Of a stretch of 64,000 nt of DNA, positions 1-64,000 are shown one piece after another. The position numbers were made by a program, and so were the translations under genes. The notes under the pieces are model-generated. The model was not told the DNA's origin and searched no databases. It was given only the letters and a program-made list of their open reading frames with translations. The stretch's first letter is position 1. Every line of letters begins with the position of its first letter. Source of the stretch: an uncultured Aeriscardovia sp. (lineage in GTDB: Bacteria; Actinomycetota; Actinomycetes; Actinomycetales; Bifidobacteriaceae); NCBI GenBank assembly GCA_903789535.1, contig CAIFES010000001.1:349140-413139 (forward strand). Direction: 5' to 3'.

Positions 1-349
1 CGGCCGTCATGTCGCGGTTGGGTCGGTGGCCGAGCGTCTTTTCGATGACGGCACGCATGGCGGAGATCACATCGCTGACCACACGCGCGTGCGACACGTC
101 GAGATCGGCGTTCCAGTGTCGATGCGCGAAGCGGCGATAGGCGTCGAGGTACGTCTGTTCGTCCAGATGGGAGATATAGCCGAGGTCGCCTTTGTCGAAG
201 AGGAAATCGGCCTCGTGCTTTGCCTCGTCGGGGGCGGGCAGATCCATGTCGGCCACCCACAGCGGCAGCACGCCGGGGCCGAGATCGCGCCATTTTCGGC
301 CCGTGCGGCGGGCGAGGTCGGCGGGGCTGATCTGCGAGAAGATGTTCAT
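1..349 (-). CDS. MalY/PatB-type PLP-dependent C-S lyase (partial, N-terminal part)
   Basis: This gene runs off the window start and is not in the ORF track because it has no stop here. Reading the minus strand from ATG at 349 gives 116 codons beginning MNIFSQISPADLARRTG. The segment LPLWVADMDLPAP matches the N-terminal signature of the MalY/PatB cystathionine beta-lyase-like branch of fold-type I aminotransferases, followed by the expected GDLGY stretch. The family cleaves C-S bonds of cystathionine or cysteine using PLP in the cytoplasm. The catalytic lysine and the rest of the PLP site lie outside the window, so substrate cannot be judged. It is divergent from the copper ATPase, with about 130 bp between their starts. 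Confidence 0.85.
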   Translation of the reverse strand, partial: MNIFSQISPADLARRTGRKWRDLGPGVLPLWVADMDLPAPDEAKHEADFLFDKGDLGYISHLDEQTYLDAYRRFAHRHWNADLDVSHARVVSDVISAMRAVIEKTLGHRPNRDMTA

Positions 350-408
350 GCTTCTGGTTTACCCGGTTACGCCGATGGGGGAACGATCAATTGTCTGCCC
401 TCAGGGTC

Positions 409-449
409 TACATTTGTCGTTGCATACAGACTACATTTGTAGATATTCA
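409..449 (+). promoter_or_regulatory. Two cop boxes overlapping a promoter upstream of the copper ATPase
   Basis: TACATTTGTC (409-418) and the perfect palindrome TACATTTGTA (432-441) fit the CopY operator consensus TACAnnTGTA, 23 bp apart start to start. A plausible -35 (TTGCAT, 420-425) and -10 (TATTCA, 444-449) bracket the second box, so a bound repressor would occlude RNA polymerase. CopY-type (BlaI-fold) repressors release such boxes when they bind copper. No copY gene is visible in the window, so the regulator would act in trans. The promoter elements are inferred by eye. Confidence 0.7.
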
Positions 450-480
450 TACGGGAGCAATTCAGAGGAGGATGGTGACG

Positions 481-2850
481 ATGAATCAGACGGATCAGAG
501 GCAGGCAGACCATCAGACAAGTCACGAGACAGATCATCACTCACGGATGGGCGACGCACATGAGCGCATGACGAACCGCAACATGGCAGGCAGGCACGTG
601 GACAGCAAACACGCGATGGCGATGCCGGATATGGACGGGATGGACATGGGAATGAATATGCACGACATGTCCTCGCATGAGATGTCGCACATGCACCACG
701 ACATGAGCCAGATGACCGCCGCCACAAAGTCGATGATGAAGGCGCATGCGGCCATGTTCCGCCGTCTGTTCTGGATCTCGGTGGTGCTCGCCGTGCCCAC
801 CGTCGCCCTCGACCCGATGTTCGCCTCGCTGCTGCACTACAGCGTGCCCACGGCGCTGCCGTGGTCGCTCATCCCGGCGATCCTCGGCACCATCCTGTAC
901 TTCTGGCCGGGCAAGCCGTTCATCACCGGCGGCATCAACGAGATCCGGCAGAAGAAACCGGGGATGATGCTGCTCATCCTGCTTGGCATCACCGTGGCGT
1001 TCGTGGCGAGCTGGCTCTCCACGCTCGCTCTGCTGCACACCCCCACATTCTGGTGGGAGCTGGCACTGCTGATCGTCATCATGCTCGCCGGGCACTGGAT
1101 CGAGATGGGCTCGGTGGCCGGCACGACCTCCGCGCTCGACGCGTTCGCCGACCTGCTGCCCGCGAGCGCGCATGTGCTCAAGGGCGCGAGTACGAAGGGC
1201 ACCAAGAACAGGAACGGCGACATGTCCGCGGATCCCGGTGCAGGTGATTCAAATGATTCCAGCACGGTTGATCCCGGCACGGTGCGCGATGTGCCGCTCG
1301 ACCAGGTCAAGGCGGGCCAGATCGTGCTCGTGCGCCCCGGCGAGGCGATTCCCGCCGATGGTGTGATCGTCTCCGGCACGGCCGGCGTGGATGAGTCGCT
1401 CATCACCGGCGAGTCCATGCCCGTCACACGCAGACCGGGTCAGAAGGTGGTGGCCGGCTCGGTGACCACGGATTCTGCGCTGCAGGTGCGTGTGACCGCC
1501 ACCGGCGCGGACACGACCCTCTCGACCATCCGGCGCCTCGTCGATGAGGCACAGGGTTCCAAGACGCCCACCCAGCTGCTGGCGGACAAGGCGGCGGCCC
1601 TGCTGTTCTGGTACGCGCTGCTCGCCGGGGCGGCCGCGTTCCTGGTGTGGATGCTCGTCGGCGCCGGCTGGACGGTGGCGATCGAGCGGCTCGTGACCGT
1701 GCTCGTCATCGCCTGCCCGCACGCGCTGGGCCTGGCCATCCCGCTCGTCGTGTCGATCTCCATGGGCGATGCCGCCGCGCACGGCACGCTGTTCTCGAAG
1801 CGTGAGGCGCTCGAGAGCCTGGGGTCGGTCAGGACCGTCGCGTTCGACAAGACCGGCACCCTCACCCTGGGCACGCCGGCGCTCGAGAGCCTCGACGCGC
1901 GTCCCGGCTCCTCGTATTCACGCGGCGACCTTCTCCGCCTTGCGGCGGCGGTCGAATCCTCCTCGGAGCACCCTCTCGCCCGTGCCATCGTGCGCGCGGC
2001 CACGGGCACCGGCAATCCTTCGTCGGACGGCACCGCGGCCACGGCGACACAGACATCACAGAAACCGCTTCCCACCGCCTCGGACTTCGTCTCCACGCCC
2101 GGCCTGGGCGTGAAGGCGAGCGTCGACGGGCACACGGTGCAGGTGGGCGGCCCGGGCCTGCTCGCCTCGCTGGACCTGGCCGCGCCGGCCGATCTGGCTG
2201 CGCTTCACGACGGCGCGCACGACGCCGACACGCGCCTGTGGGTGGTGGTCGACGGCCGCATCGAGGCGCTGGCACGCCTTGCCGACCAGGTACGCCCCGA
2301 GTCGAAAGAGGCCATCGCACGGCTCACGGCGCTGGGCATCCGCACGGTGATGATCACCGGCGACGCCGAGCCGGTCGCCCGTTCCATCGCCGAGCGCCTG
2401 GGCATCGAACAGGTATTTGCCGGCGTGCGACCAGAGCAGAAGAGCGATCTGATCCGCCGACTGCAAAAAGACGGGAAGACCGCCATGGTCGGCGACGGTG
2501 TGAACGACGCGCCCGCGCTGGCGAAGGCGGATGTGGGCATCGCCATCGGTGCCGGCACGGATGTGGCGGCGAGCTCGTCGGACGTGGTGCTCGCCGGCTC
2601 CGACCCGCGACAGGTGGCACGCGACATCGAGCTGTCCCGTCTGACCGTGCGCAAGATGCGCCAGAACCTGTGGTGGGCGGCCGGCTACAACCTCATCTCG
2701 GTGCCGCTGGCCGCGGGTGTGCTCGCCTGGCCGCCGGTCAGCTTTATGATGCCGATGAGCGTGGGCGCCGCGCTCATGGCGCTGTCCACCGTCATCGTGG
2801 TCATCAACGCGAATCTGCTCAAAGTCCGTCTCGCCCGGCTCGACGACTGA
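481..2850 (+). CDS. copB: CopB-type (P1B-3) copper-translocating P-type ATPase
   Basis: An integral-membrane pump of 789 residues that would export copper at the cost of ATP. The start at 481 is chosen because AGAGGAGG lies 9 bp upstream; the tracked ORF begins earlier at a TTG inside the operator region. The first ~80 residues are rich in Met and His (repeated HDMS and MDGMDMG-like stretches), a typical metal-binding tail. Key motifs are TGES (~307), the intramembrane CPH triplet in CPHALGLAIPL (~411), DKTGTLT (phosphorylated Asp, ~456), SEHP, and GDGVNDAP (~671). CPH rather than CPC, with the His-rich N-terminus, indicates the CopB subgroup. The actuator domain carries an extra low-complexity insert near residues 240-275. 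Two cop boxes upstream point to copper-responsive control. Confidence 0.93.
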   Translation: MNQTDQRQADHQTSHETDHHSRMGDAHERMTNRNMAGRHVDSKHAMAMPDMDGMDMGMNMHDMSSHEMSHMHHDMSQMTAATKSMMKAHAAMFRRLFWISVVLAVPTVALDPMFASLLHYSVPTALPWSLIPAILGTILYFWPGKPFITGGINEIRQKKPGMMLLILLGITVAFVASWLSTLALLHTPTFWWELALLIVIMLAGHWIEMGSVAGTTSALDAFADLLPASAHVLKGASTKGTKNRNGDMSADPGAGDSNDSSTVDPGTVRDVPLDQVKAGQIVLVRPGEAIPADGVIVSGTAGVDESLITGESMPVTRRPGQKVVAGSVTTDSALQVRVTATGADTTLSTIRRLVDEAQGSKTPTQLLADKAAALLFWYALLAGAAAFLVWMLVGAGWTVAIERLVTVLVIACPHALGLAIPLVVSISMGDAAAHGTLFSKREALESLGSVRTVAFDKTGTLTLGTPALESLDARPGSSYSRGDLLRLAAAVESSSEHPLARAIVRAATGTGNPSSDGTAATATQTSQKPLPTASDFVSTPGLGVKASVDGHTVQVGGPGLLASLDLAAPADLAALHDGAHDADTRLWVVVDGRIEALARLADQVRPESKEAIARLTALGIRTVMITGDAEPVARSIAERLGIEQVFAGVRPEQKSDLIRRLQKDGKTAMVGDGVNDAPALAKADVGIAIGAGTDVAASSSDVVLAGSDPRQVARDIELSRLTVRKMRQNLWWAAGYNLISVPLAAGVLAWPPVSFMMPMSVGAALMALSTVIVVINANLLKVRLARLDD

Positions 2851-2937
2851 GACAGACAAAGACGGACAGACTGCGCCAGATCTACCATCAGACGGATCAG
2901 CGCCGCAACAGTTCCGGCACCTGCTCAGATTGCCGTC

Positions 2938-3858
2938 TCAGATGCCCGTCGAGTCCTTCGGCACGGTCTGCGACGGGCAGGAGGAGAGCACACGGCCCAT
3001 CGCCGTCTTCTCCGCGGAGGTGACCCACAGCGCGTACTTGCGCTTGACACCGATCTGCCGGGCGACATAGCCGCACCGCGCCGATTTGTTCGACGGCAGC
3101 CAGCTGGCCGCGTCCGAATCGGATTTCTGCTGGTTGGCCGGCCCGTCCACGGCGAGCAGATTGTAGGGGTCGTTCGCCAGACGGCGGCGGTTGTCGGTCC
3201 CGATCTTCTGCGCGCCGGTCTGCCAGGCGTCGGAGAGGGCGACCACATGGTCGATCTGCACGGCCGAGCTCGTCTTCTGCCCGCGCTGGAAATGAATGGT
3301 CTTTCCGGTGTACGGGTCAGCGAGCGTGCCGGTGAGCACGATGCACTCGTGCGTGCCCGGCTTATACGTCTTGTCGGTCAGGTCACGGCTGAGGATGTCG
3401 TTGCGCGTGTCGCAGCCGTTGTGGTCGACGTCTGCCCACGCGGTGCCGAACTGCTCGCGCGAGTAGCCGGTCTTGGGCGCGCGGCCTTTGACGGCAAGAT
3501 GCGCGAGGACGTCTGTTGCCTTGGCGGATCCGGCCAGATCCGCCTGCGCGTCGCCTGCCGCCTGCTGTGTCGTGCCGGTCGCGTCACCGGAACCGGATTC
3601 CGATGAGCCTGACGAAGAGTTCGACCCCGATGAGCCTGACGCCGATTGCGACGACGAGGAGCCCTGGGAGCCCGTATCGGCCGACCCCGATCCGTTGCCG
3701 CCCAGTCCTCCGCGCAGGGCGCCGATCGCGACGCCGACGACGAGAACGGCGACAGCGAGCATGATGTCGATCGCCTGTTTCGAGACGGCGGACTTCTTCC
3801 TCCCGCCCTTTTTACGGCGCTCATCCTCGCCGTTGAGACGGTCATACGGGCTGGGCAT
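2938..3858 (-). CDS. Membrane-anchored HNH endonuclease, DUF1524/GmrSD C-terminal-like
   Basis: About 306 residues. A basic cytoplasmic N-terminus (RRKKGGRKK) precedes one transmembrane helix (~27-48), a Ser/Gly-rich linker, then a secreted catalytic domain. The domain contains CIVLTGTLADPYTG, the QIDHVVALSDAW core with the HNH metal/catalytic His, and NDPYNLLAVDGPANQQKSD, which together match DUF1524 HNH nucleases. These probably act on extracellular DNA, perhaps for nutrient scavenging; this is inferred. The ATG at 3858 overlaps the stop of the upstream hydrolase (TGATG), with GGAGGAGG just before it, so the pair is translationally coupled. A GTG one codon earlier is an alternative start. 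Confidence 0.8.
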   Translation of the reverse strand: MPSPYDRLNGEDERRKKGGRKKSAVSKQAIDIMLAVAVLVVGVAIGALRGGLGGNGSGSADTGSQGSSSSQSASGSSGSNSSSGSSESGSGDATGTTQQAAGDAQADLAGSAKATDVLAHLAVKGRAPKTGYSREQFGTAWADVDHNGCDTRNDILSRDLTDKTYKPGTHECIVLTGTLADPYTGKTIHFQRGQKTSSAVQIDHVVALSDAWQTGAQKIGTDNRRRLANDPYNLLAVDGPANQQKSDSDAASWLPSNKSARCGYVARQIGVKRKYALWVTSAEKTAMGRVLSSCPSQTVPKDSTGI

Positions 3859-4922
3859 CACGCCTCCTCCTCATCCACACGGCCATATACACATGCCAGC
3901 AGCGGCAGCAACGCGGCGGCGAACTGGTCCGGCCTCTCGACGGCGGTGAAATGGCCGGCATCAGGAATCTCGACGAACAGCGAGCCGGGCACGCGCTCGG
4001 CGAGCGGGCGCATCACGTCCGGCCCGGAGGAATGGTCGCGCTGGCCGCACACGAACAGCGCGGGAACAGCCGAGGAATCAAGGATTTCCAGCGCCTGGGA
4101 TGTGTCCGCGCGGCCGGCGGCCATGCGCTCGCGCCAGGCGAGCCCCTGTCCGGGCTGGGAACGGATCCACTGCGTGAACAGAGCGATATAGGCATCGGAA
4201 CGTTTGAGCGCGGAGTCGCCCTCGCCCGGACGGGCAAAGTGCATCACCGCCCCCGGGCCGTCCGCACCGGCCGCGCGATCCGCCATGGCGAGCCTGTTCG
4301 CACGATGGGCGGCATTGTCGGCATACGGATTGGAGTCGCACAGGGCAAAGCCGGCGACCGTCTGCGGGTGGCGGCGGACGATGTCGAGTGCCAGATAGCC
4401 GCCCATCGACAGTCCTGCCCACACGGCCTTCTCATAGCCCAGCGAGCGCAGCAGTGCGACGAACGTGTCCGCGAGCCGGTCGAATGCCTCACGATAGCCG
4501 CCATCGGCATCCGCGGGACCGGACTCGTCCTCTGGCGGCACAGGCACACCGGGCACGCCCGGCACATCGAAGCCGAGGATCGGCATGGAGGCGAGCGCGC
4601 CGCCCATCTTTTCTGTGAGCTGTTCCAGCGATCTCATTGAGGTGGCCCACATGCGCCCGTCGACGGGGAACGCATGCAGCAGCACGAGCGGGACGGGGCC
4701 TGACCCCTGCCGGAAGGTGCGCAGACCGACCGTCATCGTCCCGTCTTCCACGGCGGCGCCCTGCGGGCCGGCCTCCTGCGGCCGGACGGCACGCAGATCC
4801 CCTGCGGCCGCGCCCTCGAACAGCGCCGGATCCAGAAGCTTTTCCGCCGCCGTCGCGTTGCCCGTCATCGCAGTGTCAGTGTCAGTGTCCACGCTGGTTC
4901 CCATCCTCGTCTGCTCCCGCAT
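3858..4922 (-). CDS. Alpha/beta-fold hydrolase
   Basis: A 354-residue serine hydrolase, probably cytoplasmic. After a ~65-residue non-conserved lead, LVLLHAFPVDGRMW forms the oxyanion-hole region (HAFP), WAGLSMGGYLAL is the nucleophile elbow (Ser near 170), ALFVCGQRDH supports the acid-turn strand, and DAGHFTAVERP carries the catalytic His near 322. Length and motifs resemble carboxylesterase/3-oxoadipate enol-lactonase-like hydrolases, but no substrate can be assigned. An acidic insert (VPPEDESGPADADGG) interrupts the cap region. Translation may instead begin at the ATG at 4904, which has GGGAG 9 bp upstream. It precedes and overlaps the HNH nuclease gene, a probable two-gene operon. Confidence 0.82.
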   Translation of the reverse strand: MREQTRMGTSVDTDTDTAMTGNATAAEKLLDPALFEGAAAGDLRAVRPQEAGPQGAAVEDGTMTVGLRTFRQGSGPVPLVLLHAFPVDGRMWATSMRSLEQLTEKMGGALASMPILGFDVPGVPGVPVPPEDESGPADADGGYREAFDRLADTFVALLRSLGYEKAVWAGLSMGGYLALDIVRRHPQTVAGFALCDSNPYADNAAHRANRLAMADRAAGADGPGAVMHFARPGEGDSALKRSDAYIALFTQWIRSQPGQGLAWRERMAAGRADTSQALEILDSSAVPALFVCGQRDHSSGPDVMRPLAERVPGSLFVEIPDAGHFTAVERPDQFAAALLPLLACVYGRVDEEEA

Positions 4923-4942
4923 CTCTGCTTTGTATCACATTC

Positions 4943-5569
4943 TCACACGCGCCAGGCGCCGGCCCACGACAGTCCCGCGCGCAGAATCCGGTCCTGCCCG
5001 TCCGGCAGGGAGGCGAAGAAGTCCTCCCCCATCTTGGCCGGCTCGGTCCACTCCAGGTCGAGCGCGTCATCCGAGGCGGCGCACACGCCCTCCACCGGCA
5101 GCACATAGCACAGCGCGATGGCATGCTGGCGCGGGTCGCGCAGCGGGGCCAGCGGCGAGGGGAAGAACTCGGCCACGGTGAACGGCTGCAGCGAGACCGG
5201 CAGCACCGGCGTCGCCAGATCACCCAGATCATGCCGCACACAGCGCACGAGCGCCTCGCGGATCGTCTCGTTCAGACGGATCCGGCCCATCACGAGCGTG
5301 CGCGAGAGCCGTCCGTCACCCCCGCCCACCACACGCGTGAGGGTGCACACCTGCACCACCCGGTTCTGGTCGTCGGCGTGCACGGGCACCACGCCCACAT
5401 AGGCGATCGGCACCTCGCCTCGCACACGCGTCAGCTCGTCGTCACCCAGCCAGCCCGTGGGCGTGTCCGCACCGCCCAGCAACGAATCGAAGCTGTCGAC
5501 CGAGTCATCCCCGCCGTCATCGCCGTTGAAGTGATCGGGATTGGGGATATCCCCATTGAGAACCGGCAT
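4943..5569 (-). CDS. DUF4916 (NUDIX-like) protein
   Basis: About 208 residues. The ATG at 5569 is preferred over the track start (5662) because GGAAGGAAG precedes it and the upstream residues look like translated leader. The acidic N-terminus (DDGGDDSVDSFDS) is followed by TRVRGEVPIAYVGVVPVHAD, a run of IREALVRCVRHDLGDL and later YVLPVEGVCAASDDALDLEW, the pattern of actinobacterial DUF4916 proteins that are distantly NUDIX-related. A full NUDIX box is not evident, so catalysis is uncertain. It lies 20 bp downstream of the alpha/beta hydrolase start on the same strand and may open that operon. Confidence 0.68.
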   Translation of the reverse strand: MPVLNGDIPNPDHFNGDDGGDDSVDSFDSLLGGADTPTGWLGDDELTRVRGEVPIAYVGVVPVHADDQNRVVQVCTLTRVVGGGDGRLSRTLVMGRIRLNETIREALVRCVRHDLGDLATPVLPVSLQPFTVAEFFPSPLAPLRDPRQHAIALCYVLPVEGVCAASDDALDLEWTEPAKMGEDFFASLPDGQDRILRAGLSWAGAWRV

Positions 5570-5792
5570 ATCCGCTTCCTTCCGCCAGAGCACACCATGA
5601 TCGGCACGTCCGCCGAACGTGTCACCGTATCCTATTGTGCTTTTTCTCTGTTGAAGAAACAAACGGGAATATCACGACACCATATAAGATTGAAGCAAGA
5701 AGAATCACTGACGAACGGGATGCGACCCAACAGGGAACACTGCGGAAAATACCACAATCCCCAGTAATCACACTGCTTCAGAGGAGGACACC

Positions 5793-6122
5793 ATGGCAAC
5801 CCACACCGTCACGACCGATGAGTTCATGAACACCATCAAAGATAACAATATTGCACTCTTCGACTTCTGGGCGACATGGTGCGGCCCGTGCAAGGCCTTC
5901 GGCCCGATCTACGAGAACAGCTCCGACAAGCACCCGGACATCTACTACGGCAAGGTCAACGTCGACGAGGAGCAGGCGCTCGCCTCCGCCGCGCAGGTGC
6001 AGGCCATCCCCACCCTCGTCATCACCAAGAACGGCAAGGTGATCGGCAAGCAGGTCGGTGCGCTCAATGCCTCCCAGCTCGAGCAGGTCATCAACGCGGC
6101 GAAGAAGTACAACCGCGCCTGA
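5793..6122 (+). CDS. trxA: Thioredoxin
   Basis: A 109-residue cytoplasmic thioredoxin of standard length. The active site WCGPC sits at residues 29-33 within FWATWCGPCKAF, and the cis-proline loop appears in QVQAIPTLVITKNG. It reduces protein disulfides and is itself recharged by thioredoxin reductase, which is not in this window. GAGGAGG lies 6-7 bp before the ATG. There is no signal peptide, so a secreted disulfide-exchange role is unlikely. It is transcribed alone, divergently from the DUF4916 gene. Confidence 0.95.
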   Translation: MATHTVTTDEFMNTIKDNNIALFDFWATWCGPCKAFGPIYENSSDKHPDIYYGKVNVDEEQALASAAQVQAIPTLVITKNGKVIGKQVGALNASQLEQVINAAKKYNRA

Positions 6123-6348
6123 GCCGCCGGGCGGGGCGTATCATCCGTCACCATAATTAATTGCACCGGCGCGCCCGCAATAACCCTTCAAGGGTGTCGA
6201 GGCGTGTCGGCGGCAGGCGTATGGCCTGCTGCCGGGCGACGGAATTTTTGACGGGCGTCGCAGTCTTCCACTCTTGCGGGGACTGTGGCGCCCGTCTGTT
6301 CATCCGTTTAAACTATTTGACAATTCTGCACCCATCACGAGGAGATCT

Positions 6349-7380
6349 ATGGCCGGTCATCGTATGGCCCGCAAGACCAGGCATCTTTCCAAGCGACAGC
6401 TCATCACCCTTATCGGCTCCATCGCCGTCATCGCCGTCCTCATCGTCGCGGGCGCGCTCACGGCCGGTGCCTACAGCAATCACAGCAAGAAGACGCTCGC
6501 CACGCAGTCGTCGTTCAGTGTGACGGACGGACGGCAGGTCGCCTCGCGTTCCACCGCCCGCACCGAGATCAAGGACGGTATGGGCGGCGCCACCGCGGAC
6601 ACGAGCTATGTGCGTGTGAGCATCAACGGCCATTCGCGGCTCGTCTTCGGCTCGAACTTCACCACCGTGCGTTCCGTGCTGCAGCAGGCGGGCATCACCC
6701 TCGAGCCGGAGGATGAGGTCAGCCCTTCTCTCACCAGCAGGGTGAGCGAGAAGACGGTCATCACCATCACGCGCGCGAACACGACCATCGAGACCGTCGA
6801 CACCGATATTGACTTCAATACCATCCAGAAAGAGGACCCGTCCCTGCCCAAGGGCACCACGAAGGTGCAGACCGAGGGCAAGAAGGGTGTGATGGAGCAG
6901 ACGAACCTCGTCCAGAAGGCGGGCACGAAGCGCGTCTCCGTCAACACGCTCGCCAGCTGGGTGAAGACCGCGCCGGTCAACAAGGTCGTCCTCGTCGGCA
7001 CCGGCTCGGCCTCCACCTCCTCTTCGTCTTCATCCTCTTCCTCCTCATCGTCCTCGTCTTCTTCCGCCTCCGTGGGCACCACCATGCCGGTGGGCGAGGC
7101 GCAGAGCTACGCGCACCAGCAGGTGCTCGCCAAGGGCTGGGGCGAGGATCAGTTCACCTGCCTCGTCACGCTCTGGCAGCGCGAGTCCGGTTGGCGCGTG
7201 ACCGCCTCGAACCCGTCCGGCGCCTACGGCATCCCGCAGGCCCTGCCCGGCTCCAAGATGGGCGCCGGCTGGCAGACGGACGCGAAAGTCCAGATCAACT
7301 GGGGCCTCGGCTACATCCAGGGCCGCTACACCAACCCATGCGGGGCGCTCTCGCACAGCAACTCCATGGGGTGGTACTGA
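6349..7380 (+). CDS. Rpf-like secreted cell-wall hydrolase with DUF348 and lysozyme-like C-terminal domain
   Basis: 343 residues from the ATG at 6349, chosen because AGGAG lies 7 bp upstream; the tracked ORF starts 25 codons earlier. A basic N-terminus and one hydrophobic segment (~18-38) indicate export or membrane anchoring. A DUF348-type repeat follows (SRLVFGSNFTTVRSVLQQAGI, EPEDEVSPS). A run of about 20 serines forms a linker, then a ~90-residue transglycosylase-like domain with the catalytic Glu in LWQRESGW (~277) and the ASNPSGAYGIPQA loop. The architecture matches bifidobacterial resuscitation-promoting-factor-like or soluble-lytic-transglycosylase proteins that cut peptidoglycan. A strong terminator lies 70 bp downstream. 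Confidence 0.85.
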   Translation: MAGHRMARKTRHLSKRQLITLIGSIAVIAVLIVAGALTAGAYSNHSKKTLATQSSFSVTDGRQVASRSTARTEIKDGMGGATADTSYVRVSINGHSRLVFGSNFTTVRSVLQQAGITLEPEDEVSPSLTSRVSEKTVITITRANTTIETVDTDIDFNTIQKEDPSLPKGTTKVQTEGKKGVMEQTNLVQKAGTKRVSVNTLASWVKTAPVNKVVLVGTGSASTSSSSSSSSSSSSSSSSASVGTTMPVGEAQSYAHQQVLAKGWGEDQFTCLVTLWQRESGWRVTASNPSGAYGIPQALPGSKMGAGWQTDAKVQINWGLGYIQGRYTNPCGALSHSNSMGWY

Positions 7381-7449
7381 TCCCATCCTTTCCCACCGCG
7401 GCCGGGATACCAGCAGCGGCGCGGGATACGGAATATCCGTGATAACGTG

Positions 7450-7477
7450 AAAAGCCGGTCTTCGGACCGGCTTTTTT
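7450..7477 (+). terminator. Rho-independent terminator after the Rpf-like gene
   Basis: AAGCCGGTC, a TTCG tetraloop and GACCGGCTT form a perfect 9-bp stem followed by TTTTTT. This is a textbook intrinsic terminator for the plus-strand gene upstream. Confidence 0.93.
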
Positions 7478-7492
7478 CATGCCTTCTCAGCC

Positions 7493-7556
7493 TGTCATGC
7501 ATTTCAGTTGTCATGCATTTCAGTTGTCATGCATCTCAGTTGTCATGCATCTATGG
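7493..7556. repeat. 16-bp tandem repeat, four units
   Basis: Unit TGTCATGCATTTCAGT is repeated at 7493, 7509, 7525 and 7541. The first two are identical, the third differs by one base, and the fourth is complete for about 11-12 bases then diverges. Each unit contains the palindrome TGCA/ATGCAT. It lies just after the terminator in a 716-bp non-coding stretch. No coding role is apparent. Confidence 0.9.
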
Positions 7557-7769
7557 CCCGACGCCGCCGCTTCCAAATCACCAGGCTCCCTGATTTCTCC
7601 TGACCGTGTATATTTCACCGGATTATTTCTCCCACTTATTTCTTCCGACCGCCGTCGGCGGCAGCATCAGAGCGACACGCCCGGCCAGTCGACCAGATAT
7701 TTCACATATGTATCTCAATTGTTAATTATGACCCGCAGATGTCCTGTTCTGTCCACGACAGGCGGTTAG

Positions 7770-7806
7770 GTGATAGATAACCTCGACGGCTACGAAGAAG
7801 TGGCCG
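7770..7806 (+). other. Stem-loop motif shared with the region upstream of the SPW gene
   Basis: GTGATA, CTCG and GGCTAC-GAAGAA-GTGGCC (6-bp stem with one GT pair) occur in the same order and near-identical spacing as at 26480-26517. The rest of 7557-8096 shows no convincing gene. This element sits about 290 bp before the purine permease. Function is unknown; it could be a shared 5'-UTR element or promoter motif. Confidence 0.3.
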
Positions 7807-8019
7807 GGCGACCGGTCATCCTCTTCCTCCGCATCCCCCCGCGACTGCACGATATTCATATCAACACGTCATCAATCCGTTAAAAAAGCCGACATCCAGC
7901 CGATCTCACCACTACGCTCCGGACAACAAAACGACCATCCGCCCCGGTCGCGCACCATCACCCGCCTCACCCACCGCGACCGGATGACCGCGATCCGTCC
8001 CCGCTCCCCCGATGTCACA

Positions 8020-8035
8020 TTTCGGTATCCCGAAA
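8020..8035. promoter_or_regulatory. Inverted repeat upstream of the purine permease
   Basis: TTTCGG-TATC-CCGAAA is a perfect 6-bp inverted repeat with a 4-bp centre, 61 bp before the permease start. It could be a repressor operator. A weak stem followed by TTTTTT at 8041 means a leader hairpin is also possible. No known purine-regulator consensus was recognised. Confidence 0.35.
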
Positions 8036-8096
8036 CATTCGTTTTTTACCGTGGCGGGGTTCATCGGCACATCACCGGAACACAAACGGGAGAGAC

Positions 8097-9479
8097 ATGG
8101 AAAAGTTCTTCGGACTCAAAAAGTACGGCACCTCGGTCAGTACCGAGATCATCGCCGGCATCACGACCTTCTTCGCGATGAGCTACATCATCGCCCTCAA
8201 CCCCCAGGTCCTCGGACAGGCAGGAATGCCGCGCGGCGCCGTCTTCGTCGCCACCATCCTCGCCTCGGTCATCGGCACGCTCATCATGGGCCTCGTCGCC
8301 AACGTGCCGTACGCCCAGGCACCAGGCGTCGGCCTCAACGCCTTCTTCACCTTCACGGTGGTCAAGGGCCTCGGCTTCTCGTGGCAGGGCGCCCTGGCGA
8401 TGGTGTTCATCTGCGGCATCATCAACATCCTCATCACCGTCACCAAGGTGAGGAAGCTCTTGATCCTCTCCATCCCGCCCGTCATCCAGTCGGCCATCTC
8501 CGGCGGCATCGGCATCTTCATCGCCTATGTGGGCATCCTCAACGTCGGCGGCATCAACTTCAAGTCCGGCGCCCCGTCGCTGTCCACCTTCAACAGCAAG
8601 CCCCTGCTGCTCTTCCTCATCGGCCTGGCCATCGTGATCTTCTTCCAGATCTTCAAGTTCCCGGGCAAGTGGGGCATTCTCAACCGCGGCGGCTTCCTGT
8701 TCGCCATCCTCATCACCACGCTCATCGGCATTCCGATGGGTGTGACCAACTTCGGCCAGTCCATGAATCTCGGCCAGGCGTTCAGCGAGATGCCGCAGAC
8801 CGTGTTCGCCATCTTCGGGCCGAAGGGCTTCCCGGCACTGTTCGCCGATCCGAACAAGATCCCGCTCGTGATCGTTACGATCATCGCCTTCTCGCTCTCC
8901 GACATCTTCGACACCATCGGCACCTTCATCGGCACCGGCCGCCGCGCCGGCATCTTCTCCGCCGAGGATGAGAACGCGCTCGAGAACGGCCACGGCTTCT
9001 CCTCCAAGATGGACAAGGCCCTGTTCGCCGACTCCACCGCCACCTCGATCGGCGCCCTGCTCGGCACCTCGAACACCACCACCTACCTCGAGTCCGCCGC
9101 CGGCATCGCCGCGGGCGGCCGCACCGGCCTGACCTCCGTGGTCGTCGCCGTCTGCTTCCTCATCTCGCTGGTGCTCGCCCCGGTGTTCACCGCCATCCCG
9201 TCGGCCGCCACCTCCGGCGTCCTCGTCATCGTGGGCTGCATGATGATGAGCTCGTTCAAGGAGATCGATTGGACCGACCTCGGCGTCGCCATCCCGGCCT
9301 TCTTCGGCTCGGTGTTCATGGCCCTGAGCTACTCCATCTCCTACGGCATCGCCGCCGGCTTCATCTCCTACTGCCTCGTCAAGGTCTTCCAGAAGAAGGC
9401 GAAGGACGTCCACTGGCTCATCTGGACCGTCTCCGCGCTCTTCATCCTCGACTTCGCGCTGCAGGCGATCGTCGGCTGA
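8097..9479 (+). CDS. NCS2/AzgA-family purine (adenine/guanine/hypoxanthine) permease
   Basis: 460 residues with about 12-14 hydrophobic helices, the usual size for AzgA/PbuG-like proton symporters in the cytoplasmic membrane. Diagnostic segments are EIIAGITTFFAMSYIIALNP at the N-terminus, GVGLNAFFTFTVV, SLSDIFDTIGTFIGTGRRAG, and LLGTSNTTTYLESAAGIAAGGRTGLTS, the substrate-site region. GGGAGAG precedes the ATG. It appears monocistronic, with a terminator at 9631. Which purine is carried cannot be read from the sequence. Confidence 0.92.
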   Translation: MEKFFGLKKYGTSVSTEIIAGITTFFAMSYIIALNPQVLGQAGMPRGAVFVATILASVIGTLIMGLVANVPYAQAPGVGLNAFFTFTVVKGLGFSWQGALAMVFICGIINILITVTKVRKLLILSIPPVIQSAISGGIGIFIAYVGILNVGGINFKSGAPSLSTFNSKPLLLFLIGLAIVIFFQIFKFPGKWGILNRGGFLFAILITTLIGIPMGVTNFGQSMNLGQAFSEMPQTVFAIFGPKGFPALFADPNKIPLVIVTIIAFSLSDIFDTIGTFIGTGRRAGIFSAEDENALENGHGFSSKMDKALFADSTATSIGALLGTSNTTTYLESAAGIAAGGRTGLTSVVVAVCFLISLVLAPVFTAIPSAATSGVLVIVGCMMMSSFKEIDWTDLGVAIPAFFGSVFMALSYSISYGIAAGFISYCLVKVFQKKAKDVHWLIWTVSALFILDFALQAIVG

Positions 9480-9494
9480 GATTGCTGAATCGGT

Positions 9495-9551
9495 GGGATC
9501 TCGGCTGGCATTGTCGGGGTCCTCATCGCCGGCTGGGATTTCGGCTGGCAT
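9495..9551. repeat. Short direct repeat after the permease gene
   Basis: GGGATCTCGGCTGGCAT at 9495-9511 recurs as GGGATTTCGGCTGGCAT at 9535-9551 (one mismatch, 40-bp period). The surrounding 3' region is a mosaic of similar CGGCTGG pieces, probably local slippage. Confidence 0.6.
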
Positions 9552-9630
9552 CGGCTGAGATCCCGATCATCGCCGCCGGTCAGGCTGCGGCTTGTCGCTG
9601 ACCGTCTGACCGGTTCTCTTCTCCTCATCA

Positions 9631-9665
9631 GGCATCGGACGTTTCCCGCGTCCGGTGCCTTTTTC
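9631..9665 (+). terminator. Rho-independent terminator after the purine permease
   Basis: GGCATCGGACG pairs with CGTCCGGTGCC (11 bp, one GT pair) and is followed by TTTTT. It lies 150 bp downstream of the permease stop on the plus strand. Confidence 0.88.
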
Positions 9666-9774
9666 ATGTCTGCTATCCCTGTCCCATGCTTTCATGAACG
9701 CATTCAAGGAAATATCATGAATCCCACCGCTGGAGCCGACCATACAATCGTGGGAAATGGCAAAGGAGGCCATG

Positions 9775-9957
9775 ATGGATCTCACATGGTTGTGGTGGAC
9801 GCTCGGCATCCTCTTTGTTGTCGGCTGCTTCCTGCTCTCCTCGCATTTCGGGCTGATCGGCAGTCTGCGCAAGACGTCGCAGAACCCTGATGCCGATCCT
9901 CAAACCCGCAAGGAGGCGGAAGACATCATGCGCAAGATCGACGCAGGCAAATTGTGA
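9775..9957 (+). CDS. Small single-pass membrane protein
   Basis: About 60 residues beginning MDLTWLWWTLGIL. AAAGGAGG sits 5 bp before the ATG at 9775, making this better than the tracked ATG at 9757. One hydrophobic helix (~3-22) is followed by a short polar tail ending in KEAEDIMRKIDAGKL. It resembles small actinobacterial membrane proteins of unknown function. No homologous family was recognised. It stands alone between a terminator and the MFS gene. Confidence 0.65.
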   Translation: MDLTWLWWTLGILFVVGCFLLSSHFGLIGSLRKTSQNPDADPQTRKEAEDIMRKIDAGKL

Positions 9958-10091
9958 GGACAGTGACATTTTCGATGTCCTACCCCACCACCCATAAGGC
10001 GTCTCTTTCTATCGGCCATCGGCAGCCAAGTGACCGGCAGGTTAACCGTCTACCCATGGACGATCGATAAAAACCCACACGCCCGATATAA

Positions 10092-11795
10092 TTGAACCCT
10101 TCTGAACGCGCGGTAAGGGGAAGAAGGCGCATCACCACGGCAGGGACCACGCAAGGACAGCCAGACAGGGACGACAACCGCAACAGTCGGGGAAACGGGA
10201 ACGATAGCGATAATCAGTCTTCCCCCGATACCGGGCACCCGCACAACACCACGGATCACGCCTTCCACAAACCAGTGTGGGTGCAGCGCCTCGCGCCCGT
10301 CCGCCGTGAGAGCGTCGTTCTCACCCGCGAGCGCGCCTACAAGAACGGGCATCTGACCCGCCCGGCGTTCGTCTCCATCGCCATCCTCACCTTTGTCACC
10401 TTTCTGGGCAACTTCACCCAGCTGCAGCTGACGAGCGCCCTGCCGCAGATCGACAAGGATTTCGGCATCCCGCTGCTCACCGGCCAGTGGCTCACGTCCG
10501 TGTTCCAGCTGGTGATGGGCATCATGGTGCCGCTGACCGCCTTCCTCACCCTGCGCTTCTCCACCCGGCAGATCGTGCTTGCCTCGATGATCACCTTCAC
10601 GCTCGGTTCGGTGGTGGCCTGGCTCGCGCCCTCGTTCGGCCTCGTGCTGGTCGGGCGCATTCTGGAGGCGATCGGTGGCGGTGTGATGTGGCCGGTGCTG
10701 CAGATCGTCATCTTCCAGACGTACCCGGTCACCCATCGAGGGGTGGCGATGGGCACGGTGGGCATCGCCATGGCCGTCTCCCCCGCCCTCGGCCCGGTGC
10801 TGGGCGGCTGGCAGACCGACAACAACGGCTGGCGCTCGATCTTCGGCTCGCTCGCCGTGGTGGGGGCGGTCGCCGTCGTGCTCGTCGCCCTGTTCCTGCG
10901 CAATTTCAGCGAGCAGAACCACTCGGCGCGGGCGGATCTGTTCTCTGCGGCGTTGTCGACCATCGGTTTCGGTGCGCTGCTCTTCGGCTTCACCAATATC
11001 CGCCAGTATCCGATCACCGCGCCCATCTGCTGGGCACCGATGCTCGTGGGGATCGTGGGCATTGTCTGGTTCGTGCTGCGCCAGCTGCATGTGGCGGCCC
11101 CGCTGCTCGACCTGCGCGTGCTCAAGAACCGCTCGTTCGCGGTGGGCACGGCCATCGCCTCGCTGTCGTTCTTCGCGTTCAGTTCGGTGATGGTGCTCAT
11201 CTCCCAGTACATCGTCAACGACCTGCATCAGAGCGCCACCCTCTCGGGCCTGGCGCTGCTGCCCGGCGCGCTCGGCCAGATCATCGCCCAGTATTACGGC
11301 GGGCACTTCCTCGACCGTCTCGGCGCCCGGCCGGTGGTCGTCTTCGGCACGGTGACGCTGTTCGTGGGCACGGTGATGATGAGTCTGCTCTCGGCGACGA
11401 CGCCGGTGTGGTGGGTCTCGCTGTGCCAGTTCATCCGTCAGATCGGGATGGGATTCACGATGATGCCCGTCACCACCTGGTCGCTCAACGCGCTTGACCC
11501 GCATTCGGTCTCCGACGGCTCGGCGGTGACGAACACCGCGCGTCAGATCTCGGGAGCGATCGGCTCGCCGGTGCTCATCGTCATCATGGAGGCGATGACG
11601 GGCGCGTTCAGCCAGACCGGTATGAGAGTGGAGCTGTGCAACATCGCCGCCATCGAGTGGACGTTCCGCATCTCCGCTGTGGTGTGCCTGGTGATGGTGG
11701 TGCTTGCGCTGGTGGGCGTGCGCGGCAGCCACGCCGGCCATCTGCACACGCTCACGCTGCAGCAGATCCGCGCGGCACGAAAAGCGCAGAATTAA
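10092..11795 (+). CDS. MFS drug:H+ antiporter, DHA2 (EmrB/QacA) type
   Basis: 567 residues as tracked: a ~85-residue hydrophilic N-terminus followed by roughly 12-14 membrane helices. TFLGNFTQLQLTSALPQIDKDF, the loop LTLRFSTRQIV, GRILEAIGGGVMWPVLQ and antiporter motif C (SPALGPVLGG) place it in the DHA2 branch, which exports drugs or metabolites by proton exchange. The start is doubtful: the tracked TTG directly follows TATAAT (10086-10091), a likely -10 box, so translation probably begins further in, and no ATG or GTG with a good RBS occurs before the first helix. GTG codons at 10275 and 10281 are candidates. Confidence 0.85.
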   Translation: MNPSERAVRGRRRITTAGTTQGQPDRDDNRNSRGNGNDSDNQSSPDTGHPHNTTDHAFHKPVWVQRLAPVRRESVVLTRERAYKNGHLTRPAFVSIAILTFVTFLGNFTQLQLTSALPQIDKDFGIPLLTGQWLTSVFQLVMGIMVPLTAFLTLRFSTRQIVLASMITFTLGSVVAWLAPSFGLVLVGRILEAIGGGVMWPVLQIVIFQTYPVTHRGVAMGTVGIAMAVSPALGPVLGGWQTDNNGWRSIFGSLAVVGAVAVVLVALFLRNFSEQNHSARADLFSAALSTIGFGALLFGFTNIRQYPITAPICWAPMLVGIVGIVWFVLRQLHVAAPLLDLRVLKNRSFAVGTAIASLSFFAFSSVMVLISQYIVNDLHQSATLSGLALLPGALGQIIAQYYGGHFLDRLGARPVVVFGTVTLFVGTVMMSLLSATTPVWWVSLCQFIRQIGMGFTMMPVTTWSLNALDPHSVSDGSAVTNTARQISGAIGSPVLIVIMEAMTGAFSQTGMRVELCNIAAIEWTFRISAVVCLVMVVLALVGVRGSHAGHLHTLTLQQIRAARKAQN

Positions 11796-11877
11796 AGCGC
11801 GGAATTACGTCGCCGCCAGATGACCACATGGCGGCGGCATCAGACCCTTCGGCACTGCCGCATCCCGGAGGCGCTTT

Positions 11878-11910
11878 CAGGCATCATGGCACCGTCAGGC
11901 ATCATGGCAC
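11878..11910. repeat. 15-bp direct repeat downstream of the MFS gene
   Basis: CAGGCATCATGGCAC occurs at 11878-11892 and 11896-11910, separated by 3 bp. No associated gene or structure was seen in the 195-bp gap between the two convergent genes. Confidence 0.6.
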
Positions 11911-11990
11911 TGCCGGCACGATGACAGACCACAGCACCATTCCGGACACTGACGGCCCCCGCGCCCGGCAGTCGTACGCTCGGCCGGCCT

Positions 11991-13214
11991 TCAGCCGTTG
12001 TTCTGGCCGTTGTTCTGATTGCTGTCGCCCTGATTGCCCTGGTTACTCTGGCTGTTCTGACTGTTCTGATTGTTGTTGTCAGAATTGTTGCTGTCCGAGT
12101 CAGACGAATCGGAGTCAGAGTTCTTGTTCTCCTCCTCCTGCTTCGCCTTCTCCTCGGCCTCCTGCTTTGCTTTCTCCTCTTCCTGCGCCTTCTGTTTGGC
12201 CTGCACGGATGTGTTGACGGCGGCGACGGCGGTGCTGATGTTCTGGCTTGCCTTTGTCAGCTCAGAGAGCGTGGCGCTCTTGCCGGCGAGCAGCTTCTGC
12301 CCGGAGGCGATGGCGGACTGCAGCGTGGAGATGGTCGACGAGTCCTGCACGTTGTTGACCTGCTGGGTGGCGGTCTGCTGGGCGGAGGAGATGAGCTGGG
12401 TCAGGCTCGTGCGCGCGTCCGAGACGAGCTTGGCGTTCTTGGAGGCGGTGATCGACTTGACATCCGCCTTCATGGTGGAAACGGCCTTGGTCAGATCGGC
12501 CGCATCGCCGGCCATGGTGGTCGCATGCTCGGTGAGCTTGTCCATGCTCAGGCTCGTCGAGCACGACAGCACGGACGGAGGGGTACGCGAGGTGATGTCG
12601 TGCAGGCTGGAGATGGAGGAGCCGTCCACCACCTGGCTGCTGGTGACGGCCAGCGCCGACTTCGTGGCGGCGGCGTCACGCTCGGCGGTGAAGTTCCGGG
12701 TCGCCTCCTCAAGACTGCTGGCAGCATTGCGGCAGTTGGTCATGGCGGCGTTGGTGGCCTTGTTGCGCCAGATGAGCCAGCCCGCCACGCCACCGACGGC
12801 GAGGATGGCGATCACGACGACGGTCACAATGGCGATGAGCCGCGTCTTGGCCGCCTTCGCCTTCTTGCGGGCGGCGAGCTGCTCGGGGGTGAGGGCCTCC
12901 TCGCCGTCCTCCGGTTCCTCCTGGAACGCGCCGGACTCCAGACCGCGCAGACCGACCGCGGCCTCGTCGGGACGAGTCTGGCCGGCAGGAGTGCCGTCAG
13001 GAAGGGAGATCACGCGCGTCTCGTCGTCAACGGGTTGGGCACCGGGCTGGACGCCCGGCTGCCGTGCCTGTGCGGCACGCGCGGCGGCCTCCTCGCGCTC
13101 CTGTGCCTGGCTGACCGCACGGTTCGAGCTGCCCGGAAGGGTGGGATCGGGCACGGAGATGGGACGCATCCGCAACGTGTCTTCGGCATCGTCAAAATCG
13201 TCGTCGTATGCCAT
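11991..13214 (-). CDS. Membrane-anchored protein with Lys/Glu coiled coil and Asn/Gln-rich tail
   Basis: About 407 residues from the ATG at 13214, preceded by GGGGGAG; a GTG four codons upstream is the track start but would leave no RBS spacing. Residues 1-125 are acidic and Ala/Gln-rich (cytoplasmic). One transmembrane helix (~130-152, TRLIAIVTVVVIAILAVGG) is followed by an extracellular helical region with regularly spaced Ala, Ser and Thr. A KAQEEEKAKQEAEEKAKQEEE coiled coil and a low-complexity SDSDSSDSDSNNSDNNNQ tail end the protein. No enzymatic domain is recognisable; a cell-surface structural or sensory role is a guess. Confidence 0.75.
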   Translation of the reverse strand: MAYDDDFDDAEDTLRMRPISVPDPTLPGSSNRAVSQAQEREEAAARAAQARQPGVQPGAQPVDDETRVISLPDGTPAGQTRPDEAAVGLRGLESGAFQEEPEDGEEALTPEQLAARKKAKAAKTRLIAIVTVVVIAILAVGGVAGWLIWRNKATNAAMTNCRNAASSLEEATRNFTAERDAAATKSALAVTSSQVVDGSSISSLHDITSRTPPSVLSCSTSLSMDKLTEHATTMAGDAADLTKAVSTMKADVKSITASKNAKLVSDARTSLTQLISSAQQTATQQVNNVQDSSTISTLQSAIASGQKLLAGKSATLSELTKASQNISTAVAAVNTSVQAKQKAQEEEKAKQEAEEKAKQEEENKNSDSDSSDSDSNNSDNNNQNSQNSQSNQGNQGDSNQNNGQNNG

Positions 13215-13355
13215 GTCCGTGCTCACTCCCCCTCGGCCCGTCGGGTATTCCCCGCCCGCCCGGGCCGTCTGTTTTCCAACCCCTCCATCCTACCGGCGCC
13301 GACCCACCGCAGGGGCCGGGTCCAAACCGTATCCCTGCCATGTTCCGGCCGCGTC

Positions 13356-14708
13356 TCAGCCGTCGATCTCCACCTTCTCCTCGCCGATAATGGCATGGGA
13401 GGTGGCAGCCTTGATCTGCCGGAAACCGATGAAGGCGATCACCACAGCGGCAAGAGCGAGCGCGGCCACGGTAAGGAAACCGCCGTGGGGCCCGGCAATA
13501 TCGATGAAATGCCCTGCGGTGGCCGAGCCGACGGAGCTGCCGACCGAGTTCATCGCGTTCATGAGCGCCACCGTCTCGGTGAACAGTGAGGTGGGCACCA
13601 GGCGCATGACGATCTGGTTGCCATTGACCCATGTGGGCCCCTGACAGACGCCGACGAGCAGGTAGATGACGATGACCTGCCAAAGCGCGGTGATGAGGCT
13701 GAACGAGCCGAGCCCGACCGCCAGCACCGCCAGACAGATGTAGAAACGCTTCCACAGCGGCACCTGCCACTGGTGGGCGCCGTAGAAGGTGACGCCGACG
13801 AGCGAGCTGAACGAGAAACAGGCAAAGATGAACCCGGTGACCTGCGGCACGCCGAGCTGGCGGGCGTAGGAGATGATGGAGATCGAGGTGGCGGACTGGA
13901 AGGCACCCAGGCCGAACCAGGTGACGCACAGGGCGATGATGGCGGGGCTGAGCAGCAGAGAGGCCGTGCCCTTTGAGGCCGTCATTTGCGAGGCCGTCGT
14001 CTTTGCTGTCGCCTTCTTCGCAGAGCCCCGATAGTCGTTCAGGCTCATACCGGCCTTGCGCGCCCGGTCGAGCTCGGAGTCGGGCTCACCGATCGCACCG
14101 AGGAAGAGTACGGCACCGATGATGACGCACACGGCGGTGAAGGCGAACGCACCGGGCACGGACCAGACGGCGAGGATGGAAGCAAGCGGATTGCCGATGA
14201 TCCACATCATCTCGTCGATGATGGAGCACATGGCCAGCGAACGGTCGATCGATGCCGCATCCCCGGCGAGCAGGTGCGCCCACCTCGCCCGGCACATCGC
14301 GCCCCAGGGCGGCAGGATGGCCAGAAACGGCATGATGAAGTAATAGACGGTTGGCGGCACGCGGCACAGCAGGTAGGTGACGAACGCGACGGCGGACGCC
14401 ATCCACATGCCCACCGCCGGTACGGAGACGCGCTTCTGACCATAGCGGTCGACGAGGTGGCCGAGCAGCGGGCCGATGAGGGCGGTGGCGATGGCCTGTG
14501 TGCCGGTCAGGCTGCCGGCGAGGCCGTACGAGCCGTAATAATGCTGGATGCCGATGGTGACGGACATACCCACCATGGGGCCGGGCATGCCGGCCAGCAG
14601 CACGGCAAACGTGAAGCGCCGCGTGCCGGGGATGGACAGAAGTGTGGCGTAGCCGGAGAACAGACGCTGGTACAGGCTTGATGAACGCACGCCGGACATG
14701 TGTGGCAT
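13356..14708 (-). CDS. MFS transporter
   Basis: About 450 residues from the ATG at 14708 (MPHMSGVRSS), with GAAAGAG upstream; the longer tracked start has no supporting RBS. Twelve hydrophobic helices are apparent in two halves joined by a polar stretch (DRARKAGMSLNDYRGSAKKATAK). The loop GPLLGHLVDRYGQKRV fits the MFS motif A between helices 2 and 3, and the second half repeats this less clearly. Substrate is unknown. It is separated by 141 bp from the membrane-anchored protein downstream on the same strand. Confidence 0.82.
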   Translation of the reverse strand: MPHMSGVRSSSLYQRLFSGYATLLSIPGTRRFTFAVLLAGMPGPMVGMSVTIGIQHYYGSYGLAGSLTGTQAIATALIGPLLGHLVDRYGQKRVSVPAVGMWMASAVAFVTYLLCRVPPTVYYFIMPFLAILPPWGAMCRARWAHLLAGDAASIDRSLAMCSIIDEMMWIIGNPLASILAVWSVPGAFAFTAVCVIIGAVLFLGAIGEPDSELDRARKAGMSLNDYRGSAKKATAKTTASQMTASKGTASLLLSPAIIALCVTWFGLGAFQSATSISIISYARQLGVPQVTGFIFACFSFSSLVGVTFYGAHQWQVPLWKRFYICLAVLAVGLGSFSLITALWQVIVIYLLVGVCQGPTWVNGNQIVMRLVPTSLFTETVALMNAMNSVGSSVGSATAGHFIDIAGPHGGFLTVAALALAAVVIAFIGFRQIKAATSHAIIGEEKVEIDG

Positions 14709-14853
14709 CAGAACTCTTTCATGCACCCTGGTCAGAGAGGATACGGGAGATATCTGGTGGGATCGAGGCTCTGCCGGCGCCAATGGCCATCTGTGCCCGG
14801 TGCCGACGATCACACAATGCTACGCTGATCGGCGCGGGACACGCCGGAGAAAA

Positions 14854-15705
14854 TCACTCATTGTGCGCACGGCCGGATTGATCAGAACCGGCACGATCGC
14901 TCTCTGCGCGGTCGGACTGATCGGAACCGGCGCGATCTGCCTCCGCACGGTCGGCCTCGTCACGCCAGCGGCGCAGCGCGCGCCCGCGCTCCTCGAGCGT
15001 GCCCTCCTTCGCACGCTGCAACAGCGCGTAGTAGCGGGCCATGCGATGCTCGAAGCGGCGCTTGTCGGCCGGCGAGAGACTCTCGTAGCGCTGTGACTGG
15101 GCGGCGTCCAAGTTCTCCACCGCGTCAAAATCACGCTTTCTGCGCATCATCGCCACGAAGCCGGCAATCGAGATGAGGATGAAGAACGTGAGCGAGACGC
15201 GCGGCGCCCAGATGGCCACCACCGTGAACACCGCCTGGGCCACCATGCCCGCGATCTGCACGCGGCCGAACATCTCCGACATGGCACGCCGCACCGCCGC
15301 GCGGTCCTCGAAGCAGCGGTTGAAGATCACGTTCATCTCCACGTACTGCAGAATCATGACGATGAGCGAGTCCGTGCCGAACAGCACCACCGACAGCGTC
15401 TCGCTGCGCACCGTCATCAGGCGTGTGAACGCGGGGATGAGCGAGAGGAAGAGCAGGAAGAGGAAGTCGAGGAACACGTCCGAGTTCGTCAGCGATGCCG
15501 CCTCCCCCGTCACGAGCGTGTGGCGGTACCAGGCCGCTGCCACGAAGAAGAAGCTGACCGCGTAGATGCCGATGGACATGAACAGGTTGCGGTAATCGAT
15601 CTTGCCACCCACCACATCGACCGGCAGCCCCATCACCATGATGGTGAGAATGATGGCGATGACGGCATCGGCGAAGGCGTCGTAGCGCTGTTTGAACGAG
15701 CTCAT
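14854..15705 (-). CDS. TMEM175/DUF1211-like potassium channel homologue
   Basis: 283 residues. The opening RYDAFADAVIAIILTIMVM corresponds to the RxxxFSDxVfAIxxTLLV signature of bacterial TMEM175 channels (Ser replaced by Ala here), and about six transmembrane helices follow up to residue ~185. The family forms potassium-leak channels in the membrane. The C-terminal ~90 residues are a charged cytoplasmic tail, ending in two copies of a 13-residue DRAGSDQSDRAES-type unit encoded by a 39-bp tandem repeat (14871-14948). It is divergent from the flavoprotein gene, with 157 bp between starts. Confidence 0.8.
   Translation of the reverse strand: MSSFKQRYDAFADAVIAIILTIMVMGLPVDVVGGKIDYRNLFMSIGIYAVSFFFVAAAWYRHTLVTGEAASLTNSDVFLDFLFLLFLSLIPAFTRLMTVRSETLSVVLFGTDSLIVMILQYVEMNVIFNRCFEDRAAVRRAMSEMFGRVQIAGMVAQAVFTVVAIWAPRVSLTFFILISIAGFVAMMRRKRDFDAVENLDAAQSQRYESLSPADKRRFEHRMARYYALLQRAKEGTLEERGRALRRWRDEADRAEADRAGSDQSDRAESDRAGSDQSGRAHNE
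14871..14948. repeat. 39-bp tandem repeat inside the 3' end of the TMEM175-like gene
   Basis: Units 14871-14909 and 14910-14948 share the pattern GGyCGGAyTGATCrGAACCGGC. The 39-bp period keeps frame and yields two 13-residue copies of the charged tail, with degenerate further copies upstream in the gene. This kind of repeat changes copy number readily. Confidence 0.75.
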
Positions 15706-15862
15706 ACTGCGAAATTACTCACGGCAGCGACGAAGCCACACCCTCTGGATATTTGTATCGGTTCTTCGCCTGTCGCCGATCCTCCACCGTTGCTTTTCAA
15801 TCGGACCGTACTGTGGGCACAACAGCGAACAGACGCACGACGGTCACAGCCCAGGAGGCGGC

Positions 15863-16429
15863 ATGAATATTCTCATCATCTATTCCCATCCCAACCACGA
15901 AAGCTTCAACGGCGCGGTCCTCGAGCAGATCCAGAACAATCTCGATTCCCGGCACACCGTCCGGCTTGTGGACCTGTACGCCGAGCATTTCGACCCGGTC
16001 CTCTTCTTCGACAAACAGCATCGCCGCCGCGATCTGAGCAAAGACCCGGCCACGAAGAAATACCGCGACCTCATCATCTGGGCCGACAAGCTCATCTTCG
16101 TCTATCCCACCTGGTGGGGCGGGATGCCGGCCATGCTCAAAGGCTTCGTCGACCGCGTGTTCGTCTCCGGTTTTGCCTACAAGGGCAAGAAGATCGGGAT
16201 GACGCCCAAGCTGAACGGTCGGACGGCGTGGATCGTCACCTCGCACGACACACCGGCCATCGCCGTGCCGTTCATGCCCGACTACGGCAGCGTGCTCAAA
16301 CGGCAGGTGCTCGCCGCGTGCGGCATCAAGCCGTGCCGCATCACCTCGCTCGCCCCGCTCAAGTCGAGCACGCCCGCCCGGCGGCAGAAGATGCTGGAGA
16401 AGGTTGCCCGCCTCGCCCGGAAGATCTGA
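15863..16429 (+). CDS. NAD(P)H-dependent quinone oxidoreductase, flavodoxin_2 family
   Basis: 188 residues from the ATG at 15863, with AGGAGG 5 bp upstream. It begins MNILIIYSHPNHESFNGAVL, the FMN/FAD phosphate-binding loop of NQO1/KefF/MdaB-like flavoproteins. IIWADKLIFVYPTWWGGMPAMLKGFVDRVF is the diagnostic WW-G-P-A--KG-DR segment. These cytosolic enzymes reduce quinones or nitro compounds by two-electron transfer from NAD(P)H. Length is normal. No partner potassium-efflux gene is adjacent, although a TMEM175-like channel is divergent from it. Confidence 0.9.
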   Translation: MNILIIYSHPNHESFNGAVLEQIQNNLDSRHTVRLVDLYAEHFDPVLFFDKQHRRRDLSKDPATKKYRDLIIWADKLIFVYPTWWGGMPAMLKGFVDRVFVSGFAYKGKKIGMTPKLNGRTAWIVTSHDTPAIAVPFMPDYGSVLKRQVLAACGIKPCRITSLAPLKSSTPARRQKMLEKVARLARKI

Positions 16430-16618
16430 GCAGGACAATTCTAAGAGCGATGCTGTTTGCAGGCCGTTTTCACACTTCCTGTAGGTTGTCTGCCCAGATG
16501 ACGGATTTCACGTATCCGGTTTTGATCAGACACGCGATGACAGATCTGCGACACATCATGTGCCATCAGACATCTGGGCCCGGCACGGCAAACGGACGAC
16601 AGCAGAAAGGCGGGCATC

Positions 16619-17425
16619 ATGACATCCCGGACGCACGAGAGACAGACCGCGGGCTTCGACTACCAGCAGGAGAACGCCGAGACCATCGACCGCTGGGTGA
16701 GCGAGGGCTGGGAGTGGGGCAGGCCCGTCACCCATGAGCAGTTCGCCGCCGCGCAGAAGGGCGACTGGGATATCGTGCTCACGCCCACCAAGCCCGTCCC
16801 TCGCTCATGGTTTGAGGGCCTTCCCACGCCCGACGGCGGCCTGACGGGTGCGAGGGTGCTCGGCCTCGCATCGGGCGGCGGCCAGCAGATGCCGATCCTG
16901 ACGGCGGCGGGCGCGGTGTGCACCGTGCTCGACTACTCCCCCGCCCAGCTGGAAAGCGAGCGGCAGATGGCCGGGCGCGAGAGCTACGCCATCACCTGCG
17001 TGCGCGCCGACATGACAAAGCCGCTGCCGTTGCCCGACGCCAGCTTCGACCTTGTGGTCAACCCGGTGAGCATGTGCTATATCCGCGAGATTGAGCCTGT
17101 CTTCCGCGAGATTTCGCGCATCCTGCGCCCCGGCGGCGTGGTGCTGACCGGTCAGGACAGCGGCATCAACTACATCGTCGATGATGCCGAGGAGCGGATC
17201 ATCCGCGGTCTTCCTTACGACCCAGTCGCCGACCCGAAGCTGCTCGAACAGGCGCGGGCGGACGATGACGGTGTGCAGTTCTCGCACACCGCCGGCGAGG
17301 AGATTTCCGCAGTGCTGCACGCCGGTCTGCGTGTGACCGACGTGTTCGAGGACACGAACGGCGACGGCCGTCTCGACAGGCTGGGCATCCCCTCGTTCCT
17401 CGCCATCCGCGCGGTCAAGGAGTGA
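16619..17425 (+). CDS. Class I SAM-dependent methyltransferase
   Basis: 268 residues. VLGLASGGGQQMPILTAAGA is motif I (SAM-binding glycine loop), VLDYSPAQLESER supplies the acidic residue contacting the SAM ribose, and MTKPLPLPDASFDLVVNP with the following RILRPGGVVL covers motifs II-III. It matches Methyltransf_11/UbiE-like small-molecule methyltransferases; the acceptor is unknown. AAAGG lies 8 bp before the ATG. It is co-directional with the flavoprotein 190 bp upstream, but the gap makes a shared operon uncertain. Confidence 0.88.
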   Translation: MTSRTHERQTAGFDYQQENAETIDRWVSEGWEWGRPVTHEQFAAAQKGDWDIVLTPTKPVPRSWFEGLPTPDGGLTGARVLGLASGGGQQMPILTAAGAVCTVLDYSPAQLESERQMAGRESYAITCVRADMTKPLPLPDASFDLVVNPVSMCYIREIEPVFREISRILRPGGVVLTGQDSGINYIVDDAEERIIRGLPYDPVADPKLLEQARADDDGVQFSHTAGEEISAVLHAGLRVTDVFEDTNGDGRLDRLGIPSFLAIRAVKE

Positions 17426-17497
17426 TCACACCCGACGAGGCGAACGACCGGCTCAACACGTCGCCATCTGCACGAAGAGGAACTGACCCGAATTCTC

Positions 17498-18346
17498 TTA
17501 TGCCTTCTTAGCTACGGCCTTGCCAGCCTTCCCAGCTTTTCCGAGACCACGGCTTGTCTTCTGCCGCGGGACAACCGGCTTGTACTGGTCGTCCGTGGTG
17601 AAGCAGGTGCGGTAGACGAGCCGCAGGATGAGGGCCGTCGAGACGAGCGTGAGCGACGACATGGCGGCGAGGATCACGAACTGGTAGACGGCCGCGTTGA
17701 CCGGGTTCGCGCCGGCGAGCACCTGGCCGGCCATCATGCCCGGGATCATCACGATGCCGCTCGAAGCCAGGGTGGCGATGGTCGGGGTGAGTCCCAGCTT
17801 AACCGAGGAGAGCACCGAGGGCCGGCTCGCCTCCCACGGCGTGGCACCCAAGGCGAGCATCGACTCGATCTCGTCCTGGCGTGACTTCATCGACTCATAG
17901 AAGCGCGTCAGGCCCACGGCGGTCGCGCCCACGGTGTTGCCGAGCATCATGCCGGTGATGGGGATGATGACCTGCGGCGAGTACCACGGCTTCGGGCGCA
18001 CGATGCCCTCGGCCACAATGCCCACCATCAGTAGGGTGGTGATGAACTGGGTGAGGAAGATCGGCCAACCCAGCCCCTGCGGGATGCCCGACGCGCGCGA
18101 GATGGTGATCTGTACAGAGGCGGTAATCATGAGGGCCACAAGCGCGACGACGATATACCACGTGCCCTGCTTGATCACCCAGCCGAGGATGAAGCCCATC
18201 GCCACGAGCTGCAGGAACGAGCGCAGGCAGGAGAGCAGAAGGCTGCCGCTCACGTGCAGACGCATGTAGGCGGCCAGCCCTGCGGCGGCGAGCACCATGA
18301 GCAGGGCGACGAGCAGGCCCCATTGGTCGATGGCGTAATACTTCAT
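17498..18346 (-). CDS. fetB: UPF0014/FetB-type ABC transporter permease
   Basis: 282 residues with about seven hydrophobic helices and a Lys-rich C-terminus (GKAGKAGKAVAKKA). MMLGNTVGATAVGLTRFYESM and LALGATPWEASRP, followed by IPGMMAGQVLAGANP, are diagnostic of the UPF0014 family, whose E. coli member FetAB is linked to iron export and oxidative-stress resistance. Its start overlaps the stop of the ATPase gene by 4 bp (ATGA), so the two form one translationally coupled membrane transporter. The substrate here is inferred only from family membership. Confidence 0.85.
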   Translation of the reverse strand: MKYYAIDQWGLLVALLMVLAAAGLAAYMRLHVSGSLLLSCLRSFLQLVAMGFILGWVIKQGTWYIVVALVALMITASVQITISRASGIPQGLGWPIFLTQFITTLLMVGIVAEGIVRPKPWYSPQVIIPITGMMLGNTVGATAVGLTRFYESMKSRQDEIESMLALGATPWEASRPSVLSSVKLGLTPTIATLASSGIVMIPGMMAGQVLAGANPVNAAVYQFVILAAMSSLTLVSTALILRLVYRTCFTTDDQYKPVVPRQKTSRGLGKAGKAGKAVAKKA

Positions 18347-19314
18347 CGTGCGCTCCTTCCAGCATTCGTGCCACTTTGTGCAGAAGACGGAGTCCCCCGG
18401 TCCGGCATCTGACCGGCATCCGCTGATGCAGCAGTCGTCCCTGCAGCTGTTCCGGTACTACCTACAGCCTTGGAGACGGCCCCGGTGATGTCCGTCAGCG
18501 TGCTGTTCTCAAGCCGCAGCAGCCGGTCCTCCAGACCGTCGGAGGCGCGGTGACGCACACGGACCACGGCCATGCCGGCCTGTGCCGCCTCGGCGATGAG
18601 CTTTTCAATCTGGGCGTCCGAGGCGTCGTCGAGCGCGGCGTCCACCTCGTCGGCCAGCAGCACGCGCGGGCGGGTCAGCAGTGTGCGCAGCAGTGCGACG
18701 CGGGCGTACTGGCCGCCGGAGACGTCATGCACGGGGCGGTCGAGGCTGATGTCGGCGAGGCCGGCGCGGTCGAGCGCCTGGCGCAGCTCGTCGTCGGTGG
18801 GTCGGGCGGCCCCGGCATCGTCCTTGCGCACGGCGAGCGTCCACGGGAAGAGCAAGGTCTCACGGATCGTCTCGCCCATGAGCACAGGCCGCTGGTTCAC
18901 ATAGGCCACCCGCAGACGCCACTGCTGCGGGTTCATCGTGGTCGAGTCCGTGCCGTCCAGGCTCATGCGGGCGCTGCCGCCCGGGTTGAGCCGGGCAATG
19001 GTGGTCAGGAGCGTTGATTTTCCACAGCCGGACGGACCGGTGATGTCGGTGATATGTCCGCCGATGATGTCGAGATTGATCCCCTCGAAAATGGTGCGAG
19101 TGCCGCCGTCATCCGCCGGCACGACGCATCGCGCGTCGCGCACGGACAGTGTGACTGCTGATGATCCGGCCGGAACAGCGCATTCGGAAGAGTGCACAGA
19201 CGAGAAGTGGGCAGTGCCCGACCGGGATACATCCGCGCGAGATGCAGGCGATGAGGATGACAGTGACGACGGCGCTGTCGTCGCAGTACCGTCCGGTTCT
19301 TGTGTGAATGTCAT
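18343..19314 (-). CDS. fetA: FetA-type ABC transporter ATP-binding protein
   Basis: 323 residues. Walker A GPSGCGKSTLL (~95), Q-loop near VAYVNQRPVLMGE, signature VSGGQYARVALLR (~197) and Walker B VLLADEVDAALDD (~220) are all intact, followed by an H-loop region VVRVRHRASD. It energises the overlapping UPF0014 permease. Both ends are extended: about 55 Ser/Thr-rich residues before the nucleotide-binding domain and a ~50-residue Ala/Gly/Thr tail, longer than typical FetA (~225). AAAGG 8 bp upstream supports the start. A cluster of inverted repeats lies immediately upstream. Confidence 0.87.
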   Translation of the reverse strand: MTFTQEPDGTATTAPSSLSSSSPASRADVSRSGTAHFSSVHSSECAVPAGSSAVTLSVRDARCVVPADDGGTRTIFEGINLDIIGGHITDITGPSGCGKSTLLTTIARLNPGGSARMSLDGTDSTTMNPQQWRLRVAYVNQRPVLMGETIRETLLFPWTLAVRKDDAGAARPTDDELRQALDRAGLADISLDRPVHDVSGGQYARVALLRTLLTRPRVLLADEVDAALDDASDAQIEKLIAEAAQAGMAVVRVRHRASDGLEDRLLRLENSTLTDITGAVSKAVGSTGTAAGTTAASADAGQMPDRGTPSSAQSGTNAGRSAR

Positions 19315-19426
19315 GATTCGGACCTTTGATCGTGGTTCTTCTCTATTATCGCCTTTTCGGTACCTCGGCCGTCCCTTCGAAATCTTTTTGGCCTATCAGC
19401 GTTTCGTGGACCGGTTTAGGCGAGAG

Positions 19427-19498
19427 AAAGACTCTATTCACGCCCGGTGGGGCAGATTCAGACTCTGCGAAAGTTCTATTCACACTCAGTGGGGTGGA
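19427..19498 (+). repeat. Inverted repeat cluster, plus-strand arm (two ~43-bp units)
   Basis: AAAGACTCTATTCACGCCCG and AAAGTTCTATTCACACTCAG begin units at 19427 and 19470; each continues into GTGGGGyrGA. Consensus is TATTCACrCyCrGTGGGG with a 43-bp period. The same unit occurs twice on the opposite strand at 19564-19641. The whole cluster lies in the non-coding 19315-19686 gap. Confidence 0.75.
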
Positions 19499-19563
19499 CG
19501 CTTTCGGTCACCGCGTCACAGACCCGCGCAACGATGGTGAGTCAGACGGATATCTCAACCACG

Positions 19564-19641
19564 AGCCGCCCCAACGAACGCAGATAAATCCCTCCGCAAC
19601 CGCAAATCCACCCCATTGAACGCAGATACAGCTCTTCGCGC
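19564..19641 (-). repeat. Inverted repeat cluster, minus-strand arm (two ~42-bp units)
   Basis: On the minus strand TATCTGCGTTCAATGGGGTGG and TATCTGCGTTCGTTGGGGCGG recur with a 42-bp period, preceded by GCGAAGAG and GCGGAGGG. They align with the plus-strand units through TAT(C/T)(C/T)rCG-yC-rTGGGG. A transcript across 19427-19641 would fold back on itself. Confidence 0.75.
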
Positions 19642-19686
19642 AAAGGATGGACCGGCGAAGCCTGCGTACGGACGCGGTTGACAGTG

Positions 19687-20346
19687 TCACGCCTGCTGGT
19701 CGGCGTCGTAGCGCTTGCCCAGCACGAGCAGATCGCACGGCTCGCCGTCGAGGACAGCGACACGCGGGTAGTGCCCCCACTGCTCGTAGCCGAACTTCGT
19801 AAACAGCGCGCGGCTTGCCGCATTGCGGGCGAACACACGCGAGATGACGGCGGTTATGCCGAGCCGCGCCAATTGGCTTTCCACGAAAGACATGGCGGCG
19901 GAGCCGATGCCATGGCCGACCGCCTTCTGGTCGAGGTAGATGCTGATCTCGGCCGTGTGGTCGTAGGCGGGACGGTCGCTGTACTGCTCGAGCGAGACCC
20001 AGCCGAGGATTGAACTACCATCGCTGGCAATGTTCCCGGCATTCCCATCATCAGCAGGGGCATTGTCATGACCGTCCTGGCCGTTTCCGGCACCGGCGGC
20101 GCTGGTTGCGGGAGCGGCGGCTGTAGGATTGACGCCCGTTGCCGAGGCGGTATCCGCCGCCGCGAGGATCAGCCAGATTGGGTGGCGGTCATCGAACTGG
20201 TCGAACCACCCGGCACGCTGCTCGGGCGTGAAAGTATGGAGATCGGCGGTCGAGGTGCGGGTGAGGATCGCCTCGTTGTAGATGTGGACGATGGCCGGTA
20301 GATCGGCGCGCGTGGCACGGACGAAATCGTATTTCATACGCCACAT
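19687..20346 (-). CDS. GNAT acetyltransferase, phosphinothricin/Pat-like, with low-complexity insert
   Basis: 219 residues. FVRATRADLPAIVHIYNEAI matches the N-terminus of Pat/Bar-like N-acetyltransferases, IYLDQKAVGHGIGSAAM is the acetyl-CoA pyrophosphate loop (QxxGxG/A), and ISRVFARNAASRALFTKFGYEQWGHYPRVA is the conserved C-terminal half. About 45 residues rich in Ala, Gly, Asp and Asn (TSAAGAGNGQDGHDN) are inserted between two core strands. They probably loop out, as the flanking core is intact. Substrate is unknown. The start may be the ATG at 20337 rather than 20346; neither has a strong RBS. Confidence 0.84.
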   Translation of the reverse strand: MWRMKYDFVRATRADLPAIVHIYNEAILTRTSTADLHTFTPEQRAGWFDQFDDRHPIWLILAAADTASATGVNPTAAAPATSAAGAGNGQDGHDNAPADDGNAGNIASDGSSILGWVSLEQYSDRPAYDHTAEISIYLDQKAVGHGIGSAAMSFVESQLARLGITAVISRVFARNAASRALFTKFGYEQWGHYPRVAVLDGEPCDLLVLGKRYDADQQA

Positions 20347-20483
20347 GATAGAAGCCCGCCCATGATGAGGGCGGGTAATCTTCCGATGCGATTGGCTCCA
20401 CAGGAATGAAAGGACTCGTGCAGCGCAACTAGTGGATCCGGCCGATGCTGCCGAGATCCGGCATGGTCAGAATAAATCGACCA

Positions 20484-20543
20484 GCAAAACAAAACCGCGT
20501 CCCCGCCGTCCCGCCCGAAAGCGGCAGACGGCAGGAACGCGGT
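20484..20543 (-). terminator. Rho-independent terminator of the amylopullulanase gene
   Basis: On the minus strand AACCGCGTTCCTGCCGTC pairs with GACGGCGGGGACGCGGTT (18 positions, few mismatches) and runs into TTGTTTTGC. It starts 124 bp after the amylopullulanase stop. Nothing else is evident in the 20347-20666 gap. Confidence 0.85.
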
Positions 20544-20666
20544 TGGTCAGGCTGTCAGACACCTCGTCAGTCAGATACCCAGACCAACTTGGACACCCGC
20601 TCAGGGCATTCAGGCGGCCCGAATATTCGAACTCACCAGATCTCTGAGCTCACCTGATATCTGCGC

Positions 20667-23600
20667 TCACCGGGCGTCAGAACCGTTGGCAGCCTGATTG
20701 CCAGACTTCCTGCGGTGAATCGAGACGGCCACAGCGATCGCGGCGGCGACGAGCAGCGTGACAGCGGCGGCGATGCCGACGATGCGCACGCTGGCGCCTG
20801 TGCTGGCAAGCGGGTTGACCGCGCCCTTCTTCGACGAGGCGGACGTGCTGTCGTTCGTCTTCTTCGAGCCGTTGGTGCCCTTGCTGCCGGCAGTGCCCTT
20901 GTCACCGGCGTGGCCGGACTGGCCGGACTCACCCGGCTTGGCCGGCGTGAGCGGCGTCCACGGGATGGACGTGCCCGGCTTGGCCGGCTTGCTCGGCTGC
21001 AACGGCGTCCACGGCGTGGTGGAGACAGTCTGCAGCACGGTGGCCGACATCGCCGGGGCGAGCGCCTCGGAGGAGGTCTTCGCCGCACGGCGCGTGAGCC
21101 GGCGCAGCGCCCGCGCCACCGCGGAGGTGGAGCGGATGGTCAGCGTCTGGGCGTCGGACTTGCCGAACACCTTGCCGTTGCGCACGAGCACGGAGTAGGT
21201 GCCCGCCGGGATGCCCCTGACGGAGTCGACGTCCTTGCTGCCGGCGTTGAGGATGATGATCGTCTTCTTGGACGAATCCGACGGATCCGCCAGACTGAGG
21301 GCGACCACGCCATCGGACTTCTGGAGGACCGTCGCGTTCTTGACGATGTCCGCATAGCTGGTCATGCGCAGCGCAGGGATGGACTGGCGCAGCCGGAGCA
21401 GCGCGGACGTGTAGTCCTCGGTGCTCTTGTTGTCCGTCTCCAGATCCCAGTTGATGTCGTTGACCGTATCGGAGGCATTGTAGCTGTTTCCATTGCCGCC
21501 CTTGGTGCGGCCGAAGGACTGGCCGATCTGGATGAACGGCATGCCCTGGGCGAGCGCGACCACGGAGTTGGACAGGCGCACGGCCTTCATCACCTGGGCC
21601 TTCTGGTCGGCAGTGAGTGCCGGCATGTCCTCGTTCTTCGGGTCACCGAACATGCTGATCGCGAGCGTGTCGTAGAGCGTGCGGTTGTCGTGCGCCTCGA
21701 CGTACTGGAGCAGCTGGCCCGGTGTGACGTAATGCTTCTTCTGACTCACATCTCCGCAGGCATCGCCCTTCTTGGTCGAGTCCGAGAGGCAGGCGAGCAT
21801 GTCGCGCGCGATGTCGGCCTCGTTGTTCTTGCCGCTGACGAAGCCCTTGCCATGGGCGTCGAACACGGAGCCCTTGACGTCGTCGCGCAGGGCGTCGTCG
21901 AAGAAGCTGGCACCCGGCACCTTGTCAGCGTGCTGCTGGTCGGAGAGCGTCGACGCGTCCGCGCCGGTCGCCATGGTCCAGCCCTCGCCATACATGAGGA
22001 TGCCCTTGTCGATGCCGTCGAGCGAGGCCCTCACCTTGTTCATGGTGGTCTGGTCGAGCAGGCCCATCAGATCAAAGCGGAAGCCATCGAGGTTGTAGTT
22101 CTTCGCCCAGTAGGTGACGGAGTCGACGATGTACTTGCGGGCCATGCCGCGCTCGGAGGCCACGTCGTTGCCGCAGCCGGAGCCGTTGGTCAGCGCGCCG
22201 TTGGCGTCATAGCGGAAGTAGTAGCCCGGCACGGTCAGCCCCAGCGCCTGCTTGCTCGCGTCGTAGACATGGTTGTAGACCACGTCCATGTTCACGCGCA
22301 GGCCGGCCTTGTGCAGGCCGTCGACCATCTGCTTCATCTCGATGATGCGGATGGCGGGGTTGGTGGCATCGGAGGAGTACCAGCCCTCCGGCACGTTGTA
22401 GTTCTTCGGGTCGTAGCCCCAGTTGTACTGGTCGGCATCCGGCTTGGACTCGTCGACGGAGGAGAACTGGTACATCGGCATGAACTGCACGTGCGTGACG
22501 CCCGACTTCTTGAGGTAATCGAGGCCCGTGGGCAGGCCGGCCTTGTTCTTCGTGCCCTTCTCGATGACGCCGAGGAACTTGCCCCGGTTCTTCACCGAGA
22601 CGCCGGAGGTGGCGCTGTTGGTCAGATCGCGCACGGAGGTCTCACCGATCACCGCGGCGGTCGGGCCGCCGGTGAAGCTCGCCATACGGTTGAAGTCCTT
22701 GATGCTCGTCTCCTGCGGGGAGAGCACCACGGACCGCTCGCCGTTGACGACTGCGGCGGTGGCGTACGGATCCGGCGAATGGTTGCTCGTGCCATCGGCG
22801 AAGTCGAGCGTGAAGTCGTAGGCGGTGTCCTTGATATCGCCGTCGAGCGTGACGGTCCACAGACCGAGCTCGCCGGCCTTCGTGCCGCGGGTCATCGTGT
22901 ACGACTTCTTCAGCTTCGCGTCGGCAGAGCGGTCGGAGACGTAGGTGTTGAGGCTCACCTTCGCCGCCGTGGGCGCCCAGAGACGGAACTGCGTGGAGCC
23001 GGCCGAGTACTGCGGGCCGAGCTTGCCGTCATAGTCGTACTTCTTGTCGAAGGCGGCCGTGCGCACGAGCGGGGTCATATTGACGTTGATCTTCTTGGTG
23101 CCATAGCCCTTGACGGCCACGCTCACCAGCTTGGACGGATCGAGGTCGTCCGTGGTGGTGATGGTCAGCTTCGCGCCGTCGGCGGTGACCGACTTGACGT
23201 CCGCACCCTCGAGGATGACGGCGGAGGCCGGGTCGGCCGAGGAAAGCGGCGAGCTGAGCGTCACCGAGATGGTGCGCATGCCCGTGGCCGAGGCCGAGCG
23301 GACCTGATGGCCGAAGTTGATGACGGACCCGTTCGCATAGAGGATCGGGTCGTTCTTGGAATCGCGCTGCGAGGAGGAGATCCAGACCTCTGCCACAGCC
23401 TCTCCTTTCTCAGGATCGGTCACATGAATGGCGCTGGAGGGGATGGCGAGGTTGTCCTGGCCGTCCTTGCCCTTCCAGCTGTCACCGCCGTTGCGCAGGA
23501 TGATGCTCGAACCGGTGATGTTGTCACCGGTCTCCGTGTACTTGGCGATGACGCCGAAGCTATCATGCGAGTCGAACTTGGAGGCGGTGCCGTCGGCGCT

Positions 23601-26006
23601 GGCGTTCCAGTGCCACAGGTCCCAGTCGGCGTAATCGGCGTCGGCACGGTTGTAATGCACCGTCACGTCCAGCTTCTTGATGGCGATGGACGAGGGGATG
23701 GCGGTCGGCGTGGCGTCCTTGTCGGCCTCGTTCGTGCCGTCGATCCACACGGTGGCCGAGCCGTTGCTCGCGTCAAGGTGACGGTCGCCTCCGAACTTGT
23801 CCCAGTTCGGGGTGGTGACGATCATGCCGAGCTTGCCGCTGTCATAGGCGCCCGGCAGGGTGAGCGTGACGACCTTGCCCCACGAGTCGGAGCCGGTGAA
23901 GGCGTGGTGCTCGCCGGCGAGCGAGCCGCCGTCCTTCTTGTCGCCCCACACGTAGACGCCACGGGTGTCGGAGGCATTTTGCGGCTTGTAGTGCACGGTG
24001 AGGGTGGTGGTCGGCTTGTACTCGATCGGGCACGGGTTGCCCAGGCTGGACTTGTGGTCCTTGACGGTCACAAACGAGCCGGAGAGCACATAGTTCTTGG
24101 AATCGGATCCGTCGAGATGGTCCCAGCTGTTGTTGCCGTCGTTGAAGACGGCCTCGATGCTGGCGGCATGCTGGTTGTCGACGTCGGCGGAGACGTATCC
24201 GTCGCACGCCGGATTCATCTTCACGCCGGGGGCGGTGGTCCAGGTGCCGTTCACACCATAGTGGATGTAGGCGGTCTTCTGGCCCTGCGGCAGCTTGTAG
24301 TAGACGGTGGTCGTGCCATCGGTCTGGTCGTTGTCGGGCACGGTGACCTTGAAGTCCGGATCGGTGGGATCCGACTTCTGGGTGCCTTTCCACGAGCCCT
24401 TGGTGGCGCCGGCGTAGAAGGCGAGCGCCGCCTGCGGCTCGAGGGTGACCTCGGCCTTGCCGCCCGAGACGGTGACCGTGTTGGAGCAGTCACCGGCTGA
24501 GTAGACATCGCAGTACTGGCCGTCAGGAAGCTGGGTGGTGAGCGTCACCTTCTGCGCGGTGGCGTTGTTGTTGAGGGCGAAGGTGCCCTTATTGCCGCGG
24601 TTGAAGGCGATGACGCCGTTTGCCGGGTTCTGCCAGTCGGCCACCTTCGTACCGTTGACAGCATTGTGGAAGCCGACCATGCCGCGCACGCTGGTCCAGC
24701 GCTCGAGGCAGGTCCAGCCGGTCTTGGCGCTCTGCGTCGGGCAGACGGTGTCCGGCACGGAGGTGTCGGTCGCCCCCGGCGCGCCGTCATCATGGTTGTT
24801 CACGTCGTAGCCGGAGTAGATGCGCGCCTGGCCGTAGTCATCGGCGAGGGTGAAGGCGGTCGCCATCTCGTACTGGCGGCCGTCGGCAAGGCTGAGCGTG
24901 GAGGAGCCGCGCTCGGTGTCCCAGTTGGCCACGAAGGCGTCGGCATGTGCCGAGTCCACGCTCGTGTGCGAGTCCGGGTCGACGGCGATGTTCTTGAGGT
25001 TGGCCACATCGCCCTTGAATGCCTGGCGCAGCTGGTAGGCGAAGGAGAACTCCGTCACGCGGCCGGTCTGGTAGTAGTACTTCGGCTGCAGGGCCTCTGC
25101 CTCGCCGCCGTTGTCGATGACCTCCTGCGTCCAGGGGATCTGGGCCATCGGCACGCCGGTCTTTGTGGCGAGTTTCTGTTTGATGGCGAGCAGGTCAGCG
25201 GGATCCATGTGCTTGGCACCGTCTACGCGGTAGCCGGCCACACCGAGATCCCACAGATGGGCGAGGTAGGACGCCTCCTTCTCCTGCACATCGGCCGAGC
25301 CGGTGTTCAGATCGCGCAGACGCGTCAGACGGCAGGTGCGGACCTCATCGGCGTCCTTGTAGTTGCTGATGTTCTTCGTGCAGTCGTGGAAATCGGACGA
25401 CGTGTACGGCACGCCCGGGTAATCCTCGGTATGCGTGGCGGCCTCGTTGTCGGTCTGGTACGTCGAGCCGGCGACGCCCTCCAGCTTCTGGCCCTTGGTG
25501 CCGCCGGTCATGTGGTTGAGAACCACATCGGCGATCACGCCCACGCCCGCCACGCGGCAGGTCTGGACCATGTTCTTGAAGTCCTGCTCGGTGCCCTGCT
25601 TGGAATCGAGCTTGTAGGAGACCGGCTGGTAGCTGGTCCACCACTGTTTGCCCTTGATGGACTCGGTGGCCGGCGACACCTCCACATAGCCGATGCCCTC
25701 GGGTCCGTAGACGTCCGTGCACTCCTTGGCGACGGACTTCCAGTTTTCCTGGAACGCGATGGCGATGACATCCTTGCCGGCCTTCGCGTTCGCGGCGTCA
25801 TGCGCCCCTGCAGCGACGGACGAGCCGCCTGCAGCCGAGCCGTTGCCGGCTGCGCTCGTCCCCGTCTGCGGGGTGCTCGGTGCGGCCTGGGCGGTGGACG
25901 GCAACACGAACGACGGGACGGCGAGCATCGCGACGCCCGCCAGCCACGCCGACGCGGTGCGCCACCACCGTCTGCCAACGTTTCCATGAGTCTGCATATA
26001 ACCCAT
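20667..26006 (-). CDS. Cell-wall-anchored amylopullulanase (two GH13 domains, CBMs, sortase signal)
   Basis: 1779 residues from the ATG at 26006, where GGAGAGG lies 5 bp upstream; the tracked start is 33 codons earlier. A signal peptide (RRWWRTASAWLAGVAMLAVP, cleavage near AQA) precedes an alpha-amylase GH13 domain (~70-520; IADVVLNH, nucleophile in YRVDGAKH ~258). Next come a CBM25-like module (~560-650), two CBM41-like modules (~655-890) and a pullulanase type I domain with YNWGYDP (~1195), DGFRFDLMG (~1308), GEGW (~1340) and EAHDN. A Pro/Lys/Gly wall-spanning region leads to LASTG (~1733), a hydrophobic helix and a basic tail, a sortase signal of LAxTG type. It would hydrolyse alpha-1,4 and alpha-1,6 links of starch, glycogen and pullulan at the cell surface, like bifidobacterial ApuB. 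Confidence 0.93.
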   Translation of the reverse strand: MGYMQTHGNVGRRWWRTASAWLAGVAMLAVPSFVLPSTAQAAPSTPQTGTSAAGNGSAAGGSSVAAGAHDAANAKAGKDVIAIAFQENWKSVAKECTDVYGPEGIGYVEVSPATESIKGKQWWTSYQPVSYKLDSKQGTEQDFKNMVQTCRVAGVGVIADVVLNHMTGGTKGQKLEGVAGSTYQTDNEAATHTEDYPGVPYTSSDFHDCTKNISNYKDADEVRTCRLTRLRDLNTGSADVQEKEASYLAHLWDLGVAGYRVDGAKHMDPADLLAIKQKLATKTGVPMAQIPWTQEVIDNGGEAEALQPKYYYQTGRVTEFSFAYQLRQAFKGDVANLKNIAVDPDSHTSVDSAHADAFVANWDTERGSSTLSLADGRQYEMATAFTLADDYGQARIYSGYDVNNHDDGAPGATDTSVPDTVCPTQSAKTGWTCLERWTSVRGMVGFHNAVNGTKVADWQNPANGVIAFNRGNKGTFALNNNATAQKVTLTTQLPDGQYCDVYSAGDCSNTVTVSGGKAEVTLEPQAALAFYAGATKGSWKGTQKSDPTDPDFKVTVPDNDQTDGTTTVYYKLPQGQKTAYIHYGVNGTWTTAPGVKMNPACDGYVSADVDNQHAASIEAVFNDGNNSWDHLDGSDSKNYVLSGSFVTVKDHKSSLGNPCPIEYKPTTTLTVHYKPQNASDTRGVYVWGDKKDGGSLAGEHHAFTGSDSWGKVVTLTLPGAYDSGKLGMIVTTPNWDKFGGDRHLDASNGSATVWIDGTNEADKDATPTAIPSSIAIKKLDVTVHYNRADADYADWDLWHWNASADGTASKFDSHDSFGVIAKYTETGDNITGSSIILRNGGDSWKGKDGQDNLAIPSSAIHVTDPEKGEAVAEVWISSSQRDSKNDPILYANGSVINFGHQVRSASATGMRTISVTLSSPLSSADPASAVILEGADVKSVTADGAKLTITTTDDLDPSKLVSVAVKGYGTKKINVNMTPLVRTAAFDKKYDYDGKLGPQYSAGSTQFRLWAPTAAKVSLNTYVSDRSADAKLKKSYTMTRGTKAGELGLWTVTLDGDIKDTAYDFTLDFADGTSNHSPDPYATAAVVNGERSVVLSPQETSIKDFNRMASFTGGPTAAVIGETSVRDLTNSATSGVSVKNRGKFLGVIEKGTKNKAGLPTGLDYLKKSGVTHVQFMPMYQFSSVDESKPDADQYNWGYDPKNYNVPEGWYSSDATNPAIRIIEMKQMVDGLHKAGLRVNMDVVYNHVYDASKQALGLTVPGYYFRYDANGALTNGSGCGNDVASERGMARKYIVDSVTYWAKNYNLDGFRFDLMGLLDQTTMNKVRASLDGIDKGILMYGEGWTMATGADASTLSDQQHADKVPGASFFDDALRDDVKGSVFDAHGKGFVSGKNNEADIARDMLACLSDSTKKGDACGDVSQKKHYVTPGQLLQYVEAHDNRTLYDTLAISMFGDPKNEDMPALTADQKAQVMKAVRLSNSVVALAQGMPFIQIGQSFGRTKGGNGNSYNASDTVNDINWDLETDNKSTEDYTSALLRLRQSIPALRMTSYADIVKNATVLQKSDGVVALSLADPSDSSKKTIIILNAGSKDVDSVRGIPAGTYSVLVRNGKVFGKSDAQTLTIRSTSAVARALRRLTRRAAKTSSEALAPAMSATVLQTVSTTPWTPLQPSKPAKPGTSIPWTPLTPAKPGESGQSGHAGDKGTAGSKGTNGSKKTNDSTSASSKKGAVNPLASTGASVRIVGIAAAVTLLVAAAIAVAVSIHRRKSGNQAANGSDAR

Positions 26007-26118
26007 CAAAACCTCTCCATTGAGTCTTTCTCTCATTTTCCGGCCTTTTCCCGCGTTCTTCGGCGAAAGACGGGGTGCGGCAGGAAAAACCATACGGCGC
26101 TTCAAGCTTAAGCAGCAT

Positions 26119-26132
26119 TGACATCGATTGCA
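26119..26132. promoter_or_regulatory. Possible LacI-family operator for the amylopullulanase
   Basis: TGACATCGATTGCA is an imperfect palindrome with the central CG typical of LacI/MalR operators; 10 of 14 positions are symmetric. Bifidobacterial maltose/starch genes are commonly under LacI-family control, which motivates the call. The match is weak and no regulator gene is adjacent. Confidence 0.25.
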
Positions 26133-26463
26133 AAATGAGCGAGTCCGCGTTGGAATCCGGTCAAAGAGGCCGACAGCACTTCATGTCCACACACGGAAAA
26201 CCCGAACGACACACCGTGAAGAGACGTATACCGTATCGTTATCTATAAACTGCGTCAGACATTTCGCGTATTCAAATCACGATATTCTACTATACAGCAG
26301 TCTGCCATAAAGCCGTTCCTGCTCTCAGCAAATACCACTGAAATACCATTATTTACCCCATTCATGGACTGTCATCACGACCACGACGCCCGCCTTGTTC
26401 CCGCTTTTTTCTCCTGCTGTTCGCGAGCATCCATTTTCCCTATACTTCTCCTTCTTTTCTTCG

Positions 26464-26517
26464 CGCTACATCTTCCGTAGTGATAAAGTGATCTCGGTCG
26501 CTACGAAGAACGTAGCG
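26464..26517 (+). promoter_or_regulatory. Paired stem-loops in the leader of the SPW gene
   Basis: CGCTAC-atcttcc-GTAGTG (26464-26482, one GT pair) is followed by CGCTACG-AAGAA-CGTAGCG (26499-26517, perfect 7-bp stem). The second ends 19 bp before the start codon, next to the RBS GAAAGGA, so it could affect translation or be a protein-binding inverted repeat. The sequence GTGATA...CTCG...GCTACGAAGAA recurs at 7770. Confidence 0.45.
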
Positions 26518-26536
26518 TTGACGAAAGGACTTGATT

Positions 26537-26887
26537 ATGGCTTCCGAGAACAATGAGGATCTGAAGTGGAAGAGCTGGCAGGACTGGGTCACGCTCGTGG
26601 CAGGCGTCCTGCTCGCCATCAGCCCGGCATGGGCCGCCTACGGCAACGGCGCCGGCAAGACCTGGGCGATCATCGGCGGCATCGTGATGGCGTGCGTCGC
26701 CCTGTGGTCGCTCGCGACGGTCGGTTCCAAGGCCTCCGAGTGGACGCAGATCGTCATTGACATCATCATCTTCATCCTGCCGTGGTGCGTCGGCGCCGCA
26801 TCCGTGGCCGGCGGCTGGTGGATGTGGATCCTCGCCGTCATCGCCCTCATCATGGCCATCTGGTCAATGCAGGCACACAAGGAGTGA
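26537..26887 (+). CDS. SPW-repeat small integral membrane protein
   Basis: 116 residues from the ATG at 26537 (GAAAGGA 7 bp upstream). Four hydrophobic helices form two similar halves. WQDWVTLVAGVLLAISPAW in the first and WTQIVIDIIIFILPWCVG in the second carry the SPW-type motif (SPAW, LPW) of the SPW repeat family. The family is of unknown function and is common in actinobacteria and halophiles. An intrinsic terminator follows 28 bp after the stop, so the gene is monocistronic. The upstream hairpins suggest specific regulation. Confidence 0.82.
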   Translation: MASENNEDLKWKSWQDWVTLVAGVLLAISPAWAAYGNGAGKTWAIIGGIVMACVALWSLATVGSKASEWTQIVIDIIIFILPWCVGAASVAGGWWMWILAVIALIMAIWSMQAHKE

Positions 26888-26915
26888 GCGGGCGCTGCCT
26901 TTTCTGAGACCACAC

Positions 26916-26946
26916 AGCCGCAGGCCGCCCGGTCTGCGGCTTTTTT
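26916..26946 (+). terminator. Rho-independent terminator after the SPW gene
   Basis: AGCCGCAG and CTGCGGCT form an 8-bp stem around a 10-nt loop, followed by TTTTTT on the plus strand. Confidence 0.9.
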
Positions 26947-27181
26947 ATACCCATTCGTCGCGTTTGCCCCCCTCCTCCAGCTGCTGGCGCCTCCCCCTAC
27001 CCGTCTCTCACGTCCGTCTCGCATGTCCATCTTCCGTATTCGTCTTTCCCATGTTTTGTGTTTTATGTGCCAAAGATCCCTTCATCCCACCCCTGCCCCA
27101 CCACCCCAAGGCCGTGCACCATATGATGGGAGTAGTATCCGCGAGACAAATGGTGGAAGGCAGACGGAAGGCGGTGGTGTG

Positions 27182-27763
27182 ATGCGGCGTGGCGAAAAGG
27201 TTCGTCATCTCACCGATAAACGGATCCTGCGATCCGTGCTCGATATCGCCTTGTCAAAAGGCGAGCACGCCGTCACCATGGAATCCGTCTCCAAACAGTC
27301 CGGCGTGGCGAAAACCACCCTCTACCGGCGCTACAAAAACCGCGCAGACATGCTCGCCCAGCTCGAAAAAGGCGTGGAATCCAAGGACTTCGGCCCCTCC
27401 GGATTCGAGGCGACCCCCGCCGGTCTCGAAAAATACGCGCTCTGGCTCGAGACGACGTACGCGGATTACATCACCGTGCCGGAGATGGCCTCGCTCATGT
27501 TCGCGCGCACGCCGTTTCTGATGGCCGTCGGGCACAAGATCCTCTCCGAGCTGGTCACCGGCATGATCCGGCTCATCGAGGAAGGCCAGCGCGCAGGCGC
27601 GTTCCTGAGCCGCACGAAACCGGAACTCGCCGCGGACCTCATCGTCGGCGGTGTGCTGTTCGCCGCACAGGGCACCGACAAAATCACACAGGACATGATC
27701 CACGACGCCATCACCGCGGTCCTTCCGCAAACAACGCCTTCCCCCACATCAAATTCGAAGTAA
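27182..27763 (+). CDS. TetR-family transcriptional regulator
   Basis: 193 residues from the ATG at 27182; a GTG one codon before is equally possible, and the tracked start at 27023 is just open leader. The N-terminal helix-turn-helix is clear: ILRSVLDIALSKGEHAVTMESVSKQSGVAKTTLYRRYKNRADML. The remainder is a helical ligand-binding and dimerisation domain with the length usual for TetR C-terminal domains. It would repress its target and release it on binding a small molecule. No obvious target gene adjoins; the preceding SPW gene is separated by a terminator. Confidence 0.88.
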   Translation: MRRGEKVRHLTDKRILRSVLDIALSKGEHAVTMESVSKQSGVAKTTLYRRYKNRADMLAQLEKGVESKDFGPSGFEATPAGLEKYALWLETTYADYITVPEMASLMFARTPFLMAVGHKILSELVTGMIRLIEEGQRAGAFLSRTKPELAADLIVGGVLFAAQGTDKITQDMIHDAITAVLPQTTPSPTSNSK

Positions 27764-27832
27764 CACATTGTGCGATCATTCATCGCGCGACACATACACA
27801 TAAATCGTGCAGATACAGGCCATTAGGCAAAC

Positions 27833-27906
27833 AAAAAGGCGACCAATCGGTCGCCTTCATCATCTTCATTTGTGTCCCCGCAGGGACTCGAACCCTGGAC
27901 ACGCGG
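27833..27906 (-). repeat. Distal attachment-site repeat: orphan tRNA-Lys 3' fragment with terminator
   Basis: 72 of 74 bases match 29831-29904. The fragment covers the tRNA T-arm, the variable region, the 3' side of the anticodon stem and the downstream hairpin GGCGACC-AATC-GGTCGCC with its T-run (minus strand). Similarity stops abruptly at the anticodon loop, after which the sequence is unrelated to a tRNA. Differences are C to T in the terminator loop and in the acceptor stem. Confidence 0.88.
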
Positions 27907-28029
27907 TTCACGATTCCGAGCCATCAGGGCGAGAAAGTTTCCGGCCCAGGTCAGAAACTCAACAGAACTCCCCCAAGGCGGAGTAGTCACTGCGCAGTAT
28001 CACTGCAGGCCTTGTGCTGGTCAGGCAGT

Positions 28030-28599
28030 TCACCGAATAACGGCGAAACCTCCATTCCAGCTGATCTGCTTGCGGGCAGCGAGAGTCATCTCCAAGAAAC
28101 CGGTGGCCTCAAGCTCACGCGCACGCTTCAAGCTTCCAGCATCAATCACCTGAAGCGGGCTGTCCGACAGGGCGGACTGGAGGATCTGCTTCGCCTCCTG
28201 GCTGTCACCCGCGACGAGGACGGTCGTCTTGTCGGTACCGATCACCGCGTTCTGAAGGGTCGCCGCAAAATTCGTGTTGAAAGCCTTGAGGACATGACTG
28301 TCCGGCAGTTTCTTCTGAAGTTGTTGCGCCGCAGAACTGTCGGAGGGAACCTCAAGCCCATCCCAGGTCTGGAAATCGACCGGGTTGGTGATATCGACAA
28401 CGACCTTGCCAGCCAGCTGCTGCCCGTACTTTTCGACGAGTGAATCTAGAGCGGCGTAGGGAACGGCAAGAATAATGATGTCCCCAAACGTGTCTGCCTC
28501 GTCTTTGGATGTGTAGTAGGTGACGTCATTCCCCGCCACCTCGAGGTTCTTGCCAATCGCCGAACCCATGTTCCCATGGCCGAGGATCGTGATCTGCAT
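28030..28599 (-). CDS. NADPH-dependent F420 reductase-like oxidoreductase
   Basis: 189 residues. It opens MQITILGHGNMGSAIGKNL, a Rossmann dinucleotide loop (GxGxxG variant), followed by IIILAVPYAALDSLVEKYGQQL and VVDITNPV, the pattern of F420-dependent NADP reductase (FNO)-like NAD(P)-binding proteins. FGxxFNTNFAATL near the middle fits the family. In organisms without F420 these act as NAD(P)H oxidoreductases of unknown substrate. It is divergent from an HxlR regulator, with palindromes between them, so it is the likely regulated target. It is the first gene of the tRNA-Lys island. Confidence 0.85.
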   Translation of the reverse strand: MQITILGHGNMGSAIGKNLEVAGNDVTYYTSKDEADTFGDIIILAVPYAALDSLVEKYGQQLAGKVVVDITNPVDFQTWDGLEVPSDSSAAQQLQKKLPDSHVLKAFNTNFAATLQNAVIGTDKTTVLVAGDSQEAKQILQSALSDSPLQVIDAGSLKRARELEATGFLEMTLAARKQISWNGGFAVIR

Positions 28600-28659
28600 A
28601 GTTGTCTCCTTTCACTATCTATGCTTTTCTAACTGACTGCTCCATCATGAGCCAAAAAG

Positions 28660-28690
28660 TTACTATTAGTAAGTAGGCACTTTTAAGTGC
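28660..28690. promoter_or_regulatory. Two palindromes in the hxlR/reductase divergent promoter region
   Basis: TTACTATTAGTAA (28660-28672) is a perfect 13-bp palindrome, and GCACTTTTAAGTGC (28677-28690) is an inverted repeat with a 2-bp centre. They sit about 60-90 bp from both start codons. HxlR proteins bind such AT-rich dyads to control the divergent oxidoreductase and themselves. The core ACTATTAGT recurs, in reverse complement, at the end of hxlR. Confidence 0.6.
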
Positions 28691-28755
28691 GGTACACTCT
28701 ATTTGGTAAGAACTGATATTTGACACCAATCACGGCAAGAAAGAAGTTTTTCGCC

Positions 28756-29097
28756 ATGAAGAGATTAGCCCAGTTCGGATCCTGCCCGGTCGCCACAACC
28801 ATCTCCCTTCTGGACAGCGGGTGGAAGATTCTCATCATGCGTGATCTGCTCAAAGGCACAAAACGATACAGTCAGCTGCAAAAAAGCGTGAGCGGTATCA
28901 GCCAAAAGATGCTGACGCAGAGTCTCAGACAGATGCAGGATGACGGCATCGTCCAGCGTCACTCATACCCCGTTATCCCGCCAAAAGTCGAATACAGTCT
29001 CACTGAGATGGGTGAGAGCATGCGACCAATCATCAATTCAATGCACGAGTGGGGAATGCACTACCTGTCCGACCATCCCCGCACAAACACCCACTAA
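28756..29097 (+). CDS. HxlR-family winged-helix regulator
   Basis: 113 residues from the ATG at 28756; the tracked TTG is 12 codons upstream and lacks an RBS. FGSCPVATTISLLDSGWKILIMRDLLKG is the HxlR signature, with the near-N-terminal Cys that in several family members senses quinones, aldehydes or oxidants. The wing follows in RYSQLQKSVSGISQKMLTQSLRQMQDDGIVQRHSY. It would act as a dimer and control the divergent F420-type reductase gene. The pair is a common detoxification-type cassette. Its lower GC than flanking DNA fits the island setting. Confidence 0.9.
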   Translation: MKRLAQFGSCPVATTISLLDSGWKILIMRDLLKGTKRYSQLQKSVSGISQKMLTQSLRQMQDDGIVQRHSYPVIPPKVEYSLTEMGESMRPIINSMHEWGMHYLSDHPRTNTH

Positions 29098-29102
29098 TAG
29101 TG
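29092..29102. promoter_or_regulatory. Second copy of the HxlR-site core at the hxlR stop codon
   Basis: CACTAATAGTG is a perfect 11-bp palindrome spanning the TAA stop. Its 9-bp core ACTAATAGT is the exact reverse complement of ACTATTAGT in the 28660 palindrome. It may be an auxiliary operator, or chance given its low complexity. Confidence 0.4.
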
Positions 29103-29298
29103 ACGCTGACTTTCAAGCCATCTATGGCCACACAACTGGCTGCGTGGAAGTCATTATGAGCGCAGGGGCATGCAGTGAGAGTGAGAGAACCTTTTCATTG
29201 CTGATAACTCTGCCGACCCCCAAGAATCGTAAGGCCATCAGCAACAAAGCAGTCCCCCTGACCCGCAACCCCGGTTCCTACCGCACAATCAATTGCAT

Positions 29299-29440
29299 GA
29301 AAAAGGGAGTGCCCAGCCGCAAGGCTAAGGCACTCCCCTAAACCGAAGGACGGATAGTGCGCCCTACCGGGAGGACACCACCTGAAAAGCTCAATGCCCG
29401 CGCTTACGACAGGTGGGTGGAATTGCCCTCACTGGCACTT
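29299..29440 (-). ncRNA. Candidate structured non-coding RNA (~140 nt) with terminator
   Basis: On the minus strand an extended -10 (TGATATGAT, 29452-29444) would start transcription near 29437. The transcript contains a CCACCTG/CAGGTGG pairing and ends at a strong terminator: GGGAGTGCC...GGCACTCCC (9 bp) enclosing AGCC-GCAA-GGCT with a GNRA loop, then TTTTT (29304-29300). No ORF fits inside. It is divergent from a 53-residue hydrophobic peptide gene. A clear -35 is lacking, and no Rfam family was recognised. It may alternatively be the tail of a degraded repeat. Confidence 0.45.
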
Positions 29441-29567
29441 TTGATCATATCACCGGCCATCCTCGTACGCCGATAGCATGGTACATGGCCGGTGCCCAGT
29501 GGAATGGGCAAAAGCCGACTCGCCCGGTCCGCCCGGGCCGGGTGGAACCGATAAGAGGAGTGGTCTT

Positions 29568-29729
29568 ATGAACGGCCACGATCAAGGTAGAAGATCCGGC
29601 GGCGACACCGCATGGATCGGGACAGTACTGGCAATCCTCGCATGGAGGGCCGGTCCGATCACGGCGGGGATAGCCCTGCTCGTCCTTATCATCTGGCTGA
29701 TCGCCGCGTGGCGGTCTGACAGAAGATAA
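29568..29729 (+). CDS. Small hydrophobic peptide (53 aa) of the island
   Basis: Starts at the ATG at 29568 with AGAGGAG 7-8 bp upstream; the tracked ORF is longer but its upstream part is GC-rich leader. A polar N-terminus (MNGHDQGRRSGGD) precedes one or two hydrophobic stretches (WIGTVLAILAW, GIALLVLIIWLIAAW) and a basic end (RSDRR). Size and layout resemble single-pass membrane peptides, including type I toxins, but no family was recognised. The leader contains GC-rich inverted repeats (GCCCA...TGGGC) close to the RBS, and a terminator follows immediately. Confidence 0.6.
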   Translation: MNGHDQGRRSGGDTAWIGTVLAILAWRAGPITAGIALLVLIIWLIAAWRSDRR

Positions 29730-29736
29730 ACAGTCA

Positions 29737-29780
29737 AAGCCCGGCATTCGCGGTCGCATGATCGTGATGCCGGGCTTATT
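29737..29780 (+). terminator. Terminator after the small hydrophobic peptide gene
   Basis: AAGCCCGGCAT pairs perfectly with ATGCCGGGCTT (11 bp) around a 19-nt loop. The T-run is poor (ATTGTG), so efficiency is uncertain. Confidence 0.65.
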
Positions 29781-29829
29781 GTGTCACGCACAGGCTCCGC
29801 CAACATGCTCGGCACCGTTAGCCAATAAC

Positions 29830-29853
29830 AAAAAAGGCGACCAACCGGTCGCC
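29830..29853 (-). terminator. Terminator of tRNA-Lys
   Basis: GGCGACC-AACC-GGTCGCC stem-loop followed on the minus strand by TTTTTT, 18 bp after the tRNA 3' end. It is part of the 74-bp direct repeat, so the orphan copy at 27833 carries the same hairpin. Confidence 0.9.
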
Positions 29854-29904
29854 TTCATCATCTTCATTTGTGCCCCCGCAGGGACTCGAACCCTGGACAC
29901 GCGG
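29831..29904 (-). repeat. Proximal attachment-site repeat within tRNA-Lys and its terminator
   Basis: The counterpart of 27833-27906 (72/74 identical). It restores an intact tRNA 3' end from the anticodon stem through the acceptor and includes the terminator, as expected when an integrating element carries a replacement tRNA 3' segment. Confidence 0.88.
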
Positions 29905-29944
29905 ATTAAGAGTCCGCTGCTCTAGCCAGCTGAGCTACAGGGGC
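29871..29944 (-). tRNA. tRNA-Lys (anticodon CTT)
   Basis: 74 nt on the minus strand. Acceptor GCCCCTG pairs with CGGGGGC (one GT pair). D-arm GCTCAGCTGGCTAGAGC, anticodon arm GCGGACTCTTAATCCGC with CTT at positions 34-36, and T-arm CCAGGGTTCGAGTCCCTG are all canonical. The 3' CCA is not encoded. It served as the integration site of the 2-kb island downstream of its 3' end. Confidence 0.96.
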
Positions 29945-30075
29945 AATGGCTTTGAACCAAAACCAAGAAATAAGTATAACCCCCATGCGGACATCCGCAA
30001 GGGGCAATTCCAAAAACTGTGGACACGCCTGAAAACGTGCCGGAAATGCCCCTTGCAGACCGCGTGTTGCGTTGC

Positions 30076-31965
30076 TCAGTCCACGATGCGCGGCATCGAG
30101 GTGGTCAGCGACTTCGTCAGATGCAGGTGCAGCAGACCGGCGCCGGCATGCACCTCGCTCATCTTGAGCTGCACCGTGCGCTGATCCTCCGGCAGCGTGT
30201 CGTCATCGGTGACGGTCGCCGGCGACTTGACGGGCAGGATCACCAGATCCTCGAGCTTTGTGCCCGCGCCCTCGGCGATCTGTGCCGCCTTGGCGAGGCT
30301 CGGCTCGTAGTCGTCACGCTTCGTCACACGCTCGGGTGGCACGCCGTACGACTGCTGGCACAGTCCCTCCACGCGCGAGAGGATGGACTGGCCGCGCAGG
30401 TCGGCGGGCTTGTGCGCGTTGGCATTGGCCTGATGTCCCTGGGCCGCGGTGAGCGTGTCCATCAGAGCGTCAAGCTGGCCAGTCAGCTCGTCGCCGCCCT
30501 GCTCGTACAGGTTGGTCAGGGCCATCGGGCGCAGACCGTCCTTCCTGCCGCGCTCGCGCAGCGCGTCGACCTTACCCTCATCGCCCGTCCACAGGTTGAT
30601 GAGCGGGAAGGTGGGGATGCCGGAATTCTCCAGACGATGGATGTGGTGCGTGTACCGCCAGCCAAGGTGCGGCGTGTCCCACGTGGAGGCGCGGGCCACG
30701 ATCACCGCGGCGCTGGGCCAGTCGAGCCCGTAATAACGGCAGGCGATGTCGAGGAACTTCTGTGCGCCGGCGTCGGTGCCGTAACCGGCCTCGACCACCA
30801 CCACGTCGTGCAGGCTCTGCGCGGTCTCGATGGCCACGAGCGAAGGGATGCCGAGCGAGACGTTGCCGAACGGGCCGCAATGCACGTAGACCGGCGAGCC
30901 GCCGCGCGTCTGCAGCAGCGCGGGCTGGATGGAGTCGGACAGCAGCCGCAGCACACGGTCGATATCGACCACGTCCTTGGCGAGCACGACGGTGCCGTCG
31001 GCCTTCTGGCCCACCACCATGCGCGAGATCCGCCGGCGCAGCTCCTCCACCGAGCGCGAGAGGGTGACAATCTCCATCATCTCGCTCGTCGGCGTGAGAA
31101 CGGTCGTCTCTGGATAGCCTCCGACGCGCCGGCCGTCAGCCACGCTCTGCCCGACGGCGATCTTGCGGCTCTCCTTGCTCGGCAGCTCGGAGACGCGCGG
31201 CAGGAGCATGGTGCCCGGCTCCTCGGCGTCCTCGAGCAGCGCCTTCTCGCCGCGCACCACGATGAGGTTCTGCGCGGTGGCGATGCGGCTCATCTCCCCG
31301 AAGAGGCCCCAGTCGGCCAGCTCCGGCTGCGACAGGCTCGCCTTGCCCGCACCGGAGGCGCCGCCCTTGCTGCCCGCGGAGGTGATGCCCATGCTCGGCT
31401 GGCGCAGCACCGCGCCGGCATCGATACCGTTAGCGCGCAGGGCGTCCACCAGGGCCATGAGCGCGGTGGTCTTGCCCTCGCCGCGAGAGGCCTTGAGCGG
31501 GGTGTCGGAGGTGACGAGCAGGATGACGCCGTGCTTGTGCGGCGCCTCCGGGCTCGCCTTGAGATGCTCGAGCCAGCCGTACGCATCGATCTTGGCGTTC
31601 TTGCGGCCGTAGGGCACCATGAAATCGTTGAAAGCAGCCGCCACGGCAGGATCCGAGCTGGTGGGCGGCAGCTGGTTGGCAAGGCCGTTGGTGAAGCTGC
31701 GGCGCTGTGCGGCCGAGCCCGCGCCCTCGCTCTGGAACTGGCGCTGCAGCACGGCGCGCGCGGCGGCCACGGCAGCGACGGCCGAGGCAGCCTCCTTGCT
31801 CATTCCGTCCTGTCCGGCCTCAGTGCCGGAGACAGTGGAGGAAGCGGCGCTGCCAGAACCCGTATTGTTGCCAGAAACGCTGAAAGCAGCGCCGGCGTTG
31901 CTGCCCTCGGACGCTGCGGGATGGGACTCGAACGGTGTGTTGATCGGCTGGTTGTCTGTGCTCAT
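30076..31965 (-). CDS. fhs: Formate-tetrahydrofolate ligase
   Basis: 629 residues from the ATG at 31965 (MSTDNQPINTPF); the track start is 35 codons upstream. It makes 10-formyl-THF from formate, THF and ATP in one-carbon metabolism, in the cytoplasm. ASRGEGKTTALMALVDAL is the P-loop (~160), and GSKGGASGAGKASLSQPELADWG, SEMMEIVTLSRSVEELRRRI, YVHCGPFGNVSLGIPS and VVEAGYGTDAGAQKF align with FTHFS signatures, although several are divergent from the clostridial type. About 70-100 extra N-terminal residues, Ala/Ser/Gly-rich, exceed the usual ~556. Conservation of the P-loop supports activity. It lies next to tRNA-Lys. Confidence 0.88.
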   Translation of the reverse strand: MSTDNQPINTPFESHPAASEGSNAGAAFSVSGNNTGSGSAASSTVSGTEAGQDGMSKEAASAVAAVAAARAVLQRQFQSEGAGSAAQRRSFTNGLANQLPPTSSDPAVAAAFNDFMVPYGRKNAKIDAYGWLEHLKASPEAPHKHGVILLVTSDTPLKASRGEGKTTALMALVDALRANGIDAGAVLRQPSMGITSAGSKGGASGAGKASLSQPELADWGLFGEMSRIATAQNLIVVRGEKALLEDAEEPGTMLLPRVSELPSKESRKIAVGQSVADGRRVGGYPETTVLTPTSEMMEIVTLSRSVEELRRRISRMVVGQKADGTVVLAKDVVDIDRVLRLLSDSIQPALLQTRGGSPVYVHCGPFGNVSLGIPSLVAIETAQSLHDVVVVEAGYGTDAGAQKFLDIACRYYGLDWPSAAVIVARASTWDTPHLGWRYTHHIHRLENSGIPTFPLINLWTGDEGKVDALRERGRKDGLRPMALTNLYEQGGDELTGQLDALMDTLTAAQGHQANANAHKPADLRGQSILSRVEGLCQQSYGVPPERVTKRDDYEPSLAKAAQIAEGAGTKLEDLVILPVKSPATVTDDDTLPEDQRTVQLKMSEVHAGAGLLHLHLTKSLTTSMPRIVD

Positions 31966-32136
31966 TGATCTCTTTTCGTCGATGAACGGGGATGGGGAGC
32001 CCCGCTGCCCATCTTCCAGCCTAAACAGGCCGGGTGGAATGTACCACCCGGCCCGTGTCGATGCCATCACATTGTCGATGCCGTCATATGACGGCTATAG
32101 ATGACGGCTGTCCTGTCACCTGGCCGTCACACGCCG

Positions 32137-32505
32137 TCACACCGAGGCGCTAAACCCGCTGGCGGCGGAGCCAGCCAGTCCCGCGATCGCGCCGGTGGCC
32201 AGGAGGATCACCGACACGATGATCCCGATCACGAGCGCGCAGAAATATGAACGCGCGAAACTGCGCAGGTTGTAGTTCTTTGTCGTGAAGCAGTCGATGA
32301 TGAGGAAGATCCAGCCGATGAGCGGAATGCCGAACAGCACGCCGTACCAGAAATACATCCAGGCGGACAGCGGCTCGAACTGCTGCGGGCCGACATAGCC
32401 GAAACGCCCCTGGTAGTTCGCCACGCCGTTCGGCGAGGAGGGCTGGTACTGCGGCGGCTGCTGGAACTGCTGCTGCGGCTGCTGGGGAGGCTGCTGATAG
32501 CTCAT
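32137..32505 (-). CDS. Proline/glutamine-rich small membrane protein
   Basis: 122 residues from the second ATG (32505), which has AAAGGA 6 bp upstream. The first ~35 residues are Gln/Pro-rich (YQQPPQQPQQQFQQPPQYQP). Two hydrophobic helices follow (WYGVLFGIPLIGWIFLIIDCF and YFCALVIGIIVSVILLATG). This layout is shared by many actinobacterial TM2/DUF4190-like proteins, though neither domain is certain. Function is unknown. It sits between formate-THF ligase and the dipeptidase on the same strand, but gaps of about 165-170 bp argue against one operon. Confidence 0.75.
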   Translation of the reverse strand: MSYQQPPQQPQQQFQQPPQYQPSSPNGVANYQGRFGYVGPQQFEPLSAWMYFWYGVLFGIPLIGWIFLIIDCFTTKNYNLRSFARSYFCALVIGIIVSVILLATGAIAGLAGSAASGFSASV

Positions 32506-32520
32506 AGTCATCCTTTGTGT

Positions 32521-32551
32521 AGATGGTCGGACCGATCAGATGGTCGGACCG
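32521..32551. repeat. 14-bp direct repeat
   Basis: AGATGGTCGGACCG occurs at 32521-32534 and 32538-32551, with a degenerate third GATGGT unit after it. It lies immediately upstream of the small membrane protein gene, covering its likely leader. Confidence 0.6.
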
Positions 32552-32670
32552 GGTCGATGGTCATCCGGGGCGATGGTTATCCGCTCCGATGCCGCGACCC
32601 GGCACTGTGGTCAGGCCAGCGGCATCAACGACGGTCTTTGGCCACCGGTTACCGGATTCTGATGCCAGGA

Positions 32671-34209
32671 TCAGTTGTCGGAGAGGAAGAACCCGTTGCG
32701 CATGCGCATCGAGATGGTGTAAAGCACCTTGTCGAGCAGGGCGTCAGTGTCCTTCTTCAGCTTGTCGGCCAGGGCCTGGTTGGCGGCCTCAAGCACGCGG
32801 TGCACGTCCTGATCGGAGGTGCTGTCGAGCTTGCCGGCGAGCGCCGCATCGGCTGTGATCTTCGCGTCAGTCTCGCGCACGGAGGCATGGCCGTAGGCAC
32901 CGGTCTTGATCTGGTAGGCCTCGATGGTCTGCTGGTTGTCGGCGAAGTGCTCGTCGGCGAGCGCCGCGATGATGCGGTTCTCCCAGTAGTGGCTCTCGGT
33001 GGTCACGCGCGTGGTGGTCGACTCGAGGTAGGCCGGGGTCGAGTCCACGTTCGTGTAGAACGGCTCGATGGTGTTGAACGGGTTGGAGCCGAAGGAGATC
33101 CACTGCAGCGCGGCGTAGGCGGCCGGCTTGTCGGGACGGATCTCCATGACGGACAGCTCGGACTGGCGGTTGATGCCGATCGGGCGGTACATGGTGTGGG
33201 TGTTGTGGTCGCCCTTCTTGCCGTACGGATCGTACGGGGTGCCCTGATAGTGGGAGCTGAGAACATACTTGATGTCCTCGATGGTCACCTTGCGCTCAGG
33301 CTGGCGCGCCCACGGCAGATTGTCGGACTCGGGCGTGTAGTAGGCGTCCGGGCTGTCCCAGTCGTCGTCGAGCGGGTTGAGGTAGCGCTGCATGAACCAG
33401 GCGCGCGGGGTGTTGTACACGTGGTCTGTGTCGGTATGCGAGCCAAACACGTCGCGCGGGTTGATGTGGCCCTTCTCGCCGCCGATGGTGACGTCGAGGT
33501 TGTTATCGGCGATGAACTCGCGCAGATCGGCGGAGCACATGTTCTCGGCCTTGGCACCGAAGGCGTCATCGAGGTCGAAGTCGTCGATGCCCAGCTGGTT
33601 CGGCATGGTCACGTAGCAGTCGTCGGGCACGCGGCGGGCGATCCAGTGATGGCCGCCGACGGTCTCGAACCACCAGATCTCGTGCGAGTCGGAGAAGCCG
33701 ACGCCGTTCATCTCGCTCGTGCCGTACTTCTCGAGCAGCGAGCCGAGGCGCTCGACGCCCTCGCGCGCGGTGTGGATGTACGGCAGCACGATGGTGAGGA
33801 AGTCCTCCTCGGTGATGCCGCCGGGCACGAGCGGCTGGTAGCCGTCCTCGCCCTCTTTGCCCTTGGCCGGGGTGACCTCGACGAATGGGTCGGCGCCGAG
33901 CACGCGCTCGTTGGTGGTGATGGTCTCGGTGGCGGTCATCGCCACGTTGTCGGCGTTGATGCCGGCCTCGCCCCAGATGCCGTCCTTGAGGTCGGCGTTG
34001 GGGGTGGAGGTGTAGCGCAGCGGGTCGTCCGGCAGCTCGATGTCGAGATGCGAGAGGACGGAGTGGTACAGGCGCGGCTGCTCGTCCGGCTGGGTGACGA
34101 TGAAACGCTTGGGATTGAACTCGCCGTTGGCGGAATCCTCGTTGCGGGCGATGATCGGGGCGCCGTCGTAGCTGGCGTCTTTTCCGACAAGAATCGTGGT
34201 GCAGGCCAT
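32671..34209 (-). CDS. pepD: C69-family dipeptidase (PepD)
   Basis: 512 residues from the ATG at 34209, 5 bp after AAAGGAAG; the longer tracked start would bury the catalytic Cys. The protein begins MACTTILVGKDASYDGAPIIARNEDS, the N-terminal nucleophile signature of peptidase family C69: Cys3 becomes N-terminal and catalytic after processing. NGVGFSDSHEIWWFETVGGHHWIARRVPDDCYVTMPNQ is also typical. It is a cytoplasmic dipeptidase of broad specificity, with a role in using peptides. No signal peptide is seen. It is transcribed alone with no clear partner. Confidence 0.93.
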   Translation of the reverse strand: MACTTILVGKDASYDGAPIIARNEDSANGEFNPKRFIVTQPDEQPRLYHSVLSHLDIELPDDPLRYTSTPNADLKDGIWGEAGINADNVAMTATETITTNERVLGADPFVEVTPAKGKEGEDGYQPLVPGGITEEDFLTIVLPYIHTAREGVERLGSLLEKYGTSEMNGVGFSDSHEIWWFETVGGHHWIARRVPDDCYVTMPNQLGIDDFDLDDAFGAKAENMCSADLREFIADNNLDVTIGGEKGHINPRDVFGSHTDTDHVYNTPRAWFMQRYLNPLDDDWDSPDAYYTPESDNLPWARQPERKVTIEDIKYVLSSHYQGTPYDPYGKKGDHNTHTMYRPIGINRQSELSVMEIRPDKPAAYAALQWISFGSNPFNTIEPFYTNVDSTPAYLESTTTRVTTESHYWENRIIAALADEHFADNQQTIEAYQIKTGAYGHASVRETDAKITADAALAGKLDSTSDQDVHRVLEAANQALADKLKKDTDALLDKVLYTISMRMRNGFFLSDN

Positions 34210-34400
34210 GCGACTTCCTTTTGTTGAGAGGTTTTGGTTGACAGATTGTTCCTCGCGTCCCACCCTACCGGCCGAGCGCGAGCAAAGAAGAAAAGGTGAA
34301 ATGGGCCAGAGCAGGAAACCGGTCAGATCAGATTTCTGCCCTGGGCGCCAAGGACCCCGACTCTGGGACCCTGCAGCCTCAGCAGGGTCTCAAAAGGGAT

Positions 34401-34949
34401 TCAGCAGGCGCCGGTCAGCAGCATCCAGGCGGGATCGCCGGCACCGGCCTTGAGCAGGGCGTGGAACTGCTCGTTGAGCCAGAAGCCTTGGTCCAGCCCC
34501 TCGAGCGGTTCGGCGGTGGCCCACACGCGCAGCAGATAGTCGTGATCCTTATCCGGCGGGGTCGGCCCCACATAGCGGGCGATGACGGCCGGGTCGGTCT
34601 TGCCCACAAAGCGCGACGCCTCGGAATTGCGTCCCTGCAGCGCCTCGGGAATCATCGAGACCATCGTGCGGGAGAAATCGGCGGGGATGGCCAGGGCGTG
34701 CGCGTCGTTGAAGTCGTACATGAGGGCGTCCACCGGCAGGTTGGCCACGCTCCAGTGGATCCACTCGAAACCGCACACGGGGATCGAGTCCGGGTCGGTC
34801 AGCGCCCAGTGCAGGTAGTGCGCGGAGGGATCGAGCTGGTCGATATAGAACGGGAACGAGACGATCGGCTGGCCGTCGAGCTTGTTGGCCGCCGGCGCCG
34901 CCTTGGCGTACTCGTCGGGAATACGGGTGAAATCAGTGGTGATGCGCAT
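34401..34949 (-). CDS. YbhB/YbcL-family (PEBP-like) protein
   Basis: 182 residues from the ATG at 34949. LDQLDPSAHYLHWALTDPDS corresponds to the DPD ligand-loop region of phosphatidylethanolamine-binding/Raf-kinase-inhibitor-like proteins, and EWIHWSVANLP is the diagnostic HW-V-N-P segment. YVGPTPPDKDHDYLLRVWAT matches the conserved GP-PP-HxY motif. Bacterial members bind small anionic ligands; their role is unclear. It has no signal peptide and is presumably cytoplasmic. It is monocistronic, 190 bp from pepD. Confidence 0.9.
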   Translation of the reverse strand: MRITTDFTRIPDEYAKAAPAANKLDGQPIVSFPFYIDQLDPSAHYLHWALTDPDSIPVCGFEWIHWSVANLPVDALMYDFNDAHALAIPADFSRTMVSMIPEALQGRNSEASRFVGKTDPAVIARYVGPTPPDKDHDYLLRVWATAEPLEGLDQGFWLNEQFHALLKAGAGDPAWMLLTGAC

Positions 34950-35072
34950 AGTCCCATTGTCCCACAAACGCAAATGGATATCGTCCGATCAGCAAAATGT
35001 GGATAACCCGATTCCTGTGGTGGTTCGGACGGTCTCTGTGGCGGCTGCGAAGGTTTGTGCGATGCGGAAAAC

Positions 35073-36257
35073 TCAGTTCTTCGGACGGAACGGCGGCACG
35101 AGCGCGGTGAGCAGCGCCTCGAAGACGAGCTGCGGGCTGCCGTTGCCGTTGAGCCGTCGACGCGCGGTCTCCACCGCGTCGAGCCGGTCGATCACCTCGC
35201 GTCCTGACAATTTCAACGAGAGGGCGACCACCTGGTCGCGCAAGGAAAGATTGACGAGCCCGGCCTGGTCGATGGCACCGGCCTGGACCACCCCCACGTC
35301 GCGGTAGAGGGAGGAGATGTCATTGAGGAAGCGGTCGAGCACGTCGCGTGTGGCACGCGTCTGCTCGCGCTTGAGATCCGCCTTCTTGTCAAGCTGGCGA
35401 TACTGGGCGAGCAGCCGCGGGGGCATCGTCTCGTCCGCGCCCAGGCCGTTATCGCGGCGGAAATCCTGCTGACGGCGACGGGCACGCTCCTCCACCGATT
35501 GCTGTGCCTGGTCATCGGCGATTTTAAGAATGTCATCGGCCAGCAGCACGGCATCGGAGGCGCGCACAAGGCGCAGCAGCTTCTCGAGAATTTCCCGCCG
35601 GCTCGTCACCATTTCGTGGTGCGTGGCATACAGGCTTGCCAGGCCAATGTGCCCTTGTGCCAGACGCGCGGCCTGATGCGCTTGGGAATCAGTCAGCGGC
35701 GGCTCGAAGCCCGAGCCTTTGCCGTACTTTTTGAGCAGGAAATCGCTCACCTGCGGGTTGGTGGGCACGGCGAGCGTGAGCACACGACAGCGCGAGCGGA
35801 TGGTGGGCAGCACCGACTGGGCGCTCGGTGCGCACAGCAGCCAGATGGTGTTGGCCGCCGGCTCCTCCACCTCTTTGAGCAGCACGTTGGTGGTGCGCTC
35901 GGCCATGCGGTCCACGTCGGTGATGAGCAGGATGCGCCACCTGCCCATCTGCGGCATCTGCTCGCTGGTGGCAACAAGGCGACGGACCGAGTCGATATCG
36001 ATGCCCACAGTCGTGGTGGACAGCACACTCACGTCGGGATGCGTGCCGGCGAGGACGGCTTTGCATTGCGGGCACGTGCCGTCACCGCCGTTGGGGCATT
36101 CGAGCGCGGCGGCGAAGGCGAGTGCAAGATTGGAGCGGCCGGAGCCGGGTGCGCCGCAGATGAGCCATGACTGGGCGAGGTCCTTGGGGGCGGCGAGAAC
36201 CTCTTTGAGCTGGGCGATGGCCTTGTCCTGCCCGACGAGACTGTCCCAGACGCTCAT
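35073..36257 (-). CDS. holB: DNA polymerase III subunit delta'
   Basis: 394 residues from the ATG at 36257 (MSVWDSLVGQDKAIAQL), which overlaps the tmk stop by 4 bp; the tracked start lies inside tmk. It is part of the clamp-loader complex at the replication fork. ICGAPGSGRSNLALAFA is the degenerate P-loop expected for delta' (GRS instead of GKT). CPNGGDGTCPQC is the zinc-binding insert, with only three of the usual four cysteines visible. RILLITDVDRMAERTTNVLLKEVEEP, then TIRSRCRVLTL, are the family SRC and sensor elements. It is the last gene of the topA-tmk-holB cluster. Confidence 0.92.
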   Translation of the reverse strand: MSVWDSLVGQDKAIAQLKEVLAAPKDLAQSWLICGAPGSGRSNLALAFAAALECPNGGDGTCPQCKAVLAGTHPDVSVLSTTTVGIDIDSVRRLVATSEQMPQMGRWRILLITDVDRMAERTTNVLLKEVEEPAANTIWLLCAPSAQSVLPTIRSRCRVLTLAVPTNPQVSDFLLKKYGKGSGFEPPLTDSQAHQAARLAQGHIGLASLYATHHEMVTSRREILEKLLRLVRASDAVLLADDILKIADDQAQQSVEERARRRQQDFRRDNGLGADETMPPRLLAQYRQLDKKADLKREQTRATRDVLDRFLNDISSLYRDVGVVQAGAIDQAGLVNLSLRDQVVALSLKLSGREVIDRLDAVETARRRLNGNGSPQLVFEALLTALVPPFRPKN

Positions 36258-36919
36258 TTCGCCTGCCCCGCGTCGGTGAACAGCGCGCTCAGATCGTCGA
36301 GGATCGCAGAGGTGATCTGCTCGACCGGCTGGGCGGCGTCGAGCGTGACATACCGCGTCGGATCCTGCTGCGCGAGGCGCACATACCCCTCGCGTGTGCG
36401 GCGCTGGAAGCCAATCGACTCGGCGTCGAGCCTGTCCGCCGCTCCCCCGCGGTTGACGGCCACGCGCTTCTGGGCGGCCCGGGCATCCATGTCGAACAAA
36501 TACGTGCGGTCGGGCCACAGACCTTGCGTGGCCCAGGCGGAGAGCCAGTCCACCTGGTCGACGGTCAGCTCACGGCCGGCGCCCTGATAGGCGAGGGACG
36601 AGTCGATGTAGCGGTCGCATAGCACGATTTTCCCCTGCCGGAGCGCGGGACGGATCACCTCGTCCACGTGCTCGGCGCGGTCGGCGGCGAACAGCAGCGC
36701 CTCCGTGCGCGGCAGGACGGTCGCCTTCTCCTTGAACGAGAGGAGCATGTGGCGTATCTCGCGTCCGAGCGCGGTGCCACCCGGCTCGAGGGTGACGACG
36801 ACCTGCCGGCCCTGCGCCCGTAGGGCGGTGGCCACGCGCTCGATCTGCGTGGTCTTGCCGGTGCCGTCGATGCCCTCGAACGTGACGAACAGACCGGGGT
36901 AGGCGGTGTTGTCGCTCAT
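36254..36919 (-). CDS. tmk: Thymidylate kinase
   Basis: 221 residues. It phosphorylates dTMP to dTDP for DNA synthesis, and dTTP feeds the dTDP-rhamnose pathway encoded further along. GLFVTFEGIDGTGKTTQIERV is the P-loop, VLCDRYIDSSLAYQG the DRY motif, and FQRRTREGYVRL the LID segment. Its start overlaps the topA stop by 4 bp, and its stop overlaps the holB start, so the three are translationally coupled. Length is typical. Confidence 0.95.
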   Translation of the reverse strand: MSDNTAYPGLFVTFEGIDGTGKTTQIERVATALRAQGRQVVVTLEPGGTALGREIRHMLLSFKEKATVLPRTEALLFAADRAEHVDEVIRPALRQGKIVLCDRYIDSSLAYQGAGRELTVDQVDWLSAWATQGLWPDRTYLFDMDARAAQKRVAVNRGGAADRLDAESIGFQRRTREGYVRLAQQDPTRYVTLDAAQPVEQITSAILDDLSALFTDAGQAK

Positions 36920-39900
36920 GCGGCCTTCTTCGCCGAGGACGTACGGGAGGAACGCGCGGTGGCGGTCTTCCTCGTGGCCGTCTTCTTTGCAGCCGTCTTC
37001 TTCGCGGCTGCGGTACGGGTCGTCGATTTCTTCGCCGTCGTTTTCTTTGTGCCCGTCCGCTTCGTCGCGGTCTTCACGGTCTTGCGTGCCGAGGACCGTA
37101 CCGACGAGGTGCGCGAGCGCGTGGTGCGTTTGCGCGGGCCCTGCGCACGCTTCTCCGCAAGCAGGCTGTACGCCTCCTCCGGGCTGATGGAGGCGGGCGT
37201 GAACTGCTTGGGCAGCGTGCGGTTGGTGGTGCCGTCGGTGATGTAGTCGCCGTAGAAGCCGGACTTGATCACCACGGGCTTGCCGCTCTCCGGGTCGGTG
37301 CCCAGCTCGCGCAGCGGCGGCCTGGCCGTGCGCCCGCGACGACCGGCGTACTTGGGCTGGGCAAACAGCGCCTTCGCCCCGTCGAGGCTGATCGTGAAGA
37401 TCTGCTCCTCATCGGGCAGCGAGCGCGTGTCCTTCTTGCCCTCGGCGTCGGTGCGCGTGAGATAAGGGCCATAGCGGCCGTTGGTGGCAGTGATGACGGC
37501 GTCATCATCCTTGCCGACCGTGCGCGGCATAGACAGCAGCTTCTCCGCCTGCTCGAGCGTGACGGTCTCCGGGGTCATTGTCTTGAAGAGGGAGACCATC
37601 TTCGGCTTGGCGGCCGACGTCGTCTTCTTGCGCGACGAGGAAGCGGCGGAACCAGCCTTTGCGGCGGAACCGCTCTTCGTCGCCGTCTTGGCCGTCTTAC
37701 CCGCCGTCGCCGAGGACGCTGCCGACGTGGATGAGCCGGAATCCTCTTCCTGCGGGGCGACCTGCGCGATGTACGGGCCGAACCGGCCGCTGCGCACCTC
37801 GATGGTGTTGCCCTGCGCGTCCGTGCCGAGCACGCGCGCACCACCCGCGTTGGAAGCGAGCAGCTCACGGGCCTTGTCGACGGTCAGCTCATCAGGGGCG
37901 AGATCATCAGGGATGGAGGCGTGGCGCGGGTTGCCATCTTTGTCGAGGTTCTTCGTGTCCTCCAGATACGGGCCGAAACGTCCCACGCGCACGTTGATGC
38001 CGTCGCCCACCGAGATGGTGTTGACCGCGCGCGCGTCGATGTCGCCCAGCTCGGAGACCTGCTGGTGCAGGCCCTCTGTGGCGTCGCGCTCATCCTTGGC
38101 CGAGCCCTCGCCCGTGCCGAAGTAGAAGTTCGTCAGCCAGTCGAGGCTCGTCTCCTTGCCCTGGGCGATGCGGTCGAGCCCCTTCTCCATATGCGCGGTG
38201 AACTCGTAGTCCACGTACTGCGGGAAGTGCTGTTCGAGCAGCTTGATGACCGAGAACGCCAGCCAGCTGGGGATCATCGCCCGGCCGCGCTCATACACGT
38301 AGCCGCGCGAGAGAATGGTGGAGATGATGGAGGCGTAAGTGGACGGGCGGCCGATCTCGCGCGCCTCGAGCGTCTTGACGAGTGACGCCTCGGTGTAGCG
38401 TGCCGGCGGCTGGGTGGAGTGGTCCTGCACCTCGACCGGGTCGAGCGTGACGGTTGTTGTCGCCTGCTCCCCCGACTGGGCAGAACCAGCCTGTACCGAG
38501 CGGGCCACCGCCGCGCCCTTCTTCGCCGAATCCTCCTTGACCGTGGCCGTCACGGCGACCGGGCGGACGATATCCCCCTGCGCAAGATCGGGCAGATTCG
38601 TCTGGCCGGAGGAGGTCGCCGACTGCTCCGAGCGCTGGTTGATCTTCTCGGCGGTCAGGCCGTAGGCGCGCATGTAGCCCGGGAAGGTGATGACCGTGCC
38701 CGAGGCCTGGAACTGCGCTGTGCCGTGATCCTTCGTCGCCGCTTCGAGACGGATCGTGTCGGTGCGGCCCTTCTCGTCCGCCATCTGCGTGGCGAGCGTG
38801 CGCTGCCAGATGAGCGTGTAGAGGCGCAGCTGGTCGGGCGGCAGGCTCGCGGCCAGCTCGTCGGGGCTACGGAACGTGTCGCCGGCCGGGCGGATGGCCT
38901 CATGCGCCTCCTGGGCGCCGGCCGTGGTGGTGTGGAACTGACGGGACTTCTCGGAAAGATACTCGGCGCCGAACATCGCCCCCACCTGCTCGCGGGCCGC
39001 ATGGATGGCCTGCTGCGAGAGGGTGACGGCGTCGGTACGCATGTAGGTGATCAGACCGTTCTCGTACAGGCTCTGGGCCGCGCGCATCGTCTGCCGCGAG
39101 CTCATCGACAGCCTGTTGCCGGCCGCCTGCTGCAGCGTGGAGGTGGTGAACGGCGGGGCCGGCCGGCGCGAATACGGGCGCGAGGAAACCTCGCTCACCG
39201 CAAAATCAGCATCCGCGAGTTCTGTGGCCAGCCCGCGTGCCTCATCTTCCTCAAGCCGGACGGGGTTCTCCTTGGCGGCACGGGCGGTCAGATTGCCTTT
39301 GTCATCAAAGTCTTTGGAGACCGCCAGACGACGACCGTCCAGGGTGGTCAGACGCGCGTCGAAGGCGTCGGCGGCAGAGCCTGTCGGCGAGAGATGGGCA
39401 AGCAGATCACGGTAGACAGCCGGCACGAACGCCATGCGCTCGCGCTCGCGCTCGACGATCAGGCGCGTCGCCACGGACTGCACGCGGCCGGCGGACAGAT
39501 GCGGTCCGACCTTGCGCCACAGCACCGGCGAGAGCTCGTAACCGAACAGGCGGTCGAGCACGCGGCGCGTCTCCTGGGCGGAGACCATGTTCTCATCCAC
39601 CTGGCGCGTGTGATTGAGCGAGTCGAGGATGGCCGGCTTGGTGATCTCGTGGAACACCATGCGCTTGACCGGCACCTTCGGCTTGAGCGTCTGGACCAGA
39701 TGCCAGCTGATCGCCTCCCCCTCGCGATCCTCATCAGTGGCGAGGTAGAGCTCGCTGGCATCGGCGAGCGCCTTCTTCAGCTCGGCGACAGTCTTCTTAT
39801 GGCCGGGATCGATGATGTAGTAGGGCGCGAACTTGTTGTCCACGTCCACGCCGAAGCGGCCGTATTCCTTCTTTTTGCTGGCAGGCACCTGGGAGGGCTG

Positions 39901-40017
39901 GGCGAGGTCGCGGATGTGGCCGACCGAGGCGAGGACGGTGTAGTCCTTGCCAAGGAACGACTGGATCTTCTTCGCCTTGGTCGGAGACTCGACGATGACG
40001 AGCTTTGTCTTGGCCAT
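36916..40017 (-). CDS. topA: DNA topoisomerase I
   Basis: 1033 residues from the ATG at 40017; a GTG one codon earlier is the track start. TKLVIVESPTKAKKIQSFLG begins the Toprim domain, with the DEDREGEAISWH metal motif, and the catalytic Tyr is in NGLITYMRTDAV (~323). Four C-terminal topoisomerase repeats are seen as GRFGPYLED, GRFGPYIAQ, GRYGPYLTR and GFYGDYITD. A long Lys/Ala/Thr-rich basic tail replaces zinc fingers, as in other actinobacteria. It relaxes negative supercoils in the nucleoid. It is the first gene of a coupled cluster with tmk and holB. Confidence 0.96.
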   Translation of the reverse strand: MAKTKLVIVESPTKAKKIQSFLGKDYTVLASVGHIRDLAQPSQVPASKKKEYGRFGVDVDNKFAPYYIIDPGHKKTVAELKKALADASELYLATDEDREGEAISWHLVQTLKPKVPVKRMVFHEITKPAILDSLNHTRQVDENMVSAQETRRVLDRLFGYELSPVLWRKVGPHLSAGRVQSVATRLIVERERERMAFVPAVYRDLLAHLSPTGSAADAFDARLTTLDGRRLAVSKDFDDKGNLTARAAKENPVRLEEDEARGLATELADADFAVSEVSSRPYSRRPAPPFTTSTLQQAAGNRLSMSSRQTMRAAQSLYENGLITYMRTDAVTLSQQAIHAAREQVGAMFGAEYLSEKSRQFHTTTAGAQEAHEAIRPAGDTFRSPDELAASLPPDQLRLYTLIWQRTLATQMADEKGRTDTIRLEAATKDHGTAQFQASGTVITFPGYMRAYGLTAEKINQRSEQSATSSGQTNLPDLAQGDIVRPVAVTATVKEDSAKKGAAVARSVQAGSAQSGEQATTTVTLDPVEVQDHSTQPPARYTEASLVKTLEAREIGRPSTYASIISTILSRGYVYERGRAMIPSWLAFSVIKLLEQHFPQYVDYEFTAHMEKGLDRIAQGKETSLDWLTNFYFGTGEGSAKDERDATEGLHQQVSELGDIDARAVNTISVGDGINVRVGRFGPYLEDTKNLDKDGNPRHASIPDDLAPDELTVDKARELLASNAGGARVLGTDAQGNTIEVRSGRFGPYIAQVAPQEEDSGSSTSAASSATAGKTAKTATKSGSAAKAGSAASSSRKKTTSAAKPKMVSLFKTMTPETVTLEQAEKLLSMPRTVGKDDDAVITATNGRYGPYLTRTDAEGKKDTRSLPDEEQIFTISLDGAKALFAQPKYAGRRGRTARPPLRELGTDPESGKPVVIKSGFYGDYITDGTTNRTLPKQFTPASISPEEAYSLLAEKRAQGPRKRTTRSRTSSVRSSARKTVKTATKRTGTKKTTAKKSTTRTAAAKKTAAKKTATRKTATARSSRTSSAKKAA

Positions 40018-40142
40018 CACTCCCCCTGTCTGCGTGCCGGCGGCTTTTCGTCGTTGTCGTCGCGCCGCGCGGCACCCCTTTCGTTACAACACCTTATTGG
40101 CGATGCGGACGAGGAGCCGCGTTTTGACGACTCTGCCGCGTT

Positions 40143-41696
40143 TTACGCCGCATGCGAGCGACGGTGATCTGTGCGCGCGGTCTTGTTGCGTGCGGGCTTG
40201 GGCGGGCCGCCGAGCAGGCCGAGCGTGGACAGCGGTGAGGCGGTGGCCTGCCGGCAGATGAGCACGAGGGCGTTGACGAGCAGGTCGACGGAGACGATGG
40301 CCAGCAGCGCCGCATGGCAGGCCGGGGCGGTCACCCACCGTGCCGGGATCGACAGCCCGGGCCAGAGCTGGACGAGCAGATAGACGGTCCAGGCGATGCC
40401 CGCCACGCCGGTGACGAGCAGCAGGACGGAAACGATCTGGATACCCGCGCTGGAGCGCCGCGCACCGGGTCTGTCCATCCCGCTGCCGCGCGTGAAGGCG
40501 AGGGTGAGCAGGGCAAGCCCGCCGGTGAGCAGGATGGAGACCGTCACGTCCGAGGGACGGTGCCAGCGGCAGATGACGAGGCTGACCGCCCCCACACCTG
40601 TGGCAAGCGCGGCAAACAGGGCCGTCCACACGCGCCAGGACAGCGAGCACGCCATCACCAGCAGCAGACAGGCGGTCAGGATCGCCATCGTATGGCCGCT
40701 CGGCGAGGTGTTGGACGGATTGGGAAGGTGCGGGTCGAACACCGGCCGCGGCAAAACGTATTTGAGCAGATGCACGCCCACGGCCAGCACCGTGAACACC
40801 GTCATCTGCACGAGCAGGACCCAGCGGCGACGGATGATGACGATCATCAGCGAGCCCAGCCCGCACAGGGCGATGAACGTATCGATCACATACCGGCTCG
40901 TGATGACGGAGGCGAGCGGGACGAGCCAGGACGGCGAGTGCTTGTACAGGTTCTGCCACACGAGGTCGTCGAGCACCTGGCCCGGCAGGGTGCGCACGCT
41001 GCCCCACCACAGTGCCGCCCCCGCGAGCAGGAGCAGCACGCCGAGCACCGCGGACCAGGCCACGGCGCTCCAGCGCGGGCGCACCAGCAGCGGGTCGCGC
41101 AGGGACTGCTTCAACGGGGTCTCGGCGTGGCTCGCGCGGCGCGATCCAGACTTATTCCTGCTTTCCGCGTCGCTGCCGCCATGGCCGCCATCCGCACGAG
41201 CGGCCTCCTGCCCGGCCGGCATGCCTTGCGACTGTATGCCATGCGACGTGTGGAAACCATCCGGAGCCGCCGGAGACGCCGGATCGCGATCGCCATTACC
41301 ATCGCGGTTACCGTCGCTATCGAGCACGTTGTCATCGTCCGCGTCACGGCGACCATTGAGACTGTCACGCCTATCATGCTCTTCAGCATGCTCATCGTCA
41401 TCCGGCAGACCGGTGCCCCAGTCGCCGAGATCCAGCTCGCCGTCCGGTGTGGTCTGGCTTGGCACGGTATGCTGCTCGAACGCCTGCGGCAGGCCCGGCT
41501 GGCCCTCGTCCGTCGTCAGGGCTTGCGGGACCTGCGGAGTCTCACCCGGGTCCAACACGAATCCATCCGGACCGCGATCCGTCATCCGGCCAGACTGGTC
41601 ACGTCCGGGCCGGTCCTGGTCCGATCCGGACACAAAAGAGTCGCCGTCGGGCCTGTGCTGCCGGGCGAACCGGTCATCGTCTGTCGTATCAGTCAC
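40143..41696 (-). CDS. PAP2-superfamily phosphatase with long hydrophilic N-terminus
   Basis: 517 residues as tracked, from a GTG. Residues 1-210 are Asp/Gly/Gln-rich and lack recognisable domains. Then come about seven or eight hydrophobic helices and the PAP2 active site: KYVLPRPVFDPH (motif 1), NTSPSGHTMAILTA (motif 2) and CRWHRPSDV (motif 3 with the nucleophile His). Such enzymes dephosphorylate undecaprenyl-pyrophosphate or phosphatidate in the membrane, so it may recycle lipid carrier for the polysaccharide locus; this is inferred. The extended N-terminus is unusual, and the true start could lie further downstream. Confidence 0.85.
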   Translation of the reverse strand: MTDTTDDDRFARQHRPDGDSFVSGSDQDRPGRDQSGRMTDRGPDGFVLDPGETPQVPQALTTDEGQPGLPQAFEQHTVPSQTTPDGELDLGDWGTGLPDDDEHAEEHDRRDSLNGRRDADDDNVLDSDGNRDGNGDRDPASPAAPDGFHTSHGIQSQGMPAGQEAARADGGHGGSDAESRNKSGSRRASHAETPLKQSLRDPLLVRPRWSAVAWSAVLGVLLLLAGAALWWGSVRTLPGQVLDDLVWQNLYKHSPSWLVPLASVITSRYVIDTFIALCGLGSLMIVIIRRRWVLLVQMTVFTVLAVGVHLLKYVLPRPVFDPHLPNPSNTSPSGHTMAILTACLLLVMACSLSWRVWTALFAALATGVGAVSLVICRWHRPSDVTVSILLTGGLALLTLAFTRGSGMDRPGARRSSAGIQIVSVLLLVTGVAGIAWTVYLLVQLWPGLSIPARWVTAPACHAALLAIVSVDLLVNALVLICRQATASPLSTLGLLGGPPKPARNKTARTDHRRSHAA

Positions 41697-41837
41697 GTTT
41701 CCAGACTATCGGGCGCGCGACGGACAGATATGTGGATTAGGTCAAAACCGACCGGATGGATCGGTGCAAGGCGGCTTAGGGAAAGACAGCTTCGGGAAAA
41801 GAAAAATAGAGACACGAAGAAGCAGCCTTGGAAAAAG

Positions 41838-41924
41838 AAAACTCCCGCGTACCCGACAGAGGCCACTTACCCTTGCTGCATTCCTGCCCTGGGGGGATTG
41901 GGTGACATATCGCCACGTGGGAGC
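41838..41924 (-). ncRNA. ffs: Small signal recognition particle RNA (4.5S-type)
   Basis: On the minus strand the apical SRP domain is intact: CCCCCCAGGGCAGGAATGCA, then GCAAGGGTAAGTGGCCT, matching the conserved GGCAGGAA / GCAGCAAGGGTAA tetraloop and Ffh-binding bulge of bacterial small SRP RNAs. The outer stem CTCCCACGT pairs with ACGCGGGAG and is followed by TTTTCTTTTT as terminator. Ends are approximate. It binds Ffh for co-translational membrane targeting. It occupies much of the 407-bp gap between the PAP2 and LTA-synthase-like genes; the remainder (41697-41837 and 41925-42103) shows no gene. Confidence 0.93.
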
Positions 41925-42103
41925 GTGTTTATGTTACCGCATGCGGATGAGATCCCGCAAACTACTGCACATGATCTCAGCCATGTCCGTTCATTACCTG
42001 CATCCGTCATCATCAGCTTTCTGGACTATGTTAGGCAGTTATTGTCTCTGCCGGGCTGATGAGACGGCAAAGGACAGACACGACTGGATAGGAGTGCAGA
42101 CGG

Positions 42104-44431
42104 ATGCTGAGGAAAGACGCCAATGACTCCCTCCACGATACGGAGGACACGCACACAGGAGCTGCTGACGGTATGACAGCGAATGATACTGCCATCAACA
42201 GCACAGCAGCAGACGCGCAGAAGAGGACAGATTCTACTGCTGACAGCGATGCGGATAACACCCCCCAAGACCCCAATATTTCCAAGCCAGCCAGCATCGC
42301 AACAGATCGGAATGATGCTCCAGTGAAGAATATTATCGGTGAGCATATCGCCAAACGGCCGAAACGTGAGCTGCCATTCACACGTCCAGCCCAAATGCGA
42401 ATCACCGACCCACAGAAAAGCCACAAGTGGATCCGCGGCATCATCGACACGCTCTATGTTCTTGGCTTCATTGGCGTGAGCTTTGGCTCAATGTTTCTGC
42501 TCCAATGGGGCGTCAATCCTGATCTTCATTTTGCACAAGTCATCGCTAACGCACTCCCAGATACATTCGGGACAAATTCTGCATCGCGCCGCTTTATTCT
42601 TCTTCTCAACGTTCTCCTCATTGTTACTGTTTATCTATTTCTTCTGTTTCTCTGCAATTCGTTCTACGTATCCACCGGAATTATTGTCGTGGTAGTCGCT
42701 GTTTTCAGTGTCGCAAACAGAATTAAAATCAATCTTCGCTCTGAGCCTGTGCTGCCAAGCGATATTACGTTAGCCATCCATAACACAAAAAATGTTGCCG
42801 GCTTTATTCCAAATTCGTCATACTCCCTTATTGCTATTACCGTTACAGCAATCATTCTATATATCATTCTCGCCGTGGCATGTGGCTGGCTACTAGGCAA
42901 GGCACAACCACTGCATATCGCGTCATCGGTTAAACGGATCGGCATGCAAATACTCATTTCTTGTGCTCCTGCGGCACTATTTATTGCCTTTGTCGCAGGA
43001 ACAAGTGACACCAATGCTTGGGGGCGCCAACTTGCAACCTCAATGGGCGATACACCACGCATGTGGGACGCCAAAGAAGATTCACAGTTAAATGGGACTC
43101 TTTATGCGTTTATCCGTAATTCTTTCACCAAGGTTATGGATAAACCTGCAGGATATTCCCAGCAGCGGATGAAGGCCATCGCCAGTAAGTACTCGAAAGT
43201 CGCCACCACCATCAATTCCACGCGTTCAAGCAATCTTACCGATCAAACAGTCATTCTTATTCTGTCAGAATCATTCTCTGATCCACTGCGCGTGCCTGGC
43301 ATCCAGCTCTCTGAGGACCCGATGCCGAATCTCCGTTCAATCATGGCAAATACGACCAGTGGATTATTCCTCAGCTCCGGTTACGGGGGGGGGACCGCAA
43401 ATCTCGAATATCAGGCATTGACTGGACTGAGTATGGCAAACATGGATCCATCACTGAATTCGCCATACCAGCAATTAGTGCCGCGGCAAACCTCGCCATA
43501 TGCCTTCAACCAGATTTGGAATCAGCAGGGCGGAGGATCAGTCGCTATTCATCCATATTCCGGTAGTACTTATCAACGCTCCTCAAATTACAAGAAGTTT
43601 GGTTTCCAGCACTTCTGGACACTCGACGGTCCTGAATATGTCAAATACAAGGATCGGCTTGGACTCAATCCTTATGTCAGCGATGAATCGACATACAAAG
43701 ACGTCTTGTACTATCTCAATAAAGACAAGAAAGACAAACAATCATTCATCCAAGTCGCCACAATGCAAAATCATATGCCGTATCTGACGGGGTACTACAG
43801 TGACCCCATCAAACAGACAAATGGCCTCGGGATGAACGATCGTGATGAGACAGGCAATATTGAGGCCTACTCGGCAGGAGTCAAGCGAACCGATTCTGCA
43901 ACCACAGCATTTTTGGCATCAATTGACAAGATAAACCGCCCTATCACCATCATCTGGTACGGAGATCACCTTCCTGGCATCTATTCCGCCGAAATGCAGA
44001 ATGCCCAGAACCTTCTGACCCTCCATGAGACCAATTACTTTATCTGGTCAAATGCAGCATCGCACAAACAAGGCGTCAAACTTAAAGACGCTGCTTACAC
44101 GTCGCCGAATTATCTTCTTGCTCAAGGTGCCGACCAGATGAATGCCAAGGTCTCCCCTTATCTCGCATTACTAACGAAGCTGCATCAACAGATTCCTGCT
44201 ATGGAGCCCCCGTTGAATACTTCAAATTGGTCGACCGAAAATCAAGGAAAGCCGGTTTATATCGACCTTGACGGAAAAGAAATCGACAAACTTACAAATA
44301 CCCAGAAAGAACTGCTCAACGATTACAAACTCGTGACTTACGACATGACTGTCGGCAAGAACTATCTGGTGAAGGACGGGTTCCTGACCGCGCCTTCTGC
44401 GGCAGACAGTTCCGCCGCCTCAAACAAGTAA
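42104..44431 (+). CDS. LTA-synthase-like sulfatase-fold membrane phosphotransferase
   Basis: 775 residues. A ~105-residue hydrophilic N-terminus precedes about five transmembrane helices (~115-300) and an extracellular sulfatase-fold domain. DQTVILILSESFSDP carries the metal-binding Glu, GYGGGTANLEYQALTG the nucleophile Thr, and ITIIWYGDHLPG the GDHxPG metal motif, as in LtaS/phosphoglycerol transferases. It would transfer glycerol-phosphate from phosphatidylglycerol to a lipid or wall glycan on the outer face. AGGAGTG lies 7 bp before the ATG. Base composition is noticeably lower in GC than the housekeeping genes before it. It may modify the polymer made by the following locus. Confidence 0.87.
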   Translation: MLRKDANDSLHDTEDTHTGAADGMTANDTAINSTAADAQKRTDSTADSDADNTPQDPNISKPASIATDRNDAPVKNIIGEHIAKRPKRELPFTRPAQMRITDPQKSHKWIRGIIDTLYVLGFIGVSFGSMFLLQWGVNPDLHFAQVIANALPDTFGTNSASRRFILLLNVLLIVTVYLFLLFLCNSFYVSTGIIVVVVAVFSVANRIKINLRSEPVLPSDITLAIHNTKNVAGFIPNSSYSLIAITVTAIILYIILAVACGWLLGKAQPLHIASSVKRIGMQILISCAPAALFIAFVAGTSDTNAWGRQLATSMGDTPRMWDAKEDSQLNGTLYAFIRNSFTKVMDKPAGYSQQRMKAIASKYSKVATTINSTRSSNLTDQTVILILSESFSDPLRVPGIQLSEDPMPNLRSIMANTTSGLFLSSGYGGGTANLEYQALTGLSMANMDPSLNSPYQQLVPRQTSPYAFNQIWNQQGGGSVAIHPYSGSTYQRSSNYKKFGFQHFWTLDGPEYVKYKDRLGLNPYVSDESTYKDVLYYLNKDKKDKQSFIQVATMQNHMPYLTGYYSDPIKQTNGLGMNDRDETGNIEAYSAGVKRTDSATTAFLASIDKINRPITIIWYGDHLPGIYSAEMQNAQNLLTLHETNYFIWSNAASHKQGVKLKDAAYTSPNYLLAQGADQMNAKVSPYLALLTKLHQQIPAMEPPLNTSNWSTENQGKPVYIDLDGKEIDKLTNTQKELLNDYKLVTYDMTVGKNYLVKDGFLTAPSAADSSAASNK

Positions 44432-44510
44432 ACCGACTGGATGTGCCACACTCCTATAGCCCGTGTCATCTGCATGCACCTGAGTCGCTCGGCTGCATCT
44501 GTCGTTGGTG

Positions 44511-44525
44511 CGCCAGTCACTGGCG
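44511..44525. other. Perfect 15-bp palindrome at the convergent gene junction
   Basis: CGCCAGTCACTGGCG (7-bp arms, 1-bp centre) lies between the LTA-synthase-like gene and wzt. No T-run follows on either strand, so it is not a clear terminator; a protein-binding dyad is possible. Confidence 0.4.
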
Positions 44526-44532
44526 GAACCCA

Positions 44533-45939
44533 TTACTGGCGTGAAGTCGCCGCCCTGCGTGCCTCTTCCTTGCGCTCAACAGAGTCAGGATTCTTCCACT
44601 GCCCCATATCGAGCACTTCGACAGTCTGCGCATCCTCCTGTGCCGTGAACCGCAGCGCGCGGTCGGAGAGCAGCGCATAGTCGCCGTTGCGACTGTTGCG
44701 GATGACGAACGAGCACGAATTGACGCCAAGCGCCGCCCCGACCATGTCTGTCTCGTCGGGATGCTCAGTGTTCGGCTTGCGCAGCGAGGCAACGAGGGTG
44801 AAATCACCGTTGTTGAACTGATCGAGCGGCAGCGAGAAACGCACGGTGTGATGCCCGCGCTTCTTCATGCGGAACACCTTCGGGCCAGAGTCATAGGTAA
44901 TGCCGCCGCGTCGTGTGTCGTTGAGGGAGATGGCGAGGTAGAAGTCGCCAGGCTGGTCATACTCATATTCGATCTGAAATTCGAACGGCTTTGTCCCGTC
45001 GCTCACACGGCCTGACACCGGCGTGACGCGCAGGAGCGGGCATTGCGCGTTCAGACCTTCCGGATACACCTTCTCGGCATTTTCTTTCTGCCCCTGCTCC
45101 TTGCGCGTCCGAGCCTGCTCGGCTTCGAGATTGGAGAGCGTATACCTGTCCGCCACAGTCTCCGGATCACCTTCGGAGACAATTTTGCCGTCCTCGATCA
45201 TCATGGCCCGCGTGCAGTAGCGCTTTACCGCGTTCATATCGTGCGTGACGAGGATGACGGTCTTCGTCGGGTCTTTCTTGACCTTGGTGAAGAAGTCGTT
45301 GCACTTGCGCTGGAACGCCTCATCGCCGACGGCGAGCACCTCGTCGAGCACGAGGATGTCGCCCTGCGCCTTGATGGCGACGGAGAAGGCGAGACGCACC
45401 TGCATGCCCGAGGAATAGTTCTTCAGCTTCTGGTCCATGAAGTCGCCCAGCTCGGCAAAGTCGACAATGTCGTCGTACATCGCATCGACCTGCGCACGGG
45501 TGAACCCGAGGAGCGAGCCGTTGAGATAGACGTTCTCGCGCCCTGTCAGCTCGGGGTTGAAGCCCACGCCCAGCTCGATGAAGGGCACGAGCTTGCCTTT
45601 GACCTTCACCGAGCCCTGGTTCGGGTAATAAATCTGCGAGATGATCTTGAGCAGCGTGGACTTGCCGCCGCCGTTGCGCCCGACGATGCCGAAGAACTCG
45701 CCCTGGCGCACGTCGAAACTGATGCCGCGCAGCACATGCTGGATCTTGTAACCTCGCACGCCCTTCATCCAGTTGATGAACGCCTGCTTCAGGCCCGTCG
45801 CCTGCTCGGTGGGCAGGCGAAAATCCTTATAGACGTCTTTGACGGACAGAACGACCGGAGCCTTCCTCTGCGGAAAATCAAAATCCACATCGATTGAGGT
45901 ATCAGTCGCCTCAACCGCGGTTGACGACATCGTGGTCAT
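44533..45939 (-). CDS. wzt: Polysaccharide ABC exporter ATPase (Wzt-type) with C-terminal carbohydrate-binding domain
   Basis: 468 residues. A leader with VLSVKDVYKDFRL precedes the nucleotide-binding domain: Walker A GRNGGGKSTLLKI (~91), LTGRENVYLNGSLLG (typical of the polysaccharide/teichoic-acid export family), signature YSSGMQVRL (~180), Walker B ILVLDEVLAVGD (~197) and an H-loop in VILVTHDM. Residues ~290-440 form a beta-rich Wzt C-terminal-like domain, which in O-antigen exporters recognises the glycan end. The gene overlaps the Wzm permease gene (TGATG), so both subunits are co-translated. Confidence 0.9.
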   Translation of the reverse strand: MTTMSSTAVEATDTSIDVDFDFPQRKAPVVLSVKDVYKDFRLPTEQATGLKQAFINWMKGVRGYKIQHVLRGISFDVRQGEFFGIVGRNGGGKSTLLKIISQIYYPNQGSVKVKGKLVPFIELGVGFNPELTGRENVYLNGSLLGFTRAQVDAMYDDIVDFAELGDFMDQKLKNYSSGMQVRLAFSVAIKAQGDILVLDEVLAVGDEAFQRKCNDFFTKVKKDPTKTVILVTHDMNAVKRYCTRAMMIEDGKIVSEGDPETVADRYTLSNLEAEQARTRKEQGQKENAEKVYPEGLNAQCPLLRVTPVSGRVSDGTKPFEFQIEYEYDQPGDFYLAISLNDTRRGGITYDSGPKVFRMKKRGHHTVRFSLPLDQFNNGDFTLVASLRKPNTEHPDETDMVGAALGVNSCSFVIRNSRNGDYALLSDRALRFTAQEDAQTVEVLDMGQWKNPDSVERKEEARRAATSRQ

Positions 45940-46799
45940 CAGATCACCTCCGCAAAACGACGAGTGTTCTTACGGAACACATGCACGCCCAGCCACAGCA
46001 ACAGGGCACCGATGACGAGCGGGATGAGCTTCGCCCACCAGCTGTGGAACTCGCTCCAGATCGTGGGCTGGGTCTGCGGGGCGATGAGGTTGTGCCGGAT
46101 GTCCTGGATGGTCTGGGCGAACGGATTGAGCAGCTCGAGCCGCGCCACCTTCGCGAGCCAACCGCCGCGCGCTGTGACATAGGTGAGCGGGTAGATGATC
46201 GGCATGCCGTAGAAGATGACCTGCATCAAGACGTCCCAGATGTGCAGCACATCACGGAAATAGACGTACATGGTCGCCAGCAGCAACGTCAGGCCGAGCG
46301 TGATGAGATACAGCTCGATGATGCTCAGCGGCACAAGCAGCACACGCCAGGTGAAATGGACCCCCGAGAAGAGGGCAAAGACGAGGACGACGACGAGATT
46401 GATGGCGTAGCTGATGAGCGCGCCGACCGTCGCCGAAACCACAACGATGTAGTCAGGAAAGTGAATTTTGCGCAGTAGGTCGCCGCGGTCGACGATCGAG
46501 CGCAGGCCGACATTGGTCGAATCAGTGACGAACTGCCAGGAGCAGATGCCGAGCAAAAGGACGACCGGGTAGGTCGAGGTCCCATCTGACACGCGCAGGA
46601 AGCGCGCGAACACAAGGTACATCACGCAGAACAGCATGAGCGGCTCAAGGACGGACCATGCGATACCGAGGAACGATCCCTGGTAACGGAGCTTGAAATC
46701 AGTCTTGACCAGACCCTTCAGCACCGTCATCGCATAGCCGTAATGCTGCGAGACCTTTTGTTTCAGCTCTTTCACGAGATTCCATGCTACCAACGACAC
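45939..46799 (-). CDS. wzm: Polysaccharide ABC exporter permease (Wzm-type)
   Basis: 286 residues with six hydrophobic helices of the ABC-2 permease type. LKYRYQGSFLGIAWSVLEPLMLFCVMYLVFARF-like text near the N-terminus (seen as DFKLRYQGSFLGIAWSVLEPL) is the amphipathic-helix signature, and IFYGMPIIYPLTYV with NPFAQTIQDIRHNLI is the family C-terminal hallmark. It forms the membrane channel energised by the overlapping Wzt. The track GTG start at 46799 has only a weak RBS, and a GTG eight codons later is possible. It is divergent from a GT2 gene with 35 bp between starts. Confidence 0.88.
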   Translation of the reverse strand: MSLVAWNLVKELKQKVSQHYGYAMTVLKGLVKTDFKLRYQGSFLGIAWSVLEPLMLFCVMYLVFARFLRVSDGTSTYPVVLLLGICSWQFVTDSTNVGLRSIVDRGDLLRKIHFPDYIVVVSATVGALISYAINLVVVLVFALFSGVHFTWRVLLVPLSIIELYLITLGLTLLLATMYVYFRDVLHIWDVLMQVIFYGMPIIYPLTYVTARGGWLAKVARLELLNPFAQTIQDIRHNLIAPQTQPTIWSEFHSWWAKLIPLVIGALLLWLGVHVFRKNTRRFAEVI

Positions 46800-46834
46800 C
46801 GATTTCCACGGACTCCGGCTGATAAGCTGGACAG

Positions 46835-47845
46835 GTGAGCAAACTGGTCAGCATCATTGTCCCCGTTTACAATTCGGAGAATTTCCTGCCCGACTGCATC
46901 GCCTCCCTGCGTCGGCAGTCATACAAACATGTGGAAATTCTCCTCATTGATGATGGCTCGACCGATTCCTCCCCTCACCTGTGCGACGAGGCCGCACACA
47001 GCGATCCGCGCGTGCGCGCGCTGCACAAACGCAACGGCGGCATCGCCTCCGCCCAGAACACCGGACTCAATGCCGCCCGCGGCGACTACATCACTTTCTG
47101 CGACAACGATGATCTGCTCGCCGTCAATGCCATTGGCGTGCTGGTGGAGGCACTGGAACGATCCGGGGCGGATATCTCGAAAGGACGCTGGCAGCAGTTC
47201 GGGCTCTCGCAGACGGACGAGATTCGTCGGCACAGCACTGTGCCAGCCGAACCGAGTCGGCTGACGCTTGTGCCTCACCCGCTGGCCAGTTATCAGAACA
47301 CCTTCTGCAAAACACTGCGTCTGCTTGGCGGCCACCGGGCGGAGGCATCATATTTCAACGAGGCGAACTGGTGCAAGCTGTACCGGCGCGAGCTGTGGAA
47401 CGGCATCCGTTTCCCGGAAGGCAGCTATGCGCAGGACGTGGCGGTGACGACGGCGCTGTACTCCCGGGCGGGCACGGTGGCGGATGTGGATGCCGTCCTC
47501 TATTTCTGGCGCCAGAGCGGCGGGTCCGTCACGCACAAGAAGCAGAATTTTGCCTACTACGCGGATAACGTGAATACCGGTCTACGCAATTTCGCCGACT
47601 GCCTGGATCTGGACGTCACTCCGGCACGCAGCTATTACCAGATTCTCGGTTCCCTCGCCTCAGCGCGGCGAACAGCAGATTTCCGCGACGCCGACAATCA
47701 GAAGGCGTTTGCCCGGCAATCATCCCTGTTTCGTCAACTACGCCAGCGCTTGACACCCACACAGCGGATACATTGCTATCTGCTCACACGTCTGCGCCAG
47801 GCGGAGAATCTTGTCTATGACCATACCGTGCTCACGATGAAATAA
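46835..47845 (+). CDS. GT2-family glycosyltransferase
   Basis: 336 residues from a GTG. LVSIIVPVYNSENFLPDCIASL, VEILLIDDGSTDSSPHLCDE and GDYITFCDNDDLLAVNAI are the GT-A nucleotide-sugar fold, the DDGS loop and the DND/DxD metal site. The C-terminal half, with EANWCKLYRRELW and FPEGSYAQDVAVTTALY, resembles WcaA/CpsI-like transferases acting on capsule or wall glycans. It is cytoplasmic or peripheral membrane. The 35-bp gap from the divergent wzm start means shared promoter DNA. Donor and acceptor sugars are unknown. Confidence 0.9.
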   Translation: MSKLVSIIVPVYNSENFLPDCIASLRRQSYKHVEILLIDDGSTDSSPHLCDEAAHSDPRVRALHKRNGGIASAQNTGLNAARGDYITFCDNDDLLAVNAIGVLVEALERSGADISKGRWQQFGLSQTDEIRRHSTVPAEPSRLTLVPHPLASYQNTFCKTLRLLGGHRAEASYFNEANWCKLYRRELWNGIRFPEGSYAQDVAVTTALYSRAGTVADVDAVLYFWRQSGGSVTHKKQNFAYYADNVNTGLRNFADCLDLDVTPARSYYQILGSLASARRTADFRDADNQKAFARQSSLFRQLRQRLTPTQRIHCYLLTRLRQAENLVYDHTVLTMK

Positions 47846-47869
47846 CGAAAGCCTACGAAGCTTACTGAA

Positions 47870-47908
47870 AAATCATGGGGATGGGCCGAAAATTCGATCC
47901 ATCCCCAT
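47870..47908 (-). terminator. Terminator of the GH25 lysozyme gene
   Basis: ATGGGGATGG pairs perfectly with CCATCCCCAT (10 bp). On the minus strand the stem is followed by GATTTTTC. It lies between two convergent genes and may also slow plus-strand transcription of the GT2 gene, where the T-run is absent. Confidence 0.8.
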
Positions 47909-47923
47909 TAGACATTGATTCTG

Positions 47924-50900
47924 TCAGTTGGCAGTATCAAATCTCCAAATCTGGTTTTTGCCACCAGTAACAGACCAAACGGCAATATTTGCACCGGCAG
48001 TGACCGACATATTGCTCACGTCGATGACCAGTCTGTCGTCCAGCGCAGAATGAAGGACAAATCCTGTTCCAGAACGCTCCGGAATCCACTTCTGCCCGTA
48101 GGCATTGTGCTCAGAATACTGGTCAATGTTTGTTCCCGGCTTAGAAAGGCCGCCATATACATCAAGCACTTTGCCGGAATTGACATTCCGTAATGTCAGA
48201 TAACCGACTGAATCATGGCTCACCGTCCACCGTTGATTCGGCTGACCTGTCCATGCCCATTGGATGACATTGGCAGAATTCTCTTTCGAGTTGCCTGTCA
48301 CATCCAGCGCAAGCCCCGTATTCGACAAAGGCCTGAGTGTATATGTCCCTTCTGCGATAAGCCAACGCGAGGCGGCAGCTTTCTGGTCTAATCTCTCTCG
48401 CGGGGTCAAAACTCGCTGGGATGCGTCAAACCGCCAGATCTGATTCAGCCCATTCGTTCTGATCCAGACACCAATATTCGTACCAGCAGCAGCGAGCCCT
48501 CCGCTGACATCGACAGCAAGTCTGTCATCGGTGGCTGACAGCAGTACAAATCCACCGGCTTGTTGTGAAACTATCCATTTTTGTGAATAGCTTCCATTTG
48601 CCGTCTGCTGAACGATATTCGAGCCACTTCTCGTCTGTACGCCTGAGGCAGCAAGAACCTTGCGCGAATGCGCATTCGTCAACGTGACATACCCCAGAGA
48701 ATCATGGCTGACTTGCCACAGCTGGTTGTCCCCACTGTTCCACGACCATTGCATGACATTCGCACCATCTTGGAGTGATGAACCGACGACATCCATCACC
48801 ATTGCAGGGGCGGAATGTGGATGAAGAGAATACTCTCCGTCCTTCAGCACGTCTCTATGCTGTTGAGCCTGTTGATTCAAATATGCGCGATCCGTGTGTG
48901 AGGGTGATGGCACTTCCGGTGTATTGATATTCTCCACAGACCATGATTGGTTGGCATTGTAATCAGGATCCCACAGGCTGATTGATGCTCCGGATACGGC
49001 TTTTGCCCCTGGAATATCAAGCACTCTGCCGGTCAGGAGTGTAGCAATCATATACCCACCATCATTGGCACGCAGAATATACCATTGCTGGTTCATTCCG
49101 CCATTGGACTGATACTGCTGGGGTCGCACACCTTTGCCACCGTCTTGGCCAGGAAGATCAAGCGCCTTCCCGGACAGGACATTTGTGATGCGATAGATTC
49201 CATTACCCTGGCGAGTAAAGACAAACTGCTGGTTTTCCCCGCCGTTCCATCGGTATAGATCGAGCAACGCACCGTTAGCACGACTATTGCCGACGATGTC
49301 AAACACCATTCCTGCTTTCTGGTGCGAAACGATCTTGACCGGCTTGTTCACTGGGATTGTGTCATCAGCAGCACAAAGATAAAAGCCTTGATTGTTTCCA
49401 CCCGTCAGAGAATAACTGATGGCAGGTGTTCCCGGCTGACTGCTCCCGCCTGACACATCAAGCATACGATGATCAAGCTCCGACCGAAGGTAGATGCGGC
49501 CACTTGAGGGGCGCTTCAGCAATCTCCAGCGCTGATTCACGCCACCATTGGCATCCCACTGGTCAATGGGAGTTCCGTCACGTTCCTGATTCGCATATAT
49601 CTCGAGTGCCTTCCCAGAAGCACTGTTAGTAATGATATAGCTTCCATCTGCCTGCCTCGTAAAACGGAACTTCTGGAATGTGCTCTGGTCCGCCCGACCG
49701 ACGACGATGCGTGCGCCATTTGAACGGGACGCACCATCTATCATCAGCGCACGGTCGGTGTTCAAAGAGCTGTTGAGATAATACGTGCCGTTGGGAAGTC
49801 GGTAATCCGCAAGAAAATCTGAAGATACCTGAGAACCATCCCAGGGTGAGCTGACCGGCGAACGGTAGCCGAAAGCATTCACATCAACATTGTTGCTGGA
49901 GATGCCGCTCACCCGGCCAGATGAGGAATATTGCCATCCATAAAAATTCGATGTCGGCGAATATTGGAGTGTGTAACCGTATTGCGCGATCCACCCGACC
50001 TTGTCACGAATGCCCGGTTGGTTGAGCGGTCCGTCAAGATATGCCGTATTCGCATAAAGGGCACGACCTGTCCATCCAAGCTGCCCCATGCGAGACCACC
50101 ATGCGTTGACCGCTGTTGTGCGAGCCGCGCCACCAGCGGCACCGGCATAATATTCGACGTCGTAATAGGCAGGAAGCGACAGATCGCTGGGAGAGACACC
50201 ATATCGCCGCAGGATATTATTCATCTTCTCCGCCTCAGCACGGCCCTCAGATGCATTCCCTGCGCACGAATACAAGTACACACCAAACGGGATATGCAGT
50301 CGCTTTACTTCGGTGATATTTCTTTGTACCTGGTCATCGATATGGGTCGTCCCAAAAGCTAGCCTGATAACTGCCTCTTGGACACCGCTATTTTTCACCG
50401 CCTGCCAATTGATATTCCCCTGCCATTCCGACACATCGATCACATATCGGGCCTGGGTGAGAATCCGCCTGTTGCGAGCATCGAAGAACGCCCGTTGGCC
50501 ATCCGAGGTGGACCAGTAAGGGCCCCAGGGGCTTTTATCAATGACCGGTTGCAATTGGGGAACAGGGGTCTCGAGAATTCTGCTTCTCGTCTCCTTATCA
50601 ACCTTAGTAGATACGCCCACGCGAAGATCGTCAGACACGACCGTGCTCGAAGAGCTCTGACCATGCGTTGGATGCCGATTCCACACGATTGTTCTGGCAG
50701 TGTCAGACTCTGCCTCATGCTCCTTGCGAATTTGTCCGCGGACATCTTTGACCGGTGCGGCAATAAACCGTTTCCCGTTTGTCAGCGAGAGCGGGTCAAT
50801 CGGGGCCTTCTTTGTACCGACGATGTCTGGATCTGTCACCTTCTTGCCAGAACGGATATCAACGACCGTTCCTGAGGGCAAAGCAGCATATTTCGGAGAA

Positions 50901-51163
50901 ATTGCCATAGCCGTGTTCGGGACAGACGAAGCCACATGCTTGGGAAGACTGAACGAGGGATTCCCCGGAAAAGCGCCAGAGGGGCTGGCGTCGGACCGAC
51001 CTGAGGTCGAATCGCCCGATTGTTCGCTATCCGCAACTGTTACAGATCCGCGATTGCTCACGGTAGTCATATGTTCGACATTATGGTGGCTATCCTGCTC
51101 TATTCCCGTTCCGAGCGGGATCAGCATAACAGCGACAATGGCAGCAATGATTTTATCGAGCAT
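47924..51163 (-). CDS. Secreted GH25 lysozyme with four ricin-type beta-trefoil domains
   Basis: 1079 residues from the ATG at 51163, preceded by AGAAGGA; the tracked ATG four codons upstream directly abuts that RBS. A signal peptide (MLDKIIAAIVAVMLIPLG) and ~210 residues of Ser/Asp-rich sequence precede a GH25 muramidase domain (~235-430) with YVIDVSEWQGNINW (catalytic Asp), FGVYLYSCAG and YYDVEYY (second acidic pair). Then four ricin-type lectin modules follow, each with QxW repeats (NQRWRL, NQQFVF, NQLWQV, NQRWTV, NQIWRF). It would cut peptidoglycan while binding wall or capsular sugars. Its composition is lower in GC than the rml genes. A terminator follows. Confidence 0.9.
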   Translation of the reverse strand: MLDKIIAAIVAVMLIPLGTGIEQDSHHNVEHMTTVSNRGSVTVADSEQSGDSTSGRSDASPSGAFPGNPSFSLPKHVASSVPNTAMAISPKYAALPSGTVVDIRSGKKVTDPDIVGTKKAPIDPLSLTNGKRFIAAPVKDVRGQIRKEHEAESDTARTIVWNRHPTHGQSSSSTVVSDDLRVGVSTKVDKETRSRILETPVPQLQPVIDKSPWGPYWSTSDGQRAFFDARNRRILTQARYVIDVSEWQGNINWQAVKNSGVQEAVIRLAFGTTHIDDQVQRNITEVKRLHIPFGVYLYSCAGNASEGRAEAEKMNNILRRYGVSPSDLSLPAYYDVEYYAGAAGGAARTTAVNAWWSRMGQLGWTGRALYANTAYLDGPLNQPGIRDKVGWIAQYGYTLQYSPTSNFYGWQYSSSGRVSGISSNNVDVNAFGYRSPVSSPWDGSQVSSDFLADYRLPNGTYYLNSSLNTDRALMIDGASRSNGARIVVGRADQSTFQKFRFTRQADGSYIITNSASGKALEIYANQERDGTPIDQWDANGGVNQRWRLLKRPSSGRIYLRSELDHRMLDVSGGSSQPGTPAISYSLTGGNNQGFYLCAADDTIPVNKPVKIVSHQKAGMVFDIVGNSRANGALLDLYRWNGGENQQFVFTRQGNGIYRITNVLSGKALDLPGQDGGKGVRPQQYQSNGGMNQQWYILRANDGGYMIATLLTGRVLDIPGAKAVSGASISLWDPDYNANQSWSVENINTPEVPSPSHTDRAYLNQQAQQHRDVLKDGEYSLHPHSAPAMVMDVVGSSLQDGANVMQWSWNSGDNQLWQVSHDSLGYVTLTNAHSRKVLAASGVQTRSGSNIVQQTANGSYSQKWIVSQQAGGFVLLSATDDRLAVDVSGGLAAAGTNIGVWIRTNGLNQIWRFDASQRVLTPRERLDQKAAASRWLIAEGTYTLRPLSNTGLALDVTGNSKENSANVIQWAWTGQPNQRWTVSHDSVGYLTLRNVNSGKVLDVYGGLSKPGTNIDQYSEHNAYGQKWIPERSGTGFVLHSALDDRLVIDVSNMSVTAGANIAVWSVTGGKNQIWRFDTAN

Positions 51164-51292
51164 TGAACTGATCATCCTTCTCTACTGGCACCGGAATAAT
51201 CATAGATAGACGTGCTCCACTGTCCTGTTCTGGCCAACGTCTTTTATGACGAATATCTTTGTGAGAGATACTCAGAAATAATAAGGAGAAGC

Positions 51293-52021
51293 ATGATCGG
51301 CCATTATTCGATCTCCCTCGTCATGCCGTGCCGTAATGAGGCATCTCATCTCGAGTCGCTCATCATGGATGTGCCTGACTATTATGACGAGATTCTCCTT
51401 GTCAGTAACAAATCCACAGATGACACGGTTAGCGTCGGTAAAAACCTGGAAGACCGAATCCCGCGCCTCCATCTGATCGTCGACGACAGAAGCGCAGACG
51501 GCATCGGCTATGGCTATGCACACATGACAGGAATTGATGCCGCGACAGGCGACATCATCGTGTGTGCTGATTCAGATGGCACTTACCCGATTGATCGTGT
51601 GCCGGATATTCTCCACGAAATGTCTCGTCGCCGTCTTTCATTTGCATCGTGCACCCGCTATCCGGATCCTTCCATTCCCCATGCTCTACAGCTCGGCGTC
51701 CGCACTCTCAATTGCGAGATCGCTGTCCTCTACGGCTTCCATCTCCATGATTCGCTGTCTGGCATGTGGGTCTTCAAACGTGAGGTCGTTCCCCAGCTAC
51801 ATCTGACCCAGGGGGATTGGAATCTGTCCCCACAGATCAAGCTCAATGCACATAAGTATCTCGGGAAACGCTTTGGCGAGGTCAAGATCACGCAAAAAAT
51901 CCGGCTCGGTGAGACAAAACAATCCTACGTAAAGACTGGCCTACATCATCTGTTCTGGATTCTCAGCAACCGTTTCCATGAACCGCAGGAAATCCAGAAA
52001 CCCGATCAAGAAAAAGATTGA
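51293..52021 (+). CDS. GT2-family glycosyltransferase (DPM1/GtrB-like)
   Basis: 242 residues from the ATG at 51293, with AAGGAG 6 bp upstream. ISLVMPCRNEASHLESLI, ILLVSNKSTDDTVSVGKN and GDIIVCADSDGTYPIDRVPDIL are the GT-A donor fold and the DSDGTYP metal motif of dolichol/undecaprenyl-phosphate sugar synthases. ASCTRYPDPSIPHALQLGVRTLN and SGMWVFKREVV follow as in that group, but the hydrophobic C-terminal helices of GtrB are absent. It may charge a lipid carrier with a sugar for modification on the outer face. It is divergent from the GH25 gene and convergent with the RgpF fusion. Confidence 0.86.
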   Translation: MIGHYSISLVMPCRNEASHLESLIMDVPDYYDEILLVSNKSTDDTVSVGKNLEDRIPRLHLIVDDRSADGIGYGYAHMTGIDAATGDIIVCADSDGTYPIDRVPDILHEMSRRRLSFASCTRYPDPSIPHALQLGVRTLNCEIAVLYGFHLHDSLSGMWVFKREVVPQLHLTQGDWNLSPQIKLNAHKYLGKRFGEVKITQKIRLGETKQSYVKTGLHHLFWILSNRFHEPQEIQKPDQEKD

Positions 52022-52044
52022 TTTCTCACATGAACTAATAAACG

Positions 52045-52078
52045 AATGGCTGGTGATGCAAACATCACCAGCCATTTT
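52045..52078. terminator. Bidirectional terminator between the GT2 and GT2-RgpF genes
   Basis: AATGGCTGGTGATG-CAAA-CATCACCAGCCATT is a perfect 14-bp stem with a 4-nt loop, flanked by short A and T runs on both sides, between two convergent genes. Confidence 0.88.
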
Positions 52079-52089
52079 CCACTTTGGCC

Positions 52090-55000
52090 CTACTTCTTCT
52101 TCGAAAGGATATGCGTGATGGCGTCCCGCGTATGCCGGTAGGCATTGATCGGCGCCCACGCTGCGGTATACGCCACATCCTGCACCTGTTGCGGCATTCT
52201 GCGCACTGTCACCGATGCAATCTTGCGCAGCCCGAGATGCACCTTCCTGCGCACTCTCGCAGTCAGCGACCGACTGTGCTGTGCCATCAGTTTCACACCG
52301 GCCGCCGTGGCGAGCAGTGTCTCACCTGAACGTGCCGAGCCGAGTGCCCACAAGAGTGTGTCGGTGGATTCGAGCAACGAGTCCGTCTCGATGCGCGAGT
52401 ACCAGTCGGTCTGCACCCATGCCGGGTAGTAGCCGCGTGACTGTGCGATATAGCCGTTGGCACGCTCGATGGCGTGGGAGATGGAGCCGTCAGCGCCCAT
52501 CTCGCCCTCAGGCAGAAAATCCTCATACTCCAGATTGAGATCAAACATCGGCCTCAGCGCGTCCACACGGAACCAATAGCACGAGCCGATAGCTGAGACG
52601 GTCGGCTTGGCCGGGTCGAGCGGGACAGTGATGTGCAGACGATCCCGAAGGAAGTTCTGTGTGATCTCGAAGTCAGGTCCCCAGTCCACCGGCCGCGTGT
52701 GTGCAAAATACAGGGCATGGTAGGGCGGAATCGGCGATACCTGGCCGAGACGCGGGTTATCGGCGAACAGCCCGAGGATGTTGCGCACATAGTCCTCGGA
52801 TCCGAGGGTATTTTCCAGCAGCTTGAAGGCAAATCCCTGTGATTCGGTGCCATGATGGCCCGAATCCGTCACCTGCGTCGACTTCTTGTCGTGCGCGAAA
52901 CCGACCACCTCATATTTGCCGGAGGTGATGGCCGGGCGGGCGGCGACGAACAGCGCGGAGACATCGCGCCCACGATTTTTGACAGGGATGTACTCGATGG
53001 GATGGGCGAAGCCGTTATCGGCAGCATACTGGCGGATCTGATCGATCTTGTCCGGCGTCGAGGTGATGTACAGATCCGTCCCCTGAGGGATGGAGGACAG
53101 GTAGCGGAACGTCTCCGGCAGCAGATCCATGAAATAAATATGGAAGACGAAGGCCGAACGCACGCGTCTCGTCACATCTGACGGCTTTCCGGCAGCATCG
53201 GAGCGAGCCGCCGGCAGCAATGCCTGCTTGGGCAGCGTGTAATTGAGGTGCATCGTGCGCTGGATGTCGGCCAGATTGTACGAGCGCAGGAGCGTGTCCC
53301 AGATCAGATCCGTGTCATAGGTGGTGTGATCACGCAGATAATCGAACAGCTCAAGGGCCGGCTGCCCGGCGGTCTGATCCTGGAATACGGAATAGTCGAG
53401 GAAGAACACACGGCGCTTGAACACCGGGCACCTATCCTCTTCAAGCAGGCGTGCCGGCATATAGAGCATCGGGTACGACGTGTAACCCGCATATTTTTGC
53501 GGGTCGATATAGGTCGCCCAGGTGAAACCGAGATCAGCGAATCGCTGGGTGAAGCGCATCTCATGCTGGCGTGTGACCTCGGCATAATCCTTGTAGAGCG
53601 GCATCTTCTCCCAATAGTCGTGGAACTGCTGGGAGCTCACAAGGCGTCGACGGTACGCATGCCAGTAGCTCTGGATATGCGTCGGGATGGTCTCCTCGTT
53701 GACCGTCTCTCCCGCATAAGCAGTGATGCCCCAGAAGTCGACATTCTTGCGGTCCATCGTCTCGAACATCTCGGAGAACGGGTAGACCGGGCCCATGATG
53801 GTGTCGTTGAAGCAGATGACCTCGTCGTATGTCTCGAGCTTCTTCCAACCGACCTCCATGAGCCCACGACGGTAGGCGGCAACATCCAGACCCTTGTTCG
53901 GCCGGGTGATGATGGTTGTCGTGTACTGACGGAAAAACTCGCGGGCCTGCGTACTGACGCTGCCGTTGGAGACGACGACGAGATCGTCGACATGGCGCAT
54001 CACGTCGTCAAGCAGCGGCTTGAGATAGGCATCCGCATGCCCGTTCTTGTTGAAGAAGCAGAAAATACCAATTCGGCGCATCCGCCCGGCTTCCTTCCCA
54101 CCATTTCCGTCATCAGCAACCGGATTATTCTCACGCACGACACCGGACATGATTTGAGTTAGATAGTGTTCCTCTTGCGCAGGATCCGATGGCAGCAGAT
54201 ACTGCGGTCTGCCGCAGACCACGACCATGTGGGTCGGATCTCCGCCCAAGACCTGCGCCGTGTCGGGATCACCCCCTGTCAACGGGCACGGATACCAGCC
54301 GAGGCAGAGTGTGCGTGCGATATCGGCGAGGTGGAACACTTCATCATCCGGGCCGACGGCACGACTGCCCAGATCAGCAAAACGCTCATGAAGAAGGCGG
54401 TTCAGCTGTCCGACGGCGATCGACGAGCCCCAGACGCGGGAAAAGGTCAGGAATGCCTGCATACGCTGCGATGCATTGAGACGCAGGATGAGCTCGGTGG
54501 ACACATGACGCGCGGCTTCGAGTATGAACCATTGCCCGGCACGGACAAGACTCTCCTTGACTGATGGATCAGTTGTGAGCCTCTCCAGCCGCAGGGCCGT
54601 CATCGCCTCGCCGACAGCGGCGATCTGGCGGCAATGCCTCTGCTGCTCCTCAAGCGACAATCGCGAGGAACCAGTGATCCCGCGCCCCCAGTGGTAGTCA
54701 TAGACGCGGATGTCCATGGCGAATTCCTCTGTCTGTGCGAGCGCACAGAGCACGAAGTTCTCATAGGCGTCTTCCAGACGGTCGAGACGGCGACGGGTCA
54801 TCAGACGCGCAGCCGTGCGGGCCACATTGGAAGCGACAGCGAGATTGACGACCGACCACGGCACCCGTGCACCGCCCTCGTCCCCATAGCTCGCCGTGAT
54901 GATGGCAGAACCGGTCAGTGTCCCCTCGCCGGTGTTGTAGGACTGTTCGATCGCCTTCGCCTGTTTGGCGCTGACAGTGCCTTCCGGCACGACATTCACT

Positions 55001-55353
55001 GCGAATCGCACGAGATCCGCCTGTGTACCGGCAAGCCGTCGCGCAAGAGCGGCAAGGCCGCCCTGATGGAGCTGGTCGTCCCCGTCGAGGAACAGCACCC
55101 AGCGGCCGTGCGCATTCTCAAGGCCTGTCAGCCGCGCGAGATGACGCCCTTCATTGACCTGCTTGGTGATGACTTGCACGTGCCCGTCTTTTTGGGCATA
55201 ACGTTGTAGAATCGCCGCCGTCCCATCCGTGCTGGCGTCATCGACGACGATCAGCTCATAATCGTCGAAATCCTGCTCCAGCACGCTGCTGAGGCACCCA
55301 TCGATGTAGTCACCGACGTTGTACGCGGGCACGATGATGGAATAAAAGGGCAT
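52090..55353 (-). CDS. GT2 glycosyltransferase fused to RgpF-like rhamnan synthesis domain
   Basis: 1087 residues. Residues 1-~330 are a GT2 domain: FYSIIVPAYNVGDYIDGCLSSV, LIVVDDASTDGT, VLFLDGDDQLHQGG. After a linker containing MVVVCGRPQYLLP, residues ~430-1050 match rhamnan synthesis protein F: GIFCFFNKNGHADAYLKPLL, DLVVVSNGSVS, RPNKGLDVAAYRRGL, CFNDTIMGPVYPFSEMF, and a second block with YIPVKNRGRDVSALFVAARP. RgpF proteins extend rhamnose-glucose wall polysaccharides in streptococci. It follows the rml genes on the same strand (51 bp after rmlA), linking dTDP-rhamnose supply to polymer assembly. Confidence 0.9.
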   Translation of the reverse strand: MPFYSIIVPAYNVGDYIDGCLSSVLEQDFDDYELIVVDDASTDGTAAILQRYAQKDGHVQVITKQVNEGRHLARLTGLENAHGRWVLFLDGDDQLHQGGLAALARRLAGTQADLVRFAVNVVPEGTVSAKQAKAIEQSYNTGEGTLTGSAIITASYGDEGGARVPWSVVNLAVASNVARTAARLMTRRRLDRLEDAYENFVLCALAQTEEFAMDIRVYDYHWGRGITGSSRLSLEEQQRHCRQIAAVGEAMTALRLERLTTDPSVKESLVRAGQWFILEAARHVSTELILRLNASQRMQAFLTFSRVWGSSIAVGQLNRLLHERFADLGSRAVGPDDEVFHLADIARTLCLGWYPCPLTGGDPDTAQVLGGDPTHMVVVCGRPQYLLPSDPAQEEHYLTQIMSGVVRENNPVADDGNGGKEAGRMRRIGIFCFFNKNGHADAYLKPLLDDVMRHVDDLVVVSNGSVSTQAREFFRQYTTTIITRPNKGLDVAAYRRGLMEVGWKKLETYDEVICFNDTIMGPVYPFSEMFETMDRKNVDFWGITAYAGETVNEETIPTHIQSYWHAYRRRLVSSQQFHDYWEKMPLYKDYAEVTRQHEMRFTQRFADLGFTWATYIDPQKYAGYTSYPMLYMPARLLEEDRCPVFKRRVFFLDYSVFQDQTAGQPALELFDYLRDHTTYDTDLIWDTLLRSYNLADIQRTMHLNYTLPKQALLPAARSDAAGKPSDVTRRVRSAFVFHIYFMDLLPETFRYLSSIPQGTDLYITSTPDKIDQIRQYAADNGFAHPIEYIPVKNRGRDVSALFVAARPAITSGKYEVVGFAHDKKSTQVTDSGHHGTESQGFAFKLLENTLGSEDYVRNILGLFADNPRLGQVSPIPPYHALYFAHTRPVDWGPDFEITQNFLRDRLHITVPLDPAKPTVSAIGSCYWFRVDALRPMFDLNLEYEDFLPEGEMGADGSISHAIERANGYIAQSRGYYPAWVQTDWYSRIETDSLLESTDTLLWALGSARSGETLLATAAGVKLMAQHSRSLTARVRRKVHLGLRKIASVTVRRMPQQVQDVAYTAAWAPINAYRHTRDAITHILSKKK

Positions 55354-55404
55354 AGGTCTCTTTTCAGCGGATTGCGGCAGACGTCGAACGCTGCTCGGAA
55401 CTGC

Positions 55405-56307
55405 TCAGTCGAGCGGCAGATCCTCGGGGGTCGCCAGAATCTTGGCATCATAGACACGGCGCAGATACTGACCGTAACGCGACTTGCCATAACGCTTCGC
55501 GGCCTCGAGCAGATGCTCGCGGTCGATCCAGCCACGCTCGTAAGCAATCTCCTCGATCACGGAGATCGGCAGGCCCTGCGCGCGCTCCACGGTGCGCACG
55601 AACTCGCCCGCCTCGTACAGGCTGTCCATCGTGCCGGTGTCAAGCCAGGCATAGCCCCGGCCGAGCGTCATCACGTTGAGTGAACCGTCTTCCAGATACA
55701 TCCGGTTGAGATCGGTGATCTCCAGCTCACCGCGTGGTGAGGGCTTGACCTTCTTGGCGAAATCGACGACGCGATCGTCGTAGAAATACAGGCCGGTGAC
55801 GGCATAGTTGGAAGCAGGATTCTTCGGCTTCTCCGTGATGGAGATGACCTTCTTGTTCTCATCGAAACCGACGACACCATAACGCTGCGGGTCATCGACA
55901 TAGTAACCGAACACCGTCGCACCGTGACGCACAGCCTCGGCTTTACGTAGGACAAGCGAGAGGCCATTGCCATAGAAGATATTGTCGCCGAGAACAAGCG
56001 CACAGGAGTCGCCGTCGATGAAGTCCTCGCCGAGGATGAACGCCTGGGCGAGGCCGTCCGGATGCGGCTGCACCTTGTAGCTCAGCGAGATGCCGTACTG
56101 CGAGCCGTCACCGAGCAGGCGCTCGAAATTGGGAAGATCCTTCGGTGTGGAGATGACGAGGATGTCGCGGATGCCCGCCATCATCAGCACACTGAGGGGA
56201 TAGAAGATCATCGGCTTGTCGTACACAGGCAGCAGCTGCTTGGACGTCACAGTGGTGAGCGGATACAGCCTCGTACCCGAACCTCCGGCGAGAATAATGC
56301 CTTTCAC
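55405..56307 (-). CDS. rmlA: Glucose-1-phosphate thymidylyltransferase
   Basis: 300 residues from a GTG, with AAAGG 8-9 bp upstream. It makes dTDP-glucose from dTTP and glucose-1-phosphate, the first step of dTDP-L-rhamnose synthesis. [39 protein letters not shown] is the nucleotidyltransferase signature with the catalytic Arg and Lys, and [14 protein letters not shown] carries the metal-binding Asp. Length is normal. It lies 161 bp downstream of rmlCD, with a possible attenuating hairpin in the gap. Confidence 0.96.
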
Positions 56308-56360
56308 TGTTTCGACCTTTCGTCAGATATCGCTCTTGTCAATTGCTTATCGTACGGCAT

Positions 56361-56407
56361 GAAAAGAGGGAGGAACCGGCGGGACACCGATTCTTCCCTC
56401 CCCTTCA
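56361..56407 (-). terminator. Possible terminator/attenuator between rmlCD and rmlA
   Basis: On the minus strand GGGAGGGAA pairs with TTCCTCCC (one bulged G) around an 18-nt interior that can form CGG/CCG pairs, followed by CTCTTTTC. The stem is imperfect, so partial read-through into rmlA is likely. Confidence 0.5.
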
Positions 56408-56468
56408 CAGCAAAACCGAGTCACAGACCATCACCAAATGCACCAGACAGTCTGAGACTCGACGCCGC

Positions 56469-57905
56469 TCAGTCGAGCGTGGCCATATACTGCCTGAGCG
56501 AGTCCTCCCAATCAGGGGTGATGATCCCCGCCTCATGACTCTTGGTCAGGTCAAGCGCCGAATGCACAGGGCGAGGCGAAATGTTCTCCTTGCCGGCCAT
56601 GTACTCGGCCGTAGACACCGGCTTGACGAGAGCCGGATCTGCACCGGAGAGCTCGAAGACCTCTTGCGCGATCTGCTGCCACGACTTGATGGCACCGTCG
56701 CCGGTGAAGTTGTATGTGCCGTACGGTGCCTTGGAATCGAGCAGATGGAAGATGGCCTTGGCCATGTCGTCGGTAAAGGTGAGACGACCGAACTGATCAT
56801 CGACCACGGTGATGGGGTTGCCGCTCTCCTTCGCCTTGCCGGCGAGCATCTTCATCGTCTTGACGAAGTTGTGGCCTTTGCCGATCACCCAGCTGGAACG
56901 CAGGATGTAATGGCGCGGCACGTTGCCGACGAGCCGGTCGGCGGCGGCCTTCGTCTGGCCGTACACGCCCAGCGGGGCGAAGTCCTCCGTCTCGGTGTGC
57001 TGCTCGGCGGTGCCGTCGAACACGTAGTCGCTGGACACATGCACGAGCGTGAGACGATGCTCGGTGGCCACACGCGCGAGGTTGGCCACGCCTTGCACGT
57101 TCGCCTTCCAGGCAATGCGACGGCCCTCCGGCGTCTCCGCCTTGTCGACGGCGGTGAACGCGGAGGCGTTGATGATGGTGCCGTAAAGATCCCAGTCGAT
57201 CCCCTCGAACGCCTTCGGATCGGAGATATCCATCGTGTCGATGTCGTGGTATTCGAAGTTCTGCAGCCCGTGCGCGTCGGCGTACTCGTGGATGGCACGG
57301 CCGAGCTGGCCGTTGCAGCCCACCACGAGCGTGCGACGCGGCTGCATCGGCTTGGCATCCTTGAGCAGCGGGTGGTGCAGATCCGCCTCGGAGCGGACCC
57401 ACTCGTCCTGCGGGATCGGCCAGTCGATACCCAGGCTCGGGTCGGTCAGGTTGACGAATGTGTACGTCTTCTTCTGCTCGAGCGACCAGTGCGCGTTGAC
57501 GAGATACGTGTAGACGGTGTCATCCTCGAGCGTCTGGAACGAGTTGCCCACGCCGCGGGGGATGTAGATGGCCTTCGACGGGTCAAGCACGGTGGTGAAC
57601 ACCTGGCCGAAGCTCTTGCCCGGACGCAGATCCACCCAGGCGCCGAACACGGAGCCCTTGGCGATGGAGATGAACTTGTCCCACGGCTCGGCGTGGATGC
57701 CGCGCGTCACACCCCGGCGGGTGTTATAGCTGATGTTGTTCTGCACCGGCCCGAAATCGGGCAGTCCGAGCGCCGTCATCTTCGCGCGCTGCCAGTTCTC
57801 CTTGAACCAGCCGCGGTTGTCGCCATGCACCGAGAGGTCGAAGACAAGTACACCGGGGATGTTCGTCTTCTGCACGCCCAGCTGCTTCTCAAACTCGATC
57901 GCCAT
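56469..57905 (-). CDS. rmlCD: Fused dTDP-4-dehydrorhamnose 3,5-epimerase / dTDP-4-dehydrorhamnose reductase
   Basis: 478 residues, with GGAGG 5 bp before the ATG. Residues 1-~190 form an RmlC cupin: GVLVFDLSVHGDNRGWFKENWQ, GVTRGIHAEPWDKFISI and YIPRGVGNSFQTLEDDTVYTYLVNAHW, with the catalytic His and Tyr. Residues ~195-478 form an RmlD Rossmann reductase: RTLVVGCNGQLGRAIHEYA, INASAFTAVDKAE and VYGQTKAAADRLV (YxxxK). The fusion carries out the last two steps to dTDP-L-rhamnose and is a known arrangement in bifidobacteria. It lies between rmlB and rmlA. Confidence 0.95.
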   Translation of the reverse strand: MAIEFEKQLGVQKTNIPGVLVFDLSVHGDNRGWFKENWQRAKMTALGLPDFGPVQNNISYNTRRGVTRGIHAEPWDKFISIAKGSVFGAWVDLRPGKSFGQVFTTVLDPSKAIYIPRGVGNSFQTLEDDTVYTYLVNAHWSLEQKKTYTFVNLTDPSLGIDWPIPQDEWVRSEADLHHPLLKDAKPMQPRRTLVVGCNGQLGRAIHEYADAHGLQNFEYHDIDTMDISDPKAFEGIDWDLYGTIINASAFTAVDKAETPEGRRIAWKANVQGVANLARVATEHRLTLVHVSSDYVFDGTAEQHTETEDFAPLGVYGQTKAAADRLVGNVPRHYILRSSWVIGKGHNFVKTMKMLAGKAKESGNPITVVDDQFGRLTFTDDMAKAIFHLLDSKAPYGTYNFTGDGAIKSWQQIAQEVFELSGADPALVKPVSTAEYMAGKENISPRPVHSALDLTKSHEAGIITPDWEDSLRQYMATLD

Positions 57906-57980
57906 TAAAGCCTCCGCTCAATTGTCGCGTATCGGCTGTCTGTGTCAGCCGTTTGTTTTCTTTATGCCCAAAGAGGGGTC

Positions 57981-59036
<1,056 letters not shown>

Positions 59037-59062
59037 TCACATTTCCATGGTGAAACGACCGA

Positions 59063-60610
59063 TCAGACGGTTTGTGGGAAGTAAAACGACAAACAGACAA
59101 TCCAAGAAGTTGCTACAGCGGGCAACCCTACCAGTACACCGGCTGTCATCTCGTGAGGATTTATCCGTTTGGGGAAACGAGAAGAAACATCCACGGTCTG
59201 CATCGACAACAAAAATGCCAGCGGAAACATAAAGAACGGCTGGTCTGGGATGAAATAGCGTTCCTGCACGCCATTGATGGACATCACACCTATACGCGTG
59301 AAATGAAGCCATTCGGCAAGCTCCATCAACACAATTGACATTATTCCTATGAGAAGCAGAACTGTACCAACGGCGGTAAAGTTGACGCCTCTAAACTTGT
59401 GGCGCGAATATTGACATTCACAGGCGACCGCGGCGATAAAAGCAAGTATTACCAACGTCTGAGGGCGAAAAATAGTCCGCGAGCCCCAATTGGGAAGTCC
59501 GGTCGCAAAAAAATTCTTATTTGCAAATCCTTCCTTAAATAGGTTTGCAAGCGAATGCCAAGGAGAATTGAGAATAAAATCCTTCTGCAGCCCCGGCTGG
59601 GAGCCGGGGCCGTCCGTCACTCCTGTGTTGATGGAGGAAACCTGTAAATACCACGAGAACAGAACCGTCGCCGACATCACTACCGATACGCACATTTTGA
59701 CGATACTTGTACGGTGGCGCATCGATTTTGAGAATAGGGGAAGCATGAGCAACGCCAATGCTGGTGCATACGTCGTCTTAACACCTGCCACCAGAATTCC
59801 AGAGATGCCAAATAACAGCCAGCCCGCATGAGAAAGACGACCTAACAAAGTCGCTCTCAGAGAAAGAGAAAATAGCAGGGCGACAGCGGCGATGGTCATA
59901 GTATCGGCACTAACATTGCAGATCGTCATTACCCCAGCCGGTACGAGCAACGAGACAGCCATAATCCATTTGCCCCAAGGAAGTAAGCTGATTGCCAACC
60001 AACCGATCAGCATATAGGCAATCACTCCTGAGAGGCTCATCGCCATGATGAGAATGTAAGGCGAGGACGTGAGATGCCGTGCGATCTGAAGCCCCATGAC
60101 CTGTGGCGCATAGACAATCGGCGAATAAACAGCCGTATTGGTGAATGCATGAATTGTGGCACGCTTTCCATAACGACCATGAAAATTCGCATGCGGATCT
60201 TTAAATGTCGGGAAATTAAAAGGAAAGCTTTGCAATTGGGAAACAATGATCGCGCTATTCGCCTGCTCCCACAGAGCGTCATCAACTTTCCCGCCATAAA
60301 TCTGGTCATGTGGTTGACGACTATGATGACGGCATCCTATCCGGACTGGTGCAACGACACCACGGGAGATCTGATCAACACGGGCGATCTGAGTGGCACC
60401 GTCAGCCCCTCCACCAGCAGGCATGCACAAGATCGCAGGAATAGTCGCAAGAGCAATCACAATGATAAACATCCAGGCAGCCAGCCCAGGATGGAGATAT
60501 GCGGATAACTTTCTTTCATCATCGTAACCACGATGCTGTGGCACATGCCGGGAATGGCGGGAATCCGTATTTGGTTGCCCGTCTAGAGCAGTTTCCGAAG
60601 ATTCTGACAT
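59063..60610 (-). CDS. DUF2142 polytopic membrane protein
   Basis: 515 residues with about 10-11 hydrophobic helices. After a ~45-residue polar N-terminus, the first helix (AWMFIIVIALATIPAILCMPAGGGADG) leads into a large extracytoplasmic loop, then NTAVYSPIVYAPQVMGLQIARHL and VSLLVPAGVMTICNVSADTMT, both typical of DUF2142 proteins found in polysaccharide clusters. This fold is related to GT-C glycosyltransferases, so it may move or transfer lipid-linked sugars; that role is inferred. GC content is clearly lower than in rmlB. It lies upstream of rmlB on the same strand. Confidence 0.8.
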   Translation of the reverse strand: MSESSETALDGQPNTDSRHSRHVPQHRGYDDERKLSAYLHPGLAAWMFIIVIALATIPAILCMPAGGGADGATQIARVDQISRGVVAPVRIGCRHHSRQPHDQIYGGKVDDALWEQANSAIIVSQLQSFPFNFPTFKDPHANFHGRYGKRATIHAFTNTAVYSPIVYAPQVMGLQIARHLTSSPYILIMAMSLSGVIAYMLIGWLAISLLPWGKWIMAVSLLVPAGVMTICNVSADTMTIAAVALLFSLSLRATLLGRLSHAGWLLFGISGILVAGVKTTYAPALALLMLPLFSKSMRHRTSIVKMCVSVVMSATVLFSWYLQVSSINTGVTDGPGSQPGLQKDFILNSPWHSLANLFKEGFANKNFFATGLPNWGSRTIFRPQTLVILAFIAAVACECQYSRHKFRGVNFTAVGTVLLLIGIMSIVLMELAEWLHFTRIGVMSINGVQERYFIPDQPFFMFPLAFLLSMQTVDVSSRFPKRINPHEMTAGVLVGLPAVATSWIVCLSFYFPQTV

Positions 60611-60755
60611 GTGATTGCCTGCTTTGAAAATAACGATCGGATTCTATCCCTCTTTAATTTAGAGAATAGGAATACTGCTTCACAAGAATCAATTCATTTT
60701 CGAATAAACCGCATCAACAATCGATTTCATATGATGCGATTTATACACTGTCTTT

Positions 60756-63068
60756 ATGCGGAATTTCACGACATCAAGTCCAGTGGCCCCACGGCATAAA
60801 AGGCATCTTCGACAGCGCTTTGTGTTGGCTGTGTGTGCGGCCTTCGCACTTTCGTTGATTGTCACACATTTTTACCCTTCCGCATCAGCCCGATTGTTCC
60901 AGCTGCGATTGGGCCCTGCAAGTCTGACTGTCAGGGCTCAGTTGTGCCGTGTGCTGTTCTTTTTCCCCTTCCTTCTCGTACCACTTCTCTGGTTTGAGCT
61001 CGGTTTCTCCACCGTGAATCAATGGCTGCATAACCATCGCTGGCAGATCGGCGCTGGGATCGTTATTGTCGCCGTGCTACTCGATATCAGCGGCTCCTCA
61101 CTGGGCATGTGGAACTTCTGGATGGGCAGCGACCTCTCTCAGGATGTCGTGTTCGGCACCCCGCGGGCGAGCCGGACCGATGAGTATTCGGTCATGACGC
61201 CGCGCGCCTTCGCACAGGACTATTCAAATTACTCCTACTTCAATCATCTTCAGGGCGCGACATCCTCCGATATGTTCCTGATCAAGGACGCCCCGGTCTG
61301 GGTCATCGCCGAAGTGTTCCGCCCGTTCCATTGGGGTTATCTGCTGCTGGGAAGCTCTCGCGGCCTCGCCTATTACTGGTCGGCCCGCCTCGTTGTCCTG
61401 TTTCTGGCGGTCTACGAACTGTGCCTTCTGCTGACACGTGATGACCGGACAGGCACGAGCCGTCGCGACCTCTCACTCATCGGTGCCTGCCTTGTGACAT
61501 TCGCGCCGATAGTCCAATGGTGGTTCGCCATCAACTCGCTGCCTGAGATGATCATCGCCATGAGCCTGGCGACCGTCGTCTGCGACAGGTTCTGCGCCGA
61601 CCATGATTCGCTCCATCGTTTCGGCTACAGCATGTTCATCGCCTGGTGCGCCGGTACATTCCTGATCACGCTGTATCCGGCATGGCAGATCCCCCTGGTC
61701 TGGGTACTCCTCGCGCTTTTCATCGGCATCATCGCCCGTTTCTGGGGCTCGATCAGATTCACGCGTAAAGACGCCATCTCCGTCCTTGTCTCCATTCTGG
61801 TGCTGGTCGCCCTGCTGGCGACTGTCGTTTATTTCTCTCGGCCGACGATCAAGGCAATGCTCGGGACCTCCTATCCGGGTGTCCGCAAGAACACCGGTGG
61901 GGATTACGGGGTGACAGGCCTATTCGCCGGTACGTCACAGCTACTGTTCCCTTATATGGATATGAAGCCTTTCAACTCATGGAGCCCGACCGAGCTGAGC
62001 TGCTTCATCGACCTGTTTCCACTCGGCCTAATCCTATGCGCCAGAAAATGGTTCTCCCGTCGCCATGCGGATGTCTTGTCTGTCGCGCTCGTCGTGGTCG
62101 GCATTTTTCTCTTCATCTATATCTGTGTCGGTGTCCCGCGCTGGCTCAGCACGATCACACTGATGACGCAGACCAGCGGCGGACGGGCACGCGCGGCATT
62201 CGGCCTGACCAATATCCTGCTGCTCGTCATCGGGTCGGCAGGACTCACACAGACGACGGGGATCACAAATAACGCGTCATCGATAGACCGGCGCACACAG
62301 AAGGCCGACAGGATCTTCGCCGGCGTCACGGTGACCGTTCTTCTCATCGTCTATAGCCTCGCAGCGATCCGGATGTACCAGATGGCGCGCGTGTGGTATT
62401 TCTGTGTGCTGATCGTGGTCCTCGGACTCCCGCTGCTGCTGGCGGTGTTGACACCACCGCAGGGCGCCTCCGCCTGCACGGGTGATCGGGCGATCGCACG
62501 GACTGACGCGGATACCGCCCCGGGTCTACGTCGTACCCACACGATTTCCGCCACACTCGCCGTGATGATCCTCGTCTGCACCGGGCTGAGCGTCAATCCC
62601 GTGCAGCTCGGCGCACGCCCGCTCACGCAGCAGCCGCAGACGACCACCGTCAAGGCCATCGAACAGGCTCACGGCTCAGGAACATGGCTGACAGCCGGCG
62701 ACGACAGCTGGCTGACAGGCAATCTCCTCCCCGCGAACGGCATCACCACCCTCAACTCACTCGCTGTGACACCGGATCTCGCAACGTGGGAGAAAATTGA
62801 TCCGGGGGCCGCGCACAAAACGGTGTACAACCGCTACGCCTCCATCACCGCCTGGGTGAATTCCGATGCTGATCAAAAACAGAAGTTCCAGCTTCTGTAC
62901 CCCGATCACTTCTCGGTAAAGCTCACACCGGATGAACTGCACACCCTCGGGGTGAGGTATGTGATGGATTCTTCCGGGAAACGCCCGTCGGCAGGTAAGA
63001 ATTACAGGCTCAGGCAGCTCGGCAGGTCGGTCGGCAAGGACCGCTTCTACATGGTTATCAAAAAGTAA
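60756..63068 (+). CDS. Large polytopic membrane protein, YfhO/GT-C-like
   Basis: 770 residues with about 12-14 hydrophobic helices and a soluble C-terminal domain (~620-770). The loop DLSQDVVFGTPRASRTDEYSVMTPRAFAQ after helix 3 carries an acidic pair in the position typical of GT-C transferases, and APIVQWWFAINSLPEMII resembles YfhO-like membrane proteins of wall-polymer loci. No DxD motif is evident elsewhere. It probably handles lipid-linked sugars on the outer face, but this is inference. No good RBS precedes the tracked ATG. It is divergent from DUF2142, with a 145-bp shared promoter region. Confidence 0.7.
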   Translation: MRNFTTSSPVAPRHKRHLRQRFVLAVCAAFALSLIVTHFYPSASARLFQLRLGPASLTVRAQLCRVLFFFPFLLVPLLWFELGFSTVNQWLHNHRWQIGAGIVIVAVLLDISGSSLGMWNFWMGSDLSQDVVFGTPRASRTDEYSVMTPRAFAQDYSNYSYFNHLQGATSSDMFLIKDAPVWVIAEVFRPFHWGYLLLGSSRGLAYYWSARLVVLFLAVYELCLLLTRDDRTGTSRRDLSLIGACLVTFAPIVQWWFAINSLPEMIIAMSLATVVCDRFCADHDSLHRFGYSMFIAWCAGTFLITLYPAWQIPLVWVLLALFIGIIARFWGSIRFTRKDAISVLVSILVLVALLATVVYFSRPTIKAMLGTSYPGVRKNTGGDYGVTGLFAGTSQLLFPYMDMKPFNSWSPTELSCFIDLFPLGLILCARKWFSRRHADVLSVALVVVGIFLFIYICVGVPRWLSTITLMTQTSGGRARAAFGLTNILLLVIGSAGLTQTTGITNNASSIDRRTQKADRIFAGVTVTVLLIVYSLAAIRMYQMARVWYFCVLIVVLGLPLLLAVLTPPQGASACTGDRAIARTDADTAPGLRRTHTISATLAVMILVCTGLSVNPVQLGARPLTQQPQTTTVKAIEQAHGSGTWLTAGDDSWLTGNLLPANGITTLNSLAVTPDLATWEKIDPGAAHKTVYNRYASITAWVNSDADQKQKFQLLYPDHFSVKLTPDELHTLGVRYVMDSSGKRPSAGKNYRLRQLGRSVGKDRFYMVIKK

Positions 63069-63253
63069 CTTTTCTGTCGACGAATTGACAGCGCCATTTT
63101 CGCCATCGCGCACTGTCCGATACAGCCGGATCGTCTGACAATGACGGTCCGGCCCCTCAAATCGCCGACGGATACCCTCCCCGGCCCCGCTCTGATCGGC
63201 AGAGCATCACTTCTTTGTACGATATGTGTGAAGGCCGTTTGCAGGAGAGAAAC

Positions 63254-64000
63254 ATGGGCTGGAAATTGACGAAGCGCATTCACTCGAATAATGCGGATTC
63301 AGATCACACTCATAAAGGCAAGCAGACTAAGGGCAAGCAGACTCTGACCGACCCGACCGCCGATACCGGGAAAATGCCGCCCGTCAGCGCACCCGTCACC
63401 ACCTCGGCAGCTTCTTTGAATTATCAGCGCCCGCCTGCCTTCGGCGGCAAACAGAACAAGCCGACGGCATCGAAAAAGCAGACCGCCGCCCAAAAGTTCT
63501 TCTCCTCCTTCAACACGACGAGCGTGATCTGCCTCGTCGTGGCACTGATTATCGGACTGCTCATCGGAATCGGTGCATCTGCAGATCCGAGACAATCCTC
63601 AGCATATAAGGACCTCAAATCCAACTATGAGTCAGTTCTTGCTGCAAAAAAGGACGACGCTCGGCAGATCGAAGAGCTGACCGAGAAAAACGAGAAACTC
63701 GACGCCCAGGTCAAGAAGATGAAGCCTGACTACGAGGCGGCAGAAAAACAGAGAAAAGAGGAGGCAGCCAAGAAGAAGGCCGAAGAGAAGGCAAAGAAGG
63801 AACAGGAAGAAAAGCAGAAGCAGGAAGCCGCCGAAAAGGCCAAGGCACAGCAAGAGGCGGAAGCCCAGGCTCAGGCACAACAGCAGGCACAACAACAGGC
63901 GCAGGCGCAAGCTCAAGCCGAGGCACAGGCAAGAGCCCAGGCTCAGGGTTATAGGACATTTCGTGGTGTTTATAACCCGTGGCCGGGGTCACGGCAGCCC
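63254..64000 (+). CDS. Membrane-anchored coiled-coil protein (partial, C-terminus beyond window)
   Basis: 249 codons are present with no stop before the window end, so it is missing from the ORF track. GCAGGAGAG lies before the ATG at 63254. A basic, Thr/Lys-rich N-terminus (KGKQTKGKQTLTD) precedes one transmembrane helix (~98-118, TSVICLVVALIIGLLIGIG). An extracellular coiled coil follows (LTEKNEKLDAQVKKMK, then KKKAEEKAKKEQEEK), and an Ala/Gln repeat (AQAQAQQQAQQQAQ). The last residues before the cut, FRGVYNPWPGS, may start a further domain. Function is unknown; location beside the envelope locus suggests a surface role. Confidence 0.75.
   Translation, partial: MGWKLTKRIHSNNADSDHTHKGKQTKGKQTLTDPTADTGKMPPVSAPVTTSAASLNYQRPPAFGGKQNKPTASKKQTAAQKFFSSFNTTSVICLVVALIIGLLIGIGASADPRQSSAYKDLKSNYESVLAAKKDDARQIEELTEKNEKLDAQVKKMKPDYEAAEKQRKEEAAKKKAEEKAKKEQEEKQKQEAAEKAKAQQEAEAQAQAQQQAQQQAQAQAQAEAQARAQAQGYRTFRGVYNPWPGSRQP

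Follow-up and report, generated by a model that had tools for sequence, protein, structure and literature searches.

CIMEs (cis-mobilizable elements) retain the att site at each end but have lost the genes for integration and transfer (PMC5704250). In Streptococcus salivarius, CIMEs that carry cargo have been reported at sizes of 1.2-13 kb, and 215 CIMEs were found at tRNA-Lys CTT in 303 Streptococcus agalactiae genomes (PMC7563491). The tRNA fragments left by integrated elements have been described as pervasive (PMC9897764), and anticodon-centred attachment sites count among the main classes in Islander (PMC4383910).

A segment in which ~1.9 kb of sequence is enclosed by two att-like repeats was examined in an uncultured Aeriscardovia sp., a member of a genus of four species. 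It is located in contig C1 of the 1.6-Mb genome assembly (14 contigs, 93% complete; G000), within the 64,000-nucleotide stretch of DNA that was analysed (the window). Both att-like sites are kept and recombination and transfer genes are all absent, as in a CIME. Like the CIMEs of S. agalactiae and S. salivarius (PMC5704250, PMC7563491), the segment carries a small cargo beside the 3' end of tRNA-Lys(CTT), and the site holds intact elements in sequence-related species. However, it stands alone, with no ICE or IME in tandem, it is not known to be mobilised in cis, and its host belongs to the Bifidobacteriaceae. The islands in Islander (PMC4383910) similarly have an intact tRNA at one end and a displaced 3' fragment in the right orientation at the other, with a break near the anticodon loop, but Islander demands an integrase inside the island, and the window segment has none.

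Repeats at the tRNA-Lys(CTT) gene

An intact tRNA-Lys(CTT) gene, the 3' half of which is the integration target (attB), was called by ARAGORN and Rfam at 29870-29944 on the minus strand. The 3' half and the terminator that follows it form the tRNA-proximal att-like end (29831-29904, minus), and a displaced, orphan copy of both forms the distal one (27833-27906, minus), as seen in the repeat match and in a genus-wide alignment. These 74-bp direct repeats are equal at 72 of 74 bases and lie 1998 bp apart, start to start, confirming an earlier description of the locus from the sequence alone (the sequence-only reading), in which an orphan 3' copy of the tRNA with its terminator had been placed at this distance. 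A terminator-like hairpin was predicted in each copy, at 27835-27858 in the displaced repeat and at 29833-29856 in that of the tRNA (both minus). One of the two mismatches is in the terminator loop (position 27847; T in the orphan, C in the tRNA copy) and the other is in the acceptor stem (position 27875; again T in the orphan, C in the tRNA copy), where it reads as G71A on the strand of the tRNA. An identity of 72/74 adjoining the cognate tRNA is far above chance. A search of the 1.6-Mb assembly gave no further copy of the tRNA-Lys(CTT) 3' half, and the remaining matches were to tRNA-Lys(TTT) and tRNA-Met.

The repeat identity had been thought to end inside the anticodon loop. It was found to include the final pair of the anticodon stem and to stop there, a single base away from the loop; the plus-strand end of the match, GCGG, is followed by A in the tRNA and by T in the orphan. 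Beyond the break, the orphan shared no significant similarity with the 5' half of the tRNA (local P 0.81; end-anchored P 0.16), and thus reads as a displaced 3' fragment; the possibility that it is a decayed full tRNA gene was dropped for want of a significant continuation into the 5' half. An intact tRNA borders the segment on one side and a cognate fragment of like orientation on the other, which is the layout of a tRNA-targeted island.

Flanks and islands at the same tRNA in relatives

The neighbour on the 5' side of the tRNA is the fhs gene (30076-32070, minus), encoding formate-tetrahydrofolate ligase. Of 27 loci examined in the family, 22 have fhs on the 5' side of tRNA-Lys(CTT), and this conserved gene order is thus seen as an old adjacency. 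The outer chromosomal flank, beyond the displaced repeat, includes genes for an SPW-domain protein (26531-26887, plus) and a TetR-type regulator (27182-27763, plus). Both are shared with another species of the genus, G003 (80% and 61% identity, respectively), in which an island of 18.5 kb has its displaced fragment next to the TetR gene. A bacterial small SRP RNA gene (Rfam RF00169) is also present in the window, at 41833-41929 on the minus strand.

In two of the three other species in the genus, G001 and G003, this tRNA-Lys was also found to be occupied by an island, larger than the window segment and delimited by the same 3' half of the tRNA. The island in G001 extends from tRNA-Lys(CTT) to a 41-bp displaced copy in the same orientation 44 kb away, and an intact gene for a tyrosine integrase of 326 aa (PF00589, 2.6e-20) begins ~0.2 kb inside this copy. 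Genes for HTH_36/Rep-like, ParA and DnaB proteins are located at the tRNA end. This arrangement is similar to that of elements in a survey of AICEs (PMC3218068), which carry an integrase at one att site together with replication and transfer genes, whereas the window segment has no integrase, HTH/Rep-like, ParA or DnaB genes. In G003, a 39-bp displaced copy lies 18.5 kb from tRNA-Lys, and the integrase is truncated, sharing 43% identity with that of G001 over the N-terminal 163 residues, after which the sequence is that of an ABC transporter. At this point in the 18.5-kb island (L018:9000-10477), the integrase is cut off and directly followed by part of an ABC-transporter ATPase, marking a deletion junction. 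In the draft genome of the remaining species, G002, the locus is free of an island, and the tRNA-Lys(CTT) gene is without its 3' half (L019:2640-2687, contig C53). The half tRNA may reflect imprecise loss of an element or, as the genome is a draft, an assembly fault.

Two Bifidobacterium-type genomes have the same kind of end. In G115, 46 kb separate an intact tRNA-Lys(CTT) from a displaced copy, and an integrase is located 0.2 kb from this copy; G111 has the same end structure, with the tRNA on another contig. In all four relatives the match ends in the anticodon loop, two bases in for G001, three for G003 and five for G115 and G111. The flanks of 19 relatives of the G001 integrase were also examined, and seven, in addition to the G003 relic, adjoin a sequence like a tRNA 3' half; with the type assigned by eye, five of these are of tRNA-Lys(TTT) type by the loop and two adjoin tRNA-Met. 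Clade members adjoining displaced tRNA-Lys-type fragments are found at L163, L165, L167, L175 and L178. As integrases of the G001 clade are located at displaced tRNA-Lys fragments, the tRNA-Lys 3' half is an established target of this clade in the family, and the site itself is used by integrase-bearing elements in G001, G003, G111 and G115.

The repeats in the window include the terminator and are therefore longer than the 41-bp and 39-bp repeats in G001 and G003. A terminator is also present at both ends in G003, though more diverged, unlike in G001. The cargo and ends of the window segment shared no similarity with the elements in G001 and G003. Although the G001 element at the same tRNA is ICE-like, no interior sequence is common to it and the window segment, and descent from that very element family is thus conjectural.

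These comparisons uphold the view that the segment is a tRNA-integrated island, since islands bounded by the same 3' half are found at the same site in G001, with an intact integrase, and in G003, with a truncated one and the same outer flank as in the window. The sequence-only reading had also predicted what the tRNA-Lys locus of relatives should contain. The larger, integrase-bearing islands were found, in G001 and G003, but a clean empty tRNA-Lys(CTT) site was not. One genome per species was compared, and the TetR gene, used as a marker of the empty site across 189 genomes, had an ortholog only in G003; this flank is thus confined to G000 and G003, which accounts for the missing empty site.

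Cargo genes

The cargo was found to consist of an HxlR/reductase pair and a 53-aa hydrophobic peptide, with no recombinase, in ORF, Pfam and PHROGs searches, in line with what had been read from the sequence. No recombinase ORF or relic was detected in 27833-29944. A search for an integrase relic inside the segment, with the G001 integrase as the query, returned chance matches only, and nothing informative was found in the segment using PHROGs and PADLOC. The GC content of the segment is 55% compared with 61% for the window, but 2-kb windows vary enough to include this value, and the segment thus does not stand out by composition alone.

The reductase gene (28030-28599, minus) encodes an NAD(P)-binding oxidoreductase of 189 aa with an F420_oxidored-type Rossmann fold (Pfam PF03807). 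It scores under the NCBIfam cut-off for npdG, the true NADPH:F420 reductase, and the nearest PDB entry is 2raf, a putative dinucleotide-binding oxidoreductase (E 1.7e-77). The divergent gene (28756-29097, plus) encodes an HxlR-family regulator (PF01638) that is related to HypR/YybR and RrpB-like, with a score under the NCBIfam cut-off, and its HxlR domain carries an N-terminal Cys. The N-terminal Cys, the RrpB-like sequence and the divergent NAD(P)H oxidoreductase are features shared with HxlR/DUF24 redox regulators (HypR/YybR, YodB; RrpB). However, the oxidoreductase in the window is an F420_oxidored-type Rossmann protein and not a nitroreductase or azoreductase. By analogy with the family, the HxlR protein is probably a sensor of oxidative or electrophile stress that controls the oxidoreductase encoded divergently from it.

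Homologues with 65% identity to both proteins, in the same divergent layout, are found in Limosilactobacillus mucosae (L083). A phylogeny of 98 sequences placed the reductase in a Lactobacillaceae clade (support 99/89), apart from most bifidobacterial homologues. Reductases encoded in genomes of the host family had sequences identical to those of Bifidobacterium psychraerophilum and B. tsurumiense, which identifies the family as Bifidobacteriaceae. The reductase was absent from the other three species of the genus, and the cargo is species-specific within the genus. The Lactobacillaceae grouping, together with the absence from the rest of the genus, points to transfer of the reductase across phyla, the direction of which is presumed.

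The peptide gene (29568-29729, plus) encodes a 53-aa basic-hydrophobic membrane peptide and is preceded by a GC-rich structured leader (29486-29567, plus). The leader was defined by the fold (z -2.2 for 29340-29580) and by alignment with the leaders of paralogues, its 5' end being a putative one, and a TAGCAT box just upstream (29474-29479) may serve as the -10. At least three further copies of the peptide, at least two clear and one weaker, are encoded elsewhere in this genome (C2:171761-171922, C2:218544-218702 and C8:4677-4826; L195, L202 and L204). The family is also found at L196, L197, L198, L200 and L201, and has relatives in a Bifidobacterium-type clade, with up to three per genome. 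Members have a peptide of ~50 aa that is basic and hydrophobic, a structured leader and a hairpin directly after the stop codon, and the ribosome-binding site is inside a predicted hairpin, in which a few compensatory changes were seen. At L192:6348-7955 and its neighbours, one paralogue adjoins a predicted DNA methyltransferase gene and an unannotated gene cluster, and this cluster could be a restriction-modification or defence island.

The window peptide had no match in Pfam, NCBIfam, PHROGs or PADLOC, and the candidate RNA in the segment had no credible family in Rfam. For its size, hydrophobicity, multicopy state and structured leader, the peptide was considered a candidate for a type I toxin-antitoxin system, in which a toxic small membrane peptide is paired with an antisense RNA. 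A speculative and rather doubtful proposal is that the unit belongs to an undescribed multicopy Bifidobacteriaceae family, made up of a leader folded over the ribosome-binding site, a basic two-helix membrane peptide of ~50 aa and a terminator, and that it possibly acts as a type-I-toxin-like module stabilising an integrase-less remnant. As the peptide has paralogues elsewhere in the genome, this part of the cargo is of host-lineage type, and the segment, which also carries the Lactobacillaceae-like pair, is thus a mosaic.

Mobility and origin of the segment

The segment is very probably a decayed, CIME-like remnant of an element integrated at tRNA-Lys(CTT). The element would have entered the 3' half of the tRNA gene by site-specific recombination, presumably catalysed by a tyrosine integrase. 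From the anatomy, and from the same layout in relatives, it appears that the 3' half now completing the tRNA came with the element on integration, and that the original 3' half and terminator were displaced to the far end, beside the TetR gene. The integrase and any transfer genes would later have been lost, so that ~1.9 kb of cargo is left, with an att-like end on either side, although, as no relic of an integrase gene is left, we infer this loss. What remains would now be an ordinary, stably inherited gene cassette.

The sequence-only reading had offered two alternatives, a decayed island and a cargo unit moved in trans, and the first of these was the best fit. In the second, a minimal cargo unit would still excise and integrate using a tyrosine integrase from another element, and the intact cargo genes and the 72/74 identity of the two ends are consistent with this. 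However, none of the three tyrosine recombinase (PF00589) genes in the genome belongs to the tRNA-Lys clade, the best match to the G001 integrase having an E value of 4.5e-9 (8.7e-203 for G001 itself), and no serine recombinase was found, although the completeness of the assembly, at 93%, leaves room for a missed integrase. No second copy of the unit was detected when 189 genomes of the family, along with plasmids, phages and viral contigs, were searched. Excision would moreover place A71 opposite C2 in the tRNA, breaking the C2-G71 pair. A tRNA with A71 would still be recognised by ARAGORN, so the change would weaken the tRNA without showing it to be dead. The displaced copies in G001 and G003 are without such a change, and the G71A change in the window argues against continued cycling of the segment. 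Movement in trans is thus very unlikely; the segment is probably immobile by itself, and could move only as the passenger of a functional element integrated next to it.

It is scarcely probable that tRNA-Lys was duplicated in tandem, the outer copy then decaying and the cargo being inserted later by unrelated events. Tandem tRNA-Lys(CTT) genes do occur in some members of the family (G029, G041, G057, G081 and G124), and the terminator in the window has been duplicated too, but the orphan has no detectable 5' half, its break is beside the anticodon loop as in the integrase-bearing islands of G001, G003, G111 and G115, and insertion precisely at that break is unlikely. There is some chance, albeit a low one, that an ancestral integration is common to G000 and G003, and that the interior was later replaced while gene conversion held the two repeats similar; the cargo seen now would then never have moved as part of the element. 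The outer flank and the terminator at both ends, which G000 and G003 share, and the mosaic cargo would fit such a history, but no direct trace of conversion or replacement was seen, and a recent event explains the 72/74 identity equally well.

Candidates for the att sequence and cargo were also sought in phage, plasmid and viral collections, where the only candidates were phage tRNA genes, and viral contigs gave nothing; one reductase match (67%) was to a 760-kb Limosilactobacillus fermentum record. One of the three tyrosine recombinase genes in this genome (C4:38616-39140; L194:4203-5201) is located between hsdS-like and hsdM-like genes, and this gene order suggests a phase-variable type I restriction-modification locus.

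Viewed as a decayed remnant, the segment is a common kind of genomic scar, of a sort that island finders requiring an integrase would miss. The tRNA-Lys(CTT) gene is a recurrent integration site in the Bifidobacteriaceae, and one small genus includes several states of decay: one element has an intact integrase, another has a truncated one, and the third is a cargo remnant with none. In this last state, a redox gene pair of Lactobacillaceae type can persist next to a tRNA gene as a cassette.
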